Part shown: piece after piece, positions 1 through 64,000 of the stretch
How positions within the stretch are numbered: position 1 is the first letter of the stretch
Layout: each line of letters begins with the position of its first letter
Source of the DNA: an uncultured Verrucomicrobia subdivision 3 bacterium
GTDB lineage: Bacteria; Verrucomicrobiota; Verrucomicrobiia; Limisphaerales; UBA11358
Reading direction: 5' to 3'
Length of the DNA stretch: 64,000 bases
Assembly (NCBI GenBank): GCA_903858275.1
Contig: CAIOIC010000023.1
Location: forward strand, 1-64,000
Made by a program: the position numbers and the translations under genes
Notes under the pieces: model-generated
Databases searched by the model: none
The model's input: only the letters and a program-made list of their open reading frames with translations
What the model was told of the DNA's origin: nothing

Positions 1-39
1 ATCCTAAGTCTGGCGTGTCTGCCATTCCACCACGCGCGC
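1..39 (-). tRNA. tRNA-Leu(UAG), 5' portion, cut by window edge
   Basis: Read on the minus strand from base 39, the sequence begins with a 7-nt acceptor strand GCGCGCG, then TG, a D-arm closed by GTG/CAC around GGAATGGCAGA, and the 5' side of an anticodon stem (CCAGA) followed by loop CTTAGGA. That loop places anticodon TAG, which reads CUA (Leu). The rest of the tRNA, including the variable arm, lies left of base 1. tRNA genes are common integration sites, and this one borders the catabolic region, but no integrase or attachment repeat is visible here. Confidence 0.85.
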
Positions 40-198
40 AACCTATATTTGCAGGCGCTATTCCTACCAGAAGGCGCAGGACAACCGCAAGCATCCGATT
101 CGCTGGCTCTGGCACCGAAACGGCAAACACTATGGGTGCCGCACGATTTCACCCAGCTGGAATATTTGATCGTTCCCAGCCGTTGTTGCTGGCAGTTG

Positions 199-1341
199 TC
201 ACCTCCCAAGCTCACGTCGGTATTCAGATGGCCAGCGGCCGGTGTTTTTGTAAAACGCCCGACTGAAGGCGGAGGCGGTGCTGTAGCCGCAACTGCGGGC
301 CACTTCGGAAATGGATTGGGAGTCATCCGACAATCTGGCCTGGGCCAGTTGCAGGCGCACACGCTTGAGTTCATCGCCGATAGTCCGGTTCAAAGCGGTG
401 GCAAAGCGCCGGTCCAAGGTGCGACGGGAAATATTCAAAGCCTGCGCGACTTGTTTTACGCCGATGGCGTTGCCCGCCTGGGCGCGGACGAATTGGATGG
501 CAGCTTTGACCAACTCATCTTCCACCGCCACCATGTCCGTCGAGCCGCGCGTGACGATGCCGGTGGGTTGAATTTTAAGATGCGGAGTTTTGATTTTTTT
601 ACCGGTCATCGCCTGCGTCAGCATTTTTGCGGCTTCCAGACCGAAGCGCGCCGATGGGAGACTGAAACTGGACAAGGTGGGATGGCTTACTTCGCACATG
701 AGTTCGTCATTGCCAATGCCGATGACAGCCACTTGATGGGGGACGGAAATCTCTGCCGAGCGGCAGGCGGTGAGAACCCGCTCTCCGAGTTTGTCGTCGA
801 ATACCAGCAGGCCGATGGGCTTCGGCAATTTCTTGAGCCAATTCACCAGCGGTTCCAGCCCCGATTCGCCTTCGCTGACCGCTTCGGAGAAGGTTGGCAA
901 GGCGTGGTGCTTAAGACACGCCGCGAGGCTGGCTTCACGCTGCTCCGAGGTGACGCGTCCGGTGACGCCGCAATACCCAAAATACTTGAGTCCGATTTGG
1001 CGGAAATGCGCCAGCGCCAGATGGCTCAGGGCATCGTTATCCAGACTGACGGTCAGCGAAACGGCCACTTCACCCACGGCCGTGTCCACGAGCGGCACGG
1101 ACAATTGTTTGGCGGCATTAACCAGCCAGCGGTCCGCCACATAGGCGATGATCCCGTCCGGTGCAAGACGGGCGACATCCATCGCGGCGGCTTTCCCACT
1201 CTGGCGCACCAGCATCATGCGCCAACCCAGCCGACGAAGGTATTGCACGATGCCTTGCAGGCGATGCCGCGCGCCGCCGTCGCGGGTGTCAATGCACACG
1301 GCGATGGACTTGGCACGCGAGGACAAGGTCGGCATGGCCAT
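199..1341 (-). CDS. XylR-type transcriptional regulator (periplasmic-binding-protein-like sensor plus AraC HTH)
   Basis: 380 residues from ATG 1341; an upstream TTG at 1371 is a less likely start. The N-terminal two thirds (about residues 5-265) has the PBP1/LacI-type effector-binding layout, including the GIIAYVADRW and GIGNDELMCEVSHPTLSS stretches (compare the IGxxNDxxxCxxxxPxLSS motif of E. coli XylR). The last about 100 residues are an AraC double HTH (VAQALNISRRTLDRRFATAL, then ISEVARSCGYSTASAFSRAF). It is transcribed divergently from the block starting at 1441, so it probably senses a sugar or breakdown product and controls that block. The effector is unknown. No good Shine-Dalgarno precedes either candidate ATG (1341 or 1335). 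Confidence 0.9.
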   Translation of the reverse strand: MAMPTLSSRAKSIAVCIDTRDGGARHRLQGIVQYLRRLGWRMMLVRQSGKAAAMDVARLAPDGIIAYVADRWLVNAAKQLSVPLVDTAVGEVAVSLTVSLDNDALSHLALAHFRQIGLKYFGYCGVTGRVTSEQREASLAACLKHHALPTFSEAVSEGESGLEPLVNWLKKLPKPIGLLVFDDKLGERVLTACRSAEISVPHQVAVIGIGNDELMCEVSHPTLSSFSLPSARFGLEAAKMLTQAMTGKKIKTPHLKIQPTGIVTRGSTDMVAVEDELVKAAIQFVRAQAGNAIGVKQVAQALNISRRTLDRRFATALNRTIGDELKRVRLQLAQARLSDDSQSISEVARSCGYSTASAFSRAFYKNTGRWPSEYRRELGR

Positions 1342-1346
1342 TAGAG

Positions 1347-1364
1347 TGCATGGCCTAAAATGCA
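1347..1364. promoter_or_regulatory. Candidate operator: TGCAT-N8-ATGCA dyad
   Basis: A perfect 5-bp inverted repeat with an 8-bp spacer lies just upstream of the regulator's start codon in the divergent spacer to the next gene. A second short dyad, CGGGC-GCC-GCCCG, lies at 1391-1403. Position suggests a regulatory role, but the half-sites are short and could occur by chance. Confidence 0.25.
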
Positions 1365-1440
1365 ATATCAATGGCTAATCAAGTCAATTGCGGGCGCCGC
1401 CCGATTCTTCTAACATCCGAGGAAATTACCCGTCTAGCCA

Positions 1441-2220
1441 ATGCCTATGCGCTTTAGAAATAAAATTGTCCTCGTGACCGGAGCCGGCCAAAACACGGGA
1501 CTTGGTATCGCCGAATGCTTCGTGGCGGAAGGGGCTACCGTCTATCTCAACGATCGGACGCCCGAAGCGGTGGATCGAGCGGTGGCGGCGCTACGCAAGC
1601 GCGGCTTCCGGAAAATTCATGGCGTGCCCGCCGACATCGGTTCGTCCGGCGAGGTGGAAGAAATGTTCCGCCACATCAAAACCAGAGCCAAACGAATTGA
1701 TGTGCTCGTGAACAACGCCGCCAACCTCGGCATCGGCCCGGGATTTTTGAAAACCAAGCTGGAATTTTTCGAGATGGTCATCCGCGTCAATCTCATCGGC
1801 ACATTTCTCGTCTCGCAGCAAGCGGCGCAGCTCATGGCGGGAAAAAGTGGTGGTGTCATCATTAACATTGGCTCTGCCGTTTCCACTCGTGCCATCCGCG
1901 ACAAAACCGCCTACCTTGCCTCCAAGGGCGGAATTGATGCCCTCACCATTTCGATGGCGTTGGACCTCGGTCCGCGCGGCATCCGCGTGAACAACGTCGC
2001 GCCCGGCTACATCCACAGCGACCGCTGGGCGACGCTTCCAAAAAACCACGCACAACGCCGCCGCCAAAATGTGCCGCTCGGCCGGGAGGCCACGCCCGAG
2101 GACATCGGTCGCGCCGTACTTTTCCTCGCCTCGGCGGACGCCTCCAACATCACCGGCATCCGCCTCGTCGTGGACGGGGGATGTTGCGCCCAGCACATGC
2201 CCAAAGATAGCGACGTGTGA
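1441..2220 (+). CDS. SDR-family NAD(P)-dependent oxidoreductase
   Basis: 259 residues, classical short-chain dehydrogenase size. The N-terminal dinucleotide motif is TGAGQNTGLG (about residues 14-23). VNNAANLG follows in mid-protein, then the catalytic Ser in NIGSAVS and the YLASK (YxxxK) motif, with a normal C-terminal NITGIRLVVDGG. The substrate is likely a sugar, sugar acid or sugar lactone, inferred from context only. It is the first gene of the block divergent from the XylR-type regulator, and its stop overlaps the GTG start of the MFS gene by 4 bp, so the two are probably co-translated. A GAGGAAAT stretch lies about 15-20 bp upstream; ATG 1447 is an alternative start. Confidence 0.92.
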   Translation: MPMRFRNKIVLVTGAGQNTGLGIAECFVAEGATVYLNDRTPEAVDRAVAALRKRGFRKIHGVPADIGSSGEVEEMFRHIKTRAKRIDVLVNNAANLGIGPGFLKTKLEFFEMVIRVNLIGTFLVSQQAAQLMAGKSGGVIINIGSAVSTRAIRDKTAYLASKGGIDALTISMALDLGPRGIRVNNVAPGYIHSDRWATLPKNHAQRRRQNVPLGREATPEDIGRAVLFLASADASNITGIRLVVDGGCCAQHMPKDSDV

Positions 2221-3509
2221 AAACAAACTTGGAACCAAACAGCGTCAGTCCCCGCCCGCGCTACAAATGGGAGTTGCTGGCACTATTGTTTTGCACGTTC
2301 TTTTTCCATCAAGGCGACCGCGCCATTTACGGCGTGGTGCTCTCGGCCATCAAGACTGACTTGCATCTGGCCGACAGTCAACTCGGCTTGGTGGGATCGG
2401 TTTTATTTTTCACTTTGGCTTTGATGATGCCGGTCGCGGGTTATCTGGGCGACGTGCTGAACCGCAAAAAAATTATCATCGGCAGCCTGTTGTTTTGGAG
2501 CGCGGCGACGATGTGCACCGGTTTCGCCGGTGGTTTGGCGGGGCTGATTATTTTCCGCAGCGTGGCGACGGCTGGCGGGGAATCTTTCTATGCGCCGGCG
2601 GCCTATCCGCTGCTGGCCTCGCACCACACCCGCACGCGCTCACTCGCGCTGGCGATTCATCAATCGTCACTTTATCTCGGCGTGATGGTGACGGGTTTTC
2701 TCGGCGGATTTATCGCTCAACAGTGGGGCTGGCGCTCGGCATTTTTTATTTACGGCGCAGGCGGAATCGTGCTGGGCGTAATTCTCATCTGGCGGCTGCT
2801 CGATGCGCTGCCCGCCGTCTTAGCCGAAGGAGTAAAACGCGATTCAATCTGGCAGGCGCTCGGCGTGGTTTTTCGTTCGCCAAGCGCGCTGCTGTTGACG
2901 ACGGGTTTTACCGCCATCGTTTTTGTCAACAACGCCTTCGTCGTCTGGTCGCCGGTTTTCTTGCAGGAAAAATTCCATCTCTCAATGACACAGGCCGGCG
3001 GCTATGCGTTGTTCTATCATCATCTGGCGGCCTTGGCGGGGATTCTTCTCGGCGGCTGGATCACCGACCGGACGGTTCGCGCGCGTCCGCTGTTCCGTCC
3101 GCAACTGATGAGCGCAGCCATGCTGCTGGGCGCGCCGGTGATTTTTCTGATGGGCACTTCCGCCAGTCTGATTGCGACCTGCACAGCCATGGCCGGTTTC
3201 GGCTTGCTGCGCGGCCTCTACGAAGCCAACACCCACGCGGCGTTGTTCGATGTGATTTCTCCCCGCCACCGCGCTTCGGCGGTGGGCATCATGACTATGC
3301 TCGCGTTTCTCATCGGATCGCTGTCGCCGTGGCTGCTGGGTCGTTTGCGCGAGTCGCAGCCTGACGGCCGGGGATTGGGCCATGGTTTTTCCGCGCTGGC
3401 CGGAGCGTATTTGATTGGCGGACTAGCCGTCCTGCTGGCGGCGGTTTTCACTTTCAAGCGCGAACGAATTTCTGACGACGCTGCCGAGAAACCGCTGGCA
3501 AGCCATTGA
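2217..3509 (+). CDS. MFS transporter, sugar/organic-acid type
   Basis: 430 residues starting at GTG, which overlaps the SDR stop (GTGA). About twelve hydrophobic segments are readable. The loop between helices 2 and 3 carries the MFS signature as GYLGDVLNRKKII, and a related half-motif, GGWITDRTVRARP, appears in the second half. The protein sits in the inner membrane and probably imports the sugar acid or oligosaccharide handled by the SDR before it and the dehydratase fusion after it. The family resembles anion:cation symporter or spinster-like MFS proteins; the substrate cannot be read from sequence. Confidence 0.88.
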   Translation: MKTNLEPNSVSPRPRYKWELLALLFCTFFFHQGDRAIYGVVLSAIKTDLHLADSQLGLVGSVLFFTLALMMPVAGYLGDVLNRKKIIIGSLLFWSAATMCTGFAGGLAGLIIFRSVATAGGESFYAPAAYPLLASHHTRTRSLALAIHQSSLYLGVMVTGFLGGFIAQQWGWRSAFFIYGAGGIVLGVILIWRLLDALPAVLAEGVKRDSIWQALGVVFRSPSALLLTTGFTAIVFVNNAFVVWSPVFLQEKFHLSMTQAGGYALFYHHLAALAGILLGGWITDRTVRARPLFRPQLMSAAMLLGAPVIFLMGTSASLIATCTAMAGFGLLRGLYEANTHAALFDVISPRHRASAVGIMTMLAFLIGSLSPWLLGRLRESQPDGRGLGHGFSALAGAYLIGGLAVLLAAVFTFKRERISDDAAEKPLASH

Positions 3510-3516
3510 AATCAAA

Positions 3517-5442
3517 ATGAAAATCACCTGGCTCGGACAATCTGGATACTTGCTGGAGACCGGAAATCATCGGCTGGCGATTGATCCCTTCTTCAGCGAC
3601 ATCGTCGAACGCAAGCAGGGATTGCGCCGGCTCATGCCGCCCCCTTGCTCGATTGCCAGCCTGAGACCTGACATCCTGTTGGTGACTCACAATCATCTGG
3701 ATCATTTCGATCCCGAAACCGTCGTGGAAATCATGCGCAGCTTTCCCGCCTGCCGGCTTGTCGGTCCGAGAAGCGTCATGGAACTGGCCAAGAAAAATGA
3801 AATTTCTGATGCGCGGCTCGGCTTGCTCGCCGTCGGTCAGACCGTTCGGCTTGGAAATGTAAACATCACTGCCACGCCCGCCCGGCACAGCGATCCATGT
3901 GCGGTCGGACTGCTGATTCAAACCGATGCCGAACTGCTTTGGTTCAGCGGCGACACCTTGTATTACCCGGAACTTTCCGGACAGGTTTTGGAACAGGCGG
4001 GTCGCTCACCGGATATCGCCTTCGTGTGCATCAACGGCAAGCTGGGCAACATGAATCTCACCGAGGCCGCGCAACTGACCGCCGAGTTGCGACCGCGTCT
4101 GGCCATCCCGATGCACTACGGGATGTTCGCTGAGAACACCGCCGACCCTGACGAATTTCGCCGCGCCTGTGCGTGCCACGACCAACGCACCGCCATTTTG
4201 ACCTGTGGAAAATCTATTGAAAGCTCCACCCTGTTGAACGAACACTCCTGCATCACTGCCAAAACCATTTCACCTATGAAAATTACCGCGCTCAAACCCA
4301 TCATCTGCCACGCCTACCGTACCAACTGGGTTTTCGTCAAAGTGATGACCGACGAGGGACTTTACGGCATCGGCGAGGCCACGCTCGAATATCGCGAGAA
4401 GACCGTCGCCGAGGCCATCCGCGAATTGGAGCGCACGCTCGTTGGGCGCGATCCGCACCAGATCGAGGCGCTCTGGCACGAAGCGTATCGCAGCACATAC
4501 TTTCGCGGCGGACCGGTTTTCATGAGCGCGCTCTCGGCCGTGGAGATGGCGTTGTGGGATATCAAAGGCAAGGCGCTCGGCGTGCCCGTCTATCAATTGC
4601 TCGGCGGCAAGGTGCGCGACTCCGTGCCGTGTTATGCCAACGGCTGGTTCGCTCCGGCGAAAACTCCCGCCGAGTTTGCGGAAAAAGCCAAGGTCGCCGT
4701 CGCCGCTGGTTTCGCTGGCCTGAAATGGGATCCTTTCGGCTCGTCGTATCTCGACATTTCCAAAGCCGATTTGCATCTCGCGCTAGACAACATCGCCGCC
4801 GTGAAAGCTGCGGTTGGCAATCAAACCGATTTGCTCATCGAAGGACACGGTCGCTTCAACATCGCCACCGCTGTGCGCATCGCGCGCGAACTGGAGCGGT
4901 TCGACATTCTCTGGTTTGAAGAACCCGTGCCGCCGGACAATCTCGATGCGCTGCTTGAAGTGAAGCAGCGCAGCCGCGTGCCCATCGCCGCCGGTGAACG
5001 GCTTTACAGCCGTTGGGAGGCGTCCACCTTCCTTGAGAAAAAGTGCGCCGACTTTATCCAGCCCGATGTGAGCCACTGCGGCGGCATCGGTGAGTTAAAA
5101 AAAATCGCCGCCATGGCCGAGGCGCGTCACATCGCCGTTTGCCCGCACAATCCGAGCGGCCCGGTCGCCAACGCCGCCACGCTACAACTCGCCGCCTGCA
5201 CGCCTAATTTCTTCATTCACGAGACGATGGCGGTGGATGTGCCGTGGAGGCGTGAGATTGCAAACGAGCAGATGCGTTTCTCCCAAGGCCGCATGACAAT
5301 TCCCGACGCTCCCGGTCTCGGCATCGACCTCAACGAAGACGCCATCGCCGCTCATCCCTACGAACCGCGCGATCTGCGCCATTATTCCGGCAATCTAACG
5401 GACATCCGGCCCGCCAATGCCACGGGTTATTTTAAACAATAA
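3517..5442 (+). CDS. Metallo-beta-lactamase-fold hydrolase fused to mandelate racemase/enolase-superfamily dehydratase
   Basis: A single 641-residue frame with two complete enzymes. Residues 1 to about 236 are an UlaG-like metallo-beta-lactamase fold: THNHLDH with H58, H60, D62 and H63, then H124, D146 (FSGDT) and H200 (AIPMHYG). From Met254 (ATG 4276) follows a full enolase-superfamily protein of 388 residues, the size of D-galactonate dehydratase, with LLIEGHGRFN, WFEEPVPPDN, AAGERLYSR and CPHNPSGPVA. The roughly 17-residue linker looks like translated intergenic DNA. UlaG-type enzymes open sugar lactones and this enolase group dehydrates sugar acids, so lactone to acid to 2-keto-3-deoxy acid in one chain is a reasonable inference. 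Independent initiation at 4276 is possible, though no clear ribosome-binding site precedes it. Confidence 0.85.
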   Translation: MKITWLGQSGYLLETGNHRLAIDPFFSDIVERKQGLRRLMPPPCSIASLRPDILLVTHNHLDHFDPETVVEIMRSFPACRLVGPRSVMELAKKNEISDARLGLLAVGQTVRLGNVNITATPARHSDPCAVGLLIQTDAELLWFSGDTLYYPELSGQVLEQAGRSPDIAFVCINGKLGNMNLTEAAQLTAELRPRLAIPMHYGMFAENTADPDEFRRACACHDQRTAILTCGKSIESSTLLNEHSCITAKTISPMKITALKPIICHAYRTNWVFVKVMTDEGLYGIGEATLEYREKTVAEAIRELERTLVGRDPHQIEALWHEAYRSTYFRGGPVFMSALSAVEMALWDIKGKALGVPVYQLLGGKVRDSVPCYANGWFAPAKTPAEFAEKAKVAVAAGFAGLKWDPFGSSYLDISKADLHLALDNIAAVKAAVGNQTDLLIEGHGRFNIATAVRIARELERFDILWFEEPVPPDNLDALLEVKQRSRVPIAAGERLYSRWEASTFLEKKCADFIQPDVSHCGGIGELKKIAAMAEARHIAVCPHNPSGPVANAATLQLAACTPNFFIHETMAVDVPWRREIANEQMRFSQGRMTIPDAPGLGIDLNEDAIAAHPYEPRDLRHYSGNLTDIRPANATGYFKQ

Positions 5443-5477
5443 ATCCACCCGCTCAAAAAACGTTTCTGATTCGCACC

Positions 5478-7580
5478 ATGAAAACATGTAGCCTGCTCCC
5501 ATTAATTCTCATGCTGCCAATCGCCAGCGTGGCTGATGAAATCATCCTGTTTGATGCCGCCACAACGCCAATATCGGAAATCACTTCGCAGTCGGGAGGA
5601 AAGTTCGAGCTGCGGGACGGCTTGTTAGCGGTTGAGACCAAGGGCGAGACGGGGTATCCGGGAATACGGATAAAAGGGACGTGGGATTTGTCGAAGTGCA
5701 ACCGGCTGACGCTGGAGCTGACGAACCGTGACCACAAAGGTGAGTTGCCACTCACGGTCCGCCTCGACAATCCGGATGTGGATCCCGGCAAATCGCAGGG
5801 AGTGTTCATTGACCGAGTGAAAATTCGCTGCAATACGCCGACAATTTACACAGTGTCGCTGCCGCCGCCGCTGCCCTTCGGGCGCGAGATCAACAGCAAA
5901 CTCACCGGCATGAAACGTGGTCCCTTGGCAATGGTTGGGATGGCGGCCGATTTAAATCCAGCGAAAGTTACCGGCGTGGCGGTCTATATCAACGAACCGA
6001 AGCTGGACTGGTTGTGGGGCGTGAAACGCATTGTCGCACACACGGGACCATTGCCGAACGTGCCGACGTGGATGCGACTACCGCCTGAAAAATTCTTCCC
6101 GTTCATTGATGTGTATGGCCAGTTCAAGCACAAGGAGTGGCCCGGCAAAACGCACTCAGACGAAGACCTGAAGAAGGCGATTGAGACGGAGCGTGCCGAC
6201 CTCGCCACGCATCCCGGCCCCGACGGTTGGAACAAATACGGCGGCTGGGCCAAGGGGCCGCAGCAGAAGGCGACCGGCCGGTTCCGCGTCGAAAAAATCA
6301 ACGGCAAATGGTGGATGGTGGATCCCGAAGGCTGCCTTTGGTGGTCGCATGGGCCGGTGCGCGTCACTTCCTCGTCCGCGGTGACGCCGCTGGACGGACG
6401 CGAGTTCTACTTTACTGATTTGCCGAAATCGGGTTCACCGTTTGCGCTGTTCTACACAACGCGTGACGCGCTGCTCTGGCCGTATTACGTCGCGCGCGGC
6501 ATCCAGCGGACGTATGATTTCTCCTCGGCAAACGCCTTCCGTAAATATGGGACGGATTGGCAGGCGCGCTACGCCGACTTGGCGCACCAACGGTTGCGGA
6601 GTTGGGGCATGAACACCATCGCGAACAGTTCCGACAAGGGCATCTGCCTGCAACGCCGCACGCCCTACTGCGACCGCTTCGAGTTGAAATCGCCGGACAT
6701 CGAGGGCGCGCATCTCGGCTGGTGGAGATTCAAGGATCCGTTTCACCCGGAGTTCCGGGCCAGCTTCCGTCGCCAGCTCGAGCAGCGGAAAGAGGAGTTA
6801 AATGATCCGTGGTGCTTCGGGTTCTTCGTGGACAACGAAATCAGTTGGGGCGACGAAACCGCGCTGGCGGACTGGACACTGCAATCACCCGCCACCCAAC
6901 CCGCGAAAGTTGAGATGATCCGTCGGCTGAAGGAAAAATACGGCTCAATCGCCAAGCTCAACGAGGCGTGGAAAACGAATTATGTGGATTGGGAAGCGCT
7001 GCTCCAGTCGCAGCAAAAGCCGCCGGCGGGCGCAAAAGATGACCGTGTCGCGTTCACTGCCGCCGTAACCGAAGCTTACTTCAAGAACATTCGCGACGAG
7101 TTCAAGGCGGTCGCGCCGAACACGCTCTACATGGGCTGCCGCTTCGCCGGCTCGACCAAGGCCGCCGTCCAGATTGGCGCGAAATATTGTGATGTCATCA
7201 GCTACAACATTTACCGGCACACGCTGGATGATTTCAAACTGCCGGCGGGCGTGGACAAGCCGGTGATGATTGGTGAGTTCCATTTCGGCGCGCTTGATCG
7301 GGGCATGTTCCATCCGAGCCTAATCGAGGTCGCCAACCAAGCCGCGCGCGGCAAGGCTTATGCCGCCTACATCACCAGCGCGCTGCGGCACCCGAACTTC
7401 GTGGGTGCGCACTGGCATCAGTTTGGCGAGCAACCCACGACTGGGCGCTTTGACGGTGAGAACCTCCAGAACGGTTTTCTAGACGTGTGCGACACTCCCT
7501 ATCCTGAAACCATCGCGGGCATCCGCGAAGTCGGCTACCGCCTCTACGAAATCCGCAGCGAAGGCGAAAATCGAAAATGA
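5478..7580 (+). CDS. Secreted glycoside hydrolase, GH50/agarase-like
   Basis: 700 residues with a Sec signal (MKTCSLLPLILMLPIASVAD). Residues about 20-190 form a beta-rich carbohydrate-binding-like domain. From about 265 comes a TIM-barrel hydrolase whose entry segment (GKWWMVDPEGCLWWSHGP, then TPLDGREFYF) is typical of proteins annotated as beta-agarase/GH50. Likely catalytic glutamates are E454 in VDNEISWGDE and E600 in MIGEFHFGA. The family acts on beta-galactan-type substrates, but many verrucomicrobial relatives are uncharacterised, so agarose specificity should not be assumed. Its stop overlaps the next start (ATGA). Confidence 0.75.
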   Translation: MKTCSLLPLILMLPIASVADEIILFDAATTPISEITSQSGGKFELRDGLLAVETKGETGYPGIRIKGTWDLSKCNRLTLELTNRDHKGELPLTVRLDNPDVDPGKSQGVFIDRVKIRCNTPTIYTVSLPPPLPFGREINSKLTGMKRGPLAMVGMAADLNPAKVTGVAVYINEPKLDWLWGVKRIVAHTGPLPNVPTWMRLPPEKFFPFIDVYGQFKHKEWPGKTHSDEDLKKAIETERADLATHPGPDGWNKYGGWAKGPQQKATGRFRVEKINGKWWMVDPEGCLWWSHGPVRVTSSSAVTPLDGREFYFTDLPKSGSPFALFYTTRDALLWPYYVARGIQRTYDFSSANAFRKYGTDWQARYADLAHQRLRSWGMNTIANSSDKGICLQRRTPYCDRFELKSPDIEGAHLGWWRFKDPFHPEFRASFRRQLEQRKEELNDPWCFGFFVDNEISWGDETALADWTLQSPATQPAKVEMIRRLKEKYGSIAKLNEAWKTNYVDWEALLQSQQKPPAGAKDDRVAFTAAVTEAYFKNIRDEFKAVAPNTLYMGCRFAGSTKAAVQIGAKYCDVISYNIYRHTLDDFKLPAGVDKPVMIGEFHFGALDRGMFHPSLIEVANQAARGKAYAAYITSALRHPNFVGAHWHQFGEQPTTGRFDGENLQNGFLDVCDTPYPETIAGIREVGYRLYEIRSEGENRK

Positions 7581-9493
7581 ACCGTCGCACCATTTTCACT
7601 TTGATGGCTGCGACTCTGTTGGCGGTTACGGCTTGGGCGCAGGAGCAAAAGCCTCCGTCCTTCGCCTACCGTTCGTTCTGGCCGGAGTTCGAGGCCATGA
7701 AACAATTCAAGGACGCGGGTGTGAACACCGTCTGCATCTTCGCCGCCAACACTGACAATTCGCTGGGCCAGCCCTACTCCAAATATCCACCCGTCTGGCG
7801 CTGGTTCGGAAAATATGACTTTGCCTCGCTGGACAAACAGTATGACGACGTGCTCGCGGTGAATCCGAATGCGGAATTCATCTGCATGATTGATCTCAAC
7901 ACGCCGATCTGGCTCCAGCGTCAACTCTCGCTCGGCGGACACAGCGCTGAAAGCGAGAGCTTCACCATGCTGAGCTGCGCCTGCGCCAACCCGGCGTGGC
8001 GCAAGGCGACTTCCGAGTATCTGGTGGCGCTCGTCAAGCACCTGGAGACGCGATACGGCGACCGTATCAAGTCCTACTTGCTGGCCTGCGGTCAGACCGA
8101 TGAGTGGATGGATTACAGCCGCGGTGTCGCGGGCCGCGCCAAAACGCAGGCTTGGAAAGCGTGGCTGAAAGCACACGGCAAACCGGAACTGCCCGTGCCT
8201 GCGTTGGAGCGGCTCGACCACGCGGCGTTCGAGGACTTGATTCGCGACCCGGCCACGGAGCGGGACATCGTGGATTACGCGCAGTTCACCGGTGACATCA
8301 TTGTGGACGCGGTGCTGGCCTTCACGAAGGAGACGCGGGCGATTATTCCCAAGCAACGTCAGATCGGGATGTTCTTCGGATACATTCTCGAATTGACCAA
8401 ATCCCGCATGGTCTGGTCGGGGCACCTCGAATACGAGCGGCTCTATAGTTCGCCCGACATTGACTTCTTCATCAGCCCGGGCACTTACAGCGACCGACCG
8501 ATGGGCGGCGGCAGCGGCTTCATGGTGCCCAATGCCACACGGTTGCTGAACAAAAAGGGTTTCCTTCACGAGATAGATCACCGCACGCCGACTTACAACG
8601 TCAAGCTGGACGAGTTCGTGTCCATCGGTTGGATGGTGCCGTGGAAAGATCAGGAAGAAACCGACGCCGGATTGAAACGCGAGTTTGCCCTCGCGATCAC
8701 TGCGCAAACTTCGCTGTGGTATTTCGACATGTGGGGCGGCGTGTTCAAGACTCCGGAAACCATGAAGCTGGTCGCACAGAGCAAGAAGCTGTGGGATGAA
8801 TACGGCGCCATACCATTGAAAAGCCGTGCGGAAGTGGCGCTGGTGGTGGATCCGCAAAGCGCGCGTTATCTCAACGACCAAAATTCCGTCATCTCGCAGA
8901 TTTATCAAGCTACACGGAACAAGCTGAATCGCCTCGGCGCGCCATTCGAGGTCTTTTCATTCAACGATCTGCCGCGCGCCGACCTCGCTCAATACCACCT
9001 GTTCATCTTCCCCGGACTTTTCGAGATCACGCCGGAGAAAATGGAAGTGCTGCAGAAATACGTCCTTAACAAAAACCGCACTGCACTCTTCCTCTACGCT
9101 CCCGGCATCAGCAACGGCAAGAGTCTTGATCCGGCGCGGGTGAAAGCGTTGACCGGCACCGCATTCAAGACAACTGGCGTCAACACCGTGCAGCGCGAGG
9201 GTTGGAAGTCCGTTTACATCGGCAGTTATGACGATTTGACGCCACAGGTATTACGCAAAACGGCGCGGGAAGCTGGCGCGACAATCTACTGCGACGAGGA
9301 GGTTCCCGTTTACGCCAACGAACGCCTCGTAACCATCCATACGGCGCAAGGCGGGGAGAAAATCATCTCGTTACCGGTTGATTGCCGGCAAGTCCGTGAA
9401 CTTTTCACCGGAAAGACCGTGCTGGTGACCGGCCGGCAATTTCGCTATGAGTTCGAGACGCCCGACACCGCATTGTTTGAACTGATTTGGTAA
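7577..9493 (+). CDS. Secreted GH42-like hydrolase, paralogue A (Sec signal)
   Basis: 638 residues, Sec signal ending near WAQ (residues 19-21). The N-terminal two thirds is a TIM-barrel-like region with E176 in GQTDEW and E332 in LHEIDHRT. Both are conserved in the second paralogue at 14980 (STEW, HELDHTT), which makes them the best catalytic candidates. The C-terminal part (about 420-600) has the Rossmann-like layout of the GH42 trimerisation/glutamine-amidotransferase-like domain, including LFLYAPGISNG. A beta-galactosidase-like role is plausible. It is translationally coupled (ATGA) to the GH50-like gene before it. Confidence 0.65.
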   Translation: MNRRTIFTLMAATLLAVTAWAQEQKPPSFAYRSFWPEFEAMKQFKDAGVNTVCIFAANTDNSLGQPYSKYPPVWRWFGKYDFASLDKQYDDVLAVNPNAEFICMIDLNTPIWLQRQLSLGGHSAESESFTMLSCACANPAWRKATSEYLVALVKHLETRYGDRIKSYLLACGQTDEWMDYSRGVAGRAKTQAWKAWLKAHGKPELPVPALERLDHAAFEDLIRDPATERDIVDYAQFTGDIIVDAVLAFTKETRAIIPKQRQIGMFFGYILELTKSRMVWSGHLEYERLYSSPDIDFFISPGTYSDRPMGGGSGFMVPNATRLLNKKGFLHEIDHRTPTYNVKLDEFVSIGWMVPWKDQEETDAGLKREFALAITAQTSLWYFDMWGGVFKTPETMKLVAQSKKLWDEYGAIPLKSRAEVALVVDPQSARYLNDQNSVISQIYQATRNKLNRLGAPFEVFSFNDLPRADLAQYHLFIFPGLFEITPEKMEVLQKYVLNKNRTALFLYAPGISNGKSLDPARVKALTGTAFKTTGVNTVQREGWKSVYIGSYDDLTPQVLRKTAREAGATIYCDEEVPVYANERLVTIHTAQGGEKIISLPVDCRQVRELFTGKTVLVTGRQFRYEFETPDTALFELIW

Positions 9494-9505
9494 AATAAAA
9501 ATACT

Positions 9506-10966
9506 ATGAAAGCTCATGCCCAATTGATTGTCATCATAACATTTGCACTTGCCGCTATTGCTTCAGCGCAGGTGATTGACACCTCGGAAACGCGCGTTCA
9601 GACCACGCTTGATTCCGGACTTAAACGCATCGGCACCATCAAGCCGCGGAGCGTCGGCGAAATCTCCGGACAAAACTGGTCGCTGGGCTGCGAGACGCTT
9701 GATCGCGGCTTTGCCAACTATGACTCCTACAAAGATTATCTTATGCCGCTCGGCATCAAAAAAATCCGGCTGCAAGGCGGCTGGGCGACCACCGAACGCG
9801 AGCCGGGCAAATACGACTGGCGCTGGCTGGACCAGGTGATTGACGACGCCCGCAGCCGCGGGTTGGAGATTTTTCTGGAGACCAACTACGGCAACCCCAT
9901 TTATCCCGGCGGCGGCGGTCGCGGTTTGGCGGGCGGATTTCCGACTTCCGCAGAGGCGTGGGCGGCTTGGGACAAATGGGTGGAAGCGATGGCGACGCGT
10001 TACAAGGGCAAGGTGCGCGACTGGGAAATGTGGAACGAGCCCGACGGCAACAAAAATCACACGCCCGCGATGGTCGCCGACATCAACATCCGCACGGCCG
10101 AGATCATCAAGCGCGTGATTCCCGACGCGCGGATTGCGGGTGGAGTTATATCCGGAGCCAAGCCTGACTTTGCGGAAGGCTGGCTAAAACGCGTGATGAG
10201 CCTCAAGAAACAATGGTTGTTCACCTGGTTCATTTACCACGGCTACACGCGCAATCCCGACGCGGGACATTACGAGAACGTCGAGAAGATAAAATCGTTT
10301 TTCGGGCAGTATGCGCCGGAAATAAAACTGTGGCAGGGCGAGGCTGGCACCCAGTCGGAATATTGCCTTGGCGGTGCCTTGTGCAAATATCCGTGGACGG
10401 AATTAACACAAGCAAAATGGCAGACCCGCCGGATGCTGGGCGACCTCGGCCATGATGTTGAATCGCTCGTCTTTTCCATTGCCGATCTCGACTACAACCG
10501 CTGGGATGGCGACCAACTTGGTGACATGGACCGCTACGGGCTGGTCAAGACCGACAAGCAATACCGGCTACTCAAGGTGAAAATGTGCTATTACGCAGTG
10601 CAAAACGTCGTCGCGGTATTCGATGACATGCTGGAGCGTGTGCAGGATTATCCATGCGCCGTCCAATGCGCGAAAGCAACGGCCTGCTATGCCTACAAGA
10701 ACAAACAAAACAGCCAGCACATACTCGTGTTCTGGGACAAAAGCGCCGTACCCTCGAACGCCAACGACACTGTGGCCGCAACTTTTACCATCGCCAAAGG
10801 TTCATTCACCGAGCCGGTCTGGGTGGACTTGATCACAGGCGGCATCCACGAAATCCCTGCGGACAAAATCGTGCGCGATGGCGAAAAAGTAATTTTCAGA
10901 GAAATTCCCGTCCATGACGCGCCAACACTGATCGCAAGCAAAAGCCTTTTCGTTAGGCAGCAGTAG
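9506..10966 (+). CDS. Secreted clan-GH-A hydrolase, GH39-like
   Basis: 486 residues with a Sec signal (cleavage near ASA-Q, residue 21). A single TIM-barrel domain has the clan-A acid/base in WNEPD (E178) and the probable nucleophile in WQGEAGTQSE (E279). The strand motif IRLQGGWATTEREPGKYDW is typical of GH39/GH5-type retaining enzymes (xylosidases, iduronidases and relatives). A small beta domain at the C-terminus, about 385-486, completes the usual GH39 layout. The substrate is unknown; a xyloside, uronide or similar is consistent with neighbours. Confidence 0.75.
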   Translation: MKAHAQLIVIITFALAAIASAQVIDTSETRVQTTLDSGLKRIGTIKPRSVGEISGQNWSLGCETLDRGFANYDSYKDYLMPLGIKKIRLQGGWATTEREPGKYDWRWLDQVIDDARSRGLEIFLETNYGNPIYPGGGGRGLAGGFPTSAEAWAAWDKWVEAMATRYKGKVRDWEMWNEPDGNKNHTPAMVADINIRTAEIIKRVIPDARIAGGVISGAKPDFAEGWLKRVMSLKKQWLFTWFIYHGYTRNPDAGHYENVEKIKSFFGQYAPEIKLWQGEAGTQSEYCLGGALCKYPWTELTQAKWQTRRMLGDLGHDVESLVFSIADLDYNRWDGDQLGDMDRYGLVKTDKQYRLLKVKMCYYAVQNVVAVFDDMLERVQDYPCAVQCAKATACYAYKNKQNSQHILVFWDKSAVPSNANDTVAATFTIAKGSFTEPVWVDLITGGIHEIPADKIVRDGEKVIFREIPVHDAPTLIASKSLFVRQQ

Positions 10967-10968
10967 CC

Positions 10969-11064
10969 ATGAAAACCAATCGCCGTAAATTCATTTTCAC
11001 CGCCATCCGCCCCAGCGAGGCGAAGGTGTGCTTCAATCGGCAATATAGTGAGGAAAAAGCATGA
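10969..11064 (+). pseudogene. 31-codon relic ORF with a duplicated Tat leader start
   Basis: ATG at 10969 opens a 31-codon frame beginning MKTNRRKFIFTA. Its first 27 bases are identical to the start of the Tat-exported gene at 14980, and identity continues with two mismatches over the next eight bases before it is lost. The frame ends at a TGA overlapping the ATG of the next gene (ATGA). It has no hydrophobic core after the twin arginines, so it is not a working leader. It most likely marks a deleted or recombined Tat-exported gene. It could still act as a short leader peptide coupling translation into the beta-helix gene. Confidence 0.7.
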
Positions 11065-13322
11065 AGAGATATGCCGTTCGTCTTGCCACCGTGGTTGCAC
11101 TTGCCGCTGCGTGCGTGGCAGAGGCGCGCGCGGCCGAGGGCGTGGCGTTTCATGTTGCCACCCGCGGCAACGACGCGTGGTCCGGCACGCTGGCGAAGCC
11201 TAACGGCGGGAGGACGGATGGTCCATTTGCCACAATGGAACGTGCGCGTGACGCGATCCGCGCAATGAAACGCACCGGCGGCCTGCCGAAAGACGGCGTT
11301 GTCGTGGAAATTATTGGTGGCAGGTATGAGTTGACCAAACCGGTTGAGTTGGCGGCGGAAGATTCAGGCACCGCCGAATCCCCCATCGTCTATCGTGCCC
11401 GGCCGGGCGACGTAGTCCGCATCAGTGGTGGGCATGTCCTGATTAATTGGAGACCTGTGACCGATCCAGTTATCCTTGATCGTCTGGAACCGGTTGCGCG
11501 CGGCAGGGTTTATCAGACCGATTTACGCGCGCAGGGCATCACGGAATACGGCGACCTCGGCTTGGATGCTGAGGCGGAATTGCAATTGTGGCTGGCCAAG
11601 GTTGATGGCCAAGGTGAAGACGCAATGGGCAGCGCCTTCGCCAGTCGGGGTAAGACCGTGCGTCCGCGACTGGAGATCTTTTTTAACGATCAGCCCATGG
11701 AAATTTCGCGCTGGCCAAATAATAATTTTTTTAAAATTCAGGAGGTGCTGGGCAAAACCGAAATTGATGTTCGCGGCATTAAGGGCTGCAAGGAAGGCAT
11801 CTTCGTTTACGAAGGAGACCGCCCGAAACGTTGGGTGAACGAACCAGATGCCTGGGTGGAGGGATATTGGTTCCGCGACTGGGCCGTGCAGCGTCACAAG
11901 ATTGCCTCGCTCGACACAGAGAAACGCACCATCTCCGTGGCACCGCCATATCACGACTACGGTTACCGCAAGGGGCAATGGTTTCGCGGTTTCAACCTCT
12001 TGAGCGAGATAGATGAGCCGGGCGAGTGGTATATAGATCGGCAGGCAGGGATTCTTTACTTCTGGCCGCCCAGCGAATTGGCCAAGGGTTGTGTGGAAGT
12101 CTCGATATCACCCGGACTATTCAGGTTAACCGATGCGTCGCACGTCACCATTCGGGGATTGCTGTTCGAGACCACGCGCGGCACGGCGATCACCATCAAG
12201 GGTGGGCAACAATGCAGGGTTGTCGGCTGCACCTTCCGCAACCTGGGTAATCACGCAGTCACCATATTCGACGGCAAAGAACACGGGGTAATCGGCTGCG
12301 ACATGCATGGGATGGGTGGAGGCGGAATCTATCTCGTCGGCGGCGACCGGAAGACGCTCGCGCCGGCAGGGCACTTCGCCGAGAACAACCACATCCATCA
12401 CTTCGGACGTTGGGACCGCATGTATCGGCCGGGCATCTTCATGAGCGGTGTAGGTCTGCGCGCCTCGCACAACCTGATCCACGACGCGCCGCACTCGGCG
12501 ATTCTCTTTGGTGGCAACGATCATGTAATCGAGTTCAATGAGATCCACAACGTCTGCAACGAATCGCACGACTGTGGTGCCATCTATGCCGGCCGTAGCT
12601 GGACCCTGCGCGGCCACATGATCCGGCACAACTACCTCCACCATTTGAGCGGCAAGGATGGTGGCCCGTGCAACGGCATCTATCTCGACGACCTGTTCTC
12701 ATCGGCCACAGTGCAAGGCAACGTCTTCTATCAAACACTTCGGCCTGTGTTCCTCGGTGGCGGACGGGACAACATCATTGAGAACAATGTTTTCGTGGAT
12801 TGTCCCAAGGCCATGCATATCGATGCCCGCGCGCTTGGCTGGTGCGGTCCCCATGCCGACGGACGAATCAAGGAAGCGACCGAGAAAGGCACCATTGCCG
12901 GTGTCCGCTACAAGGAGCCGCCTTTCATCACGCGATATCCGCAATTGGTCAATCTGCTCGACGACGAACCCAAGAAGCCCAAGGGCAACATCGTTCGCCG
13001 AAACATCTTTTGGCAGGGTCAGGGCGAAAACCTCCGCCGCGTGGCCAACGGCCAGCCCATCAAAGACACTTGGTGGGATGACATTGAAGCCAAGATCAAG
13101 CCGCTGGTGAAACTCGAAGACAACCTGATTAAAGAGGACCCAAAATTTGTTGATGAAAAATCCGGCAACTTTCAGCTTCGCAAGGACTCGCCAGCTTGGA
13201 AGCTTGGCTTCCAGCGAATTCCCGTAGAGAACATCGGACTTTACAAGGACGATTACCGGGCTAGCTGGCCTGTCGTTCATCCGGTTCGTGCAATGGTTGT
13301 CCTGCTACACACTAATCCTTAA
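11061..13322 (+). CDS. Secreted right-handed parallel beta-helix protein (GH141-like architecture)
   Basis: 753 residues, Sec signal (MKRYAVRLATVVALAAACVA). The N-terminal segment FHVATRGNDAWSGTL...GPFATMERARDAIR starts a pectate-lyase-like parallel beta-helix, followed by GGRYELTKPVEL and a YRARPGD strand. An inserted domain carries EPGEWYIDRQAGILYFWPP, shared with the other large beta-helix proteins in the window. The central region has repeated N-x-[IVF]-x-x-[CN] coil steps such as NNHIHHFG and HNYLHHLS. Such proteins include GH141 fucosidases/xylanases and polysaccharide lyases, so a glycan-degrading role is likely but unproven. The last about ten residues (VRAMVVLLHTNP) look non-homologous and may be a shifted end. 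Confidence 0.75.
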   Translation: MKRYAVRLATVVALAAACVAEARAAEGVAFHVATRGNDAWSGTLAKPNGGRTDGPFATMERARDAIRAMKRTGGLPKDGVVVEIIGGRYELTKPVELAAEDSGTAESPIVYRARPGDVVRISGGHVLINWRPVTDPVILDRLEPVARGRVYQTDLRAQGITEYGDLGLDAEAELQLWLAKVDGQGEDAMGSAFASRGKTVRPRLEIFFNDQPMEISRWPNNNFFKIQEVLGKTEIDVRGIKGCKEGIFVYEGDRPKRWVNEPDAWVEGYWFRDWAVQRHKIASLDTEKRTISVAPPYHDYGYRKGQWFRGFNLLSEIDEPGEWYIDRQAGILYFWPPSELAKGCVEVSISPGLFRLTDASHVTIRGLLFETTRGTAITIKGGQQCRVVGCTFRNLGNHAVTIFDGKEHGVIGCDMHGMGGGGIYLVGGDRKTLAPAGHFAENNHIHHFGRWDRMYRPGIFMSGVGLRASHNLIHDAPHSAILFGGNDHVIEFNEIHNVCNESHDCGAIYAGRSWTLRGHMIRHNYLHHLSGKDGGPCNGIYLDDLFSSATVQGNVFYQTLRPVFLGGGRDNIIENNVFVDCPKAMHIDARALGWCGPHADGRIKEATEKGTIAGVRYKEPPFITRYPQLVNLLDDEPKKPKGNIVRRNIFWQGQGENLRRVANGQPIKDTWWDDIEAKIKPLVKLEDNLIKEDPKFVDEKSGNFQLRKDSPAWKLGFQRIPVENIGLYKDDYRASWPVVHPVRAMVVLLHTNP

Positions 13323-13353
13323 TGATTCAAATACTTGCTGCCATCGACAAACC

Positions 13354-14952
13354 ATGAACACTCCGACTCAACCCGCCACCACCTCGCGACGTGAATTTCT
13401 GAAAATCTCCGCCGCCTTCGCCGCAACGTTCGCACTCGGTCAAGCCGCGCCCGCGCAATTGGCCGGAACACCGACCACCGGTCTCCTGCCGCGAAGCATT
13501 CATCCGTATCCAAACAAAGTCGCGTGGGGAACGGGCACTCTCAGCCTGAGCAAACGCGTGACGCTCGCGGTCGGGCGCGACTGCGACGCAGGCATTGTTG
13601 AGATGATGAAGGACACGTGGAAACGGTTCACTTTTGGCACGGTGGAACTGGCCGTGACCCGCGATGGAGCATTGAAAACCGGTGAATTCTCGCTAGCTGG
13701 CACACAACCGCCACAACGGGAGCCAAACGCCACCTACGCGCTCAGGGTGAACACAACGGGCGTCGCGGCGAGCACATTGGAGCCTGCAGCGATGCGTCAT
13801 GTATGGTTCACGATGCTGCAATTGCTCGACGCGGACGACGCGGCGGGGGGCGGCCTCGCGTTCTCGCTGCCACACGTTGAGATTCAAGATTGGCCGGCGT
13901 TGAAATTTCGCGGGCTACACCTCTGCATTTTCCGCGAAACGTCGCCGGTGATGATCGAGAAGGCGATCCGGCTCGCGGCGTTCTTCAAGTTCACGCACGT
14001 CGTGCTGGAATTCTGGGGCATGCTGAAGCTCGATGCGTTGAAGGAACTGTCGTGGCCGGAAGCGTGGTCGAAAGCGCAAGCGGGCAAACTCATCGCCATC
14101 GCGCGGAGCATGGGGCTGGAGGTCATCCCGATGTTCAACTCGTGGGGCCACGCTGCGGCCAGCCGCATCAAGCACGGCCGCCACGTCGTGCTCGATCAAA
14201 ACCCGCAGCTGGCGCCGTTGTTCGAGCCGGATGGCTGGACATGGTGCCTGACCAACCCACGCTCGCAAGATCTGCTGCGCCGCGTGGCCGACGAACTGAT
14301 GGAATTTTCCGGGCCGGGACATTATTTCCACATCGGCTGCGACGAGGCATATTCGCACGCGACGTGCGACCGTTGCCGGCAGACCGACCGCGTGCAACTA
14401 TTCGCCGACCACATCAACAACCTCGCCGCTCACATCGAGAAGCGTGGTCGTCGCCCCATGATGTGGGGCGACGCATTGCTGGAACGGGCAAAATGGCCGT
14501 CCGGCTTCGAAGCCAATGGTTCGCCGACGTTGCCGACGCATCTCGCGCTGGACCGCATTTCGCGCAAGATTATCATCAACGATTGGCACTATGACGTGAC
14601 CAAGGGCGATGTGCCGACGCTGGCGCATTTCCGCGAGCGCGGCTTCGAGACGATTGCTTGTCCATGGAACTCTCCGGCCAACATCCGCGCGTTGGCCAAA
14701 GCGGCCGTCGCCAGCAACAGCGCCGGCCTGCTGATGACGACATGGCATCACCTCGCGCAAAGCATCCCGGCGCTACATTACACCGCCGCCTGCGCATGGT
14801 CGAAGGACCAATCCTCGCTCGGTCTGAGACAAGCCGAAGGCTCTCTCTCCCGCGCCGCAACAGCCTCCATCCTGCGGAAGCTTGTGCCCGCTGATGGCAA
14901 ATTTGATCGCGCCGGCTGGAACACGTTCGAGTTGCCGGCGGAAACCGACTAA
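13354..14952 (+). CDS. Tat-exported GH20-like beta-N-acetylhexosaminidase
   Basis: 532 residues from ATG 13354, chosen because it gives a Tat signal (SRREFLKISAAFAATFALG). A GH20b-like alpha/beta domain covers about 50-180. A TIM barrel then starts at LKFRGLHLCIF, with the conserved adjacent acid pair D330-E331 in HIGCDEAYSHATC, the GH20 catalytic motif for substrate-assisted hydrolysis. WGDALLE follows as in family members. The enzyme would remove terminal GlcNAc, GalNAc or related residues outside the cytoplasm. The usual family length of about 500-600 is met. It is preceded by the beta-helix gene (31-bp gap) and followed by GH42-like paralogue B. Confidence 0.8.
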   Translation: MNTPTQPATTSRREFLKISAAFAATFALGQAAPAQLAGTPTTGLLPRSIHPYPNKVAWGTGTLSLSKRVTLAVGRDCDAGIVEMMKDTWKRFTFGTVELAVTRDGALKTGEFSLAGTQPPQREPNATYALRVNTTGVAASTLEPAAMRHVWFTMLQLLDADDAAGGGLAFSLPHVEIQDWPALKFRGLHLCIFRETSPVMIEKAIRLAAFFKFTHVVLEFWGMLKLDALKELSWPEAWSKAQAGKLIAIARSMGLEVIPMFNSWGHAAASRIKHGRHVVLDQNPQLAPLFEPDGWTWCLTNPRSQDLLRRVADELMEFSGPGHYFHIGCDEAYSHATCDRCRQTDRVQLFADHINNLAAHIEKRGRRPMMWGDALLERAKWPSGFEANGSPTLPTHLALDRISRKIIINDWHYDVTKGDVPTLAHFRERGFETIACPWNSPANIRALAKAAVASNSAGLLMTTWHHLAQSIPALHYTAACAWSKDQSSLGLRQAEGSLSRAATASILRKLVPADGKFDRAGWNTFELPAETD

Positions 14953-14979
14953 AGCGACACACACAATCACATCACGTTT

Positions 14980-17232
14980 ATGAAAACCAATCGCCGTAAA
15001 TTCATTCTCACCACCGGGAGCGCCAGTCTCGGTGCGCTGGCTCTGACCAACGCACTCTCTTTAACCGCAACTGCCGCCACTCCGCGTGGCTTGCGGGCCA
15101 GGATTGTTTCCGTTGGCGGCGTGCTGAAGATCGAGATCAACGGCAAGGTTTTCGAGCCGCTGTCCTTCCGTTCATTCCGGCCGGAGGAACGCAACATCCG
15201 CGAGTTCCATCAGGCTGGCGTCCGCCTGATGAGCATCCTCCACACCGGCATGGATTGCACGCTGGACGTGCCCTACTCGAAGTCCGGCGAGATCTGGACC
15301 GGCCCCGGCCAATACGACTTTGCCGCGTTCGACCGCCAGATGGATCTCTTCATCCAGAACGCGCCGGACACGTATTTCAACGTCATGCTCCAGCTCGACA
15401 CCCGGCAGTGGTTCCTCAAAGACCACCCGGAGCATCCCAACAGTTTCTGGAATCTGGTCGAAACCGCCGGCGATCCCGCCTGGCGCGCGCGCACCGCCGA
15501 GGCGCTTCAGGCGATGATCCGCCACAGCGAGGAGAAATACGGCGACCGCGTTTTCTCCTACAGCCTCTTCTGCGGCTCCTCCACGGAATGGTATACCAAC
15601 TCGCAGGGACGCGGCCGGCCGGATGCCCGCATCCGCCAGCACCCAATGAAAACCGCCGCCTTCCGCAAATTCACCGGTGATCCGACGGCGGAGATGCCGC
15701 CCCTCGATGTCCTGCAACAGACCTCCAACGGCATTCTTCGCGATCCGGTGAAGGACGCCGACGCGCTCCGTTATTGGAAGTTCCACCACGACATCATCGG
15801 CGACGCCATCGTCTATTTCTGTGCGAAGACCCAGGAAGTGATCGAGCACCGGAAACTGTTGGGGATATTCTACGGTTACCTCACCCAGCTCAACAGCGAG
15901 CGACTGCTTCAGGAAGGCCACCTCGCCTACGAACGCGTCTGGAATTGCCCGGATCTGGATATCATCTACGCGCCGGCAAAATATGGGAAACCCCGCGCCT
16001 TCGAGGGTGCCAGCGGTTATCTGCTCACCGTGGACTCGCTCCGCCTCCGCAACAAGATGGTTTGGCACGAGCTCGACCACACCACCTACATCGCACCCAC
16101 AAAAGTGGAAAACGGCCGCGCGATCCCCGGCTCCGGTTCCAAGCTCAAGGACGAGTTTCAAACCCGCATGGTCCTGCGCCGCGAGTTCGCCCTCTCCCAC
16201 ACAAAGTTGACCGCCATGTGGTGGTTTGATTTTTTTGGCGGCTACTATTATGCCAAACCGCTGATGCAGGAGGTCGCCAATTTGGTGCGGGTTCAGCAGC
16301 GCCTCAAGAATGTGGCGATGGACTCGGTCGCCCAGATTGCCGTCTTCGGCGATGTGCGCTCAATGTTCCACATCAACGCCCGCTCCAGCATCGCCGACGA
16401 TTTGCTCGTCAATCCGCCCGACGAACTCGCCCGCATCGGCGCGCCCTTTGACATCTATAATTTCTCCGACATCGGCCACACGAAGCTGCCGTTGGATCGC
16501 TACAAGCTCTGCATCTTCCTCAACGCCTTTCTGATTTCCGATGAGCAAAAGGAAATCATCCGCAAAAAATTCCGCCAGCACGGCAAAACCCTGCTGTGGC
16601 TCTACGCTCCCGGTTACATCCGTGCCGATGGATTTTCCCTCGACGGCATCGCCGAAATAACCGGTATCAAAGTTGCGCAGCGAACGGCCGCCAATAGCCA
16701 TGTCCGCGTGGATGCCAAAGGCAACTTCGCCCAGATGAAAGAGCCCGCGCGCTTCGGCTTCACCCCCGGTCAGGCCACCGACGCCACCAAACGCGACCAA
16801 ACCTTCGACATGCGCTCTCAAGGACTAATGGAAACCGCCCCGCTTTTTCAAGTGAACGACCCCGCTGCGGAAACCTGGGGCGTTTACGGAACGGATGGCG
16901 CGGTGGCGCTTGCCGCGAGGAAACTGGAAAACCACACCTCCGTCTATTGCGCGGTTGGAAACATCCCGGCTGCCGTCTTCCGAGAGATCGCCCGCCACGC
17001 CGGAGTTCACATTTACTACGAGGGCAACGATCCGGTTTACATCAACAGCCGGCTCATCGGCATCCACATGCAGAGCGACACCGCACCCGTCATCACCCTG
17101 CCGTTGCGAAAGCCGTGCCGCCTGGAAGAACTCTTAGACGGCGGGGAAGTGCGCGGTGAAAATGGCGTGTGCCATCTTCCGCGCGAGGCTGGTGTTACCA
17201 AGCTTTATCTGCTCGCGGATGCGATTCGATAG
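14980..17232 (+). CDS. Tat-exported GH42-like hydrolase, paralogue B
   Basis: 750 residues with a Tat leader (NRRKFILTTGSASLGALALT). It is homologous along its length to the protein at 7577, with the candidate catalytic E203 (STEW) and E364 (HELDHTT) in matching places and the same C-terminal domain (LLWLYAPGYI, then YINSRLIGIHM). It is about 110 residues longer, with a beta-rich N-terminal extension and an insert near 590-640. The two copies use different export routes, Sec for A and Tat for B, which suggests B folds in the cytoplasm, perhaps around a cofactor. Its last 28 bp overlap the convergent regulator gene. Confidence 0.65.
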   Translation: MKTNRRKFILTTGSASLGALALTNALSLTATAATPRGLRARIVSVGGVLKIEINGKVFEPLSFRSFRPEERNIREFHQAGVRLMSILHTGMDCTLDVPYSKSGEIWTGPGQYDFAAFDRQMDLFIQNAPDTYFNVMLQLDTRQWFLKDHPEHPNSFWNLVETAGDPAWRARTAEALQAMIRHSEEKYGDRVFSYSLFCGSSTEWYTNSQGRGRPDARIRQHPMKTAAFRKFTGDPTAEMPPLDVLQQTSNGILRDPVKDADALRYWKFHHDIIGDAIVYFCAKTQEVIEHRKLLGIFYGYLTQLNSERLLQEGHLAYERVWNCPDLDIIYAPAKYGKPRAFEGASGYLLTVDSLRLRNKMVWHELDHTTYIAPTKVENGRAIPGSGSKLKDEFQTRMVLRREFALSHTKLTAMWWFDFFGGYYYAKPLMQEVANLVRVQQRLKNVAMDSVAQIAVFGDVRSMFHINARSSIADDLLVNPPDELARIGAPFDIYNFSDIGHTKLPLDRYKLCIFLNAFLISDEQKEIIRKKFRQHGKTLLWLYAPGYIRADGFSLDGIAEITGIKVAQRTAANSHVRVDAKGNFAQMKEPARFGFTPGQATDATKRDQTFDMRSQGLMETAPLFQVNDPAAETWGVYGTDGAVALAARKLENHTSVYCAVGNIPAAVFREIARHAGVHIYYEGNDPVYINSRLIGIHMQSDTAPVITLPLRKPCRLEELLDGGEVRGENGVCHLPREAGVTKLYLLADAIR

Positions 17233-18221
17233 CGACTTGGTTCGCGCAGCCGGTTTGACTTTTCGGTCAGTGGCGAAGTTGGCCCTTCGCCCTGATATTG
17301 TCCGGGCGGCACGCCGACGAGACGTTTGAAGACGCGGCTAAAATGGCTTTGATCCTGAAAGCCCGTGCGCCAGGCGATTTCGCCGAGGCTTAATTTTTCG
17401 GTCGCGATCAGATGCCGCGCGCGGTCAATCCGCACGCGCAGAATATAGTCGGCTAATCCGCTGCGCACGGATTGCTTGAACACGCGGCTCAAGTAATCCG
17501 CGTGGCAGTTGAGATACGCGGCCACGGCGGAAACCGTCAATGGCTCGGATTGATTGCGGTGGACATAGTGCATGGCCGACTGCACCAGCGGCGGAATGTT
17601 CTTGTGATCCGGCTCGGCGATCATCGCCGTGCGGTAGCGTTCCAACGGCAGGCCGTGCGCGTCCAACACCCGTTCCGCCAGCGTCGCGACCAATTGCAAG
17701 CGTTCCCGGCATGCGTGCAATTGCGCGGCGTCAATGAGCGGCACGCGTTCGAAAGCCTGCAACAGCGGTCGCGCATCGGACTTGCGGCGTTGCGCCCAGC
17801 GTTTGATCCGGCGGCGGCCCGCGCCCTCGGTGGCTTTCAATACCACCGAACCGAAGTAGAATATTCCGAGCACGCGTCCCCGGTAAATCAAGGGCTGCAC
17901 AAGTTCGGTCAAGCCGAGATGACATTGGCCGGTGAAGCCGCACTGCCGTCGCGTCGCCAGCCGGTTGGTCGCGAGTTTGTTGCGGACGCAATCGAAATGT
18001 CCCAGTCGCTGCCTTTTCGCCAGCGTGCAAAACTGGCAGGAATGAATGTGATTTGCCTTGAGCAATCGCAAGTCGGGCACGTCGTAAGTGATGCCGCTCA
18101 AGTCTTCAAAGTTGAGCTTCAGCGGACTGGTTTCCTCCAAGAGCTGGAACATCCGTTGAAAGACGGACAACTTCGCTTCGCGCGCGCGACTTTTTTTGCT
18201 TTGAGTTTTATGGTCAGGCAC
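17205..18221 (-). CDS. PocR-domain AraC-family transcriptional regulator
   Basis: 338 residues. Residues about 25-180 form a PocR-type ligand-binding domain with a cysteine set C62-x2-C65, C78, C94 and C100, followed by a PAS-like GRVLGIFYFGSV strand. The C-terminal about 100 residues are an AraC double HTH (VSAVAAYLNCHADYLSRVFK and LGEIAWRTGFQDQSHFSRVF). PocR domains bind small hydroxylated metabolites in characterised cases, and the cysteines may bind metal or sense redox state. The gene converges on the end of block 1 and diverges from block 2 (start 18283), which is its probable target. It ends with a basic tail overlapping the upstream gene's 3' end. Confidence 0.9.
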   Translation of the reverse strand: MPDHKTQSKKSRAREAKLSVFQRMFQLLEETSPLKLNFEDLSGITYDVPDLRLLKANHIHSCQFCTLAKRQRLGHFDCVRNKLATNRLATRRQCGFTGQCHLGLTELVQPLIYRGRVLGIFYFGSVVLKATEGAGRRRIKRWAQRRKSDARPLLQAFERVPLIDAAQLHACRERLQLVATLAERVLDAHGLPLERYRTAMIAEPDHKNIPPLVQSAMHYVHRNQSEPLTVSAVAAYLNCHADYLSRVFKQSVRSGLADYILRVRIDRARHLIATEKLSLGEIAWRTGFQDQSHFSRVFKRLVGVPPGQYQGEGPTSPLTEKSNRLREPSRYRIASASR

Positions 18222-18282
18222 AGACCAAGAATAAATCGGATATAGGCTAACTGGAAGTTCGTTTTGCAGTTAATCTGCCGGC

Positions 18283-20346
18283 ATGATTTCCATTCACTTC
18301 GCCAGCCGCCGGGTTGCCGCATTTACTGCGTGCGCGGTGGTCGTGTTGCTTTTGGGCGCGCTGGATTTGCCGGCGCAGTATTGCGTCGATCCGGTGCGCG
18401 GCAATGACCTGAATCCCGGCACGGTCGAGTCTCCGTTCCGCACGGTGGAGCGGGCGCGCGATGCGGTGCGCGGGGTGCGTTCGTCCATGACGCGCGACCT
18501 TGTGGTGCAACTGCGCGGCGGCAATTATCCGGTCAGCGCCACGCTCCGCTTCGACGAGCGGGACGGCGGCGCGAACGGGTATCGGGTGATTTACCAGGCT
18601 TACGCGGGAGAGCAGCCGGTGCTGGACGCCGGCGTCCGCGTGACGGGCTGGCAGGAGGCGGGTCACGGCATCTGGAAGGCGTCGGGCATTGCGGTGGATA
18701 ATTTCCGGCAGCTTTACGTCAACGGCGTTCGCGCCAACCGGGCGCGCTCGAAGCAAATGGTTTCGGGCACGGGCTGGCCCAAGCCTTACGTTTCGTTCAC
18801 GACGAACAACTGGCAGTTGACGAACGAATTTTACCCCGACGGCATCAAGGTGGCGGAGACGGCCATTGGCGCGAACTGGAAAAATCACAAGGACATCGAA
18901 CTCGTCTGGATTGGCGAGGAATCCAAATGCACCTGGCGCAGTCACCGGCTGTTGGTGAATTCGCTCGCGGCTGGCGGGAGCAATTCCACCATCATCAAGC
19001 TGGACAACTACGGCTTCGTCATGACGAGTTCGCTGATGTCGCGGCCGCTGCCGGGAAATCCGTTTTACATCGAGAACGCCTACGAACTTTTGGACGAGCC
19101 GGGCGAATGGTATTTCAACCGCAGCACCCGCGAGCTATTTTACCATCCGCGCGCCGGTGAAGATTTGCGGATGGCGGAAGTTTACGTTCCCGGCGCGGTC
19201 GAAACGATTCTGGCCATCGCCGGTTCTACGCTTTCCAACAAAGTGAGCGATTTGGTCTTTGACGGTCTGACATTCCGGCACACGACCTGGCTGCGGCCCA
19301 GCACGAGCCGGTTGGGCGCGTGTTGCAATCAGGCCGATAAATACATCAAAGGCTTCGGCAACATCGGCCGCGCGCACAAAGCCATCTTCCGCAAGGAATT
19401 CTATTTCGATCCCGCCTACGACTATGTAGTGGATGCGCAAGGCGAGGCCGAAGGTTTCAAGCCGGCGGGCAGTGTGGAAGTGAATGCCGCCGAGCGCATC
19501 GCCATCCAGAATTGCCGCTTTGAACATCTCGGCGGCGTCGGGATTGAGCTGACGCAGGGTGGCAACGCGGTGGCGATTGTCGGCAACATTTTCCGGGACC
19601 TCTCGGCCACGGCAATTGTGATTGGCCGCTGGGACCAGGATTACTGCGGCCCGAACGAGGAGGTCTGCAAGGACGATGTCATCGCCAACAATCTCATCAC
19701 TCGGGTCGGTCAGGAATATTACAATTCACTCGCCATCACGGCCTTTTTCACGGACGGCCTGACGATTCGCCACAACGAGCTGACCGATCTTCCTTACAGC
19801 GGCATTTCCTCCGGTTGGGGTTCGTGGAAAGGCATGGGCGCGTGGACCACCAGCAACCGCCGCAATGTCATCGAAAATAATTTCATCTCCAACTTCTGCC
19901 AGAAATGCAGCGACGGCGGCGGCATCTACACCATCGGTATTGGCAAATCGCGCACCGATCCCGACACGCTGACGAGCAAGATTCGCGGCAATTACATCAC
20001 CGGCATCGGCACGGGTTACGGCGCGTTGTATCCCGATGAAGGCAGTTGTTACTACGAGCTGACCGGCAATGTGCTGGAAAATGTCGAAACCACTTCGCAC
20101 GGAAAATGGCTGCACCTGTGGTCCAAGGATCATCATGATATCACCGTGACGGGCAACTTCAGCGACAGCCCGAAGCTCATCAACAAAGGTCTCAACTGCG
20201 TGGTGACAAATAACACCGTCTATCAAGGGAGCAACCGTCCGGCGGCAGCCGTAGAAATCATCCGCAAAGCCGGGCTTGAGCCGGCCTATTCCAAATTGCG
20301 GTTGCCTTTGCTGCAATTCAACAAGCCGGAAGTGCCTGCTCCGTGA
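18283..20346 (+). CDS. Secreted parallel beta-helix protein (GH141-like architecture)
   Basis: 687 residues with a hydrophobic leader (about residues 10-30, ending LPAQ). It begins YCVDPVRGNDLNPGTVESPF, the same opening as the beta-helix proteins at 11061 and 44618. A GGNYPVSATLRF strand follows, then the domain with EPGEWYFNRSTRELFYHP, then helix coils of the NRNVIENNFIS type. It is the first gene of block 2 and ends at TGATG with the first FAD oxidoreductase. It is probably a glycosidase or lyase acting outside the cytoplasm. The catalytic residues are not identifiable by eye. Confidence 0.75.
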   Translation: MISIHFASRRVAAFTACAVVVLLLGALDLPAQYCVDPVRGNDLNPGTVESPFRTVERARDAVRGVRSSMTRDLVVQLRGGNYPVSATLRFDERDGGANGYRVIYQAYAGEQPVLDAGVRVTGWQEAGHGIWKASGIAVDNFRQLYVNGVRANRARSKQMVSGTGWPKPYVSFTTNNWQLTNEFYPDGIKVAETAIGANWKNHKDIELVWIGEESKCTWRSHRLLVNSLAAGGSNSTIIKLDNYGFVMTSSLMSRPLPGNPFYIENAYELLDEPGEWYFNRSTRELFYHPRAGEDLRMAEVYVPGAVETILAIAGSTLSNKVSDLVFDGLTFRHTTWLRPSTSRLGACCNQADKYIKGFGNIGRAHKAIFRKEFYFDPAYDYVVDAQGEAEGFKPAGSVEVNAAERIAIQNCRFEHLGGVGIELTQGGNAVAIVGNIFRDLSATAIVIGRWDQDYCGPNEEVCKDDVIANNLITRVGQEYYNSLAITAFFTDGLTIRHNELTDLPYSGISSGWGSWKGMGAWTTSNRRNVIENNFISNFCQKCSDGGGIYTIGIGKSRTDPDTLTSKIRGNYITGIGTGYGALYPDEGSCYYELTGNVLENVETTSHGKWLHLWSKDHHDITVTGNFSDSPKLINKGLNCVVTNNTVYQGSNRPAAAVEIIRKAGLEPAYSKLRLPLLQFNKPEVPAP

Positions 20347-21716
20347 TGAGAACCAAGTCAGCACCATTACTCGTGAAAACCATCCACATCCCCGCCCGAA
20401 CCATTCCCGTCGCCCACGAAGCCGATCTCGTCGTTGTCGGCGGCGGACCGTCGGGCATTGCCACCGCCGTTTCCGCCGCGCGTCACGGCGCGAAGGTGGT
20501 TCTGCTCGAACGCTGGCCCAGCGTCGGCGGCGCGGCGACGAATGCCTTGGTCAACATCTGGCACACCAGCGACCGCGAGAAAATTGTGATTCTCGGCATT
20601 GTTCAGGAACTCATCGAACGCCTCCAGCGCCGGTCGGGTGCGATTCACCGGTTGCACAAATATCCGAGCAAACCGGAGACCTATGAATTCGCGCCGCACG
20701 AAATGCGCGTGGCCATGCACGAGTTGCTCGACGATGTCGGCGTCACCACCATCTGCCATCTCGCCGCAATCGAGCCGTTGGTCGAAGGCAACCGCATCAC
20801 CGGCGTGCTCGCCGACACCAAGACCGGGCGCAAGGCGTTCCTCGGCCGGTTCGTGGTGGATGGCACCGGCGACGGCGATGTGGCGGCGGCGGCGGGTTTG
20901 CCTTACGAATTCGGCCGCAAATCCGACGGGCGCGTTCAGGGCATGACCATGATGTATAACGTCTCCGGCGTGGACGCCCACGAAGTTTCGCGCAACGAAG
21001 CCGAAGCCGAGCGCGTGGTGCAGTTGATGAAAGATTTGCGCGATCGCGGCGAGTTTCCGCAGTTCTTCGAGTTCGCCGCGAAAAGTTATCTGACTTTCGG
21101 GCGCGACCCCGGTGTTTCCTACAACATGTGCCCCGTTGCCGGAAATCCGCTGGATGAATTGGAACTCACGCGCTGTTCCGTGCAGGCGCGCAAACAGGTT
21201 TTGCAGTATGTGGATCTATGGCGGCGCGAAATGCCCGGCTTTCAAAATGCCAAAGTCACGCAGATGGGCTTCTGGCTCGGCATCCGCGAAGGCCGTCGCG
21301 TCAAGGGCCGCGAAACCCTCACCGCCGAGGATGTCGTGAAGGCGCGCAAGCGTCCCGACGCCGTGGGCCACGGTTTTTTTGCCGTGGACATCCACGATCC
21401 CAAAGGCGGCGGGCACAGCACCTGGGTGGAATACGACCGCACGCCGCCCGTCGGCCAGAGCTATCACATCCCGCTCGGCATGTGTCTCAACGATCAGATT
21501 CCGAATCTCGCCGTGGCTGGCCGTTGCGCTTCCAGCACGCACGAAGGTCACGGCTCGGTGCGCGTGCAGACTCATTGCATCACGATGGGCCAGGGACTCG
21601 GCACAGCCATCGCGCTCGCACTGAAAGCGGGAACGGCCATCGCCAAAGTAAATCTTACCAAACTGCAAACCACGCTGCGCAACGACGGCGCTTATCTCAA
21701 GGATGTGCCGGCCTGA
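20346..21716 (+). CDS. FAD-dependent oxidoreductase (FAD_oxidored type), first of a pair
   Basis: 456 residues from ATG 20346, which shares one base with the preceding stop (TGATG); GTG 20343 is the alternative. The Rossmann motif VVGGGPSGIATAVSAARHGAKVVLLER binds FAD. VDGTGDGDVAAAAGLPYEFG and a C-terminal VAGRCASSTHEGHGSVR motif are typical of the FAD_oxidored group that sits in many planctomycete and verrucomicrobial sugar loci. No export signal is seen, so it is cytoplasmic. It probably oxidises a hydroxyl on a sugar or polyol derivative. It is a clear paralogue of the next gene, separated by 12 bp. Confidence 0.85.
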   Translation: MRTKSAPLLVKTIHIPARTIPVAHEADLVVVGGGPSGIATAVSAARHGAKVVLLERWPSVGGAATNALVNIWHTSDREKIVILGIVQELIERLQRRSGAIHRLHKYPSKPETYEFAPHEMRVAMHELLDDVGVTTICHLAAIEPLVEGNRITGVLADTKTGRKAFLGRFVVDGTGDGDVAAAAGLPYEFGRKSDGRVQGMTMMYNVSGVDAHEVSRNEAEAERVVQLMKDLRDRGEFPQFFEFAAKSYLTFGRDPGVSYNMCPVAGNPLDELELTRCSVQARKQVLQYVDLWRREMPGFQNAKVTQMGFWLGIREGRRVKGRETLTAEDVVKARKRPDAVGHGFFAVDIHDPKGGGHSTWVEYDRTPPVGQSYHIPLGMCLNDQIPNLAVAGRCASSTHEGHGSVRVQTHCITMGQGLGTAIALALKAGTAIAKVNLTKLQTTLRNDGAYLKDVPA

Positions 21717-21728
21717 ACTCGTGCAAAC

Positions 21729-23045
21729 ATGAAGCGCCTCATCGAAACATTTTTCACGCCCATCGAAGACGCGGGCGATGTGATTGTCGTGGGCGCGGGT
21801 AGCACCGGCGTTGCGGCAGCGCTCGCAGCGGCCCGGCTTGGTCTGCGCGTCACGCTGGTTGATCCCGCGTCGCACGTCGGCGGCACGTTGGTTTCGGGCA
21901 TTCCCATTCTCGGTTATCACGACGGCGAAAAGCAGGTCGTCGCGGGCATCGCCGATGAAATTGTCCGCGAACTCCACCGGCAGGGCGGCACGGAGGATTA
22001 TCCGATCCGTTCCACCATCGTGAATGTGGACACGGAGCGGTTGAAATATGTTTTGCTGAACCTGCTGGAAAAAGCCGGCGTGCAATTGCGCCTGCACACG
22101 CTGTTCACCGGCGTGAAAACGGAGGCGGACTGCATCACGCATGTCATCGTCGAGGGTAAAGGCGGACGTCGCGCACTGTCCGCGCGCTGGTTTGTGGACG
22201 CCACGGGCGACGCCGATCTCGCGGTGGCCGCTGGTGTGCCGACGGAAAAAGGCCGGCGCGAAGACGGCAAAACGCAGGCCATGACGCTGATGTTCGGCAT
22301 TGGTGGCATTAACAAGGACGCTTTCAACGCCTGGGGCGGCTATGCGCGCATGACGGAATTGTGGCAAAACGTGTCCGCCGGTTTTCGCAATCCGCGCAAG
22401 ACGGACTTCTCTCATTTCTGGGGGCCGGCTTCGCGCACCGGAGAATGGGCGTTCAACGGCACGCGCGTGCTGGAGGCCGATGGCACGGACAGCGTTTCGC
22501 TTACGCGTGCTGAGGTGGAGGGACGGCGGCAGGTGTTCGAGTTGGTGGATGATTTTCTGCGTCCGCGCGTGCCCGGCTTCGAGCGAGCCTTCGTGGCGTG
22601 GACCGCGCCGAAGATCGGGGTGCGCGAAACCCGCCGCATCGTCGGCGCTTACACGCTCACGCGGGAGGACATCTGGAATTTTGTGAAGTTCCGGGACGCC
22701 ATCTGCCACGGCAGCTACCCGATCGACATCCACAGCCCGACCGGTTCGACCACGGAATTTCCCGATCAACATTTTTATGGCGGCCGCCATTGGACGATTC
22801 CGTATCGCTCGCTCGTGCCGCTGCAAATCCGCAATCTGCTCGTCGGCGGACGTTGCCTTTCTGCGACGCACGAGGCGCTGGCCGCCGTGCGCGTGATGGC
22901 CAACACCATCGCCACCGGCGAAGCCATCGGCACGGCCTTCGCGCTCTGTGACCAACATCAAACCGAGCCGCTCGCGCTCAATCCGAAATTGCTGCGTGCC
23001 CAACTCCGCGCACATGGCGCGTGGCTGCCGGAGAAAAAATCATGA
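21729..23045 (+). CDS. FAD-dependent oxidoreductase (FAD_oxidored type), second of a pair
   Basis: 438 residues. The FAD motif is VVGAGSTGVAAALAAARLG, followed by GGTLVSGIPILGYHDG, VDATGDADLAVAAGVPTEKG and VGGRCLSATHEALAAVR. All align with the neighbouring oxidoreductase, so the pair arose by duplication. Two diverged copies in tandem may form a heteromer or catalyse successive oxidations. The stop overlaps the ATG of the alpha-mannosidase (ATGA). It is cytoplasmic, with no leader. Confidence 0.85.
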   Translation: MKRLIETFFTPIEDAGDVIVVGAGSTGVAAALAAARLGLRVTLVDPASHVGGTLVSGIPILGYHDGEKQVVAGIADEIVRELHRQGGTEDYPIRSTIVNVDTERLKYVLLNLLEKAGVQLRLHTLFTGVKTEADCITHVIVEGKGGRRALSARWFVDATGDADLAVAAGVPTEKGRREDGKTQAMTLMFGIGGINKDAFNAWGGYARMTELWQNVSAGFRNPRKTDFSHFWGPASRTGEWAFNGTRVLEADGTDSVSLTRAEVEGRRQVFELVDDFLRPRVPGFERAFVAWTAPKIGVRETRRIVGAYTLTREDIWNFVKFRDAICHGSYPIDIHSPTGSTTEFPDQHFYGGRHWTIPYRSLVPLQIRNLLVGGRCLSATHEALAAVRVMANTIATGEAIGTAFALCDQHQTEPLALNPKLLRAQLRAHGAWLPEKKS

Positions 23046-25555
23046 ACGCTCCCGCTCGCAAAACGCTTCATCTCATCTCACAGGCGCACATTGATCCTGT
23101 CTGGCTGTGGCCGTGGACAGATGGCGCGGCGGAAGTTCTGACCACGGTGCAAAGCGCGGTGGATCGCGCCGCCGAAAACACGGATTTCAAATTCACCCGC
23201 GCCTCGGCAGCGACCTATCGCTGGCTGAAGGAAATGGATCCGCGCCTCTTCGCGCAAGTGCGGCGACTGGTTCGCGCTGGGCGCTGGGAAGTGGTCGGAG
23301 GCTGGATTGAGCAGCCGGATTGCAATCTGCCGTCCACCGAGAGTTTTGTCCGGCAGAGTCTTTACGGCAAAGCGTGGCTGAAAGCCGAACTCGGCGTGGA
23401 CGTGGACATCGGCTACAACGTCGATTCCTTCGGCCACGCGGGCGGTTTGCCGCAAATGCTACGCCGCGCGGGTTTCCGCCGTTACGTCTTCATGCGGCCC
23501 GACAAAAACGAAGCGCCGGGAGTGCCGGATTTATTCTGGTGGGAAAGCCCCGACGGATCGCGCATCCTCACGCAGCGCGTGCCGGAGCAATACAGCCAGT
23601 CGCCCAAGACCACGGCGAAAGATTTGGAAAAATTGCTCCGCGAAACGAACCCGCGCCATTTCTCACCGGGCTTCGAGCACGGACTTTTCTTCTTCGGTGT
23701 CGGCAATCACGGCGGCGGGCCGACGCGCGAACACATCGCCCGCATCAAGCAACTGCAAAACGATTCCAGTTTGCCGGAGCTGCGTTTCTCCAAGCTCGCG
23801 GAATATTTCGCCGCCGTGGAAAAATCTCCCGCTTTCGCCAAACTGCCCGTCTGGCGCGGCGATTTGCAATACCACGCGCGCGGCTGCTACTCCGCCACCG
23901 GCGAAGTCAAACGCCTGAATCGTCGCGCCGAAAAAAGTTTGTTCGTGGCTGAGTCCGCGCAAGTCGCCGCCGGTCTGGCCGGGCAGCGCGATCTCGCCAA
24001 GCCGTCGCTCGGCGCGGCGTGGTGGCGTCTGCTCTTCAATCAATTTCACGACATTCTCGCCGGCTCGTGCGTGGCGTCCGCTCTGCCGCAAACGCGCGAT
24101 GCCGTCGGCGGAGCGTGCGCCGATGCGGATGAGCTGGCGACGAAAGCCGCGCTGCGTCTCGCCCGAAGCGTGGACACGCGCGGCGAGCCGGGCGGCGTTT
24201 TGTTTTTGCACAATCCGTTGCCGTGGCCGCGCCGCGTCACCGTGCAAACCGACGCCTTCAGCGATCCGCACGGACGTGATCCCATCACGCATCTACAAAC
24301 CCGCGATGGCAAGAAAATCCCGCTGCAATGGATGCGCGCTGAGGCGCACTTTGGGCCGTGGCTGTTGCCGTGGCAGAAGCTGACCGCCGTCGTGGAATTG
24401 CCCGCGCTGGGGTATCAAGTTTTTCGTCTCGCCACCGGCGCGCCGCCGAAGCCGAAGCCTGCGCCAGTGGTTTCGTTCCGCGTTTCGAGCAAGTCGCCCG
24501 GCTTGGAATCGTGGACTTCGCGCGACGGCGTGGAATTGCTCGTCGCGCCGCTGAGCCTGGTCGTGATCGAAGACCAGAGCGACACCTGGGCGCACAGCGT
24601 GGATGCCTTCGCGAAAGAAATCGGTCGGCCAACGCTCGTGGAAAGCGGCGTCGTGGAACAAGGTCCGCTGCGCACCGTGCATCGGCAGAAGGCGACTTGG
24701 GGGCGTTCGCAAATCTGGATTGATTTCGTTCACGACCTTGCCACGGACGCGATTGAACTGCGCTTCCGCATCAACTGGCAGGAGCGCCGGCAAATTCTAA
24801 AACTGGAAATTCCCACCGCGCTGGCCGCACCGCGCGTCGTGTGTCGGAGCGCCGGTGGAATGTCCGCGCGACCATTTGCCGGTGACGAGCAGCCGCAGCA
24901 GGATTGGGTGGCGCTCACGGGAAAAATCGGCGCAGCCGCACGCACCCTCGCTTTGCTCAACGACGGATCTTACAGCTACTCGTGCGAAGGTTCTTGTCTG
25001 CGCACGATTCTGGTTCGCTCCACGCCGTTCGCCGAGTTCGCGCTGCCGCTGGATGAAAAACAGGGTGCTTGGGTGGACGGACTGCGCAGCGCGGGCGGAA
25101 ACAATGTTATCGGCGCGCGTGTGCCGGACGATGCACCCGAGCCGTTCACCGATGAAGTCTGGCAGGAGCGGCGTTTCGCATTGGTGGAGCATCGCGGCAA
25201 GGTCGCGGCCACACTCGCGCGCATTGATCGTCAGGCGGAGGAATTTCAGCTCAAGCCGTTCGCATTTGTGGATTCGGCGCATCCGGGGACCGAGCCGTGG
25301 GAACAATCTTTTCTCGCCGTCGCGCCGGTCACGGTGTCGGTGCTCGCGGTGAAACCCGCCGAGGATGGAAAAGGTTTCATCGTGCGCTTGCAGGAAATGT
25401 CCGGTCGCGCCAGCGCGGCGACGGTAACTTTCGGCGGACAAACTGCGCTCAAAGAAGTTCCGTTGCAGCCGTGGGAAATCAAAACGCTGCGCCTGCAACT
25501 CACGCGCAACGGTTGGACCGCGCATACCGTTGACAGCTTGGAGGGAAAACTGTGA
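23042..25555 (+). CDS. GH38 alpha-mannosidase
   Basis: 837 residues from ATG 23042, which overlaps the upstream stop; the longer frame from 23021 has no merit. The N-terminal catalytic domain starts with the GH38 zinc motif AHIDPVWLWPW (H16, D18) and carries the nucleophile D128 in GYNVDSFGHAGGLPQML. The helical linker domain contains NQFHDILAGS, and the C-terminal half is the large beta-sandwich region usual for the family. No signal peptide is seen, so it acts on imported oligosaccharides, retaining alpha-mannose or a related sugar. Zn-dependent GH38 enzymes can also accept other alpha-linked residues. Its stop overlaps the GTG of the ROK gene. Confidence 0.92.
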   Translation: MNAPARKTLHLISQAHIDPVWLWPWTDGAAEVLTTVQSAVDRAAENTDFKFTRASAATYRWLKEMDPRLFAQVRRLVRAGRWEVVGGWIEQPDCNLPSTESFVRQSLYGKAWLKAELGVDVDIGYNVDSFGHAGGLPQMLRRAGFRRYVFMRPDKNEAPGVPDLFWWESPDGSRILTQRVPEQYSQSPKTTAKDLEKLLRETNPRHFSPGFEHGLFFFGVGNHGGGPTREHIARIKQLQNDSSLPELRFSKLAEYFAAVEKSPAFAKLPVWRGDLQYHARGCYSATGEVKRLNRRAEKSLFVAESAQVAAGLAGQRDLAKPSLGAAWWRLLFNQFHDILAGSCVASALPQTRDAVGGACADADELATKAALRLARSVDTRGEPGGVLFLHNPLPWPRRVTVQTDAFSDPHGRDPITHLQTRDGKKIPLQWMRAEAHFGPWLLPWQKLTAVVELPALGYQVFRLATGAPPKPKPAPVVSFRVSSKSPGLESWTSRDGVELLVAPLSLVVIEDQSDTWAHSVDAFAKEIGRPTLVESGVVEQGPLRTVHRQKATWGRSQIWIDFVHDLATDAIELRFRINWQERRQILKLEIPTALAAPRVVCRSAGGMSARPFAGDEQPQQDWVALTGKIGAAARTLALLNDGSYSYSCEGSCLRTILVRSTPFAEFALPLDEKQGAWVDGLRSAGGNNVIGARVPDDAPEPFTDEVWQERRFALVEHRGKVAATLARIDRQAEEFQLKPFAFVDSAHPGTEPWEQSFLAVAPVTVSVLAVKPAEDGKGFIVRLQEMSGRASAATVTFGGQTALKEVPLQPWEIKTLRLQLTRNGWTAHTVDSLEGKL

Positions 25556-26472
25556 GTTCAACCGAACCAAACCTCCTTGGCATTGATCTCGGCGGCACGA
25601 AAACCGCCGTCGTGCTTGGCGATCACACTGGCAAGATTCACGCGCGCGCACAGTTTTCCACTGGCACTCCGTTGGAAACGCGCCGTCGCATCGTGGAAGC
25701 TGCCGTTAGCTTCGGTCGCGAATTTGAGCGCGTGGGCATTGCCTGCGGCGGGCCGCTCGATGCCGCGCGTGGACGCATTCTCGCGCCGCCGAATCTGCCC
25801 GGCTGGGAAGGTGCGGAATTGGTTTCGTGGTTTGAAAATGATTTGCAAAAACCGGTGGCGCTCGTCAACGACGCCAATGCCGGCGCGCTTGCCGAGTGGC
25901 GCTGGGGCGCGGGACGCGGTGGGACGGACATCGTCTTTCTCACCTGCGGCACGGGACTCGGCGCGGGCATCATTGCGGGCGGACGCTTGCTCGCAGGTGC
26001 GGGCGGCAACGCGGGCGAGATTGGCCATGTGCGGCTCACCGAAACCGGTCCGCTCGGCTACGGCAAAGCGGGTAGTGCGGAAGGCTGGAGTTCCGGCGGC
26101 GGCATCGGGCGGCAGGCGGTGGCGGCGGGTTGGCCAAGCGGCACGACCGCGAAAGACATTGCTTTCGCGGCCGATGCGGGTGACACGCGGGCGATTGCAT
26201 TGCTCGAACAAGCCGGCGCAAAACTTGGTCGCACGATTGCGATGCTCGTAGATGTGTTGAATCCGCAGATTGTTGTGCTCGGTTCGCTTTATGTTCGCGC
26301 CCGCCGCCATCTTGAACCCGCGCTGCGTCGCGAATTGGAAGCCGAAGCGTTGCCGGAATTGCTCGCGTCCTGCCGCGTCGTCCCCGCCGAACTCGGCGAA
26401 AACATTGGCGACTTGCAAGCGCTCGCGGCAGCGTTAGAACCAACTAGCGTAATAAAATCAACGGCACCATGA
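25552..26472 (+). CDS. ROK-family sugar kinase lacking the zinc-cysteine motif
   Basis: 306 residues from GTG 25552 (GTGA overlap). ATP-binding GIDLGGTKTAVVLGD lies at the N-terminus, the catalytic Asp in VNDANAGALAEW, and the phosphate-binding motif in CGTGLGAGII. The family's CxCGxxGCxE zinc site is replaced by GPLGYGKAGSAEGWSSG, with no cysteines, so this belongs to a ROK subgroup without the structural zinc or is a divergent enzyme. The likely role is phosphorylation of a hexose released by the mannosidase upstream. It is not a repressor, because no N-terminal HTH is present. Confidence 0.88.
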   Translation: MSSTEPNLLGIDLGGTKTAVVLGDHTGKIHARAQFSTGTPLETRRRIVEAAVSFGREFERVGIACGGPLDAARGRILAPPNLPGWEGAELVSWFENDLQKPVALVNDANAGALAEWRWGAGRGGTDIVFLTCGTGLGAGIIAGGRLLAGAGGNAGEIGHVRLTETGPLGYGKAGSAEGWSSGGGIGRQAVAAGWPSGTTAKDIAFAADAGDTRAIALLEQAGAKLGRTIAMLVDVLNPQIVVLGSLYVRARRHLEPALRRELEAEALPELLASCRVVPAELGENIGDLQALAAALEPTSVIKSTAP

Positions 26473-27572
26473 CTTCCAAAGAACGAATGATGCGCGCCCT
26501 GCGCCGCGAGAAACCGGATTGCCTTCCGGTCACGATTCACCAATGGCAGGCCTACCACCTGCGCGAATACATGGGTGGATGCGATCAGCTTGAGGCGTTT
26601 ATCCGTAGCGGGCTTGATGCGTCCATCATGCCTTGGCCGGTGATGATTGACCGGGTATCACCGGATTGGGAGGTGACCAGCCAGATATCCCCCCCGGATG
26701 GACGCGGTGCGGTCGAGACTCGATACACAGTCAAGACGCCCTCCGGCACGTTGACCTATCGGAAATGCGCGGACCAATACACCACATTTTTTTCCGAGCA
26801 CATCGCCAAGTCGCTCGACGACGTGGAAATCTTTCTCCGCCATTGGCCCGGGCAGACTCTGGATCGGGATTATGTCGCCTCGTGGTATGACCGCACCGGC
26901 GACCACGGCATTGTGCGCGGGTTCATTTCCGGTTGGAACCAGCCGGGCGTCTGGCAGGATTTCGTCGAACTCGTCGGCACCCAGGAAGCAATCCTGTATG
27001 CGATGGATGAACCGGAGCGGGTTCATGCGCTGCTGGCGGAGATTTCCCGCCAACGCGTGACTTTCGTGCAAGACCAGATGCCCGGGGCAAAATACGACCT
27101 CATCGAACACGGCGGCGGCGCGGCCAGCAGCACGGTCATCAGTCCCGCCATGTTTGAGGAATTTTGCGTGCCTTACGACCGGCCCGTGGTGGCCGCGCTG
27201 CATGACGGCGGTTTTCCCGTGGTCTATCACACTTGCGGCGGCATGGTGCCGCTGGCGGAATTGATTCCTTTGAATGGTTGCGATGCGAGTGAAACCTTGA
27301 GTCCTCCGGGCGTCGGCGGCGATGTCCGTCCGGAAACCCGCGCGCCACTCAAGGAGAAACTGGGAAGCAAGGTTGCGTTGATTGGCGGCATGGACCAGTT
27401 CGGCATTTTGAGCAACTCCTCACCGGCGCAAATCCGCGCGGAAACCCACGCACTGTTCCGGGATTTTGGCAAGGACGGCGGCTACATCTGTTCCGCCTGC
27501 GACCATTTTTTTGAGACGCCGCCGGAAAACCTCAAGCACTTCGCCGCCGCAGCGAAGGAATGCACTTACTAA
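26469..27572 (+). CDS. URO-D superfamily protein (uroporphyrinogen decarboxylase/methyltransferase-like)
   Basis: 367 residues, ATGA overlap with the kinase gene. It opens TSKERMMRALRREKPDCLPV, typical of URO-D-fold proteins, and keeps the late HTCGGMVPL and GGMDQFGIL strands seen in MtaA/CmuA-type methyltransferases. In those proteins the His-x-Cys pair binds zinc; HTCG here fits. True HemE is unlikely, given the sugar-operon context and non-HemE N-terminus. URO-D-like genes in sugar operons are known but functionally undefined; transfer of a methyl group to or from a sugar product is one possibility. Confidence 0.85.
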   Translation: MTSKERMMRALRREKPDCLPVTIHQWQAYHLREYMGGCDQLEAFIRSGLDASIMPWPVMIDRVSPDWEVTSQISPPDGRGAVETRYTVKTPSGTLTYRKCADQYTTFFSEHIAKSLDDVEIFLRHWPGQTLDRDYVASWYDRTGDHGIVRGFISGWNQPGVWQDFVELVGTQEAILYAMDEPERVHALLAEISRQRVTFVQDQMPGAKYDLIEHGGGAASSTVISPAMFEEFCVPYDRPVVAALHDGGFPVVYHTCGGMVPLAELIPLNGCDASETLSPPGVGGDVRPETRAPLKEKLGSKVALIGGMDQFGILSNSSPAQIRAETHALFRDFGKDGGYICSACDHFFETPPENLKHFAAAAKECTY

Positions 27573-27580
27573 ATCAGCTC

Positions 27581-28216
27581 ATGAATTCAAACGCTCCCGA
27601 CCGCCGCGACCATCTGGCAGAATTGCTTCAACGTCGTCCGGAATTAAATCCGCTCGCGGCGGACATTCGTCGCGCCGCCGATATGTTGCTCGCCAGTTTT
27701 CGCGCGGGCAGAAATGTGTTGATTGCCGGCAACGGCGGGAGCGCGGCGGACGCGGATCATTGGGCGGGTGAATTGATGAAAGGTTTTGAATCGCGGCGTC
27801 CGCTGCCGCCCGCCGAGCGGGAAAAACTTCCGCCGGCGTTTGCGGACAAACTGCAACAGGCTGTGCCGTGCATTCCGCTCACAGGATTTCCCGCGCTGCG
27901 CTCGGCGGTAGCCAATGACCTTGATCCGGTTTTGGAATACGCGCAGCTCGTAATCGCGCTGGGAAGGCCCGGAAGTTTGTTCATCGGCATTTCCACTTCC
28001 GGCAACGCGGCCAATGTCTGCGCCGCCGCGCAAGTCGCAAAGGCGCGCGGCCTCGCGGTGCTCGGCTTGACCGGCGCGGGTGGCGGCAAACTGGCGGGCC
28101 TTTGCGATTTGTGTCTGCGCGTGCCTGCGACGCGAACACTGCTTGCGCAGGAATTGCATCTGCCGGTCTATCACACGATTTGCCTGCTTGTCGAAGACGA
28201 GTTCTTTAACCTTTAA
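27581..28216 (+). CDS. SIS-domain phosphosugar isomerase (GmhA-like)
   Basis: 211 residues from ATG 27581; ATG 27560 would overlap the upstream gene by 13 bp. The SIS fold is shown by VLIAGNGGSAADADHWAGEL and GISTSGNAANV, both phosphosugar-binding loops, and a C-terminal QELHLPVYHTICLLVED as in GmhA. GmhA makes heptose for LPS, but its position between a URO-D gene and a sugar transporter suggests a catabolic aldose/ketose phosphate isomerase acting after the ROK kinase. Confidence 0.88.
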   Translation: MNSNAPDRRDHLAELLQRRPELNPLAADIRRAADMLLASFRAGRNVLIAGNGGSAADADHWAGELMKGFESRRPLPPAEREKLPPAFADKLQQAVPCIPLTGFPALRSAVANDLDPVLEYAQLVIALGRPGSLFIGISTSGNAANVCAAAQVAKARGLAVLGLTGAGGGKLAGLCDLCLRVPATRTLLAQELHLPVYHTICLLVEDEFFNL

Positions 28217-28228
28217 TTCAACCACACC

Positions 28229-29725
28229 ATGTCATCCACCAATCCGCCATTGCCTCAAGCTCCCACTGCGCCGCCTGCCGCCGTGCCAACGCGCAAACGC
28301 TTTTTCTGGGGCTTGGGCGGCGTTGTGGATCAACTCGTCTATAATAATTTGAACGGGCTGATGGACTCGATTTATGTCAACGCAATGGGGTTAAGTCCGA
28401 CGATCATTGGTCTGGCCCGCAGCGTGCCGCGTTTGCTGGATTTGGTCACCGATCCCTTCATTGGTCATCTCTCGGACAACACCCGTTCGCGCTGGGGACG
28501 GCGGCGGCCGTGGATGTTTGTCGGCGCGCTGATCACCGCCTTCTGCGCAGTGATGATGTGGTATCCGCCGACGCATTGCGCGCCCTGGATCACGACGACG
28601 TTCGTGGTGGGGATGTGCGTGCTGCTGCTGACGTTTGGCTACTCGATGTTCATGATTCCCTACACGGCGCAGGGCTACGAGTTGAGCACGGACTACAACG
28701 AGCGAAACCATATTTTCAAATGGCGGCTGTATTGTTTCGCCGCCATCGGCTTTTTCGGACCGTGGATTCTTGCATTATGTCTCAAGTTGGAGGGGCCGAT
28801 GGCCAACGTGACGCGCGGCGCGAATGCGATTCACACCGTCAGCCTCATCATCGCGGCGGTGGTGCTGCTGGCGGCGTGCGGGCCGATCTTCGGTTGTCGC
28901 GAGCGGGGCGAACACGCGGCGGAAAAGAAAATCAAATTCCGTGAGGCACTCCGGCTCACGCTGCGCAACAAGGCATTCTGGCCGCTGGTGGCGGGAAATT
29001 TTTTCGCCAAGTTCGGCATGGCGGTGACCGGCTCATTTTTTTATTACGTCATGGTCTATCACGTCAGCGGGGGCGACAATTCCACCGGCGCGATCCGGCT
29101 GGCGGTTTTCTCCAACACCTACAACGTCGCAACCTTCGCCGGCATGGCGCTGATGGTGCGGTTCACCGATCGCGTCGGAAAGAAACCCGCGCTGCTGACG
29201 CTGCTGCTGTTGAGCGCGCTGGCTTACATCTCGGTTTATTTCACGCTGCGCCCACAGACCGCCGGTTGGGTGCTGGGCGTCGCGGACTTGTTGCATCAGA
29301 CCTTTGCGATTCCGGCTTTCATCGGGCAAATCTGGCCGCTGCTCGTGACGGCGTTGTGCATCGGCTGTTTCACGTTCACGATGCCGATGGTCATGAACTC
29401 AATGCTCGCCGACGTGTGCGACGTGGACGAACTGGAATGCGGTCAGCAACGGCAGGCGTTTTACAGCGCGATGTTCGTGACGTGCGACAAGCTGGCGGTG
29501 GCGCTGGCGATGTTCCTGCAAGGCCTGCTCGTGGCGGCCTCGGGCTTCAGCGCGAAACTCGCGACGCAGACGCCCGAGACCATCGGCTTCTGGATGAAGG
29601 CGCTGCTGTTCACGCAGCCGGTGGGATTCTGCCTTGGCTTTCTCTGCGTGCTCGCTTATCCAATCACCCGCGCGAAGGCGCTGGAGGTGCGCCGGCTCAT
29701 TGACGCGCGCAAAGCCGGCAAGTGA
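28229..29725 (+). CDS. GPH-family sugar:cation symporter (MFS)
   Basis: 498 residues, about twelve membrane segments. Diagnostic features are the GLARSVPRLLDLVTDPFIGHLSDNTRSRWGRRRPW region (GPH family loop 2-3) and MLADVCDVDELECGQQRQAF near the C-terminal half, matching the MelB/XynP type. It imports a glycoside, disaccharide or uronide with a cation. It is the last gene of block 2, followed by about 190 bp of spacer before the convergent LacI gene. Confidence 0.9.
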   Translation: MSSTNPPLPQAPTAPPAAVPTRKRFFWGLGGVVDQLVYNNLNGLMDSIYVNAMGLSPTIIGLARSVPRLLDLVTDPFIGHLSDNTRSRWGRRRPWMFVGALITAFCAVMMWYPPTHCAPWITTTFVVGMCVLLLTFGYSMFMIPYTAQGYELSTDYNERNHIFKWRLYCFAAIGFFGPWILALCLKLEGPMANVTRGANAIHTVSLIIAAVVLLAACGPIFGCRERGEHAAEKKIKFREALRLTLRNKAFWPLVAGNFFAKFGMAVTGSFFYYVMVYHVSGGDNSTGAIRLAVFSNTYNVATFAGMALMVRFTDRVGKKPALLTLLLLSALAYISVYFTLRPQTAGWVLGVADLLHQTFAIPAFIGQIWPLLVTALCIGCFTFTMPMVMNSMLADVCDVDELECGQQRQAFYSAMFVTCDKLAVALAMFLQGLLVAASGFSAKLATQTPETIGFWMKALLFTQPVGFCLGFLCVLAYPITRAKALEVRRLIDARKAGK

Positions 29726-29917
29726 GGCTGGTTTCAATCGCATTTTAACGCTGCGGCTTTGAGAGTCACCGCTCCGCGTCGCGCTAAGTTGAAAAAACCA
29801 CCCACATTTCATACCCATCTCGCCGAACGGCTGTTGCACATTCCTTGATGACTTTTGGATCAATCATACAGGGCGTTTTTAGTTGCGGGGTTCAAGACAA
29901 GGAAGAAAAAATGGTTT

Positions 29918-31000
29918 TCAGTCAACCCAAACCGCATCAATCAGCACGGTATGCGGGATGATTGGACTGCCGCGTTCATTGCGATGAATCTGCGCCACCA
30001 CCATTTCCACCGCCACGCGCCCCAATTGTTCCGAGCGGAGGTCGAGTCCGCCAAATCCGCTATCCATTCCTCGTTGCTGGTGCATAAGCCACGCTATGAA
30101 TGGGCGGTGCGATGATTTTCCCAAACTTCGATTTGCCCCAGTCCAAAAAAATGTCTCAGCCGCCAGCACGGTATCGGGGGTTTCGTGCTGCAGCCAGCGG
30201 GCGATGGCTTGGTGGTCAACGCGGTCAGCGAGGAGCGGCGAAACGCGTTCGTTCTTGGGCAAAGATCGCTGACAGGCGAGGAAAGCGCCCAGCCATTTGC
30301 CTTCCACGCGCTGGTTCATCGCCGTTGTGAGCACGAGACCGATGCGGCGAAAACCTTTTCTGCGCAGCGTTTCAAACGCCAATGCGCAGCCTTGGAAATG
30401 ATTGGGCGACACGCGGTGCATCACCGGTTCGTGGAGGCTGGTGCCAATGGTCACGCCCGTCAGGCCGCGCAAATCGAGCGGGAACTTCATCGCAGATTCG
30501 GGCACTGGCGGAATGATCAATCCCCACTGGCCACGCGCCGTGAGGGTGCGATGCAAACGCTCCGGCGACAGGCCATCTTTGCCGGCGGAATAGACTTCGA
30601 TGCCGTAGCCGAGTTCCTGCGCCCGCTCCCGCGCGCCCCGCAGGATGGGCTCCGCGCTCATCGCCACCGCGTTGTCTTTGCCGGCGGGCCAGAGGTCAAT
30701 CCACGCGATGTGATGCGGATCGCTACGGCGACGATGATGGTGCAACTGCGACATCAGCGTCGCGACCAGCGGATGGGGGCGGTATCCGAGACTTTCGGCC
30801 GTCGCTTGAATGTCCCGGCAGCGCCGCTCGGGAATGGACGGATCATTGCGCAACGCCTTGGAAACTGTGGAAACAGCGACGCCAGCAGCGCGCGCGACGT
30901 GCCGCATGGTGACAGGCTGGGCGAATTTCACGAAACGATATTCGTAAATCTCCGCTCGCCCGCCAAGCGCGAAGACTTTAGACTTTTCGCCATGACCCAA
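29918..31000 (-). CDS. LacI-family transcriptional regulator
   Basis: Up to 360 residues. The LacI HTH reads TMRHVARAAGVAVSTVSKAL, followed by the hinge region ESLGYRPHPLVATLMSQ, so the first about 30 residues before Met32 may be untranslated; a GTG just upstream of that Met is an alternative start. The remainder is a PBP1-like effector domain, ending with GLDLRSEQLGRVAVEMVV as usual. It is divergent from the block starting at 31082 and convergent with block 2. It probably represses block 3 in the absence of its sugar inducer. Confidence 0.9.
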   Translation of the reverse strand: MGHGEKSKVFALGGRAEIYEYRFVKFAQPVTMRHVARAAGVAVSTVSKALRNDPSIPERRCRDIQATAESLGYRPHPLVATLMSQLHHHRRRSDPHHIAWIDLWPAGKDNAVAMSAEPILRGARERAQELGYGIEVYSAGKDGLSPERLHRTLTARGQWGLIIPPVPESAMKFPLDLRGLTGVTIGTSLHEPVMHRVSPNHFQGCALAFETLRRKGFRRIGLVLTTAMNQRVEGKWLGAFLACQRSLPKNERVSPLLADRVDHQAIARWLQHETPDTVLAAETFFWTGANRSLGKSSHRPFIAWLMHQQRGMDSGFGGLDLRSEQLGRVAVEMVVAQIHRNERGSPIIPHTVLIDAVWVD

Positions 31001-31009
31001 TGAAAGATT

Positions 31010-31038
31010 GCCGCAAAACTTTTTTGTCAGTTTTCGGC
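31010..31038. promoter_or_regulatory. Candidate LacI operator dyad
   Basis: An inverted repeat, GCCGCAAAACT then an 8-bp spacer then AGTTTTCGGC (one extra base in the left arm), lies in the spacer between the LacI-family gene and block 3. Position and AT-rich centre suit an operator or overlapping promoter. The arms are longer and more separated than classical LacI sites, so this is tentative. Confidence 0.4.
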
Positions 31039-31081
31039 GAAGGGCATGGAACCCAACCCGCTAGTATTGCCAATTAAGAAT

Positions 31082-33016
31082 ATGAAATATTTCCTCCGTT
31101 TCTTCCGGCTGGCCGCTCTGTTTCTGTTTCCCGTGTCGAGCCTTCATGCCGCCGGGATCAATGATATTCCTCCCGCTGCAGCCGTGACGTTCTCCGGCGC
31201 GTCCGTCACGCCGCCAGACTGGCGCGCGGCGATGCTGGTTGCTCGCGCTCCGGCAACAAACCTTGGCGGGTTTCAATCCAGTGCTCCAGCCCCGGGATTG
31301 AAACTCATCACCCGCCAACAGCCGCCAAACGTTTACAATCTTCAGATCGGTTTACCGAATCAAATTCCGTTGAAAAAGGGCGACACGCTGTTCGTCCGTT
31401 TCGCCGCGCGTTCGCTGAAGCCGGACCTCGCCACGGGCGTCACCAAAATCCGTGTCAGTTTTTCCAAGGCTGCGCCCCATTACGACAGCTCCTACAACGG
31501 CGAGATCGGGCTTGGCTCGGCGTGGGAGCGCTACGACATTCCCTTCACCTGCCAGAACGATTTCGCCGCCAACGAAGCCCGGCTCAACTTCATGTTCGGC
31601 TATCCGGCGCAGGTGGCGGAAATTGCCGACGTGCAGGTGTTCCGCTATGGCCCGGAAGTTTTGCCCGCCGCGCTGCCGAAAACCAAACATCACGCCGATC
31701 CGGTTTCGCCCAAAGTCCTCGCCGCCGAAATTATCCGCATCGCCGCGATGAGAAATGAAATTGCCGTCGCCAAACCCGCGCCTGCGCCGGGACGCAACTT
31801 GCATGTTTCGCCGAAAGGTGCCGCCGCTGGCAAAGGTTCGGCTGACGCTCCGTTTGCCTCCATTCCGCAGGCGCTCGCGGTCGTTCAACCCGGCGATACC
31901 ATTCTCGTCGCCGCCGGTGATTACCGGGAGGTGAACGGCATTGCCATCAAAGTCTCCGGACGTCCGGACGCGTGGATCAAAATCAAGGCCGCCCCCGGCG
32001 CGCGGCCAAAAATCATCAGCTCCGGCTGGCACGGTTTTGGGCTGACCGGCGGCATTTCCTACATCGAGATTGAGGGATTCGAGGTCGCATGGGTGCCCAA
32101 TCCCCAGACCGCCAAGCAAGTGGATGGCGTCGGCATCGCGCCGGCCTACGCGAGTCACCACCTTCGCTTTCTCAACAATATTGTCCACGGTTTCGGCACC
32201 GGCGGCATTTGCTCGCTCGACTGTGATCACCTCCATCTTGAGGGCAATGTGATTTACGATACGGCCAAGACTTCGCCTTATGGTGGCAGCGCCATCTCGC
32301 TTTGCCGGGCTTTCAATTGCGACGAATTTGCCGGCTACCACAATGTCGTGCGCGGAAACATCTGCTACGACAACGAACTGCTCGTTTCCGTCCTTGAATC
32401 TTCCGGCGGCAATGGCCGCACGTTGACCGACGGCAACGGCATCATCATTGACGTGTTCATGCGCAGCCGCGCCAATCCGCGCAAGCCGCACACGCAGGAT
32501 CGCGGTGGTCCGCTCGAACCTTACCGGGGTCGCACCCTGGTCGAAAACAATCTCATCTACGACAACGGCGGACGCGGCATCCATGTGTTTCGCTCCGAGA
32601 AGGTGGATGTCATCAACAACACCTGTTACATGAACCAGAAGTCCGCCGACATCAACGCGGGTGAGTTCACGGCGATCCAAGCCGCGCAGGTGACGTTTCT
32701 CAACAACATTGCCCACGGTCGCAAGGAAAAGCGCGGCAACACGCAAGATGGCAGCACGCGCATCATCTGGAGCCACAATCTGTTTTACAACTGCGCCGAT
32801 GTGCTGATGCACGACGGCATCATCGAGGCGGACCCGAAATTCGTCGCGCCCGGTCTCAAGGCACGGCCCGAAGGTTTCCGCCTCCAGCCCGACAGTCCCG
32901 CGCTCGGTCGCGGACTGAACAAGGCAGCACCATCCACCGATATCGGCGGGTTGATTCGGCCTGCCGCCGGGCCGATTGATCTCGGTGCTTATCAACGCAC
33001 CAAATCGCCTCGATGA
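31082..33016 (+). CDS. Secreted parallel beta-helix protein with N-terminal beta-sandwich domain
   Basis: 644 residues from ATG 31082, chosen because it starts the Sec signal (MKYFLRFFRLAALFLFPVSS); ATG 31046 is an in-frame alternative. Residues about 30-200 are a beta-sandwich with ADVQVFRYG at its end, like carbohydrate-binding modules. LHVSPKGAAAGKGSADAPFA then opens a pectate-lyase-like beta-helix with coils such as NNIVHGFG and NNLIYDNGG. It differs from the GH141-like proteins in the window, lacking the PGEWY domain, and could be a polysaccharide lyase. It is the first gene after the LacI regulator. Confidence 0.75.
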   Translation: MKYFLRFFRLAALFLFPVSSLHAAGINDIPPAAAVTFSGASVTPPDWRAAMLVARAPATNLGGFQSSAPAPGLKLITRQQPPNVYNLQIGLPNQIPLKKGDTLFVRFAARSLKPDLATGVTKIRVSFSKAAPHYDSSYNGEIGLGSAWERYDIPFTCQNDFAANEARLNFMFGYPAQVAEIADVQVFRYGPEVLPAALPKTKHHADPVSPKVLAAEIIRIAAMRNEIAVAKPAPAPGRNLHVSPKGAAAGKGSADAPFASIPQALAVVQPGDTILVAAGDYREVNGIAIKVSGRPDAWIKIKAAPGARPKIISSGWHGFGLTGGISYIEIEGFEVAWVPNPQTAKQVDGVGIAPAYASHHLRFLNNIVHGFGTGGICSLDCDHLHLEGNVIYDTAKTSPYGGSAISLCRAFNCDEFAGYHNVVRGNICYDNELLVSVLESSGGNGRTLTDGNGIIIDVFMRSRANPRKPHTQDRGGPLEPYRGRTLVENNLIYDNGGRGIHVFRSEKVDVINNTCYMNQKSADINAGEFTAIQAAQVTFLNNIAHGRKEKRGNTQDGSTRIIWSHNLFYNCADVLMHDGIIEADPKFVAPGLKARPEGFRLQPDSPALGRGLNKAAPSTDIGGLIRPAAGPIDLGAYQRTKSPR

Positions 33017-33040
33017 AAACCCTCGGCTTTTGATTTTCCT

Positions 33041-33706
33041 ATGACTGCTTGGAAATCTGACACGGAACTTTTTGATTTGATCAAGACCCGGCTTTACACG
33101 CCGGTGGTGGGCGACATTTTGGATCGACTCGGCTTCACGCATCAGTTTCTGCCGCAGCTCGTCCAACCGCTACTGCCCGAAATGAAACTCGCCGGGCGGG
33201 CGATGCCGGTGCTGATGATTGACGTGCATGGCCCGCAGAAAAAACCATTCGGCAAACTCACCGAGGCGCTCGACCAGTTGCAGCCGGGTGAAATCTACTT
33301 GGCCAGCGGCGGCGACATGCGCTGCGCCTACTGGGGCGAAATCCTTACGGCCACCGCCCGGATGCGCGGTGCGGTGGGCGCGGTGATCAATGGCTTTCAT
33401 CGCGATACGCCCAAGGTTCTGGAACAGAACTGGCCGGTGTTCAGTCGTGGACGATTCGCGCAAGACTCGGGTGTCCGCACGCAGGTCGCGGATTATCGCT
33501 GCCCCATTGAAGTCGGCCAGGTGTCCGCCGAGCCGGGCGACCTTGTGTTCGGCGATCTCGACGGCGTTGTCATCGTGCCGCGTCATGTGGAAGCAGAGGT
33601 CATCACCGAAGCACTCAAGAAAGCTTCGGGTGAAAATCTTGTGCGCAAGGAAATCGAAAATGGAATGTCGAGCACCGCAGCTTTTCAAAAGTATGGAATC
33701 CTTTGA
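33041..33706 (+). CDS. RraA-like family protein (possible aldolase)
   Basis: 221 residues. The fold is recognisable from [43 protein letters not shown] and [15 protein letters not shown]. Characterised relatives are HMG/oxaloacetate aldolases and RNase E regulators; in this catabolic setting an aldolase or similar carbon-carbon lyase for a keto acid is more likely. The RD of the active loop is kept (FHRDT). Its last codons form the left copy of a 32-bp direct repeat that reappears at the end of the GH105 gene. Confidence 0.82.
33671..33702 (+). repeat. Direct repeat, left copy (RraA end plus SDR-like start)
   Basis: 32 bp, 28 identical to 34955-34986. In frame it encodes [10 protein letters not shown] at the RraA C-terminus. 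In a second frame an ATG (33693) opens the short relic [11 protein letters not shown], ending at TGA 33726-33728, exactly where the GH105 frame begins. In the right copy the same ATG starts a full SDR gene. Confidence 0.75.
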
Positions 33707-33727
33707 TTTCTCGGCCCGGCAAAACTG

Positions 33728-34990
33728 ATGCAAAAGTATTTTCATCCAATGATCTCAAGGTTGCACCGCACGCTTGGATTTGGCTGCATCGTATTGGCCA
33801 GCCTGATTGCCCTGGCTGGCCATAGCCAGTCGTCAGGGGATTTTGTCGCCAAATCCACAAACCTGTTTGCGCCCGGGGTCATCATCGCCTTGCTCCAGAA
33901 AGTCAATGACTACCAAACGGCACATCCCGTGATGAAAGCGACGGACCGCAATTGGGAGCGCGGCACCTGGTTCACGGGAGTGATGGCGGCGGGCGTGGCG
34001 ACGGGGGATAGCCGCTTTATTGATCAGGCCACGCGCTTCGGTGAAAGCAACCAATGGCAGCCTGGCACCGAGAAATCCGGGGCCAACGTCCTCACCTGTG
34101 CCCAGACTTATCTGGAACTGTATTTTCTCACCACGAATCATGCGTTTATTGAACCGGTGATTCTGTGGGTCAATTCGGGACGGTCAAACACGCCCAGCGG
34201 TGCAAAGGTTTGGTATCTCGAGGGCGGTCGTCGTTATGCCGATTCCCTCTATGTGGGTGCCCCGCCGCTGGCGATGCTTGCCAAGGCGACCGGCAATTCC
34301 CAATACCTGACTTGGATGAACGACTTTTTCTGGGACGTTCAAGCGGAACTTTTTGATTCGGCGGACAACTTGTTCTATCGCGACAAACGATTCATCGGTG
34401 CAACCAATCTCCATGGGAAGAAAATTTTCTGGTCGCGCGGCAATGGCTGGGTTTTTGCCAGCCTGCCGAGAATCTTGTCCGCCTTGCCAGCAAAAGATCC
34501 CAGCCGGCCGAGATATGAGGCTCTGTTCAAGCAGATGGCGGCGGCGATTGCGAAACAGCAGCAACCCGATGGCTTATGGCGGCCGAACCTGGACGATCCC
34601 GAGGATTTCTCCATGCCTGAAACCAGCGGCACAGGTTTCTTTTGTTATGGGATGGCCTGGGGGGTGCGCAACGGCCTGCTTGATCGCGCAACGTATTTAC
34701 CAGTCGTCCGCAAGGCGTGGACGGGATTGGCGGAGTGCGTGAATGCCGACGGCAAGGTGTGCTGGGGACAACTGGTGGGCGACCGTCCCGTGGCCGTCAA
34801 GGCAGAGGATTCACACGAATACATCACCGGCACGTTTCTGCTGGCGGGTAGCGAAGTGCTACGGCTTATCAAAATGGGTTTCCTGACATCCGCCACTCGC
34901 GCATCACATCGCCAGATTGAGCCGGCCAACAGCACAGAACGAATCATCAACAGCAGCACGGCAGTTTTTCAAAAATATGGAAGCCTCTAA
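33728..34990 (+). CDS. GH105/GH88-like unsaturated glucuronyl/rhamnogalacturonyl hydrolase
   Basis: 420 residues; ATG 33749 gives a slightly shorter frame with the signal [24 protein letters not shown]. The catalytic (alpha/alpha)6 barrel shows [37 protein letters not shown] (general acid Asp), [16 protein letters not shown] and [19 protein letters not shown], all matching GH105/GH88. These enzymes cleave the unsaturated uronic acid left by polysaccharide lyases. The domain should end at GSEVLRLIK. The last about 40 residues are foreign, ending [12 protein letters not shown], a near-copy of the RraA C-terminus created by the direct repeat. The stop overlaps the SDR start. Confidence 0.85.
34955..34986 (+). 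repeat. Direct repeat, right copy (RraA-like tail plus SDR start)
   Basis: Right copy of the 32-bp imperfect repeat. It lies in the same frame as in RraA, so it gives the GH105 protein an RraA-like tail, and it contains the ATG (34977) of the downstream SDR. The four differences are silent or conservative in the RraA frame at three of the sites, consistent with descent from a real RraA end. Confidence 0.75.
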
Positions 34991-35756
34991 ATCATCCAGC
35001 ACGCCGTTCCGCTTGGACGGCGAAGTCGCCATCATCACCGGCGGCGCAACCGGCCTTGGCTTCGGCATGGCCAAAAGTTTCGTTGCGTCTGGAGCGAAGG
35101 TCGTGCTCGCGGGACGACGCGAGGACGAGTTGAAGAAGGCCGTTGCCGCGCTGGGCGCGTCAGCCAGCTATGTCCGGCATGATGTGACAGAACACGGCAA
35201 GGCCGGGGAATTGGTCGCCGCCGCCACGCGCGCGGCCGGAGCGCCGCCGAGCATTCTGATCAACAACGCCGGGGTTCATCTCAAGAAGCCCGCCGTGGAA
35301 ACCAGCGCCGAGGAATTTTTGAACGTCCTCAACACTCACGTCATCGGCGCTCATGCGCTGACTCAAGCGGTGTTGCCGGGAATGATTCAGCGCAAGCACG
35401 GCAGCGTGATTTTCATCGCCTCGATGGCGTCGCTCTTTGGGATTCCGAAAGTTGTCGCGTATTCCGCCGCCAAGAGCGCCTACGTCGGCATGGTGCGGAC
35501 GCTCGCCTCGGAAGTTTCCGCCGACAACGTCCGCGTGAATGCCGTCGCGCCCGGCTGGATTGATTCCGACATGATGCGCAAAGCGCTTGCCGGCGACCCC
35601 GCGCGGCGCGACAAAATTCTCGGTCGCACGCCGATGGGCAGGTTCGGCGACGCGGACGACATCGGGTGGGCGGCGGTTTATCTCTGTTCACCGGCGGCGA
35701 AATTTGTCACCGGCGTCGTGCTGCCGGTGGATGGTGGTGTGAGCATCGGATTTTAA
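34977..35756 (+). CDS. SDR-family oxidoreductase, possible fructuronate/keto-uronate reductase
   Basis: 259 residues from ATG 34977, which gives a normal SDR N-terminus ([20 protein letters not shown]). NNAGVHLKK, the catalytic Ser in [10 protein letters not shown] and YSAAK (YxxxK) are present, with [10 protein letters not shown] at the end. It is followed after 4 bp by mannonate dehydratase. By position it may reduce fructuronate or a similar keto-uronate to the substrate of UxuA, replacing the unrelated UxuB. The start codon lies inside the GH105 gene's 3' end (14-bp overlap). Confidence 0.9.
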
Positions 35757-35760
35757 TTCT

Positions 35761-36828
35761 ATGAAACTCGGATTCGGACTTTATCGGCATCAACTCAACG
35801 CCTACCACTACCGCTTCGCGCGCCAATGCGGCGCGACGCATCTGGTCATTCACCTCGTGGATTATTTCCGCTCGTCGCGCAGCAACCGTCCCGATGACCA
35901 GCCCATCGGCGACGATGCGGGCTGGGGACTCGCGGGCGATCCGGACAAACTTTGGTCGTTCGAGGAACTTTCCACACTCAAAGCTGAAGTGGCTGCGCAC
36001 GGTTTGCAGATTGAAGCCATTGAAAATTTTGATCCGGCGCACTGGCACGATGTGTTGCTCAATGGACCGAAGAAGGCGCAGCAGCTTGAAAATCTCAAGA
36101 CCATCGTCCGCACGGTCGGGCGCGCGGGCATTCCGGTCATCGGCTACAACTTCTCGCTCGCCGGTGTCGCGGGCCGCGTGAAAGGCGCGTGGGGACGCGG
36201 CGGCGCGGAGGTCGTCGCGATGGACGGGACTTACGACAAGCCGATTCCGAATGGCATGATCTGGAACATGGTCTATGACAAGAATGCTCCGGCAGGAAAT
36301 CTCGCACCGATCACGCAGGAGGAATTGTGGCGGCGGCATGGCGAATTTCTCGACGCGCTCGTGCCGGTGGCCGAAAAGGCTGGCGTCACACTCGCGGCGC
36401 ATCCCGACGATCCGCCGACGCCGACGGTGCGCGGCCAGCCACGGCTCGTGAACCAGCCGCAGCTTTATCAACGGCTCATTGATCGTCGCCCCAGTCCGCG
36501 CAACGCGCTGGAGTTTTGTCTCGGCACATTGGCGGAGATGACGGACGGCAATATTTACGACGCGGTCGAAAGCTACAGCCGTCAGGGCAAGGTGGCCTAT
36601 ATCCATTTTCGCAATGTGCGCGGCAAAGCGCCTCACTACAAAGAAACGTTCGTGGACGAGGGCGATATTGACATGCTGCGCGTGCTGCGGATTCTGAAGC
36701 AGAACAGCTTCGACGGCGTGCTGATTCCCGATCATGCGCCGCAGATGACGTGCGGTGCGCCGTGGCACGCCGGCATGGCTTACGCGTGCGGCTGGATGAA
36801 GGCGGCGTTGCAAGCAACGGAGGCGTGA
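35761..36828 (+). CDS. uxuA: Mannonate dehydratase
   Basis: 355 residues, family length. It dehydrates D-mannonate to 2-keto-3-deoxy-D-gluconate (EC 4.2.1.8) in hexuronate degradation. The UxuA TIM barrel is recognised by IEAIENFDPAHW, GYNFSLAG, LAAHPDDPP (H214), FCLGTLAEM (C253), IHFRN (H282) and IPDHAP (D324). The last four supply the expected Mn/Fe ligands. It lies 4 bp after the SDR, so the two are co-translated. It is the most secure functional anchor for assigning block 3 to uronate catabolism. Confidence 0.93.
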   Translation: MKLGFGLYRHQLNAYHYRFARQCGATHLVIHLVDYFRSSRSNRPDDQPIGDDAGWGLAGDPDKLWSFEELSTLKAEVAAHGLQIEAIENFDPAHWHDVLLNGPKKAQQLENLKTIVRTVGRAGIPVIGYNFSLAGVAGRVKGAWGRGGAEVVAMDGTYDKPIPNGMIWNMVYDKNAPAGNLAPITQEELWRRHGEFLDALVPVAEKAGVTLAAHPDDPPTPTVRGQPRLVNQPQLYQRLIDRRPSPRNALEFCLGTLAEMTDGNIYDAVESYSRQGKVAYIHFRNVRGKAPHYKETFVDEGDIDMLRVLRILKQNSFDGVLIPDHAPQMTCGAPWHAGMAYACGWMKAALQATEA

Positions 36829-36935
36829 TCAGGTAGCCACGGAACGCCATCTGAAAACGGAGATTGAATCCAAAAAACAGCACCTGCCGATCGGCCAAGA
36901 AAGACTGAGTTAGTCATTTTGACAAGGCAGAGGAC

Positions 36936-37928
36936 ATGAAATCTAATAGAATAAAGTTTATGAAATCAACCCTGCTAGATTTGGCGGTAGCGGTCTTGGG
37001 CGGCTTGTTCGTATTGTCGCCAACAACCCGTGTAGCAGCAGCGGCAGATTTTTCCTGGCAAACCAACACCACCTCGATCGCGCTGGTTGGCGATGGCAAA
37101 CCGGTTTGGCAGTTCAATTACGGAACCAACGGCACCAAGCCCTTCTTCCATCCGCTCGCGCTGCCCGGCGGTTCACCGCTCTCCTGGCAAAGCCCGGCGG
37201 ATCACGTCTGGCATTACGGCCTGTGGTTCTCGTGGAAATTTCTCAATGGCGTGAACTATTGGGAAGAGGATAAACAGCGTCAGAGTGAAGGCACGACCTC
37301 TTGGCGCGTAATGAAGATCGCAACACGCGCTGATTTCTCCGCGCAGATCACGCTCGAACTCGATTATCGCCCACGCGGAGCGGGTAAGCCGCTGCTGACC
37401 GAGCAGCGCACGATCACGCTCTCGCCGCCGGCTGCGGACAGCTCTTACTCGATGGACTGGAGTCTCAATTTTCAGTCGGGGGACGAAAAGGTAAAGTTCG
37501 ACCGCACGCCGCTGGAGGGCGAACCGGGAGGCAAGACCTACGGCGGCTACGCGGGATTATCGCTGCGGTTTGCGAAGGAGCTGGCCGAAACGAAAGTGTC
37601 CGCCACCTCGGACATCGGCGAACCGAAAGAGAATCGATTTCGTTTCGCCGCCACGGCGGCGGATTACAGTGGACGCATTGATGGCACCAAAACGGGCGTT
37701 GCTTTTCTCGATCATCCGGCAAACCCGCGCCATCCCACGCGCTGGTATGCCATCGTCAATCCCGCGTCGTCGTTCAACTTCCTGAACAGCGCGTGGATCC
37801 AGCTCCAGCCTTTTGAACTGGCGGCGCACGGGAGGTTCACGCTGCAATATCGCGTCATCGTTCATCCCGGTCGCTGGGACAAGGCAAGGCTGGAAATGGA
37901 GCACCAGAAGTTCGCCAGCCAAAAGTGA
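36936..37928 (+). CDS. Secreted DUF6807 (PmoA-like) protein
   Basis: 330 residues; ATG 36960 is an alternative start. An N-terminal leader ends near ARVAAAA. The family is recognised from HPLALPGGSPLSWQSPADHVWHYGLWFSW and DHPANPRHPTRWYAI, typical of DUF6807 proteins, which are common beside Gfo/Idh/MocA genes in Planctomycetes and Verrucomicrobiota. The biochemical function is not known, despite the misleading PmoA label. A GAGGA element ends two bases before the ATG. A 107-bp spacer separates it from uxuA, so a new promoter is possible. Confidence 0.8.
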   Translation: MKSNRIKFMKSTLLDLAVAVLGGLFVLSPTTRVAAAADFSWQTNTTSIALVGDGKPVWQFNYGTNGTKPFFHPLALPGGSPLSWQSPADHVWHYGLWFSWKFLNGVNYWEEDKQRQSEGTTSWRVMKIATRADFSAQITLELDYRPRGAGKPLLTEQRTITLSPPAADSSYSMDWSLNFQSGDEKVKFDRTPLEGEPGGKTYGGYAGLSLRFAKELAETKVSATSDIGEPKENRFRFAATAADYSGRIDGTKTGVAFLDHPANPRHPTRWYAIVNPASSFNFLNSAWIQLQPFELAAHGRFTLQYRVIVHPGRWDKARLEMEHQKFASQK

Positions 37929-37964
37929 GTTGAAATTCCAAACGTAAAACCAAAAACTACGTAA

Positions 37965-39368
37965 ATGAAACCGTCCAATTCATCCCTTCATCTTTCCCGG
38001 CGTCATTTTCTGAAAGCTTCCGCCTTCGGGGCCGCCGGAATTTTCACCGCGCCGCTCATCGTGCCGTCCTCGTTGTTCGGGGCCGCCGCGCCCGGCAAGA
38101 AAATCCAGATCGGCCAGATCGGCTGCGGCCGCATCGCCAAGGACATGGATATTCCCGGCATTCTGAAGCACGACATCGCCCGCATCGTGGCGCTCTGCGA
38201 TGTGGACACCAAACGGTTGGCCAACGCCAAGAAGCAGGTCGAGGATTTCTACGCCAAAAAGACCGGCAGCAAGAACGCCGTCACGGTAAAAACCTTCACG
38301 GATTACCGCGAGTTGCTCAAGGATACAGGCATTGACGCCGTCGCCATTAGCACACCGGATCACTGGCACGCGGAACCCGTCATCGCCGCTGCGCTCGCGG
38401 GCAAGGACATCTATGTGCAGAAGCCGCTGTCCATGACACTGGCCGAAGGCCGCGCGGTCAGCGACATCGTCCGCGCCAAAGGCCGCGCCTTCCAGATCGG
38501 CAGCCAGCAGCGTTCGTGGAAACAGTTTCACACCGCCGCCGAACTGGTTCGCAACGGCCGCATCGGCACGCTGCGCACGGTGAAAATTGGTTTGCCGAGC
38601 GACCCTTCCGGCGCGGTGGAACCGGACATGCCGGTGCCGGCGAATCTGGATTTCGACATGTGGCTTGGCCCCACGCCGCAGGTGGCTTACACCGAAAAGC
38701 GCGTGCATCCGCAGAATGATTATTCGCGGCCCGGCTGGCTGCGGATTGATTCCTATTGCCTCGGCATGATCACGGGCTGGGGCTCGCATCATGTGGACAT
38801 CGCGCATTGGGGCATGGACACGGAACACACCGGGCCGCTGGAAATCGAAGGCAAGGCGGAGTTTCCAAAGTCCGGCCTCTGGAATGTCCACGGCCCCTAT
38901 CACATCGAATCCAAATATGCCAGCGGTGTGAAAATGATCATTGATCACACCTTCGAGAACGGCATTCGGTTTGAAGGCTCCGAGGGCTGGATTTTCGTCA
39001 GCCGCGGCGGCGGCAAAGCGACCGCCAGCGATCCCAACAGCAAAGCTGCCAAGGAACTCGACGCGAGCGATGAGAAGATTCTGAAATCCAACATCGGCCC
39101 GAACGAAATTCATCTCTACAAGAGCAACGACCATCATCTGAACTGGCTTGAAAGCATTCAGAGCCGCAAACCCGCTGTCACCACGGCTGAAATCGGGCAT
39201 CGTTCCACCAGTGCGTGCATTCTCGGTTGGATTGCCATGAAGCTGGGCCGCAAGCTGCGCTGGGATCCGGTGAAGGAAGAATTCGCCGGCGATACTGAGG
39301 CCAACGCCATGCGCAGCCGGCTCGAGCGGAAACCCTACGGCATGGGCAAGTTTGCTAAACAAATTTGA
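37965..39368 (+). CDS. Tat-exported Gfo/Idh/MocA oxidoreductase
   Basis: 467 residues. A Tat leader SRRHFLKASAFGAAGIFTAP precedes the Rossmann motif IGQIGCGRIAKDMDIPG. The family KP motif appears as YVQKPLSMTLAEGR, and GSQQRS and SHHVDIAHWGM continue the pattern. The cofactor NAD(P) would be inserted before Tat export, a common arrangement for this group. Extracytoplasmic members include glycoside-oxidising and NAD-dependent hydrolytic enzymes, so it may modify sugar ends before hydrolysis. It follows the DUF6807 gene (36-bp gap), its usual neighbour. Confidence 0.9.
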   Translation: MKPSNSSLHLSRRHFLKASAFGAAGIFTAPLIVPSSLFGAAAPGKKIQIGQIGCGRIAKDMDIPGILKHDIARIVALCDVDTKRLANAKKQVEDFYAKKTGSKNAVTVKTFTDYRELLKDTGIDAVAISTPDHWHAEPVIAAALAGKDIYVQKPLSMTLAEGRAVSDIVRAKGRAFQIGSQQRSWKQFHTAAELVRNGRIGTLRTVKIGLPSDPSGAVEPDMPVPANLDFDMWLGPTPQVAYTEKRVHPQNDYSRPGWLRIDSYCLGMITGWGSHHVDIAHWGMDTEHTGPLEIEGKAEFPKSGLWNVHGPYHIESKYASGVKMIIDHTFENGIRFEGSEGWIFVSRGGGKATASDPNSKAAKELDASDEKILKSNIGPNEIHLYKSNDHHLNWLESIQSRKPAVTTAEIGHRSTSACILGWIAMKLGRKLRWDPVKEEFAGDTEANAMRSRLERKPYGMGKFAKQI

Positions 39369-39371
39369 GTC

Positions 39372-40664
39372 ATGCAAACCCCGGCCACAAACATGGAAAC
39401 AAAGTTCCAAGGCTTCCGGGGTTTTCGCTGGTCGGTGTGCGCGCTGCTTTTCGTGGCGACGACGATTAACTACATGGATCGTCAGGTGCTGGGCATCCTC
39501 GCGCCGACGCTGGAAAAGGCGCTCGGCTGGAACGAAATCGAATATAGCCACATCGTCATGGCGTTTCAGACGGCCTATGCGCTGGGCCTGGTCGTCTTCG
39601 GACGATTGGTGGATGTCATCGGCACGCGGCACGGTTATGCGATTTCAATTTTCGCGTGGAGTCTGGCGGCGATGGCGCACGCACTCGCACGCGGCGTATT
39701 TGGATTCGGGGTGGCGCGGTTCGCGCTCGGTCTGGGCGAGGCGGGGAATTTTCCCGCCGCAGTCAAGACCGTGGCCGAATGGTTTCCCAGCCGCGAACGC
39801 GCGCTGGCAACCGGCCTGTTCAACTCCGGCTCGAACGTCGGCGCAATCCTCGCTCCATTGCTCGTGCCGTGGCTCACGCTGCACTACGGCTGGCAGATGG
39901 CGTTCGTCATTCTCGGCGCAACCGGTTTTGGGTGGCTGCTTTTCTGGTATTGGCTTTACGCGCCGCCGGCGCAATCCAGCCGCGTCTCGCCGACGGAACT
40001 GGCGCACATCAACAGCGATCCGCCGGAGCCGGCGACGGCGAAGATTTCGTGGAGCAAATTGCTGCGCTACCGGCAGACATGGGCGTTTGTGGCAGCCATA
40101 TCGTTCACCGCGCCGATCTGGTGGTTCTTCCTCTATTGGCTGCCGAAGTTTTTGCACCAGCAACACGGTCTGGATCTGGCGAGCCTCGGCCCGCCGCTGG
40201 TGGTGATCTATTCAATGACTTCGGTGGGCAGCATCGGCGGCGGCTGGCTGTCGGGATTTCTTTTGAAGCGCGGCTGGTCGATCAATGCGAGCCGCAAGAC
40301 GGCCATGCTCATCTGCGCGCTGTGCGTGGTGCCGGTGATTTTTGCCGCCAAGGCGTCCAATCTCTGGCTGGCCACCTTCCTCATCGGCCTGGCTGCGGCT
40401 GCACACCAAGGCTGGGCGGCGAATCTTTTCACGCTCGTTTCTGACTTGTTTCCGAAACAGGCGGTCGGCTCGGTCGTGGGGCTTGGTGCCATGTTCGGCT
40501 CGGTAGCGGCCATAGGCTTTGCACAATTGACCGGTTTCATTCTTCAGACGACCGGCAGCTACTGGCCGCTGTTTATGATTGCGGGCAGCGCTTATCTGCT
40601 GGCGCTGGCCGTTATGCATGTCTTGATTCCCGACCTAAAACCTGCGGAGGTGCATCGTGCTTGA
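39372..40664 (+). CDS. ExuT-like hexuronate MFS transporter
   Basis: 430 residues, about twelve membrane helices, 3 bp after the oxidoreductase gene. TTINYMDRQVLGILAPTLEK and the GRLVDVIGTRHG loop place it in the anion:cation symporter group of ExuT/GudP/DgoT, and GLGEAGNFPAAVKTVAEWFP is characteristic. It probably imports glucuronate, galacturonate or a related acid for UxuA. The last codons contain the ribosome-binding site of the next gene. Confidence 0.9.
   Translation: MQTPATNMETKFQGFRGFRWSVCALLFVATTINYMDRQVLGILAPTLEKALGWNEIEYSHIVMAFQTAYALGLVVFGRLVDVIGTRHGYAISIFAWSLAAMAHALARGVFGFGVARFALGLGEAGNFPAAVKTVAEWFPSRERALATGLFNSGSNVGAILAPLLVPWLTLHYGWQMAFVILGATGFGWLLFWYWLYAPPAQSSRVSPTELAHINSDPPEPATAKISWSKLLRYRQTWAFVAAISFTAPIWWFFLYWLPKFLHQQHGLDLASLGPPLVVIYSMTSVGSIGGGWLSGFLLKRGWSINASRKTAMLICALCVVPVIFAAKASNLWLATFLIGLAAAAHQGWAANLFTLVSDLFPKQAVGSVVGLGAMFGSVAAIGFAQLTGFILQTTGSYWPLFMIAGSAYLLALAVMHVLIPDLKPAEVHRA
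40646..40659 (+). promoter_or_regulatory. Strong ribosome-binding site and GTG start inside the ExuT-like gene end
   Basis: GGAGG at 40646-40650 sits 6 bp before GTG 40657, an ideal spacing that decides the start of the URO-D gene despite its overlap with the ExuT-like gene by 8 bp. Confidence 0.7.
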
Positions 40665-41847
40665 TCCTAAAATCCCGACTAAAACCGTCGCTGGTTCGGC
40701 GGGCCTCGCCGGCCACCGTGCGTGCGTGGAATCCGTGCTCCGGCGCAAAAACCCGCCGCGCATCGTCTATGCGCCGAATTACTGGCAATGGTTCGCACAC
40801 CACCAGCACCACGGATTGCTGCCGCCGGAAATCGCGCACTGCCGCACGCAACTCGACCTCATCCGGCATCTGGGCCTGGATGTTTTCAGCCGGAATGTCT
40901 ATTCCGACCAGCAGCATTGCTGGTTCGGCGGATTGACGGAGGAAGTCTGGGACGGTGTCGAGGCGCGCGAGGAAGTTTGCAACGAAGGACGCGACCGCGT
41001 CGTCAACCGGACCTATGCCACACGCCGCGGCGCGCTGACCGAACGGCAGCGCTACATCTTTGCCGATTCAACGCTCGTGCAGGAGAAATTCGCGCTCGAC
41101 GACACCGCCGATCCGCTCGGCGCCTTGGAGGATTTGCTGCGGGCGCGGCGCTGGCGTTTTCTTCCGGAAAAATACGCGCAGGAGCAGGCGCGCGTCGGCA
41201 ACGACGGCTTCGTGGTGGCCGGGGAGTTGTTCAGTCCGCTCAAGGCGCTGCACCTGCTCGCCGGGGCGGTCAACACCACCTACCTGATTGACGATGACGA
41301 ATTGCGCGTGCGGGAACTGCTCGCGCTTCACTAGGCGGCGCAACTGGACCTGGTGCGCCAGATGGCTACGGCGGGCGTGCCGGCGATGATGGCGATGGAC
41401 AATCTCGACGCCGCGTTTCACACGCCGACTTATCTGGAGAAATACTCCGCGTCGTTCTATGAAAAGGCGAGCCGCATCGCGCATGAGCATGGCAGCACAT
41501 TTTGGATCCACGCCTGCGGTCGGCAGCGGGTCAACCTGAAGCTGATGGATTCGCTTGGCGTGGACGGCCTGGAAGGCGTGGCGTTCCCGCCGCTGGGCGA
41601 CGTGCAACTGGACGAGGTCATGCGACTGACCAGTGACCGGTTTCTGACCACCGGCGGCATCAGTGCAATGGAGACAGAAAAATTTCAGAGCGCCGACGAG
41701 GTGCGGCGCTACGTCGAGGATCTGTTTGGCCGGCTGCGGCCCTACTCGCACCGGTTCATGCTCGCGGCCAGTTGCAACACCTCCATCCGCACGCAGTGGA
41801 AAGTCATCCAGTGGTTCCGCGACGCGTGGCAGGAATTTGGCCAGTGA
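40657..41847 (+). pseudogene. URO-D superfamily gene interrupted by an in-frame TAG
   Basis: The frame from GTG 40657 gives 225 residues, then TAG at 41332-41334, and the same frame continues open to TGA 41845-41847 (170 more codons). Both halves belong to one URO-D-fold protein: the N-half ends ...DELRVRELLALH, and the C-half starts AAQLDLVRQMATAGVPAMMAMD and runs through FWIHACGRQRVNLKLMDSL, keeping a His-x-Cys zinc-type site. No base is gained or lost, so this is a single nonsense change, for example CAG to TAG. It is broken unless the stop is suppressed. It is divergent from the intact URO-D gene at 26469. Confidence 0.8.
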
Positions 41848-41867
41848 ACACAACAGTTTTTTGAATT

Positions 41868-44588
41868 ATGAAAACCTTAGCCCTCAATTCCATCATCTCG
41901 CTCCTATCCATCATGCTGTGCGCAGCAGGTCTGCGAGCCGCCGACGTGCCGATTATTCTCGCGCCGGACGCACCATCGAGTGCCCGTCTCGCGGCGCAGG
42001 ACTTGGCCAATGATCTTGGTCGTTTGTATCCGCGGGACAAGTTTACTCTCGACAGAAGTTTGCCGACCACCGGCAAAGCCATTCTGGTCGGCCAGATTTC
42101 CGACAAGTTGGTGCAGGCTCGTTTGGGCAGCGACATTCCAACGAAACCGGAATCGTTTGTCATTCGCACGCAAAAGAGCGGCGGCTTGGATTTGGGCATC
42201 ATCGCCGGGGCGGATGCGCGCGGCGCGGCCTACGGCGTTTATCAACTACTCGCCCAACTCAGCTGCGGCTTTTACTTGAGCGGCGACACACTGCCCGCTC
42301 GCAAGACAGGCGCGTTTGACTTTGCCGGGTGGAATTTGGAGAACGCTCCGCTTACGCCTGAGCGCATTGTTTTCAACTGGCACAACTTTTTGAGCGGTTG
42401 CTCGACGTGGAATCTGCCCGATTGGCAGAAATGGACCGCGCAGTCGCAGAAGATGGGTTTCAACGCGATCATGGTTCACGCCTACGGCAACAATCCGATG
42501 GCGGGATTCAATTTTCAGGGAACTGCCAAGCCCGTCGGTTATCTGTCCACGACCGTCAAGGGACGTGATTGGTCAACGATGCATGTGACCGATGTTCGCC
42601 GGATTTTTGGTGGCGAGGTTTTTGATCAGCCGGTTTTTGGCTCGGAAGCAGGCTTGGTTGCGGAAGACCAGCGGGTGGCGGCTGCGCAGTCGCTGATGCA
42701 AAAAGTTTTTGCCGATGCGGGACAACGTGGCATGGGCGTCTATTTTGCGGTGGATGTGGACACGCCCAGCGCGAATCCGCAGGAACTGGTGACGTTGCTG
42801 CCGGAATCGGCGCGCTTCCAAGCGAGCGGCGCGACTTCAACTTTGACGGGCAGTTCAACCAATCGTATCTGGCTGCCGAATCCGGACACGCCGGAAGGCT
42901 ACGCCTATTATCGCGCGCAAGTTGAAGGCTTGCTCAAAAACTATCCGCAAATCACGAAGCTGGTGGTTTGGTTTCGCCGTGACGGCACGCCGTGGGTGAC
43001 GCTGAAAGCGGGCGATTTGCCTGCGGCCTGGCAGAAAGAATTTGCAGCGGAGATTGCGCTAACGCCGAAAGCGGAACAGTTCTGGCGTGCGCCCGGAATT
43101 TTTGCCGTGGGCAAAATTGTGCGGGCCTTTGAACGTGCACTGAAGGATTGCCGCGCCACGCGGACTCAGGTGGTAGCGGGCACTTGGGGATTTGAATTTC
43201 TCCCGACGGCGGATCGTTTTTTCCCCGCTGGCGTGCCGCTGATCGGTTTGGATTACGATGTCATCCACGAAAAACCGCAACTGGGCGAGGCCGCCTCGCG
43301 CGCACCCTTGCGGGAGATTGGCGCGCATCGGCCGGTGATCCCGGTGGTGTGGGCGCACCACGACGACGGACATTACATCGGCCGGCCATATACGCCGCTC
43401 CCGGAATTCGCCGCAAAGCTGGCAGACGCCAAAGCTGCGGGTTTCGGTATCATTCATTGGACCACGAGACCGCTGGATTTCTACTTCGACAGCCTTGCGA
43501 AACAGGTTTGGAAAAGCACGAAGGATCAACCATTGCGCGAAACCTGTCGGGATTTTGCGGGCGACTGGTTTGGAGCGCAGAATCGGGGAGTGATGGGGGA
43601 ATACCTGCAAGCGTGGATCACCGGCGCACCCCGGTTCGGTCGTGACACTAGCGATTGGTTTATTGACCGCCAACTGACGAACATCACGGAAGTGATCAAC
43701 GGCTGCCGCACGCGGCTGGCGATAATGGACAAGGCAAGCATCGACGGGCTGCTGCCGGAACAGCAGCAGCGTCTCGACTATCAACGGGACTTGGAGCGAT
43801 TCATCACATCATTCCACGAGGCGCACGGATATTTCCAAGACGCGCAGGACTTGCTGAAAAAAAGCGACGCCACCGGCGCGCGAACGGCCATCGCCAAATG
43901 CCAGCCGGAAAAAGTAATTGAGCAGTTCGCCCGCTTCAGTTCCATCGGCGGCATCACGCGCGGCGAACAAGGATTGGTCATCTCGCTGAATACGCGCTGG
44001 CTGAGTCATATCGTTGGTTTGCGTCAGGCGCTCGGACTGGAGCTGGTGCGCGTTCGATTCACTGCGACTTCGCATGATATGCTCGCCCAGTCGCGTGGCA
44101 CTTACACTTTCCACTTCGGTCCGGATCACGATCTATGGGAATGCTGGGGCCAGCAGGAAACGGGAGCATCGGTCATGACACTGCCGCCTTCGTCACCCGC
44201 GACGAATGCCCCCGTGCCTGCCGCTTGGAGCGAGGTCTGCCGCAGCGGGATTGAAATCACCAAGCCGCTCACGCTGACGCTGCGTCCCTTCATGATGCGA
44301 TCCCAGCCGTTGCCGCCGGGCGCCTACCGCCTGCGCTTGCTCGTCGTTGATACCGACTCCACCGCACCGGGGCAGCGGGTATTTGAAGTTAAAGCTGCCA
44401 GCCTCTCTGCTGACCGCGTGGATGTTTTCAGCCGTGCCGGTAAAGCAAACCGAATTGTCGAACTCGCCTATCCCGTCACGCTCAAAACGGCGGGCGCGGT
44501 TGCTGTGACGTTGACGCCGGTGAAAGGAAGCGCGATTCTCTGCGGCGCGGTGTTGGAACCGGTTAATTCCGCCATGTCTTCCCGCTAG
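41868..44588 (+). CDS. Large secreted alpha-glucuronidase-like hydrolase (GH67/GH115-like N-domain)
   Basis: 906 residues, Sec signal ending near LRA-A. Residues about 25-140 match the alpha-glucuronidase N-terminal fold (SARLAAQDLANDLGRLY, ILVGQISD, GADARGAAYGVYQLLAQL). A long TIM-barrel-like region follows (FNAIMVHAYGNNPMAGF, LVVWFRRDGTPW, PVVWAHHDDGHYIGRPY), then a helical segment and a C-terminal beta domain. Overall layout fits GH67/GH115 or an unnamed relative. Release of (methyl)glucuronic acid side chains would suit the uronate genes upstream. The exact family is not certain by eye. Confidence 0.55.
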   Translation: MKTLALNSIISLLSIMLCAAGLRAADVPIILAPDAPSSARLAAQDLANDLGRLYPRDKFTLDRSLPTTGKAILVGQISDKLVQARLGSDIPTKPESFVIRTQKSGGLDLGIIAGADARGAAYGVYQLLAQLSCGFYLSGDTLPARKTGAFDFAGWNLENAPLTPERIVFNWHNFLSGCSTWNLPDWQKWTAQSQKMGFNAIMVHAYGNNPMAGFNFQGTAKPVGYLSTTVKGRDWSTMHVTDVRRIFGGEVFDQPVFGSEAGLVAEDQRVAAAQSLMQKVFADAGQRGMGVYFAVDVDTPSANPQELVTLLPESARFQASGATSTLTGSSTNRIWLPNPDTPEGYAYYRAQVEGLLKNYPQITKLVVWFRRDGTPWVTLKAGDLPAAWQKEFAAEIALTPKAEQFWRAPGIFAVGKIVRAFERALKDCRATRTQVVAGTWGFEFLPTADRFFPAGVPLIGLDYDVIHEKPQLGEAASRAPLREIGAHRPVIPVVWAHHDDGHYIGRPYTPLPEFAAKLADAKAAGFGIIHWTTRPLDFYFDSLAKQVWKSTKDQPLRETCRDFAGDWFGAQNRGVMGEYLQAWITGAPRFGRDTSDWFIDRQLTNITEVINGCRTRLAIMDKASIDGLLPEQQQRLDYQRDLERFITSFHEAHGYFQDAQDLLKKSDATGARTAIAKCQPEKVIEQFARFSSIGGITRGEQGLVISLNTRWLSHIVGLRQALGLELVRVRFTATSHDMLAQSRGTYTFHFGPDHDLWECWGQQETGASVMTLPPSSPATNAPVPAAWSEVCRSGIEITKPLTLTLRPFMMRSQPLPPGAYRLRLLVVDTDSTAPGQRVFEVKAASLSADRVDVFSRAGKANRIVELAYPVTLKTAGAVAVTLTPVKGSAILCGAVLEPVNSAMSSR

Positions 44589-44617
44589 ATCAATAAATCG
44601 CACTCCGGAAAATAATT

Positions 44618-47005
44618 ATGGCCACCACCATCACCCGCATCGTCGTGAGCGCGCTCGCGCTCGCCACCAGCCTCGCCACGGCAGCTGATTTTTACGTCGC
44701 CCCCGCCGGCAACGATGCCAACTCCGGCTCCAAGGAAAAACCCTTCGCCGGCGTTCTGAAGGCGCGGGATGCGGCACGCGCGGCTGGTGCGGGGTCGCAT
44801 CGGGTGGTTCTGATGACGGGCGATTACTTTCTGACGAAGTCGCTGGAGTTGGACGCGCGCGACAACGGCCTCACCATCGAATCCGCCGCGGGCGGCATGG
44901 CGACATTATACGGCGGGCGGGTGGTTGCGGGTTGGCGGCGGGACGGCGAGAAATTCTGGTGCGCCGATCTGCCCGGCGTGAAGGAAGGAACGTGGGATTT
45001 TCGGGCATTGGTCGTCAACGGGCGTCTGGCCGAACGGTCCCGCGTGCCGGAAACGGGCACACTGGTGCATCGCAGCAAGTTTGATGTAGCCGTCATGCCG
45101 GCGGTGGCCGGATATTGGGCGCGACAACCCACACCGCAGGAGCGCATCTCGATGGAATATGACCCCAAGGATATTTCAGCGGCGTTCGAGATTCGCAACG
45201 CAGAGTTGCGGGTGTATCACATGTGGGATGAATCGCTGGTCGGCATCGCCACCAACGATTGGCTGAAACACACGTTCACCTTTTCCGCGCCCGCCATGTT
45301 TCCGCCGGGTGCGTTTGGCATCAAAAAATATTTAATTTTCAACACGCGCGAGGGTATGACCAAGCCGGGACAATGGTATCTGGATCGCGTGACGGGCCGG
45401 GTGTTCTATTGGCCGCTGGCGGGTGAGGACATGACGAAGGTTCGCGTGATTGCGCCGGTTTTGGAATGTGTCATCAACGCCACCGGAACCACCAAGGCGC
45501 CGGTTAAAAACCTCACGCTTCGCGGCTTCGCGCTGCAAGCCACGACCACGCCGTTGAAGCCGGCTGGTTTCGGCGCCATGCAAAACTACGATGGGGCGCT
45601 TCATTTGCAGCAAGCCCGGCAGTGCGTCGTCGAGAAACTCGATATTTCCAATGCCGGCGGCTTGGGCATCCTCGCGCGCGATCTGTCGGAGTGCCAGATT
45701 CGCGATTGTCAGATTCATCATATCGGGGCTGGGGGTGCCAGCGTGAAAGGTGTCGGCACGGTGGTGGCGCGGAATCACATCCATCATGTGGGCATATATC
45801 ATCCCAGCGCGGCCGCCTTGTCCGTCAACTCGTGGGCGCAAACGAACACGCCCGTAGGATTGCACGTCCTCCGCAACGAAGTGCATGACGCACCTTATTG
45901 CGGGATCATCATCGGTGGCGAGCGTCTGCTGGTTGAGGGAAACCTCGTCCATCGCGTCATGCGCGAGATGCATGATGGCGGCGGCATCTATGGCAACGCC
46001 AAACACAGCGTGGTGCGCGGCAATGTGGTGCGCGACGTGGTGAAAAATGGCGATGGCTTTGGCGTCTCCGCTTATTACCTCGACGAAGGTTCCGAGGACA
46101 CGGTGATCGAACGCAACGTCTCGCTCGGCATCGAACGTCCCACGCACAATCACATCACCAGCCGGATTATTCTGCGCGACAATGTGTTTGTCGCAGACAC
46201 CAACATGACACTCTCTTTCCAGCGTTCCAGCGGCGCGACGTTTTCCAACAACATCGTGTTTGCGCCGGGAAAAATTTCCGTCAATCCGCCCAACGCCGTC
46301 AAAGTATGGACCAACAACCTCGTCATCCGCGAGGGCTTGGACAAAGGCGGCGCGCCGCAGGCTTTCACCATTGAGGACGCGATGCCGCCCATGCCGCCGC
46401 CGGCTCGCCGCACCAAACCCATCGAAGCCGTCCGCATCGCCACGCCGCCGACATTGGATGGCGAGATCGGCCAGGAGGAATGGCCAGCCATGGTGACCCT
46501 CGACCGGGAACCCTCGCGCTGGACCGCCGGCGGGGCACCGGCGTATGCGCGGATTGCTTACGATGAACGCTGCCTCTATGTCGCCGTAAATGTGGTGGTC
46601 TTCGATGTGACCCAACTTCAAAAAAATTCCACTTGGGGCCGTGACGACGGCGCGGAAATCTGTATCGCCGGAACTTCGGGAACATTTGTCATCCGTGGGT
46701 TTGCAGGCGGCTCGGTTCAGAGCGTCACGGACGGTGGAGTTTCCGCTGCTGCCGCTGATTGTTTGGGCAAAGCCGTTCGTTTCATGGCCAAGCCGTATGG
46801 CAGCAAAAAAGGCGATTGGAAGAGCGGCTGGCGCGGCGAATGGGCCATTCCGTTCGAAGCGTTGGGGCTGAAACCTGCGTCGGGCCAGAAGGTGGGATTC
46901 AACATTGGCGTGTATCGCGCCCAGGATGATCGCCGCCTCTGTCTGGAAGGCACGTTGGCCGAAAGCTGGCGTCTCGACCAAGCCGCCACTTTGCAGTTCC
47001 GCTGA
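44618..47005 (+). CDS. Secreted beta-helix protein with C-terminal CBM9-like domain
   Basis: 795 residues, Sec signal ending near TAA. It opens FYVAPAGNDANSGSKEKPFA, then contains KPGQWYLDRVTGRVFYWPLAGED, the domain shared with the beta-helix proteins at 11061 and 18283, and helix coils such as RNHIHHVG and GNLVHRVM. Residues about 605-795 are a carbohydrate-binding CBM9-like domain: PPTLDGEIGQEEWPAM, ARIAYDERCLYVAVNV, DDGAEICI, GWRGEWAIPFEALGL. It probably degrades a glycan while anchored by the CBM. It is the last gene of block 3, followed by a palindromic repeat. Confidence 0.8.
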   Translation: MATTITRIVVSALALATSLATAADFYVAPAGNDANSGSKEKPFAGVLKARDAARAAGAGSHRVVLMTGDYFLTKSLELDARDNGLTIESAAGGMATLYGGRVVAGWRRDGEKFWCADLPGVKEGTWDFRALVVNGRLAERSRVPETGTLVHRSKFDVAVMPAVAGYWARQPTPQERISMEYDPKDISAAFEIRNAELRVYHMWDESLVGIATNDWLKHTFTFSAPAMFPPGAFGIKKYLIFNTREGMTKPGQWYLDRVTGRVFYWPLAGEDMTKVRVIAPVLECVINATGTTKAPVKNLTLRGFALQATTTPLKPAGFGAMQNYDGALHLQQARQCVVEKLDISNAGGLGILARDLSECQIRDCQIHHIGAGGASVKGVGTVVARNHIHHVGIYHPSAAALSVNSWAQTNTPVGLHVLRNEVHDAPYCGIIIGGERLLVEGNLVHRVMREMHDGGGIYGNAKHSVVRGNVVRDVVKNGDGFGVSAYYLDEGSEDTVIERNVSLGIERPTHNHITSRIILRDNVFVADTNMTLSFQRSSGATFSNNIVFAPGKISVNPPNAVKVWTNNLVIREGLDKGGAPQAFTIEDAMPPMPPPARRTKPIEAVRIATPPTLDGEIGQEEWPAMVTLDREPSRWTAGGAPAYARIAYDERCLYVAVNVVVFDVTQLQKNSTWGRDDGAEICIAGTSGTFVIRGFAGGSVQSVTDGGVSAAAADCLGKAVRFMAKPYGSKKGDWKSGWRGEWAIPFEALGLKPASGQKVGFNIGVYRAQDDRRLCLEGTLAESWRLDQAATLQFR

Positions 47006-47028
47006 ATCAGCGCCGTAGGCGCGGCATC

Positions 47029-47086
47029 TGTAGCGTCGGTCTGTGACCGACGAATGCAGGATCGGCGCTGACACAGCGCCGCTACA
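47029..47086. repeat. Compound palindromic (REP-like) element
   Basis: Two perfect hairpins lie side by side: CGTCGGTC-TGT-GACCGACG (47034-47052) and GGCGCTG-ACA-CAGCGCC (47064-47080), framed by TGTAGCG and CGCTACA. The core GGTCTGTGACC recurs in the hairpin at 50131-50157, so it is a repeat family in this genome. It may also end transcription of block 3, but no T-run follows. Confidence 0.7.
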
Positions 47087-47162
47087 ACCTCTATGCAACA
47101 TCTGACGAGGTTGAATGCCCACCGCCTTTGGCTTGATAAACGGATTAGACAGGAGCAACGTC

Positions 47163-47818
47163 ATGCACATGAAAAGGCACTCTTGCTCCGCAATACGCTT
47201 GGTTGCCATTGCTCTGCTGGCAATGGTTTGCGTCTGCCTCGCTGGATGCGGCGGGATTCATGACGTGGCCAAGAATGGCAACTTGGAAAACGTCCAAATG
47301 CTGCTCAAATCACATCCTGACTTGGTTTTCAGCAAAGACAAAAATGGCGAGACAGCTTTGCACTTGGCGGCAACAAGGACATGGTGGCAATGCTGCTGAC
47401 CAGCAAGGCCGAAGTTAATGCCAAGGAAACAGCCGGCGGTCTGGCAGCTTTGCATTTGACGGCAATATTCGGCCACTATGACGCGGCGAAATTGTTGTTA
47501 GCCAACAAGGCCGATGTCGAAGTCAGAAATCGCAACGGGGAAACACCTTTGCATTTGGCGGCAAATCGCGGGCAGTCGGATGTGGCAAAATTATTGCTGG
47601 CAAGCCATGCCGAAGTTAATGCTCGGGATAATATTGGAGATACACCTTTGCAGAAAGCTGTGTTTTCGGGCAACAAGGACATGGCTGCTTTGCTTTTGGC
47701 AAACAAAGCCGAGGTCAACGCCACGAATAACGTCGGTGAAACACCTATGTATTTTGCGGCGGCGCGCGGCGGTCAGGGCATGACAGAATTGCTTCGCCAG
47801 CACGGTGGCCATGAATAA
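47163..47818 (+). pseudogene. Ankyrin-repeat lipoprotein, frameshifted
   Basis: From ATG 47163 a lipoprotein signal (VAIALLAMVCVCLAGC, lipobox LAGC) leads into an ankyrin repeat (GIHDVAKNGNLENVQMLLKS, NGETALHLAA), then the frame ends at 47399. The adjacent frame resumes from about 47370 with GNKDMVAMLLTSKAEVNA and four more repeats to 47818. The consensus spacing implies that about 10 bp were lost between two GGC triplets at about 47368-47372. A CAGGAG ribosome-binding site precedes the start. Intact, this would be an outer-membrane or periplasm-facing lipoprotein. A downstream start cannot rescue secretion. Confidence 0.8.
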
Positions 47819-47851
47819 ATTCGTTTGAATCATTGGCAGAGGCGGCACGCC

Positions 47852-49387
47852 TCACCAATCCGTCTCGCGGTAGTCCTTCAGAAATTTTCCCCAGAGGTGC
47901 TCGCCGGTGTTCATGCCAGCGATGATCGGGTCCACGATGCGCGCCGCACCATCCACAATATCCAGCGGCGGGTGGAACCGATGCTCCGCCACCTTGCGCT
48001 CGGCGATGTGCGCGGGGTCCTCATCCGTCACCCAGCCGGTGTCCACGGCGTTCATGTGGATGCCGGCGGCGTGGTAATCCGCCGCCGCCGTGCGCGTCAT
48101 CATGTTGAGCGCGGCCTTGGCCATGTTCGTGTGCGGATGCCGCGTGGTCTTGAACTTGCGGTAAAACTGTCCCTCGACGGCGGAGACGTTGACGATGTGC
48201 TTGTCGCGCTCCGGCGTGCGGAGCATGAGCGGCTTGAGCCGCGCGTTGAGGATGAACGGCGCGATGGCGTTGACGAGCTGCACCTCGAGCAGTTCCACGG
48301 CGGGAACCTCGTGCATGAGCATGCGCCAGGAATTGTGTTCGCGCAGGTCCACCTGCTGCAAATCCTGGTCGAGCTGGCCCTGCGGAAACAAGGCCTGCTG
48401 CGCCGCCAGCTCGTCCGGCAACAGCGGCACCTGCGACAGTTCCGCCGCGTGCGTGAGGCCGGCGACTTCGGACATGCGCTTCTGCACGAGGGCCGCATCG
48501 CCTTCCGGCAGCATATGGTAGCCGCGCAGACCTTCGTAAGCGCCGAGCAGCTTGCGCGCGTGCTCCGGCATCTTGTCCACCGACGCGGTCTCCAGCTCCA
48601 TCATGTGCTGATAAAAATCCGGCGGCCGGCGGACCGTCTGGCAGGCGTTATTGATGATGAAATCCAGCCGCGACCGCGTCGCCAGCAGATGCTTGCAAAA
48701 CGCCTCCACGCTGGGGGTGTGGCGCAGGTCGAGGCCAAATATCTCCAGCCTGTGGCCCCAGTCCTGGAAATCCGGTTCCGCCGCGTAACGCATCGCCGAG
48801 TCGCGCGGGAAACGGGTGCAGACAATCAGCTGCGCCCCGGCGCGGAGGAGCTTGATGCCGGCCTGATAACCAATCTTCACGCGGCCGCCGGTGAGCAGCG
48901 CCACGCGCCCGCGCAAATCGGCGGATTCAGTGCGCTTCAAAAAATTCAGCTCCGCGCACTTGGGACAAAGCTGGTCATAGAAGTGATGGATCTGCGAGTA
49001 ATCCTGTTTGCAGATGTAGCAATTCTGCGGCTCGACCACTTCGCGGAAATCGGGATTTTCCTTCACTTCCTCCTGGATGAAATTTTGCGGCGGGAAAACA
49101 TTGGGCGTGGTGAAAACCTTTTCGCGGCGCAGCTTACGGATGCCGGTCTGATGGAGCTTGGCATCGTCCTTTTGCTGCTTCTCAACCTTGCGCTGTTTGA
49201 CGCCGGCTTTCACGAGGCGCCGCCGCTGGGCCACGTCCGGGCAATAGATGTCGCCGGCGGCCTTGAGCAGGCGGGTGCGCTCCTCGACGGTCAATCCGGC
49301 GAGCAGGGCGCGGTTCGCCGCCGCCTGCTCAAGAATCGCGGCGGCGGCTTTCAGTTGCGCGGACAGTTTATTTGGATCGGCGGACAT
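47852..49387 (-). CDS. SDR-fold protein with N-terminal zinc-ribbon, catalytic Tyr missing
   Basis: 511 residues. Residues 1-110 are helical and charged. A four-cysteine zinc-ribbon-like motif lies at C123-x2-C126 and C141-x2-C144. A Rossmann SDR domain starts at [19 protein letters not shown], with [10 protein letters not shown] as the NNAG equivalent and NVSAVEGQF as the Ser region. The expected YxxxK reads TNMAK, so the catalytic Tyr is replaced by Thr while Lys is kept. Related large SDR proteins are found in bacteria and eukaryotes without a known substrate. It could be a binding or scaffold protein, or use a different mechanism. No signal peptide. Confidence 0.75.
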
Positions 49388-49466
49388 TCAATTCGGCCGG
49401 GCAGCATAGCAGCCGGACAAACGACGGGCGATGGAAAAGCACAACGACAGTGTCCTATGGGCGTTA

Positions 49467-49590
49467 GGCCTTCTCCCCATAGAGAAGGAGAATCGGTTCC
49501 CGCTGCTTGAGTAAACCGGACGCTGGATTCCTTGCGGAGCCACCAAGCTGACGGAAGTATGATTGCTAAACTCCTCTCCCGGGGGAGAGG
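49467..49590. repeat. Dispersed repeat, copy A
   Basis: Begins GGCCTTCTCCCC and ends CTCTCCCGGGGGAGAGG, itself a palindrome. It is about 95% identical to copy B at 49653-49775 through the central part (GGTTCCCGCTGCTTGAG to GATTGCTAAAC). Short G/C-rich termini of this kind resemble non-autonomous insertion elements. Confidence 0.75.
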
Positions 49591-49652
49591 ACACAGGTGA
49601 GGGCGGGCGTAAAACCAAATATAGAAGTTAGTTTCTTGTCCTCCCTCATCCC

Positions 49653-49775
49653 GGCCTTCTCCCCAAGGAGAAGGAGAACGGTTCCCGCTGCTTGAGCAAA
49701 CCGGACGCTGGATTCCTTGCGGAGCCACCAAGCTGACGGAAGTGTGATTGCTAAACGCCTCTCCCGGGGGAGAGG
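49653..49775. repeat. Dispersed repeat, copy B
   Basis: Second copy, same orientation, separated from copy A by about 60 bp. It differs at a handful of positions (for example GAGCAAACC for GAGTAAACC) and in the arm of the first palindrome. Confidence 0.75.
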
Positions 49776-49960
49776 ACATCCGATGGGCGAGAGACATCTC
49801 CCCATCGGCTCCGCCGACGCGGAGAGTGGGAAACGCTCCGTGCGTCTTGTCGTCTGAAAGCACTGGCTGGTTCAGGGGTTCAAAGCGCGAACCTTGGTTG
49901 GGAGAAATCTCACCCCAGCCCAATGACCCGCTCGCGCACGCTCGCCCGGCCCGCGCGGTC

Positions 49961-50068
49961 GGAGTGTGGCCGTCCCCGGCCACAGCAATTTTCAACTTGC
50001 GAGCGGCGTGATATTTTTGAACGTCTTCGGCCGGAAGCAAGTTGCAGCGCCCGGGGACGGGCGCACTC
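49961..50068. repeat. Large imperfect palindrome
   Basis: The left arm (GGAGTGTGGCCGTCCCCGG..., then CAACTTGC) matches the reverse complement of the right arm (GCAAGTTGCAGCGCCCGGGG... to GCACTCC) with a few mismatches. Each arm contains its own small hairpin, GTGGCCG-TCCC-CGGCCAC and GCGCCC-GGGGAC-GGGCGC. It resembles a REP/MITE-like unit. Confidence 0.65.
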
Positions 50069-50117
50069 CGGCGATGACAACCGTCACCCGGGTTTCCGGC
50101 CAGACCAGTTAAACCGC

Positions 50118-50157
50118 TCTATTTAAAAATGGAGCGCGGGTCTGTGACCCGCGCTCC
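50118..50157 (-). terminator. Intrinsic terminator of the repeat-protein gene
   Basis: A perfect 12-bp stem GGAGCGCGGGTC with a 3-nt loop lies at 50131-50157. On the minus strand it is followed by ATTTTTAAATAG, a U-rich tract. It lies about 60 bp after the minus-strand gene ending at 50219. It shares the GGTCTGTGACC core with the hairpin at 47038-47048. Confidence 0.7.
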
Positions 50158-50218
50158 GAAATCAGGACATATCACCGCATGGCCGGCAGGGCGCCAGCCA
50201 AATTCCAGCAATTACTGC

Positions 50219-52477
50219 TCAGTTGTTTTTGACGCTGTTCAGCAGGTTCTGCTTCTGGTTTTCCGGCAGGGCGGTGCCGTTCAACCAGGTTTTGGCGGCG
50301 ATGAAATCCGTCTTCAACCAGTTGCGGGCAACGTTTTGGATGGCGCTGTTGCGCTGGTTCGCGTCGGTCAATGAACCGGCAAACGGCGCGGCATATTCGG
50401 GATACTGCCACGCGAGATTGCTGACGTAACTTTGCACGGCGCCTTGTTTGGCGCTGTCCTCGGGCAGCGCGGCGAGCCATTGACCGGCGGCGGTCGGGTC
50501 ATTTTGCGCCCAGCTTTGGACCACGGAATTGAGGGCTTGACTGCGCGTGCTGCCGGTAAAGCCCACGGCCCAATCCGCCGCCGACTGCGGGTCGTTCTGC
50601 GCCCACTGGCTGATCACCGTCATGGCCGCCTTGTTTTGCGCATCGCCGGCGGGCAAACCGGCCACCAGGGTGGCGGCGCCCTGCGGGTCGTTTTGCGCCA
50701 TGCCGGAAATCATGCCCTGCATGAAAGAATTTTTCCCTTCGCCTTCGGACAGCGATTGAAACCAGATGGCGGCGGCAGCGGGGTCGTTTTGCGCCCATTG
50801 CTGCGCGGCATTTTGCATGAATGTGTTTTGCTGGCTGCCGGCGGGCATGGTCTGGGCGTATTGCACCACGGCTTGCGGGTCGTTCTGCGCCCAGTTCTGG
50901 CAGACGGTGCTCAAAGCGTTTTGCTTGGCCTGGCCGTCCGGGAGGCCCTGCGCCCACGCCAGCGCGGCGGTCGCATCGGACTGTGACCATTGGCTCGCGA
51001 GGTTGCTGATGAAACTTTCCCGCGCCTGGCCGGCGGGCAGAGCGGCGGCAAGGTCGGCGGCGGCTTGCGGATCGTTTTGCGCGAGCTGCCAGCTCATGCT
51101 TTGGAGCGCATTCCGTTTGGCGTTGCCTTCGGGCAATGTCTTGATCCAGTCCATCGCCGCCGCCGGATCATTTTGGGCGAGACCGTTGGCGATTGAACTA
51201 ATGACATTGTTTTGCGCCTGGCCCGGGGGCAGCAGGGCGGCCAGCTTCATCGCCGCCTGCGGATCCTGCCACGCCAGTGAATTGACGGTGTTCTGCACGA
51301 TCTTGTTGCGCTCCGCGCCGGGCGTCAAATCCTGCGCAAATTTTATCGCGGCCTCGGGATCGCTTTGAATCCAGCCATTGATGACATTGCCGAGCAAGTC
51401 CGTCCGCTTCTTGCCGGCGGGCAGCGTGTTGGCAAAATCCATCGCGGCCTTCGGATCCTGCTGCGCCCATTGCTGGGTGACCGTGTTCAAAGCCTGCTGT
51501 CTGGCCTGGCCTTCCGGCAGTTGTTTCGCGTAGGCCAAAGCTCCTGGCACGTCATTTTGCATCCACTGCGAAACGATACTATTGAGGGCATTGCGCTTGT
51601 CGTTTCCGTTCGCCAGGGAATTGGCCCAAGCCGCCGCCGCCGCCGGGTCGGTTTGCGCCCAGGAAGAGGCAATGGCTTGATACGCCTGCGAACGCTGCTG
51701 GGCCGAGGTCAACTCCGCCGCCTTGACCACCGCCGCCGACGGATCCCGGGCCGCCCACGACTGGAAAATCTGCCAGGCAAAACCCATGCCGAACCGGCGC
51801 GAACCGCTCAGGCCCAAACTTTTCGCCAGCTCCAGCGCCGCCGCCGGATCCGTCGCCGCCATCGCGCCGACCACACTGTTCATGACCTGATCGCGGAGCT
51901 GGCCTTTTGGAAGCTGCTTGGCCCATTCGGCGGCGGCCTTGGCATCCTTGCCGGCCCACGCGCCCACCACAATGCCGATGGCCTGCTCACGCTCCGACCG
52001 GCTCGTCATCGCATTGGCATAGGCCATCGCCGCCGAGACATCCGCCTCCGCCCAGCGGGCGAGCAGCGAATAGCGCACCACCCAGCGCATCTGCTGCGGC
52101 AAATTCTTGTCCGTAAACCGGAGTAATTCGGGGATGTCCGCCACCTCCACATCCATCAGTTGCTTCATGAACTCCTGCTGTTCCTTCTGCAAACCAAAGC
52201 CAAAGCTCATGCGTCCGCTCTTGCTCAACTCCATAATCTTCGCCTCCAGATCGGTCAGCGACAGCTTGCCGGACGACTTTTCGGTCTTTTCTGACGAGGC
52301 GGCGGGCTTGACGCGCACCGGCGGCAGCTTGCTCAAACCCGCCATGCCGGACGCATCCGATGCAGCCGGGCTTTCGGCGGTGGAGGATTGGGCTGGCGCG
52401 TGATGCCGGCCGAACCAGTAGCCGCCGCCCGCCGCACACACGACGAGCAGGAGCGAAAAGATGAAGCTGTTTTTCAT
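50219..52477 (-). CDS. Secreted/anchored protein with about nineteen 32-residue tandem repeats
   Basis: 752 residues. A hydrophobic N-terminus (FIFSLLLVVCAAGGGYWFG) acts as signal or anchor, followed by a linker rich in Ser, Ala and Lys. From about residue 140 to the end I count about nineteen repeats of about 32 residues with consensus WAQNDPxAAxxWAxxLPxGxxxxxALxxVxx, one after another. The best ones contain QWAQNDPQSAADWA and SWAQNDPTAAGQWLAALP. Helix-turn-helix spacing suggests an alpha-solenoid like TPR or Sel1, but the WAxxDP signature is distinct. No catalytic domain is present, so a protein-binding role is likely. The function is unknown to me. Confidence 0.8.
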   Translation of the reverse strand: MKNSFIFSLLLVVCAAGGGYWFGRHHAPAQSSTAESPAASDASGMAGLSKLPPVRVKPAASSEKTEKSSGKLSLTDLEAKIMELSKSGRMSFGFGLQKEQQEFMKQLMDVEVADIPELLRFTDKNLPQQMRWVVRYSLLARWAEADVSAAMAYANAMTSRSEREQAIGIVVGAWAGKDAKAAAEWAKQLPKGQLRDQVMNSVVGAMAATDPAAALELAKSLGLSGSRRFGMGFAWQIFQSWAARDPSAAVVKAAELTSAQQRSQAYQAIASSWAQTDPAAAAAWANSLANGNDKRNALNSIVSQWMQNDVPGALAYAKQLPEGQARQQALNTVTQQWAQQDPKAAMDFANTLPAGKKRTDLLGNVINGWIQSDPEAAIKFAQDLTPGAERNKIVQNTVNSLAWQDPQAAMKLAALLPPGQAQNNVISSIANGLAQNDPAAAMDWIKTLPEGNAKRNALQSMSWQLAQNDPQAAADLAAALPAGQARESFISNLASQWSQSDATAALAWAQGLPDGQAKQNALSTVCQNWAQNDPQAVVQYAQTMPAGSQQNTFMQNAAQQWAQNDPAAAAIWFQSLSEGEGKNSFMQGMISGMAQNDPQGAATLVAGLPAGDAQNKAAMTVISQWAQNDPQSAADWAVGFTGSTRSQALNSVVQSWAQNDPTAAGQWLAALPEDSAKQGAVQSYVSNLAWQYPEYAAPFAGSLTDANQRNSAIQNVARNWLKTDFIAAKTWLNGTALPENQKQNLLNSVKNN

Positions 52478-52599
52478 AGGCGAATTGGAAATGAACTCGG
52501 CCGAGTTTCCACCGGTTCAATAAAAAGTCCAGCCAACAAAAACCATGCGGATTCCTTGACCCGCGCCGCCAAAGCCGCTAGACCATTCGCCAGAACGCC

Positions 52600-52983
52600 A
52601 TGGCCACCAAAACCATCATCAAACCCGCCAAATCACCGGCCGCCGTCGGCCCTTACAATCACGCCGTCCGCGTCGGCGACCTTCTTTTCTGCGCCGGGCA
52701 GATTCCGATCGAGCCCGCCACCGGCAACCTCGTCGCCGGCGACATCAAAGCCCAAACCGAGCGCGTGCTGCAAAACGTGAAAGCCATTTTGGACGACCAG
52801 AAGCTGACCTTCGCCAACGTCGTGAAAAGCACGGTGTTCCTGACGAACCTCGGCGACTTCGCCGCCATGAACGAGGTGTATGCGAAGCATTTCACGGAAA
52901 ATTTTCCGGCGCGCTCCACCGTGCAGGTCGCCGCGCTGCCCAAAGGCGCGAGCGTGGAGATCGAAGTCGTCGCGCATTTCTGA
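52600..52983 (+). CDS. ridA: RidA family reactive-intermediate deaminase
   Basis: 127 residues, exact family length. It hydrolyses 2-aminoacrylate and related imines formed by PLP enzymes. SPAAVGPYNHAVRVGDLLFCAGQIP at the N-terminus, QTERVLQNVKAIL and the C-terminal signature region FPARSTVQVAALPKGASVEIE are diagnostic; the substrate-binding Arg is in PARST. It forms a cytoplasmic trimer. It is separated from rmuC by a MITE-like repeat. Confidence 0.95.
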   Translation: MATKTIIKPAKSPAAVGPYNHAVRVGDLLFCAGQIPIEPATGNLVAGDIKAQTERVLQNVKAILDDQKLTFANVVKSTVFLTNLGDFAAMNEVYAKHFTENFPARSTVQVAALPKGASVEIEVVAHF

Positions 52984-53035
52984 AATGCAATTGCTTTGTA
53001 AAAATCATCTGTTGGATATGGAAAAACTGACAGGC

Positions 53036-53198
53036 GTTCTCCCTCACCCTCAATCCCTCTCCCGCCGGGCGAGGGAAGCGGTGTCCACGCCTGCCGACAA
53101 CCCGAATGCCAGCCGCGCGAATCCAGCAGTTCAATGGTTCGGAAGACGGCGCACAATTCTCCCTCTCCCGGCGGGAGAGGGCCGGGGTGAGGGAGAAC
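53036..53198. mobile_element. 163-bp MITE-like element with 14-15-bp perfect terminal inverted repeats
   Basis: The ends read CGTTCTCCCTCACCC and GGGTGAGGGAGAACG, perfect inverted repeats of 15 bp counting the outer C/G at 53035 and 53199. Inside lie paired CCCTCTCCCG/CGGGAGAGGG arms. There is no transposase. In one frame it encodes SLSRRERAGVREN, a peptide seen widely as a translated repeat in such genomes. It sits directly upstream of rmuC and adds a spurious 37-codon extension to that reading frame. Confidence 0.75.
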
Positions 53199-53216
53199 GT
53201 CCAAGCCATTAAAACT

Positions 53217-54584
53217 ATGTCCACCGGAATTTATTTATTGATAGGGCTGGTTGTCGGTGGCGGAATCGGGTTGCTCGCCGGCTGGCTGCTTGGCGCGCGC
53301 AGGCAGACCGTTGCGCCCGCCGATTCACGACTGGAAGCGGATTTGCAACAACGCCTCGCGCAGCGCGAAACGGAGTTGAAACAAGCCGGCGAACAGCTCA
53401 CGCAAACCAAAACCTCGCTCGCCACCGCGCAGGCGAACCAGGCGGCGGCCGAAAAAATTCTCGCGGAGCAAAAGCTGCTTCACGAGCAAACGTTGCGGGA
53501 CGCGAAACTCGCCCAGGAAAAAGCCATCGCCGATTTGCGCGAGGCATTCAAGGCGATGAGTGCCGAGGCGCTGAAACAATCCGCCCCGGAATTTTTGCGG
53601 CTGGCGGAGCAGTCGTTCGGCAAATTTCAGGAGACGGCGAAAGGCGATCTGGCGCAGCGGCAGGAAGCCATCAAAGGATTGGTGGAGCCCCTCAAACAGC
53701 AACTGGAGACCTACCAGCAGCGGTTGCAGCAAAGCGAATCGGCCCAGTCGGGCGCGCTGGGCGAGGTGAAGAAACAGCTGGAATCGCTGACGCAGACCAA
53801 CCTGTCGCTGGCGGCGGAGACGGCGCAATTCCGCTCCGTGCTGAAATCAAACCAGGCGCGCGGCAAGTGGGGCGAGGAAACGCTGCGCCGCGTGGTCGAG
53901 GCGGCGGGCATGAGCGCCCACTGCGATTTCACCGAACAGACGCAAAGCGATGACAAGAAACCCGACCTCATCGTGAAACTGCCCGGCGACCGGTTCATCA
54001 TCGTGGACGCGAAAGTGCCGGATTTGGATTTTCTCAACGGGCTGGACAGCGCGGATGAAACCAAACGGGCGCAGGCGCTGGCCGACCACGCGGCGAAGCT
54101 GAAGAACACCATCAAGCAACTCGCCGACCGCGATTACCCGGCGCAGTTCAAAAACGCGCTGGATTACGTCGTGCTGTTCGTGCCGGCGGAATCACTGTTC
54201 AGCGCCGCGCTGGAAGGCGACCACGATTTGATCATCTGGGCGGCGGAGAAACGGATTTTGCTCGCCACCCCGGCATCGCTCATCGCGCTGCTGCGTTCGG
54301 TGAGCGTGAGCTGGCAGCAGCACGCGCAGACGGAGAACGCGCAGAAAATCGCCGAGGCGGCGCAGGAGCTGTTTGTGCGCGTGGTCACCTTCACGGAGCA
54401 TCTGGAAAAAATCCGGGGCGGCCTGGAGACGGCGAACAAAGCCTTCAATCAGGCGGTGGGCAGCTACGAATCGCGCGTCCGGCCGGCGGGCGAAAAGCTG
54501 CAAAAGCTCGGCGGCACGGCGGCGGGCAAGGAGTTGCTGGATGTCCAGCCTTTGGATGCAACGCTCCGGCTCCCGCCGGGCTGA
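53217..54584 (+). CDS. rmuC: DNA recombination protein RmuC
   Basis: 455 residues from ATG 53217; the in-frame extension upstream is repeat-derived. An N-terminal membrane anchor (IYLLIGLVVGGGIGLLAGWLLG) is followed by a long coiled coil (about 45-200) and the RmuC nuclease-like domain, with ARGKWGEETLRRVVEAAGM, DKKPDLIVKLPGDRFIIVDAKVP and YVVLFVPAESLFSAAL. RmuC limits recombination at inverted repeats. It is close in order to ridA but probably has its own promoter, since the MITE lies between. Confidence 0.95.
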   Translation: MSTGIYLLIGLVVGGGIGLLAGWLLGARRQTVAPADSRLEADLQQRLAQRETELKQAGEQLTQTKTSLATAQANQAAAEKILAEQKLLHEQTLRDAKLAQEKAIADLREAFKAMSAEALKQSAPEFLRLAEQSFGKFQETAKGDLAQRQEAIKGLVEPLKQQLETYQQRLQQSESAQSGALGEVKKQLESLTQTNLSLAAETAQFRSVLKSNQARGKWGEETLRRVVEAAGMSAHCDFTEQTQSDDKKPDLIVKLPGDRFIIVDAKVPDLDFLNGLDSADETKRAQALADHAAKLKNTIKQLADRDYPAQFKNALDYVVLFVPAESLFSAALEGDHDLIIWAAEKRILLATPASLIALLRSVSVSWQQHAQTENAQKIAEAAQELFVRVVTFTEHLEKIRGGLETANKAFNQAVGSYESRVRPAGEKLQKLGGTAAGKELLDVQPLDATLRLPPG

Positions 54585-54594
54585 CCGGCAGAAA

Positions 54595-56172
54595 TCAAAC
54601 GATTTCTAACACGTCGCTTTCGCAGGAGGCGTATTTTTCCAGCAGTTGGTCGTAAATCTTGGCGGCTTTCTTATCCGGATGGATTTCGCTGCCGGGCACC
54701 GGCTTGGTGAAGCTGGCGACGAGCTTGTCCCACTTGGGACTTTTTCCGGTGTGGACCAGGAAGCCATGAGCCGCCTGCAGCGCCGCTCCGAGCGCGGCGC
54801 TTTTGGAAACTTCGATGCGCAGCACGCTGCAATTCATAACGTCGGCCAGCACTTGCAGGAGTTGCGGATTACTGGAGGCGCCGCCGGTGACAAAGATTTT
54901 TTCCGGTGCGACCTGCATCCATTGCGAATGCAGCCGCATGGACAGCATCTGCGCTTCAAAAATGGCGCGGCAGTTGGCGGCGACATTTTTTTCGTCGAGA
55001 TCGAAACGGTGGATGCCCGGCTTGGTGCGCGGGACAATTTCCGCCTCGAACCACGGCAGGAGCACGCCGTCATTGTTGCCGGACGGAGTGGAGGCGACGT
55101 GTTCGCCGAATTTTTTCCAGTCAGAAATTTTGTAGAGCTCGCGGATTTTTTCGCGGGCGAGCGAGCCGTTTTTGAAACAGATGAGCGTCATGTAGTCGCC
55201 GGTGGGCGAACCGAAGACGTGGCCTTCGCCATTCTCGTCGGTATGGGCTTGTGCCATCGTGCCGAAGAAGGTGTCGCTGGTGCCGAGGCTGATGGCGACC
55301 TGACCGGGCTTGACGAGGCCGAGGCCGATGACGCTCGCGGGATTGTCGCCGGTCCAGACGGTGGCAAGAGCTTCGGGATTGAGGCCGTATTTCTGGACAA
55401 AATAAGGACTGACCGGGCCAACGACATGACCGGAGGGCGCGAGGGTCGGCAGCTTTTTGACGAGGCTGGGCGCGGTGGCCTTGACGGCGTCGTGGTTCCA
55501 ATTTTTTTTGCGGATGTCCATGAGGTTCATCCCTGCGCCGTCGCCGAAATCAATCGGTGCGATTTTGCCGGCGAGGATTGACGCCATGAAGGAGCTGACC
55601 AGCGCGATATGCGTGGTCTTTTCGTAGGCTTTGGGTTCGGTCTTGTAAAATTTGCGGACCTGCGGGCCGGTGAAGCGCTCGAAGGTGTCCGAGCCCGTGC
55701 GCGAGGCGGTGAACTTGATGCCGCCGAGTTTTTTGCGGATCTCGGCGCATTCCTTGGCGGTGGATGAATCCATCCAGATGGGCGAGGTCTTGCGCGAAAA
55801 AATGCCATCGAGGTTTTCGACCAGGGATTTTTTTGGGTTCAGATTGGCCAGCGCTTCGGCGGCTTTTTCAGTGAGGTAAACCGAGCCGTGCTGCTGTCCG
55901 CTGCCGCTAATAGCGATGATTTTACCAAGGGCGACCTTGTCTTTTTTCATCTGAGCGAATAGCAAGTCAAGCGCGGCAGCCCAAAGCAGCGGCGAGCTAT
56001 GCTTCACAAGCGGGTCGCGATTCGGAAGCACGCCGTTCTTGGTTTTGAACTGCGGCAGCGCCTGATCGAAGTTCAGCGATTTTTCGTAAATCACCTTGCC
56101 GGCGTCGAGGTCGATGATGACGGCGCTCAAGCTTTGCGTGCTGGAATCGAGTCCGAGAAAAAGTTTGGCCAT
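54595..56172 (-). CDS. xylB: FGGY-family carbohydrate kinase, xylulokinase-like
   Basis: 525 residues from ATG 56172 (longer frame to 56220 rejected because the actin-like fold starts at LFLGLDSSTQS). ATP and sugar-binding motifs include ISGSGQQHGSVYL, TGDNPASVIGLGLVKPGQVAISLGTSDTFFG and FVTGGASSNPQLLQVLADV, matching xylulokinases. It would phosphorylate D-xylulose. No xylose isomerase or transporter lies nearby, so the gene stands alone and may serve another pentulose. It is convergent with rmuC. Confidence 0.85.
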   Translation of the reverse strand: MAKLFLGLDSSTQSLSAVIIDLDAGKVIYEKSLNFDQALPQFKTKNGVLPNRDPLVKHSSPLLWAAALDLLFAQMKKDKVALGKIIAISGSGQQHGSVYLTEKAAEALANLNPKKSLVENLDGIFSRKTSPIWMDSSTAKECAEIRKKLGGIKFTASRTGSDTFERFTGPQVRKFYKTEPKAYEKTTHIALVSSFMASILAGKIAPIDFGDGAGMNLMDIRKKNWNHDAVKATAPSLVKKLPTLAPSGHVVGPVSPYFVQKYGLNPEALATVWTGDNPASVIGLGLVKPGQVAISLGTSDTFFGTMAQAHTDENGEGHVFGSPTGDYMTLICFKNGSLAREKIRELYKISDWKKFGEHVASTPSGNNDGVLLPWFEAEIVPRTKPGIHRFDLDEKNVAANCRAIFEAQMLSMRLHSQWMQVAPEKIFVTGGASSNPQLLQVLADVMNCSVLRIEVSKSAALGAALQAAHGFLVHTGKSPKWDKLVASFTKPVPGSEIHPDKKAAKIYDQLLEKYASCESDVLEIV

Positions 56173-56299
56173 GTGATTAAAATAGATTGTCCGCGACTGA
56201 AACGGGAAGCATACCCGCAACCCGAGTGAATGAAAAGCCTGTATTTATTGGTGAAAGCAGTTGCCTGTAACGCCAAATAATTTTCCAGATAAACGAGAC

Positions 56300-57211
56300 T
56301 TAAATCTGGAAATCCAGCGCGGTGTTTTTCTGCTTCTCCAGCACGCGCATATCCAGGCCGTCATAGATGACCAGCGAATTCGGCTGGACGCTGTCCATGA
56401 TGAACACGTTGCCGCCAATGGTGCTGCCCGCGCCGATGATGGTTTCGCCGCCGAGAATGGTCGCGCCCGGATAAATGGTCACATTGTCCTCGATGGTTGG
56501 ATGGCGTTTCTTGCCGCGCAGCAACTGACCGGCGGCGGTGGATTTCGCACCGAGGGTCACGCCGTGATACATCTTCACATGGTTGCCGATGATGGCGGTC
56601 TCGCCAACCACCGTGCCGGTGCAGTGGTCCACGAAAAAGTGCGTGCCGATCTTCGCGCCCGGATGCAGGTCCATGCCCGTGCGTGCGTGCGCCCATTCGC
56701 TCATGATGCGCGGGATTAGTGCGATGTTCTTCCGGTAAAGCTCATGTGCCAGCCGTTGCACGGAAATCGCCTCGATGAACGGATAGGAGACAATGATTTC
56801 TTCTTTGCTGGCCGCGGCCGGATCGCCGTTGAATGCCGCTTCCACGTCGGTTTGCAACACCTCGCGGAGGCACGGCAGGCCGCCAAGAAATTCGGTCGTC
56901 AGCTTGTGCGCCTCGGCGGTAATGTCTTTTTTCTTCAAGCCATCAGGCGGCTGATATTCCAGGCTCTTGCGGATTTCATCCTCCAGTTCGCCGAAAACCG
57001 AATCCAGCAACGCCGCCGTCTTGACCTTGATTTCCGATGAGTGAATCAGTTTTTCATCAAAGAAACCGGGAAACAGCAGCCGCAATAAGTCCTGCGTGAT
57101 GGCCGTGATGGCGCGCTTCGACGGCAGGTTTTTGCCGTCGAGATGGTTGATACCGCCGAACTGCGCGTAGGACGCGACGAGGTCATTGGTGAGCTTGGTA
57201 ACCGTTTCCAC
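56300..57211 (-). CDS. cysE: Serine O-acetyltransferase
   Basis: 303 residues. The N-terminal helical domain is followed by a left-handed beta-helix of hexapeptide repeats from about 180 (MDLHPGAKIGTHFFVDHCTG, VVGETAIIGNHVKMYHGVTL, GATILGGETIIGAGSTIGGN). The catalytic His-Asp pair is in VDH. It transfers acetyl from acetyl-CoA to serine as the first step of cysteine synthesis. The size and long N-terminus fit the EpsC-like bacterial group. No cysK neighbour is present in the window. Confidence 0.92.
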   Translation of the reverse strand: METVTKLTNDLVASYAQFGGINHLDGKNLPSKRAITAITQDLLRLLFPGFFDEKLIHSSEIKVKTAALLDSVFGELEDEIRKSLEYQPPDGLKKKDITAEAHKLTTEFLGGLPCLREVLQTDVEAAFNGDPAAASKEEIIVSYPFIEAISVQRLAHELYRKNIALIPRIMSEWAHARTGMDLHPGAKIGTHFFVDHCTGTVVGETAIIGNHVKMYHGVTLGAKSTAAGQLLRGKKRHPTIEDNVTIYPGATILGGETIIGAGSTIGGNVFIMDSVQPNSLVIYDGLDMRVLEKQKNTALDFQI

Positions 57212-57292
57212 GGCGAAAAACTACCACGAAGCCGCGAAGGCGCAAAACTATAAAGCTGGGCTGATTTTTGGCGTGACTTGGCAATATTGGAA

Positions 57293-58603
57293 ATGTCTAA
57301 TCACTCGATGAACCTCCGCCGAACCTCCATCTTCGCTCTCTCTCTACTAGCCACATCACTTAATCTTTTGTGGGCGGCGCCAGCCCCAAACACCATCGCC
57401 GCCCAGCCGGATCACCCTAATGGTGTTTACAAGGAAGGAGAGAAAATCAATTGGACCGTCAGCGTGCCATCCAAGGATGGACAGCACTTAAGCAGCGTTT
57501 CCTATATCATCAAGAGAAATGGAGTCACCGAGGTGGCCAAAGGAAAACTTCCTTTGACCGACAACAAGGCCACCCTGTCCTTCACGCCCGAGGGTTTCGG
57601 TTCCGAGTTGGTTTTGTTCACGGCGGGTGAACCACCCAACAACATCAAGGGGATTTGCGGCGCGGTGGTAGCTCCGGAAAAATTCACGCAAGGAACTCCG
57701 TGCCCGGAGGATTTTGATGCGTTCTGGCAGGGCAAAATCAAGCAGCTTAAAGCCATCCCCGCCAATCCGGTGTTGGTATCCGCTCCGAGTGAAAAAGAGG
57801 GCGTGGAGTATTCCAAGATCACAATGGACAACATCAACGGCACCCGTGTTTACGGCCAGATTGCCCGTCCCGCCAAGGGAACGAAATTCCCCGCCATTCT
57901 TCAGGTTCAATACGCGGGAGTTTATCCGTTGCAAAAAGGTTGGGTCACTGGGAGGGCCGCCAGTGGCTGGCTGGCCATGAATATCATCGCTCACGATATT
58001 CCCATCGATGAGAAACAGGAGTTTTATGACAACCTAGCCAAAGGCTCCTTGTTGAACTACACGCGCATTGGTGAACCGGACCGCGAAACCTCCTACTTCG
58101 TTAGAATGCTCCTCGCCTGTTATCGTGCCGCTGAATATCTCTCAACGCGTCCCGACTGGGATGGCCGGGTTTTGGTGGTGACCGGCAACAGCCAGGGCGG
58201 ACTGCAATCGTTCGCGACGGCCGCTTTGTTTCCAAAAATGACGGGAGTCATCGTGGGGGTTCCCGCCGGATGCAATGCCGTTCCCGCAAAGGATCAGCCA
58301 CTTGGCTGGCCGTATTGGATTCAACCGAACCAAAACCCGAAGGTTTCGAAAACGGCGCCCTATTTTGATGCCGCAACTTTTGCGGCCCGGGTAAAATGCC
58401 CTGTGCTGATTGGGGTCGGACTCTCCGATGTTACCTCTCCTCCGTGGGGAGTCTATTCTGCCTTCAATCAGACCAAGGGGCCAAAAGAAATTGTTCCCAT
58501 GCCAAGCGCCGAACATAGGGGGCGACATGATGCCTTTGATCAACGCTCGAAGGCGTGGCTAGAGGCTTTGGCAAAAGGGAATCCTCCTCCGATACAGCAC
58601 TAA
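57293..58603 (+). CDS. Secreted acetyl-xylan-esterase-like (CE7/AXE1) hydrolase
   Basis: 436 residues from ATG 57293 (ATG 57308 also possible; the TTG at 57278 is unlikely). A Sec signal ends near LWA-A. An N-terminal beta-domain precedes the alpha/beta hydrolase: nucleophile Ser in TGNSQGGLQS, acid Asp in GVGLSDVTSP and His in EHRGRHDAF. It removes acetyl groups from a polysaccharide. Its stop is followed directly by the GTG of the lyase-like gene, so the two form an operon. Confidence 0.8.
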   Translation: MSNHSMNLRRTSIFALSLLATSLNLLWAAPAPNTIAAQPDHPNGVYKEGEKINWTVSVPSKDGQHLSSVSYIIKRNGVTEVAKGKLPLTDNKATLSFTPEGFGSELVLFTAGEPPNNIKGICGAVVAPEKFTQGTPCPEDFDAFWQGKIKQLKAIPANPVLVSAPSEKEGVEYSKITMDNINGTRVYGQIARPAKGTKFPAILQVQYAGVYPLQKGWVTGRAASGWLAMNIIAHDIPIDEKQEFYDNLAKGSLLNYTRIGEPDRETSYFVRMLLACYRAAEYLSTRPDWDGRVLVVTGNSQGGLQSFATAALFPKMTGVIVGVPAGCNAVPAKDQPLGWPYWIQPNQNPKVSKTAPYFDAATFAARVKCPVLIGVGLSDVTSPPWGVYSAFNQTKGPKEIVPMPSAEHRGRHDAFDQRSKAWLEALAKGNPPPIQH

Positions 58604-60601
58604 GTGACTACTAAACACCTCCTGTCCATTGCCCTGCTTGCCACCGCCACGCTGACTCATGCACAGACAGCAAATAAGCCGGCAAAGTCGGTTCCCTGGC
58701 CGGGAATAGTTGAGTTGCCAGCTTTTAAGCACATCAACCCCGCCCAAGCCTTTTCGGAATACAAAGTCTATACCGCACAGGGCTCTCCGATTCGAATACC
58801 GCGTGAGGATTGGGCTCGCGCCCGGCAGCTTGTGCAGCAAGATCCGGCCTGGCAGGCATGGCTAAAAAAAACACGCGCGGCCATGGATGACTGGATGGCC
58901 AAGCGGCGGGATCATGTTGAGTGGACCTGCGGATGGTTTCATGATTTTGTGAGTCCCAAGGACGGCTCCCAACTCATTTGGACCCCTGAATTTCCCGGTG
59001 CCACCCTTGCCAGCAAATCGGATCCAGCCGCCAAGGTCACTCCCAAAATCTTGGGCGGCTGGGTCTTTGCCTTCCGGAGCGCTCATGCCAACAAGATGGC
59101 TGAGGCCGCCCGGCTCTACCGCCTCACCGGCGAGAAAAATTATGCGGAATGGGCGGCCGCGCAGCTTGATTTTTACGCCGACCATTACACCGAGTGGCCG
59201 GTGTTTCGCGGCTCCTCCCGGATCATGTGGCAAAGTCTGGATGAGGCCGTAAACCTCATCAAATATGTCCAGACTGCGCGATTTCTGGGTGATTTTGCCA
59301 CCCCGGAACGCAAAGCCAAGTGGAAGGGAAAACTCTTCAAGCCGAACGCCGAACTTTTGGAGCGAACCGGCCAAACCATTCAAAACATCCCCTGCTGGCA
59401 ACGTTCGGCTGAAGCCGTGACGGCCTTGTATTGCAATGACGAGGCGCTCTGGAATCAGGCGGTGAATGGGCCTTTTGGCATCCGGAGCCAGGTCACCAAG
59501 GGAATTTCCGACGATTACATCTGGTATGAACAGTCCATGGGATACAACGCCTATGTGGTTCTGGCGCTGGTGCCATTTTTTCGGGAAGCGCTGGTGTCGG
59601 GACGGGGGGAAAGCCTTCGCCCCATCATGGAGGCGGTGGAGAACCTGATGCTGGCCCCGATGGCCATGCGTTTCCCGAACGGGCAGGTTCCCAACCCAGC
59701 GGATTCTGGAAAGGCAGGGATGGTCCCTGATTGGGCGGTGTTACTGGAAACAGCCGATATATTCCCAACCAGATTAAGCCTCCAAAAGCTGTCCTCGACC
59801 AAAAACTGGATGACCCTGCTAGATTCCCCAGCTCCAGATTCCGGCGGCATGACGCTTCCACCCGTGGTGAGCCGTAAAATGGAAGCGACACGCTTCGCCA
59901 TTTTGCATGCCGCACCCTGGCAGGTTTATTTACACTTCGGCCAACTCGGAAACGCCCATGCCCAAGCGGAAGCACTCAACTATGAAGCCTTTTATGACAA
60001 TACTGATGTCACCCACGACCCCGGCACCGTCGGTTATGGCTCACCCTTGAGCGGCGGTTATTATCGCAAAGGCGTTTGTGCCAATATGCCACTGGTGGAT
60101 GGACTAGGACAAGAGGGGTGGCATCCGGGTCGCCTGGATAAGTTCAGTTCCACCTCCGTCACCGCCAGCCAGCCGCTATATCGTAAAAATGCCGAAGCTT
60201 CACGCACCCTCACCATTAATGGAAATCAATTGAGCGATACCGCAACCATCCGCGCGCTGGATCAAAAAAATCATGCGCTTGGTTTCGTGCTGAATCTTCA
60301 GGGAAAGGTGCGCTTGCCCGAAGCCTTTGCGGACAATCCATCGTTTGGGTCAACCTGGAAGCAAACCGGTTTTGAGTATTGGACCAAGCCGCGCACCGCC
60401 CGTTTCAAGGACAAGGCGGTTTTATTCGTTGATTATAAAGGTCTGCTTCTTCGTGTAGAGCTGAAACTGGCGGGAGAATTCACGCTCACCTGTAGCTCAG
60501 CCCCCGACTATCCGCCCGCCCGGCGCGATGCGCTGTATCTGGAGGCTCAAGGACAAACCGCCACATTGGAAACGCGTTTCAGTCCAATGCTAAATCAATA
60601 A
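58604..60601 (+). CDS. Secreted alginate-lyase/heparinase II/III-like polysaccharide lyase
   Basis: 665 residues from GTG 58604, immediately after the esterase stop. A leader ends LTHA-Q. An alpha/alpha-toroid alginate-lyase-like domain (about 60-380; GGWVFAFRSAHANKMAEAARLYRLTG, FRGSSRIMWQSLDEA, QNIPCWQRSAE) leads to a heparinase II/III-type beta-sheet domain (about 400-640; FGQLGNAHAQAEALNYEAFY, DVTHDPGTVGYGSPLSGGYYRKG). His and Tyr in those stretches suit the lyase mechanism. It cleaves an acidic polysaccharide by beta-elimination, feeding uronate products to GH105-type enzymes. Confidence 0.75.
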   Translation: MTTKHLLSIALLATATLTHAQTANKPAKSVPWPGIVELPAFKHINPAQAFSEYKVYTAQGSPIRIPREDWARARQLVQQDPAWQAWLKKTRAAMDDWMAKRRDHVEWTCGWFHDFVSPKDGSQLIWTPEFPGATLASKSDPAAKVTPKILGGWVFAFRSAHANKMAEAARLYRLTGEKNYAEWAAAQLDFYADHYTEWPVFRGSSRIMWQSLDEAVNLIKYVQTARFLGDFATPERKAKWKGKLFKPNAELLERTGQTIQNIPCWQRSAEAVTALYCNDEALWNQAVNGPFGIRSQVTKGISDDYIWYEQSMGYNAYVVLALVPFFREALVSGRGESLRPIMEAVENLMLAPMAMRFPNGQVPNPADSGKAGMVPDWAVLLETADIFPTRLSLQKLSSTKNWMTLLDSPAPDSGGMTLPPVVSRKMEATRFAILHAAPWQVYLHFGQLGNAHAQAEALNYEAFYDNTDVTHDPGTVGYGSPLSGGYYRKGVCANMPLVDGLGQEGWHPGRLDKFSSTSVTASQPLYRKNAEASRTLTINGNQLSDTATIRALDQKNHALGFVLNLQGKVRLPEAFADNPSFGSTWKQTGFEYWTKPRTARFKDKAVLFVDYKGLLLRVELKLAGEFTLTCSSAPDYPPARRDALYLEAQGQTATLETRFSPMLNQ

Positions 60602-60715
60602 TCCCATATAAATCCCTCAAAAACGAAGGCCAATGCTATTGGCTGTTCTGTCAAAGAGGGTTGGCAGCACTAAGAAATTACCAATTCCGCGCTTGTCGTC
60701 TTGCGGGAAACAACA

Positions 60716-60745
60716 TTGACAGGTTTTACTAACACATGGCATGAT
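60716..60745 (+). promoter_or_regulatory. Sigma70-like promoter upstream of ctaB
   Basis: A consensus -35 TTGACA (60716-60721), 18-bp spacer and CATGAT (60740-60745) as -10, about 45 bp before the ctaB start. No competing element is obvious. Confidence 0.5.
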
Positions 60746-60790
60746 AGGATGAATTAGCTGTGATTCTCATCACGGCTTTTACACCAACGA

Positions 60791-61693
60791 ATGAAATCAT
60801 CGGCGGAAGCATTTGTCTCAACGACCGGCGCGGAAAGAAATCTCGCGGCGGTTTTGGCGGATTTGATCAAGGCGCGGCTCACCGCGTTGGTGCTGCTTAC
60901 CACCTTCGTGGGCTTTTACCTTGGCGAACGCGGAACGGTAAATTTTCTGCTGATGTTTCACGCGCTGTTCGGCACGGCGCTCGTCGCGTCCGGCGCGGCG
61001 GCGTTGAACCAGTGGCTCGAACGCGACTACGATGCGAAGATGCGCCGCACTGTCAGTCGCCCACTGCCGAGCGGACGTTTGCAGCCGGTAACAGCGGCGA
61101 TTTTCGGCGGCGCATGCTCGGTGATGGGGCTGATTTATCTGGCCGTTTTGGTGAATCCGCTCACGAGTGTTGTCGGTGCGGTCACTTCCGTCAGTTATCT
61201 TTTCATTTACACGCCGCTCAAGCGCGTGACTTGGGTGAATACGCTCGTCGGCGCGATTCCCGGCGCTTTACCACCGCTAATGGGTTGGACGGCGGCGCGG
61301 AATGAATTGAGCGGCGAAGGCTGGGCGCTATTTGCCATCTTGGCGTTCTGGCAGATTCCACATTTCATGGCCATCGCCTGGCTGTATCGGGATGAATATG
61401 CCAAAGCCGGCTTTGTCATGCTGCCCAACGTTGAGTCAGGAGGCAGTCGCACAGCGCAACAGGCGGTGAGCAACACCATTGCCCTCCTGCTGGCGAGTTT
61501 GTGTCCGTTTGCCTTCGGGCTGAATGGAAAAGTTTATCTCGCCGTCGCGCTTGTGCTTGGTGCGGGATATTTTTTCTGCGCGGTTCGCTTCGCGCGGCAA
61601 TTGACGGCGCCGCGGGCGCGCCAGTTGTTTCTGGCGTCCATCATTTACCTGCCGCTGCTGATCGCGGCGCTGGTCGGCAACAAAGTGAAATAA
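60791..61693 (+). CDS. ctaB: Protoheme IX farnesyltransferase (heme O synthase)
   Basis: 300 residues, family length, about eight membrane helices. It adds a farnesyl group to heme B to give heme O for the oxidase encoded just downstream. The prenyltransferase motif is LNQWLERDYDAKMRRTVSRP (NxxxDxxxD type), with a second Asp-rich segment YRDEYAKAGFVML. The 6-bp gap to ctaD shows an operon. The start at ATG 60791 gives a normal N-terminus. Confidence 0.93.
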   Translation: MKSSAEAFVSTTGAERNLAAVLADLIKARLTALVLLTTFVGFYLGERGTVNFLLMFHALFGTALVASGAAALNQWLERDYDAKMRRTVSRPLPSGRLQPVTAAIFGGACSVMGLIYLAVLVNPLTSVVGAVTSVSYLFIYTPLKRVTWVNTLVGAIPGALPPLMGWTAARNELSGEGWALFAILAFWQIPHFMAIAWLYRDEYAKAGFVMLPNVESGGSRTAQQAVSNTIALLLASLCPFAFGLNGKVYLAVALVLGAGYFFCAVRFARQLTAPRARQLFLASIIYLPLLIAALVGNKVK

Positions 61694-61699
61694 GATTCT

Positions 61700-63571
61700 A
61701 TGCAGGCAAACGTCCAACAATTCCCGCCGTTCCGTGAAATTTCCGCTCCAGACGCGCACGGCGGGCACGGCCACCATGAACATCCGGAGCTGAATTTCTG
61801 GCAGAAATACATTTTCTCCACCGACCACAAGGTCATCGGCATTCAATACGGTTTCATGTCGCTGCTCTTCATGCTGTTTGGATTCTTCCTGATGCTGCTC
61901 ATGCGCTGGCAGATTGCGCATCCGGGCGTGCCGGTGCCGGTGTTCGGCCCGCTGCTCGAAAAAATCCTCGGCCAGCCGGCGGCGCACGGCGCGATTTCGC
62001 CAGATTTATATAATTCCTTCGGCGCGATGCACGGCACGATCATGGTGTTTCTGGGCGTGGTGCCGCTGGCGTTCGCGGCCTTCGGCAACTACGTCACGCC
62101 GCTGATGATCGGGGCGCCGGACATGGCGTTTCCCAAGCTGAACATGGCGAGCTTCCACGCGTTTTTCCTCGGCGGCGTGGTGATGCTGGTGAGTTTTTTC
62201 ATCCCCGGCGGCGCGGCGCAGGCGGGCTGGACTTCGTATTCGCCGCTGGCGACGACCATTCCGACGCACGGCCAGGCGTTCTGGCTGGTGGGCATGGTTT
62301 TGCTCATCACCTCGTCGCTGCTCGGCGCGGTGAATTTTATTGCGACCATCATCCAACTGCGCGCGCCCGGCATGACCTGGATGCGGATGCCGTTTTTCGT
62401 CTGGGCGCAGTTTGTCACGGCGTTCATCTTATTGCTGGCGTTTCCGCCGCTCGAAGCAGCCGGGGTTTTGCAGCTGATGGACAATGTCGCCGGCACGAGC
62501 TTCTTCCTGCCCACCGGTCTGGCGGTCGGCGGCCAGCTGGCCGAACGCAGCGGCGGCGGCAGCCCGCTGCTGTGGCAGCATTTGTTCTGGTTTCTGGGCC
62601 ATCCGGAAGTTTACGTTTTGATCCTGCCGGCGATGGGCATCGTGGCCGAAATCATCGCCAACAACACGCGCAAGCCGCTGTGGGGTTACAAATCCTTGGT
62701 GTATTCCGCGCTGTTCGTGGGCTTCCTGTCATTCATCGTCTGGGCGCACCATATGTATCTGACCGGCATGGGTCAGAAAATCGCCACGTTTTTCCAGGCG
62801 ACGACGATGATCATCTCGATTCCATCGGTCATCATTTTGACGTGCATGTTTCTGTCGCTTTGGGGCGGCTCCATCCGCATCAACACGCCGATGCTGTTTG
62901 CGCTGGGATTTTTGCCGATGTTCGGCATCGGGGGCCTCACCGGCCTGCCGCTCGGCCTCGCGGCGACGGATTTGTATCTGCACGACACCTATTACATCAT
63001 CGCGCACTTCCATTACGTCGTTGCGCCGGGGACGATTTTTGCGCTGTTTGCCGGCGTGTATTTCTGGTTCCCGAAAATGACCGGGCGACGCATGAGCGAA
63101 TTCTGGGGCCGCGTGCATTTCTGGTGCTCGCTCACGTTCATGAACATCGTGTTCATGCCGATGTTCGCGCAAGGCATCAAGGGCATGCTGCGTCGCATGA
63201 GCGATGGCGGGGTGAACTACGCCGCTTCCCGCGTGCCGAACGCCATTGACGCCCTGCCCGGCAGCGTGATGCAATTAAACGGCTGGATTCTCTGGGCCGC
63301 CATCGCGCTGGGCATTGCGCAAATACCATTCATCATCAATCTATTTTGGAGCATCAGCCACGGCGAAAAAGTGAACAGCGACAATCCCTGGAACGCGACC
63401 ACGCTGGACTGGCGGACGCCCACGCCGCCGCCCCACGGGAACTTTACCCACGAGCCGCAGGTCGTTCGCGGACCTTACGAATACAGCGCGCCCGGCCACG
63501 CCACAGATTTTACGCCACAGGATGAAGCGGGAAGTGCTTCCGCGCCGAAACCCCCAACCGCGCACCACTGA
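61700..63571 (+). CDS. ctaD: Cytochrome c oxidase subunit I
   Basis: 623 residues, twelve helices. It contains heme a, heme a3 and CuB. Ligands are visible: H111 (GAMHGTIMVF), H301 and Y305 (GHPEVY, cross-linked pair), H350-H351 (AHHMYLTGM), and H436 and H438 (YIIAHFHYV). The GHPEV glutamate of the D-channel marks an A-type oxidase. The C-terminal about 100 residues are hydrophilic. It is followed 6 bp later by ctaE. Confidence 0.96.
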   Translation: MQANVQQFPPFREISAPDAHGGHGHHEHPELNFWQKYIFSTDHKVIGIQYGFMSLLFMLFGFFLMLLMRWQIAHPGVPVPVFGPLLEKILGQPAAHGAISPDLYNSFGAMHGTIMVFLGVVPLAFAAFGNYVTPLMIGAPDMAFPKLNMASFHAFFLGGVVMLVSFFIPGGAAQAGWTSYSPLATTIPTHGQAFWLVGMVLLITSSLLGAVNFIATIIQLRAPGMTWMRMPFFVWAQFVTAFILLLAFPPLEAAGVLQLMDNVAGTSFFLPTGLAVGGQLAERSGGGSPLLWQHLFWFLGHPEVYVLILPAMGIVAEIIANNTRKPLWGYKSLVYSALFVGFLSFIVWAHHMYLTGMGQKIATFFQATTMIISIPSVIILTCMFLSLWGGSIRINTPMLFALGFLPMFGIGGLTGLPLGLAATDLYLHDTYYIIAHFHYVVAPGTIFALFAGVYFWFPKMTGRRMSEFWGRVHFWCSLTFMNIVFMPMFAQGIKGMLRRMSDGGVNYAASRVPNAIDALPGSVMQLNGWILWAAIALGIAQIPFIINLFWSISHGEKVNSDNPWNATTLDWRTPTPPPHGNFTHEPQVVRGPYEYSAPGHATDFTPQDEAGSASAPKPPTAHH

Positions 63572-63577
63572 TTTTCC

Positions 63578-64000
63578 ATGGAAATTCCCTACACAGTTCA
63601 AAACCGGCCGGACACCGGCATATACAACGCCAAGCTCGGCGTCTGGCTGTTTCTCGCGTCGGAAGTGATGCTCTTCGGCGGGCTTTTTTCCGCCTACGTT
63701 CTGCTGCGCGTGGGCGCCGCGCCCGGCGACTGGCCGCACGGCTGGCTCAATGTCACGCTCGGCACCGTCAACACCCTGCTGCTGGCGCTCTCCGCCATCA
63801 CCACACTGCTGGCTTGGGCCGCGTGCAAAGTGCGCGAGTTCGGAAAATTCAAATTCTTCCACGCCTGCACCATTCTGCTGGCGCTGACCTTTCTTGGAAT
63901 TAAAAGCTACGAATACCACGACAAGCTGACGCACTACGAAGCCCAATTGACCAACGGCAAGTTCGCCGACGGCCACTTCGTGAAAGAATCCAAGGACTTC
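63578..64000 (+). CDS. ctaE: Cytochrome c oxidase subunit III, N-terminal part (cut by window edge)
   Basis: The frame from ATG 63578 runs open to base 64000 (141 codons). KLGVWLFLASEVMLFGGLFSAYVLLR is the classic subunit III first helix, with TLGTVNTLLLALSAITTLLA as the next. The remainder is outside the window. The gene is co-transcribed with ctaD. Confidence 0.92.
   Translation, partial: MEIPYTVQNRPDTGIYNAKLGVWLFLASEVMLFGGLFSAYVLLRVGAAPGDWPHGWLNVTLGTVNTLLLALSAITTLLAWAACKVREFGKFKFFHACTILLALTFLGIKSYEYHDKLTHYEAQLTNGKFADGHFVKESKDF

Follow-up and report, generated by a model that had tools for sequence, protein, structure and literature searches.

Fusion of a metallo-beta-lactamase-fold hydrolase and a sugar-acid dehydratase in Verrucomicrobia subdivision 3, probably by a frame change at an overlapping gene pair

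Main finding

In an uncultured Verrucomicrobia subdivision 3 bacterium (GenBank assembly GCA_903858275.1, contig CAIOIC010000023.1, positions 1 to 64,000; this whole stretch of 64,000 nucleotides is called the window below), a single reading frame joins a metallo-beta-lactamase (MBL) fold hydrolase to an enolase-superfamily sugar-acid dehydratase. This fusion is genuine, represents the derived state and has been kept in two species. We believe, with a probability of roughly 0.7, that it is a genuine two-domain gene that arose from a translationally coupled pair of genes with an ATGA overlap by a net change of one nucleotide, and that the encoded chain would be bifunctional, acting as a lactonase and a dehydratase. 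The more specific proposal, for which we see even odds, is that of a bifunctional lactonase-aldonate dehydratase, a combination absent from the sources searched, in which the net one-nucleotide frame change would have made of the coupled pair a single tethered enzyme that carries out two successive steps. In any case, the fused gene is a novel, narrowly distributed joining of known kinds of enzyme in a recognisable type of operon. The first-pass annotation, made from the letters of the window, did not count a lactonase-dehydratase fusion among the described architectures; our search of the literature and databases, which was not exhaustive, likewise returned no description of one.

The gene and its operon neighbours are as follows.

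199..1371, minus strand: AraC-type regulator, divergently oriented, whose sugar-binding domain is LacI-like (PF13377 and PF12833; conserved in L040, L041 and L043)
1441..2220, plus strand: SDR dehydrogenase, predicted sugar 1-dehydrogenase (PF13561; best NCBIfam model glucose 1-dehydrogenase, 204 against a cut-off of 215)
2217..3509, plus strand: MFS transporter of the same operon, 7 nt upstream of the fusion and in GTGA overlap with the SDR gene (PF07690; among the NCBIfam models closest to the D-galactonate transporter, whose cut-off it does not reach)
3517..5442, plus strand: fused ORF, MBL-fold hydrolase and enolase-superfamily dehydratase (single open frame; same fusion in G016/L040)
3517..4227, plus strand: MBL (UPF0173-like) hydrolase domain, residues 1-237, predicted lactonase (Pfam PF12706/PF13483; profile matches; dN/dS 0.13)
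3685..3705, plus strand: metal-binding motif THNHLDH, residues 57-63 (H58, H60, D62 and H63, all four invariant in 19 sequences)
3886..3888, plus strand: metal ligand His124, invariant
3952..3954, plus strand: metal ligand Asp146, invariant
4114..4116, plus strand: metal ligand His200, invariant
4228..4275, plus strand: 48-nt tether in the dehydratase frame, formerly the tail at the C-terminus of the MBL (frame comparison); residues 243-252 predicted disordered (pLDDT <50)
4276..5442, plus strand: sugar-acid dehydratase domain of the enolase superfamily (mandelate racemase subgroup), residues 254-641 (above the PRK14017 cut-off; invariant active-site residues)

The two domains and the tether

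The frame starts with ATG, encodes 641 amino acids and contains 0 internal stops. Pfam places Lactamase_B_2 at residues 18-201 (1e-19), MR_MLE_N at 268-363 (3e-24) and MR_MLE_C at 386-609 (3e-70); since all metal and catalytic residues are there as well, the initial observation of two complete domains in one frame of 641 codons is borne out. An AlphaFold2 model of the chain has two confident domains with pLDDT <50 at residues 243-252, and its overall pTM of 0.62 leaves the mutual placement of the domains not fixed. The best 50 Foldseek matches are exclusively enolase-superfamily proteins; PADLOC returned no match.

The MBL half carries the HxHxDH motif of the superfamily followed further downstream by His, Asp and His, and the seven residues concerned (H58, H60, D62, H63, H124, D146 and H200) are unchanged in an alignment of 19 relatives. 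Its closest solved relatives are the UPF0173 hydrolases (TM_1162, PDB 3x2z; 8e-23 in a profile search, aligned over the whole domain). These stand alone, whereas the MBL half sits in a group tied to sugar-acid dehydratase operons and scores 100 against the UPF0173 (PRK00685) cut-off of 144, UPF0173 still being the nearest family. The L-ascorbate-6-phosphate lactonase UlaG (PDB 2wyl) shares with it the superfamily, the metal motif and the proposed reaction, lactone hydrolysis, but the match is far weaker and partial (1e-14), and the score with the NCBIfam model of UlaG (PRK11709) is 41.6 against a cut-off of 306. According to PMC3219644, some 30 N-terminal residues (helices 1-3) that serve hexamerisation are typical of UlaG; the MBL half starts directly with the first core strand. 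The first-pass description of a UlaG-like lactonase fold with all His and Asp ligands is thus correct for the ligands, and the likeness to UlaG holds only at the level of the superfamily.

The dehydratase begins at Met254 (position 4276), as initially proposed, and this ATG is the counterpart of the start codon in the unfused dehydratase gene. PF02746 and PF13378 are well over cut-off, which assigns the domain to the mandelate racemase subgroup. The acidic ligands E442, E468 and E494 together with H444, D517 and H544 align to 3rr1, and all six residues are unchanged across 18 aligned relatives. The score with the galactonate dehydratase model PRK14017 is 352 (cut-off 311), and the NCBIfam gluconate/galactonate dehydratase model gives a good match, yet below its cut-off; by its sequence, the second half is placed among or next to the galactonate dehydratases. 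It has in common with DgoD / PRK14017 (PDB 3rr1) the fold and the aligned catalytic His residues, and differs in the first metal ligand (Glu442 as against Asp in 3rr1) and in being fused to an MBL; D-galactonate is one candidate substrate.

The stretch between the halves had been taken for translated intergenic DNA. It is instead the native tail at the C-terminus of the MBL, with homologues in the tails of unfused MBLs (STLL.../STLLEKA.../ARLLDTH...). Relative to the dehydratase this stretch is in frame 0 here and in G016, whereas the sister G060 and L041-L043 have an offset of 2 together with the ATGA overlap. The spacer evolves fast (dN/dS about 0.54), so that no constraint is visible beyond that of remaining open, which is what would be expected for a tether.

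Conservation and selection

The collection scanned with the MBL half as query covered 84,980 species, and the best 80 of 203 related stretches were used; further searches covered about 1,500 genomes (repeats counted), including a class search around G708. These turned up one further fused copy, that of G016 (L040; CAIXUZ010000063.1, a Verrucomicrobia subdivision 3 MAG), which belongs to the same genus but a different species. The two fused genes are 91% identical end to end, with the same 48-nt spacer and dS of 0.57-0.60 (about 0.58), while 17 of the 75 positions in and around the spacer differ. The first-pass annotation would have given up the fusion if all close relatives had two separate genes; the closest relative proved to be fused, and all the more distant relatives found have two genes.

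Both halves are under purifying selection. Across the pair of fused species dN/dS is 0.13 for the MBL half and 0.06 for the dehydratase half, as compared with 0.16-0.34 and 0.03-0.18, respectively, in the unfused pairs that could be measured. The value for the MBL half is as low as in unfused pairs, and hence this half is not decaying.

Origin of the fusion

Among 70 classifiable distinct loci of this dehydratase family, 33 have an MBL directly upstream: 2 are fused, 19 have a 4-nt overlap of the MBL stop with the dehydratase start (18 ATGA and 1 GTGA) and 12 have a gap of 5-48 nt. The other 37 loci have no MBL nearby, which indicates that the MBL is not always required at the locus; in G060 it is internally deleted. 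The ATGA overlap is present in each of the nearest unfused relatives (G060, L041, L042 and L043), even though the ATG lies at varying distances, 38 to 50 nt, from the point where the aligned MBL core ends; the overlap has therefore been kept through length changes. The unfused ATGA pairs L041, L042, L043 and L134 are orthologous to the present gene, have the same order and mostly lie in the same SDR-MFS-MBL-dehydratase operon; they would yield two polypeptides, probably translationally coupled, whereas the fused gene would yield one chain.

In the dehydratase tree the fused rows form one group (96/74; 95% of bootstrap trees), and G060, whose dehydratase is 89% identical, is their sister (100/99 for all three). 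Since this sister is unfused and has the ATGA overlap, the fused state is the derived one, and within the sample it arose once. The tail length relative to the dehydratase is 0 modulo 3 in both fused genes, while the overlap needs 2 modulo 3; consequently, a net +1 nt (or -2) carried the MBL frame into the dehydratase. It had been suggested that the fusion may reflect a recent loss of a stop codon. The overlapping stop is indeed no longer read, but the event looks like a net one-nucleotide frame change at the ATGA overlap and not a point loss of the stop, and it is older than the split of the two species.

A short overlap links the translation of two genes through termination-reinitiation, and such overlaps are especially frequent in genes that encode the subunits of heteromeric complexes (PMC10666635). 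We presume that the ancestral state was such a coupled pair, with the terminal TGA of the MBL gene overlapping the dehydratase ATG. In the ancestor of the two species of the genus, the MBL tail would have changed in length by a net one nucleotide, somewhere along its course, and so have come into the dehydratase frame; the overlapping stop would then have gone unread, and a single chain would hold both proteins, linked by a flexible tether some 15 residues long. The fusion would set a 1:1 ratio and take over from the termination-reinitiation coupling.

Long frames upstream of the dehydratase in several relatives from the phylum (G864, G688, G855, G752, G337, G821, G332, G942 and others) were considered as independent fusions and rejected, being out-of-frame open sequence or having no MBL match. 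In G060 (L009:2700-3010, minus strand) MBL residues 53-187 are missing in frame, and the short frame is still in ATGA overlap with an intact dehydratase; either what is left of the MBL has been retained as a translational leader, or the assembly has collapsed here. In genus g1 the MBL-dehydratase locus occurs in 2 of 49 genomes, a third having only a 30% MBL relative; as near relatives are found in further families and phyla, the operon seems to have spread by horizontal transfer.

Operon context and proposed pathway

The order SDR, MFS transporter, MBL, dehydratase recurs in L040-L044, L046 and L049-L050, which span several phyla. In oxidative non-phosphorylative sugar pathways, the product of an SDR sugar dehydrogenase is expected to undergo lactone hydrolysis before an aldonate dehydratase takes over. 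From these established pathways we infer the order of the steps: the SDR encoded upstream would supply an aldonolactone, the N-terminal MBL domain would hydrolyse it to the aldonate, and the C-terminal domain would dehydrate the aldonate to a 2-keto-3-deoxy acid. This is the economical reading, and the conserved gene order supports the predicted succession of sugar, lactone, aldonate and 2-keto-3-deoxy acid. The initial idea of a two-step enzyme, lactonase plus sugar-acid dehydratase, agrees with the conserved fusion, with the completeness of both halves and the purifying selection on them, and with the operon context; the first half is nearer to UPF0173 than to UlaG.

Alternative explanations

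An error of assembly or base calling could in principle imitate the fusion, the true sequence being two genes with an ATGA overlap. A single base would be enough, and the two genomes with the fusion probably come from metagenome assemblies (the title of G016 calls it a MAG, and G000, the genome of the window, is a draft of 136 contigs). Nevertheless, two species diverged to dS of about 0.58, with 17/75 differences in and around the spacer, agree both in the frame and in the 48-nt length of the spacer, which would require two identical errors; a shared error is implausible, and we give this explanation almost no weight. A more serious one, though unlikely in our opinion, is that the single frame has two main products: internal initiation at ATG 4276 would make most of the dehydratase, and the fusion would be a near-neutral loss of the overlapping stop. 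This ATG is retained in both fused species, and the fused state is limited to two species in the samples searched. The lack of a Shine-Dalgarno motif at 4276 might be counted against internal initiation, but it carries little weight: such motifs occur at 3 of the 37 gene starts examined in the window (background rate 8.5%), which suggests that initiation in this lineage is mostly Shine-Dalgarno-independent, and a start without the motif is normal there. On the other hand, the unfused dehydratase start probably relied on termination at the ATGA overlap (PMC10666635), which is now gone. With the stop that triggered reinitiation unread, the full-length chain should be the main source of the dehydratase; the MBL half, moreover, remains under normal purifying selection. 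We prefer a genuine two-domain gene with one principal product.

A different doubt, to which we assign a similarly low probability, concerns the function of the first half. The MBL family also holds non-lactonase hydrolases, which counts against our reading, and the substrate of the domain may be a different ester or amide, or else a side product, so that the fused enzymes would not be consecutive in a pathway. The nearest solved structures, the UPF0173 hydrolases, are named merely metal-dependent hydrolases, and many dehydratases of this family have no adjoining MBL. Against this, many loci place the MBL beside an SDR and a sugar-acid dehydratase; among them are loci of Clostridia, where a related MBL lies near an SDR and a far more distant enolase-superfamily, dehydratase-like protein (25-29% identical); by pathway logic, lactone hydrolysis is the step to be expected between the two. 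The lactonase role remains our preferred assignment.

Significance

The case is clean and polarised: a coupled overlapping gene pair would have become a fusion by a tiny frame change, and the unfused sister state is still visible. As Rosetta-stone evidence, the fusion also links a poorly characterised UPF0173-like hydrolase to the work of sugar-acid dehydratases. This link would give the hydrolase a lactonase role in the many phyla that have the unfused pair.

Surrounding genes

Downstream of the fused gene, carbohydrate genes follow one another over a long stretch (5478-41334), most of them on the plus strand. They include GH42-like, GH20-like, GH141-like and GH38 hydrolases, GH88 and beta-helix proteins, as well as ROK, URO-D-like, RraA-like, UxuA-like and DUF6807 proteins and AraC and LacI regulators; several gene pairs in this run have 4-nt overlaps. 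In or beside this catabolic cluster, three large predicted proteins (14980-17232, 41868-44588 and 7577-9493; 750, 906 and 638 aa) have 0 Pfam matches.
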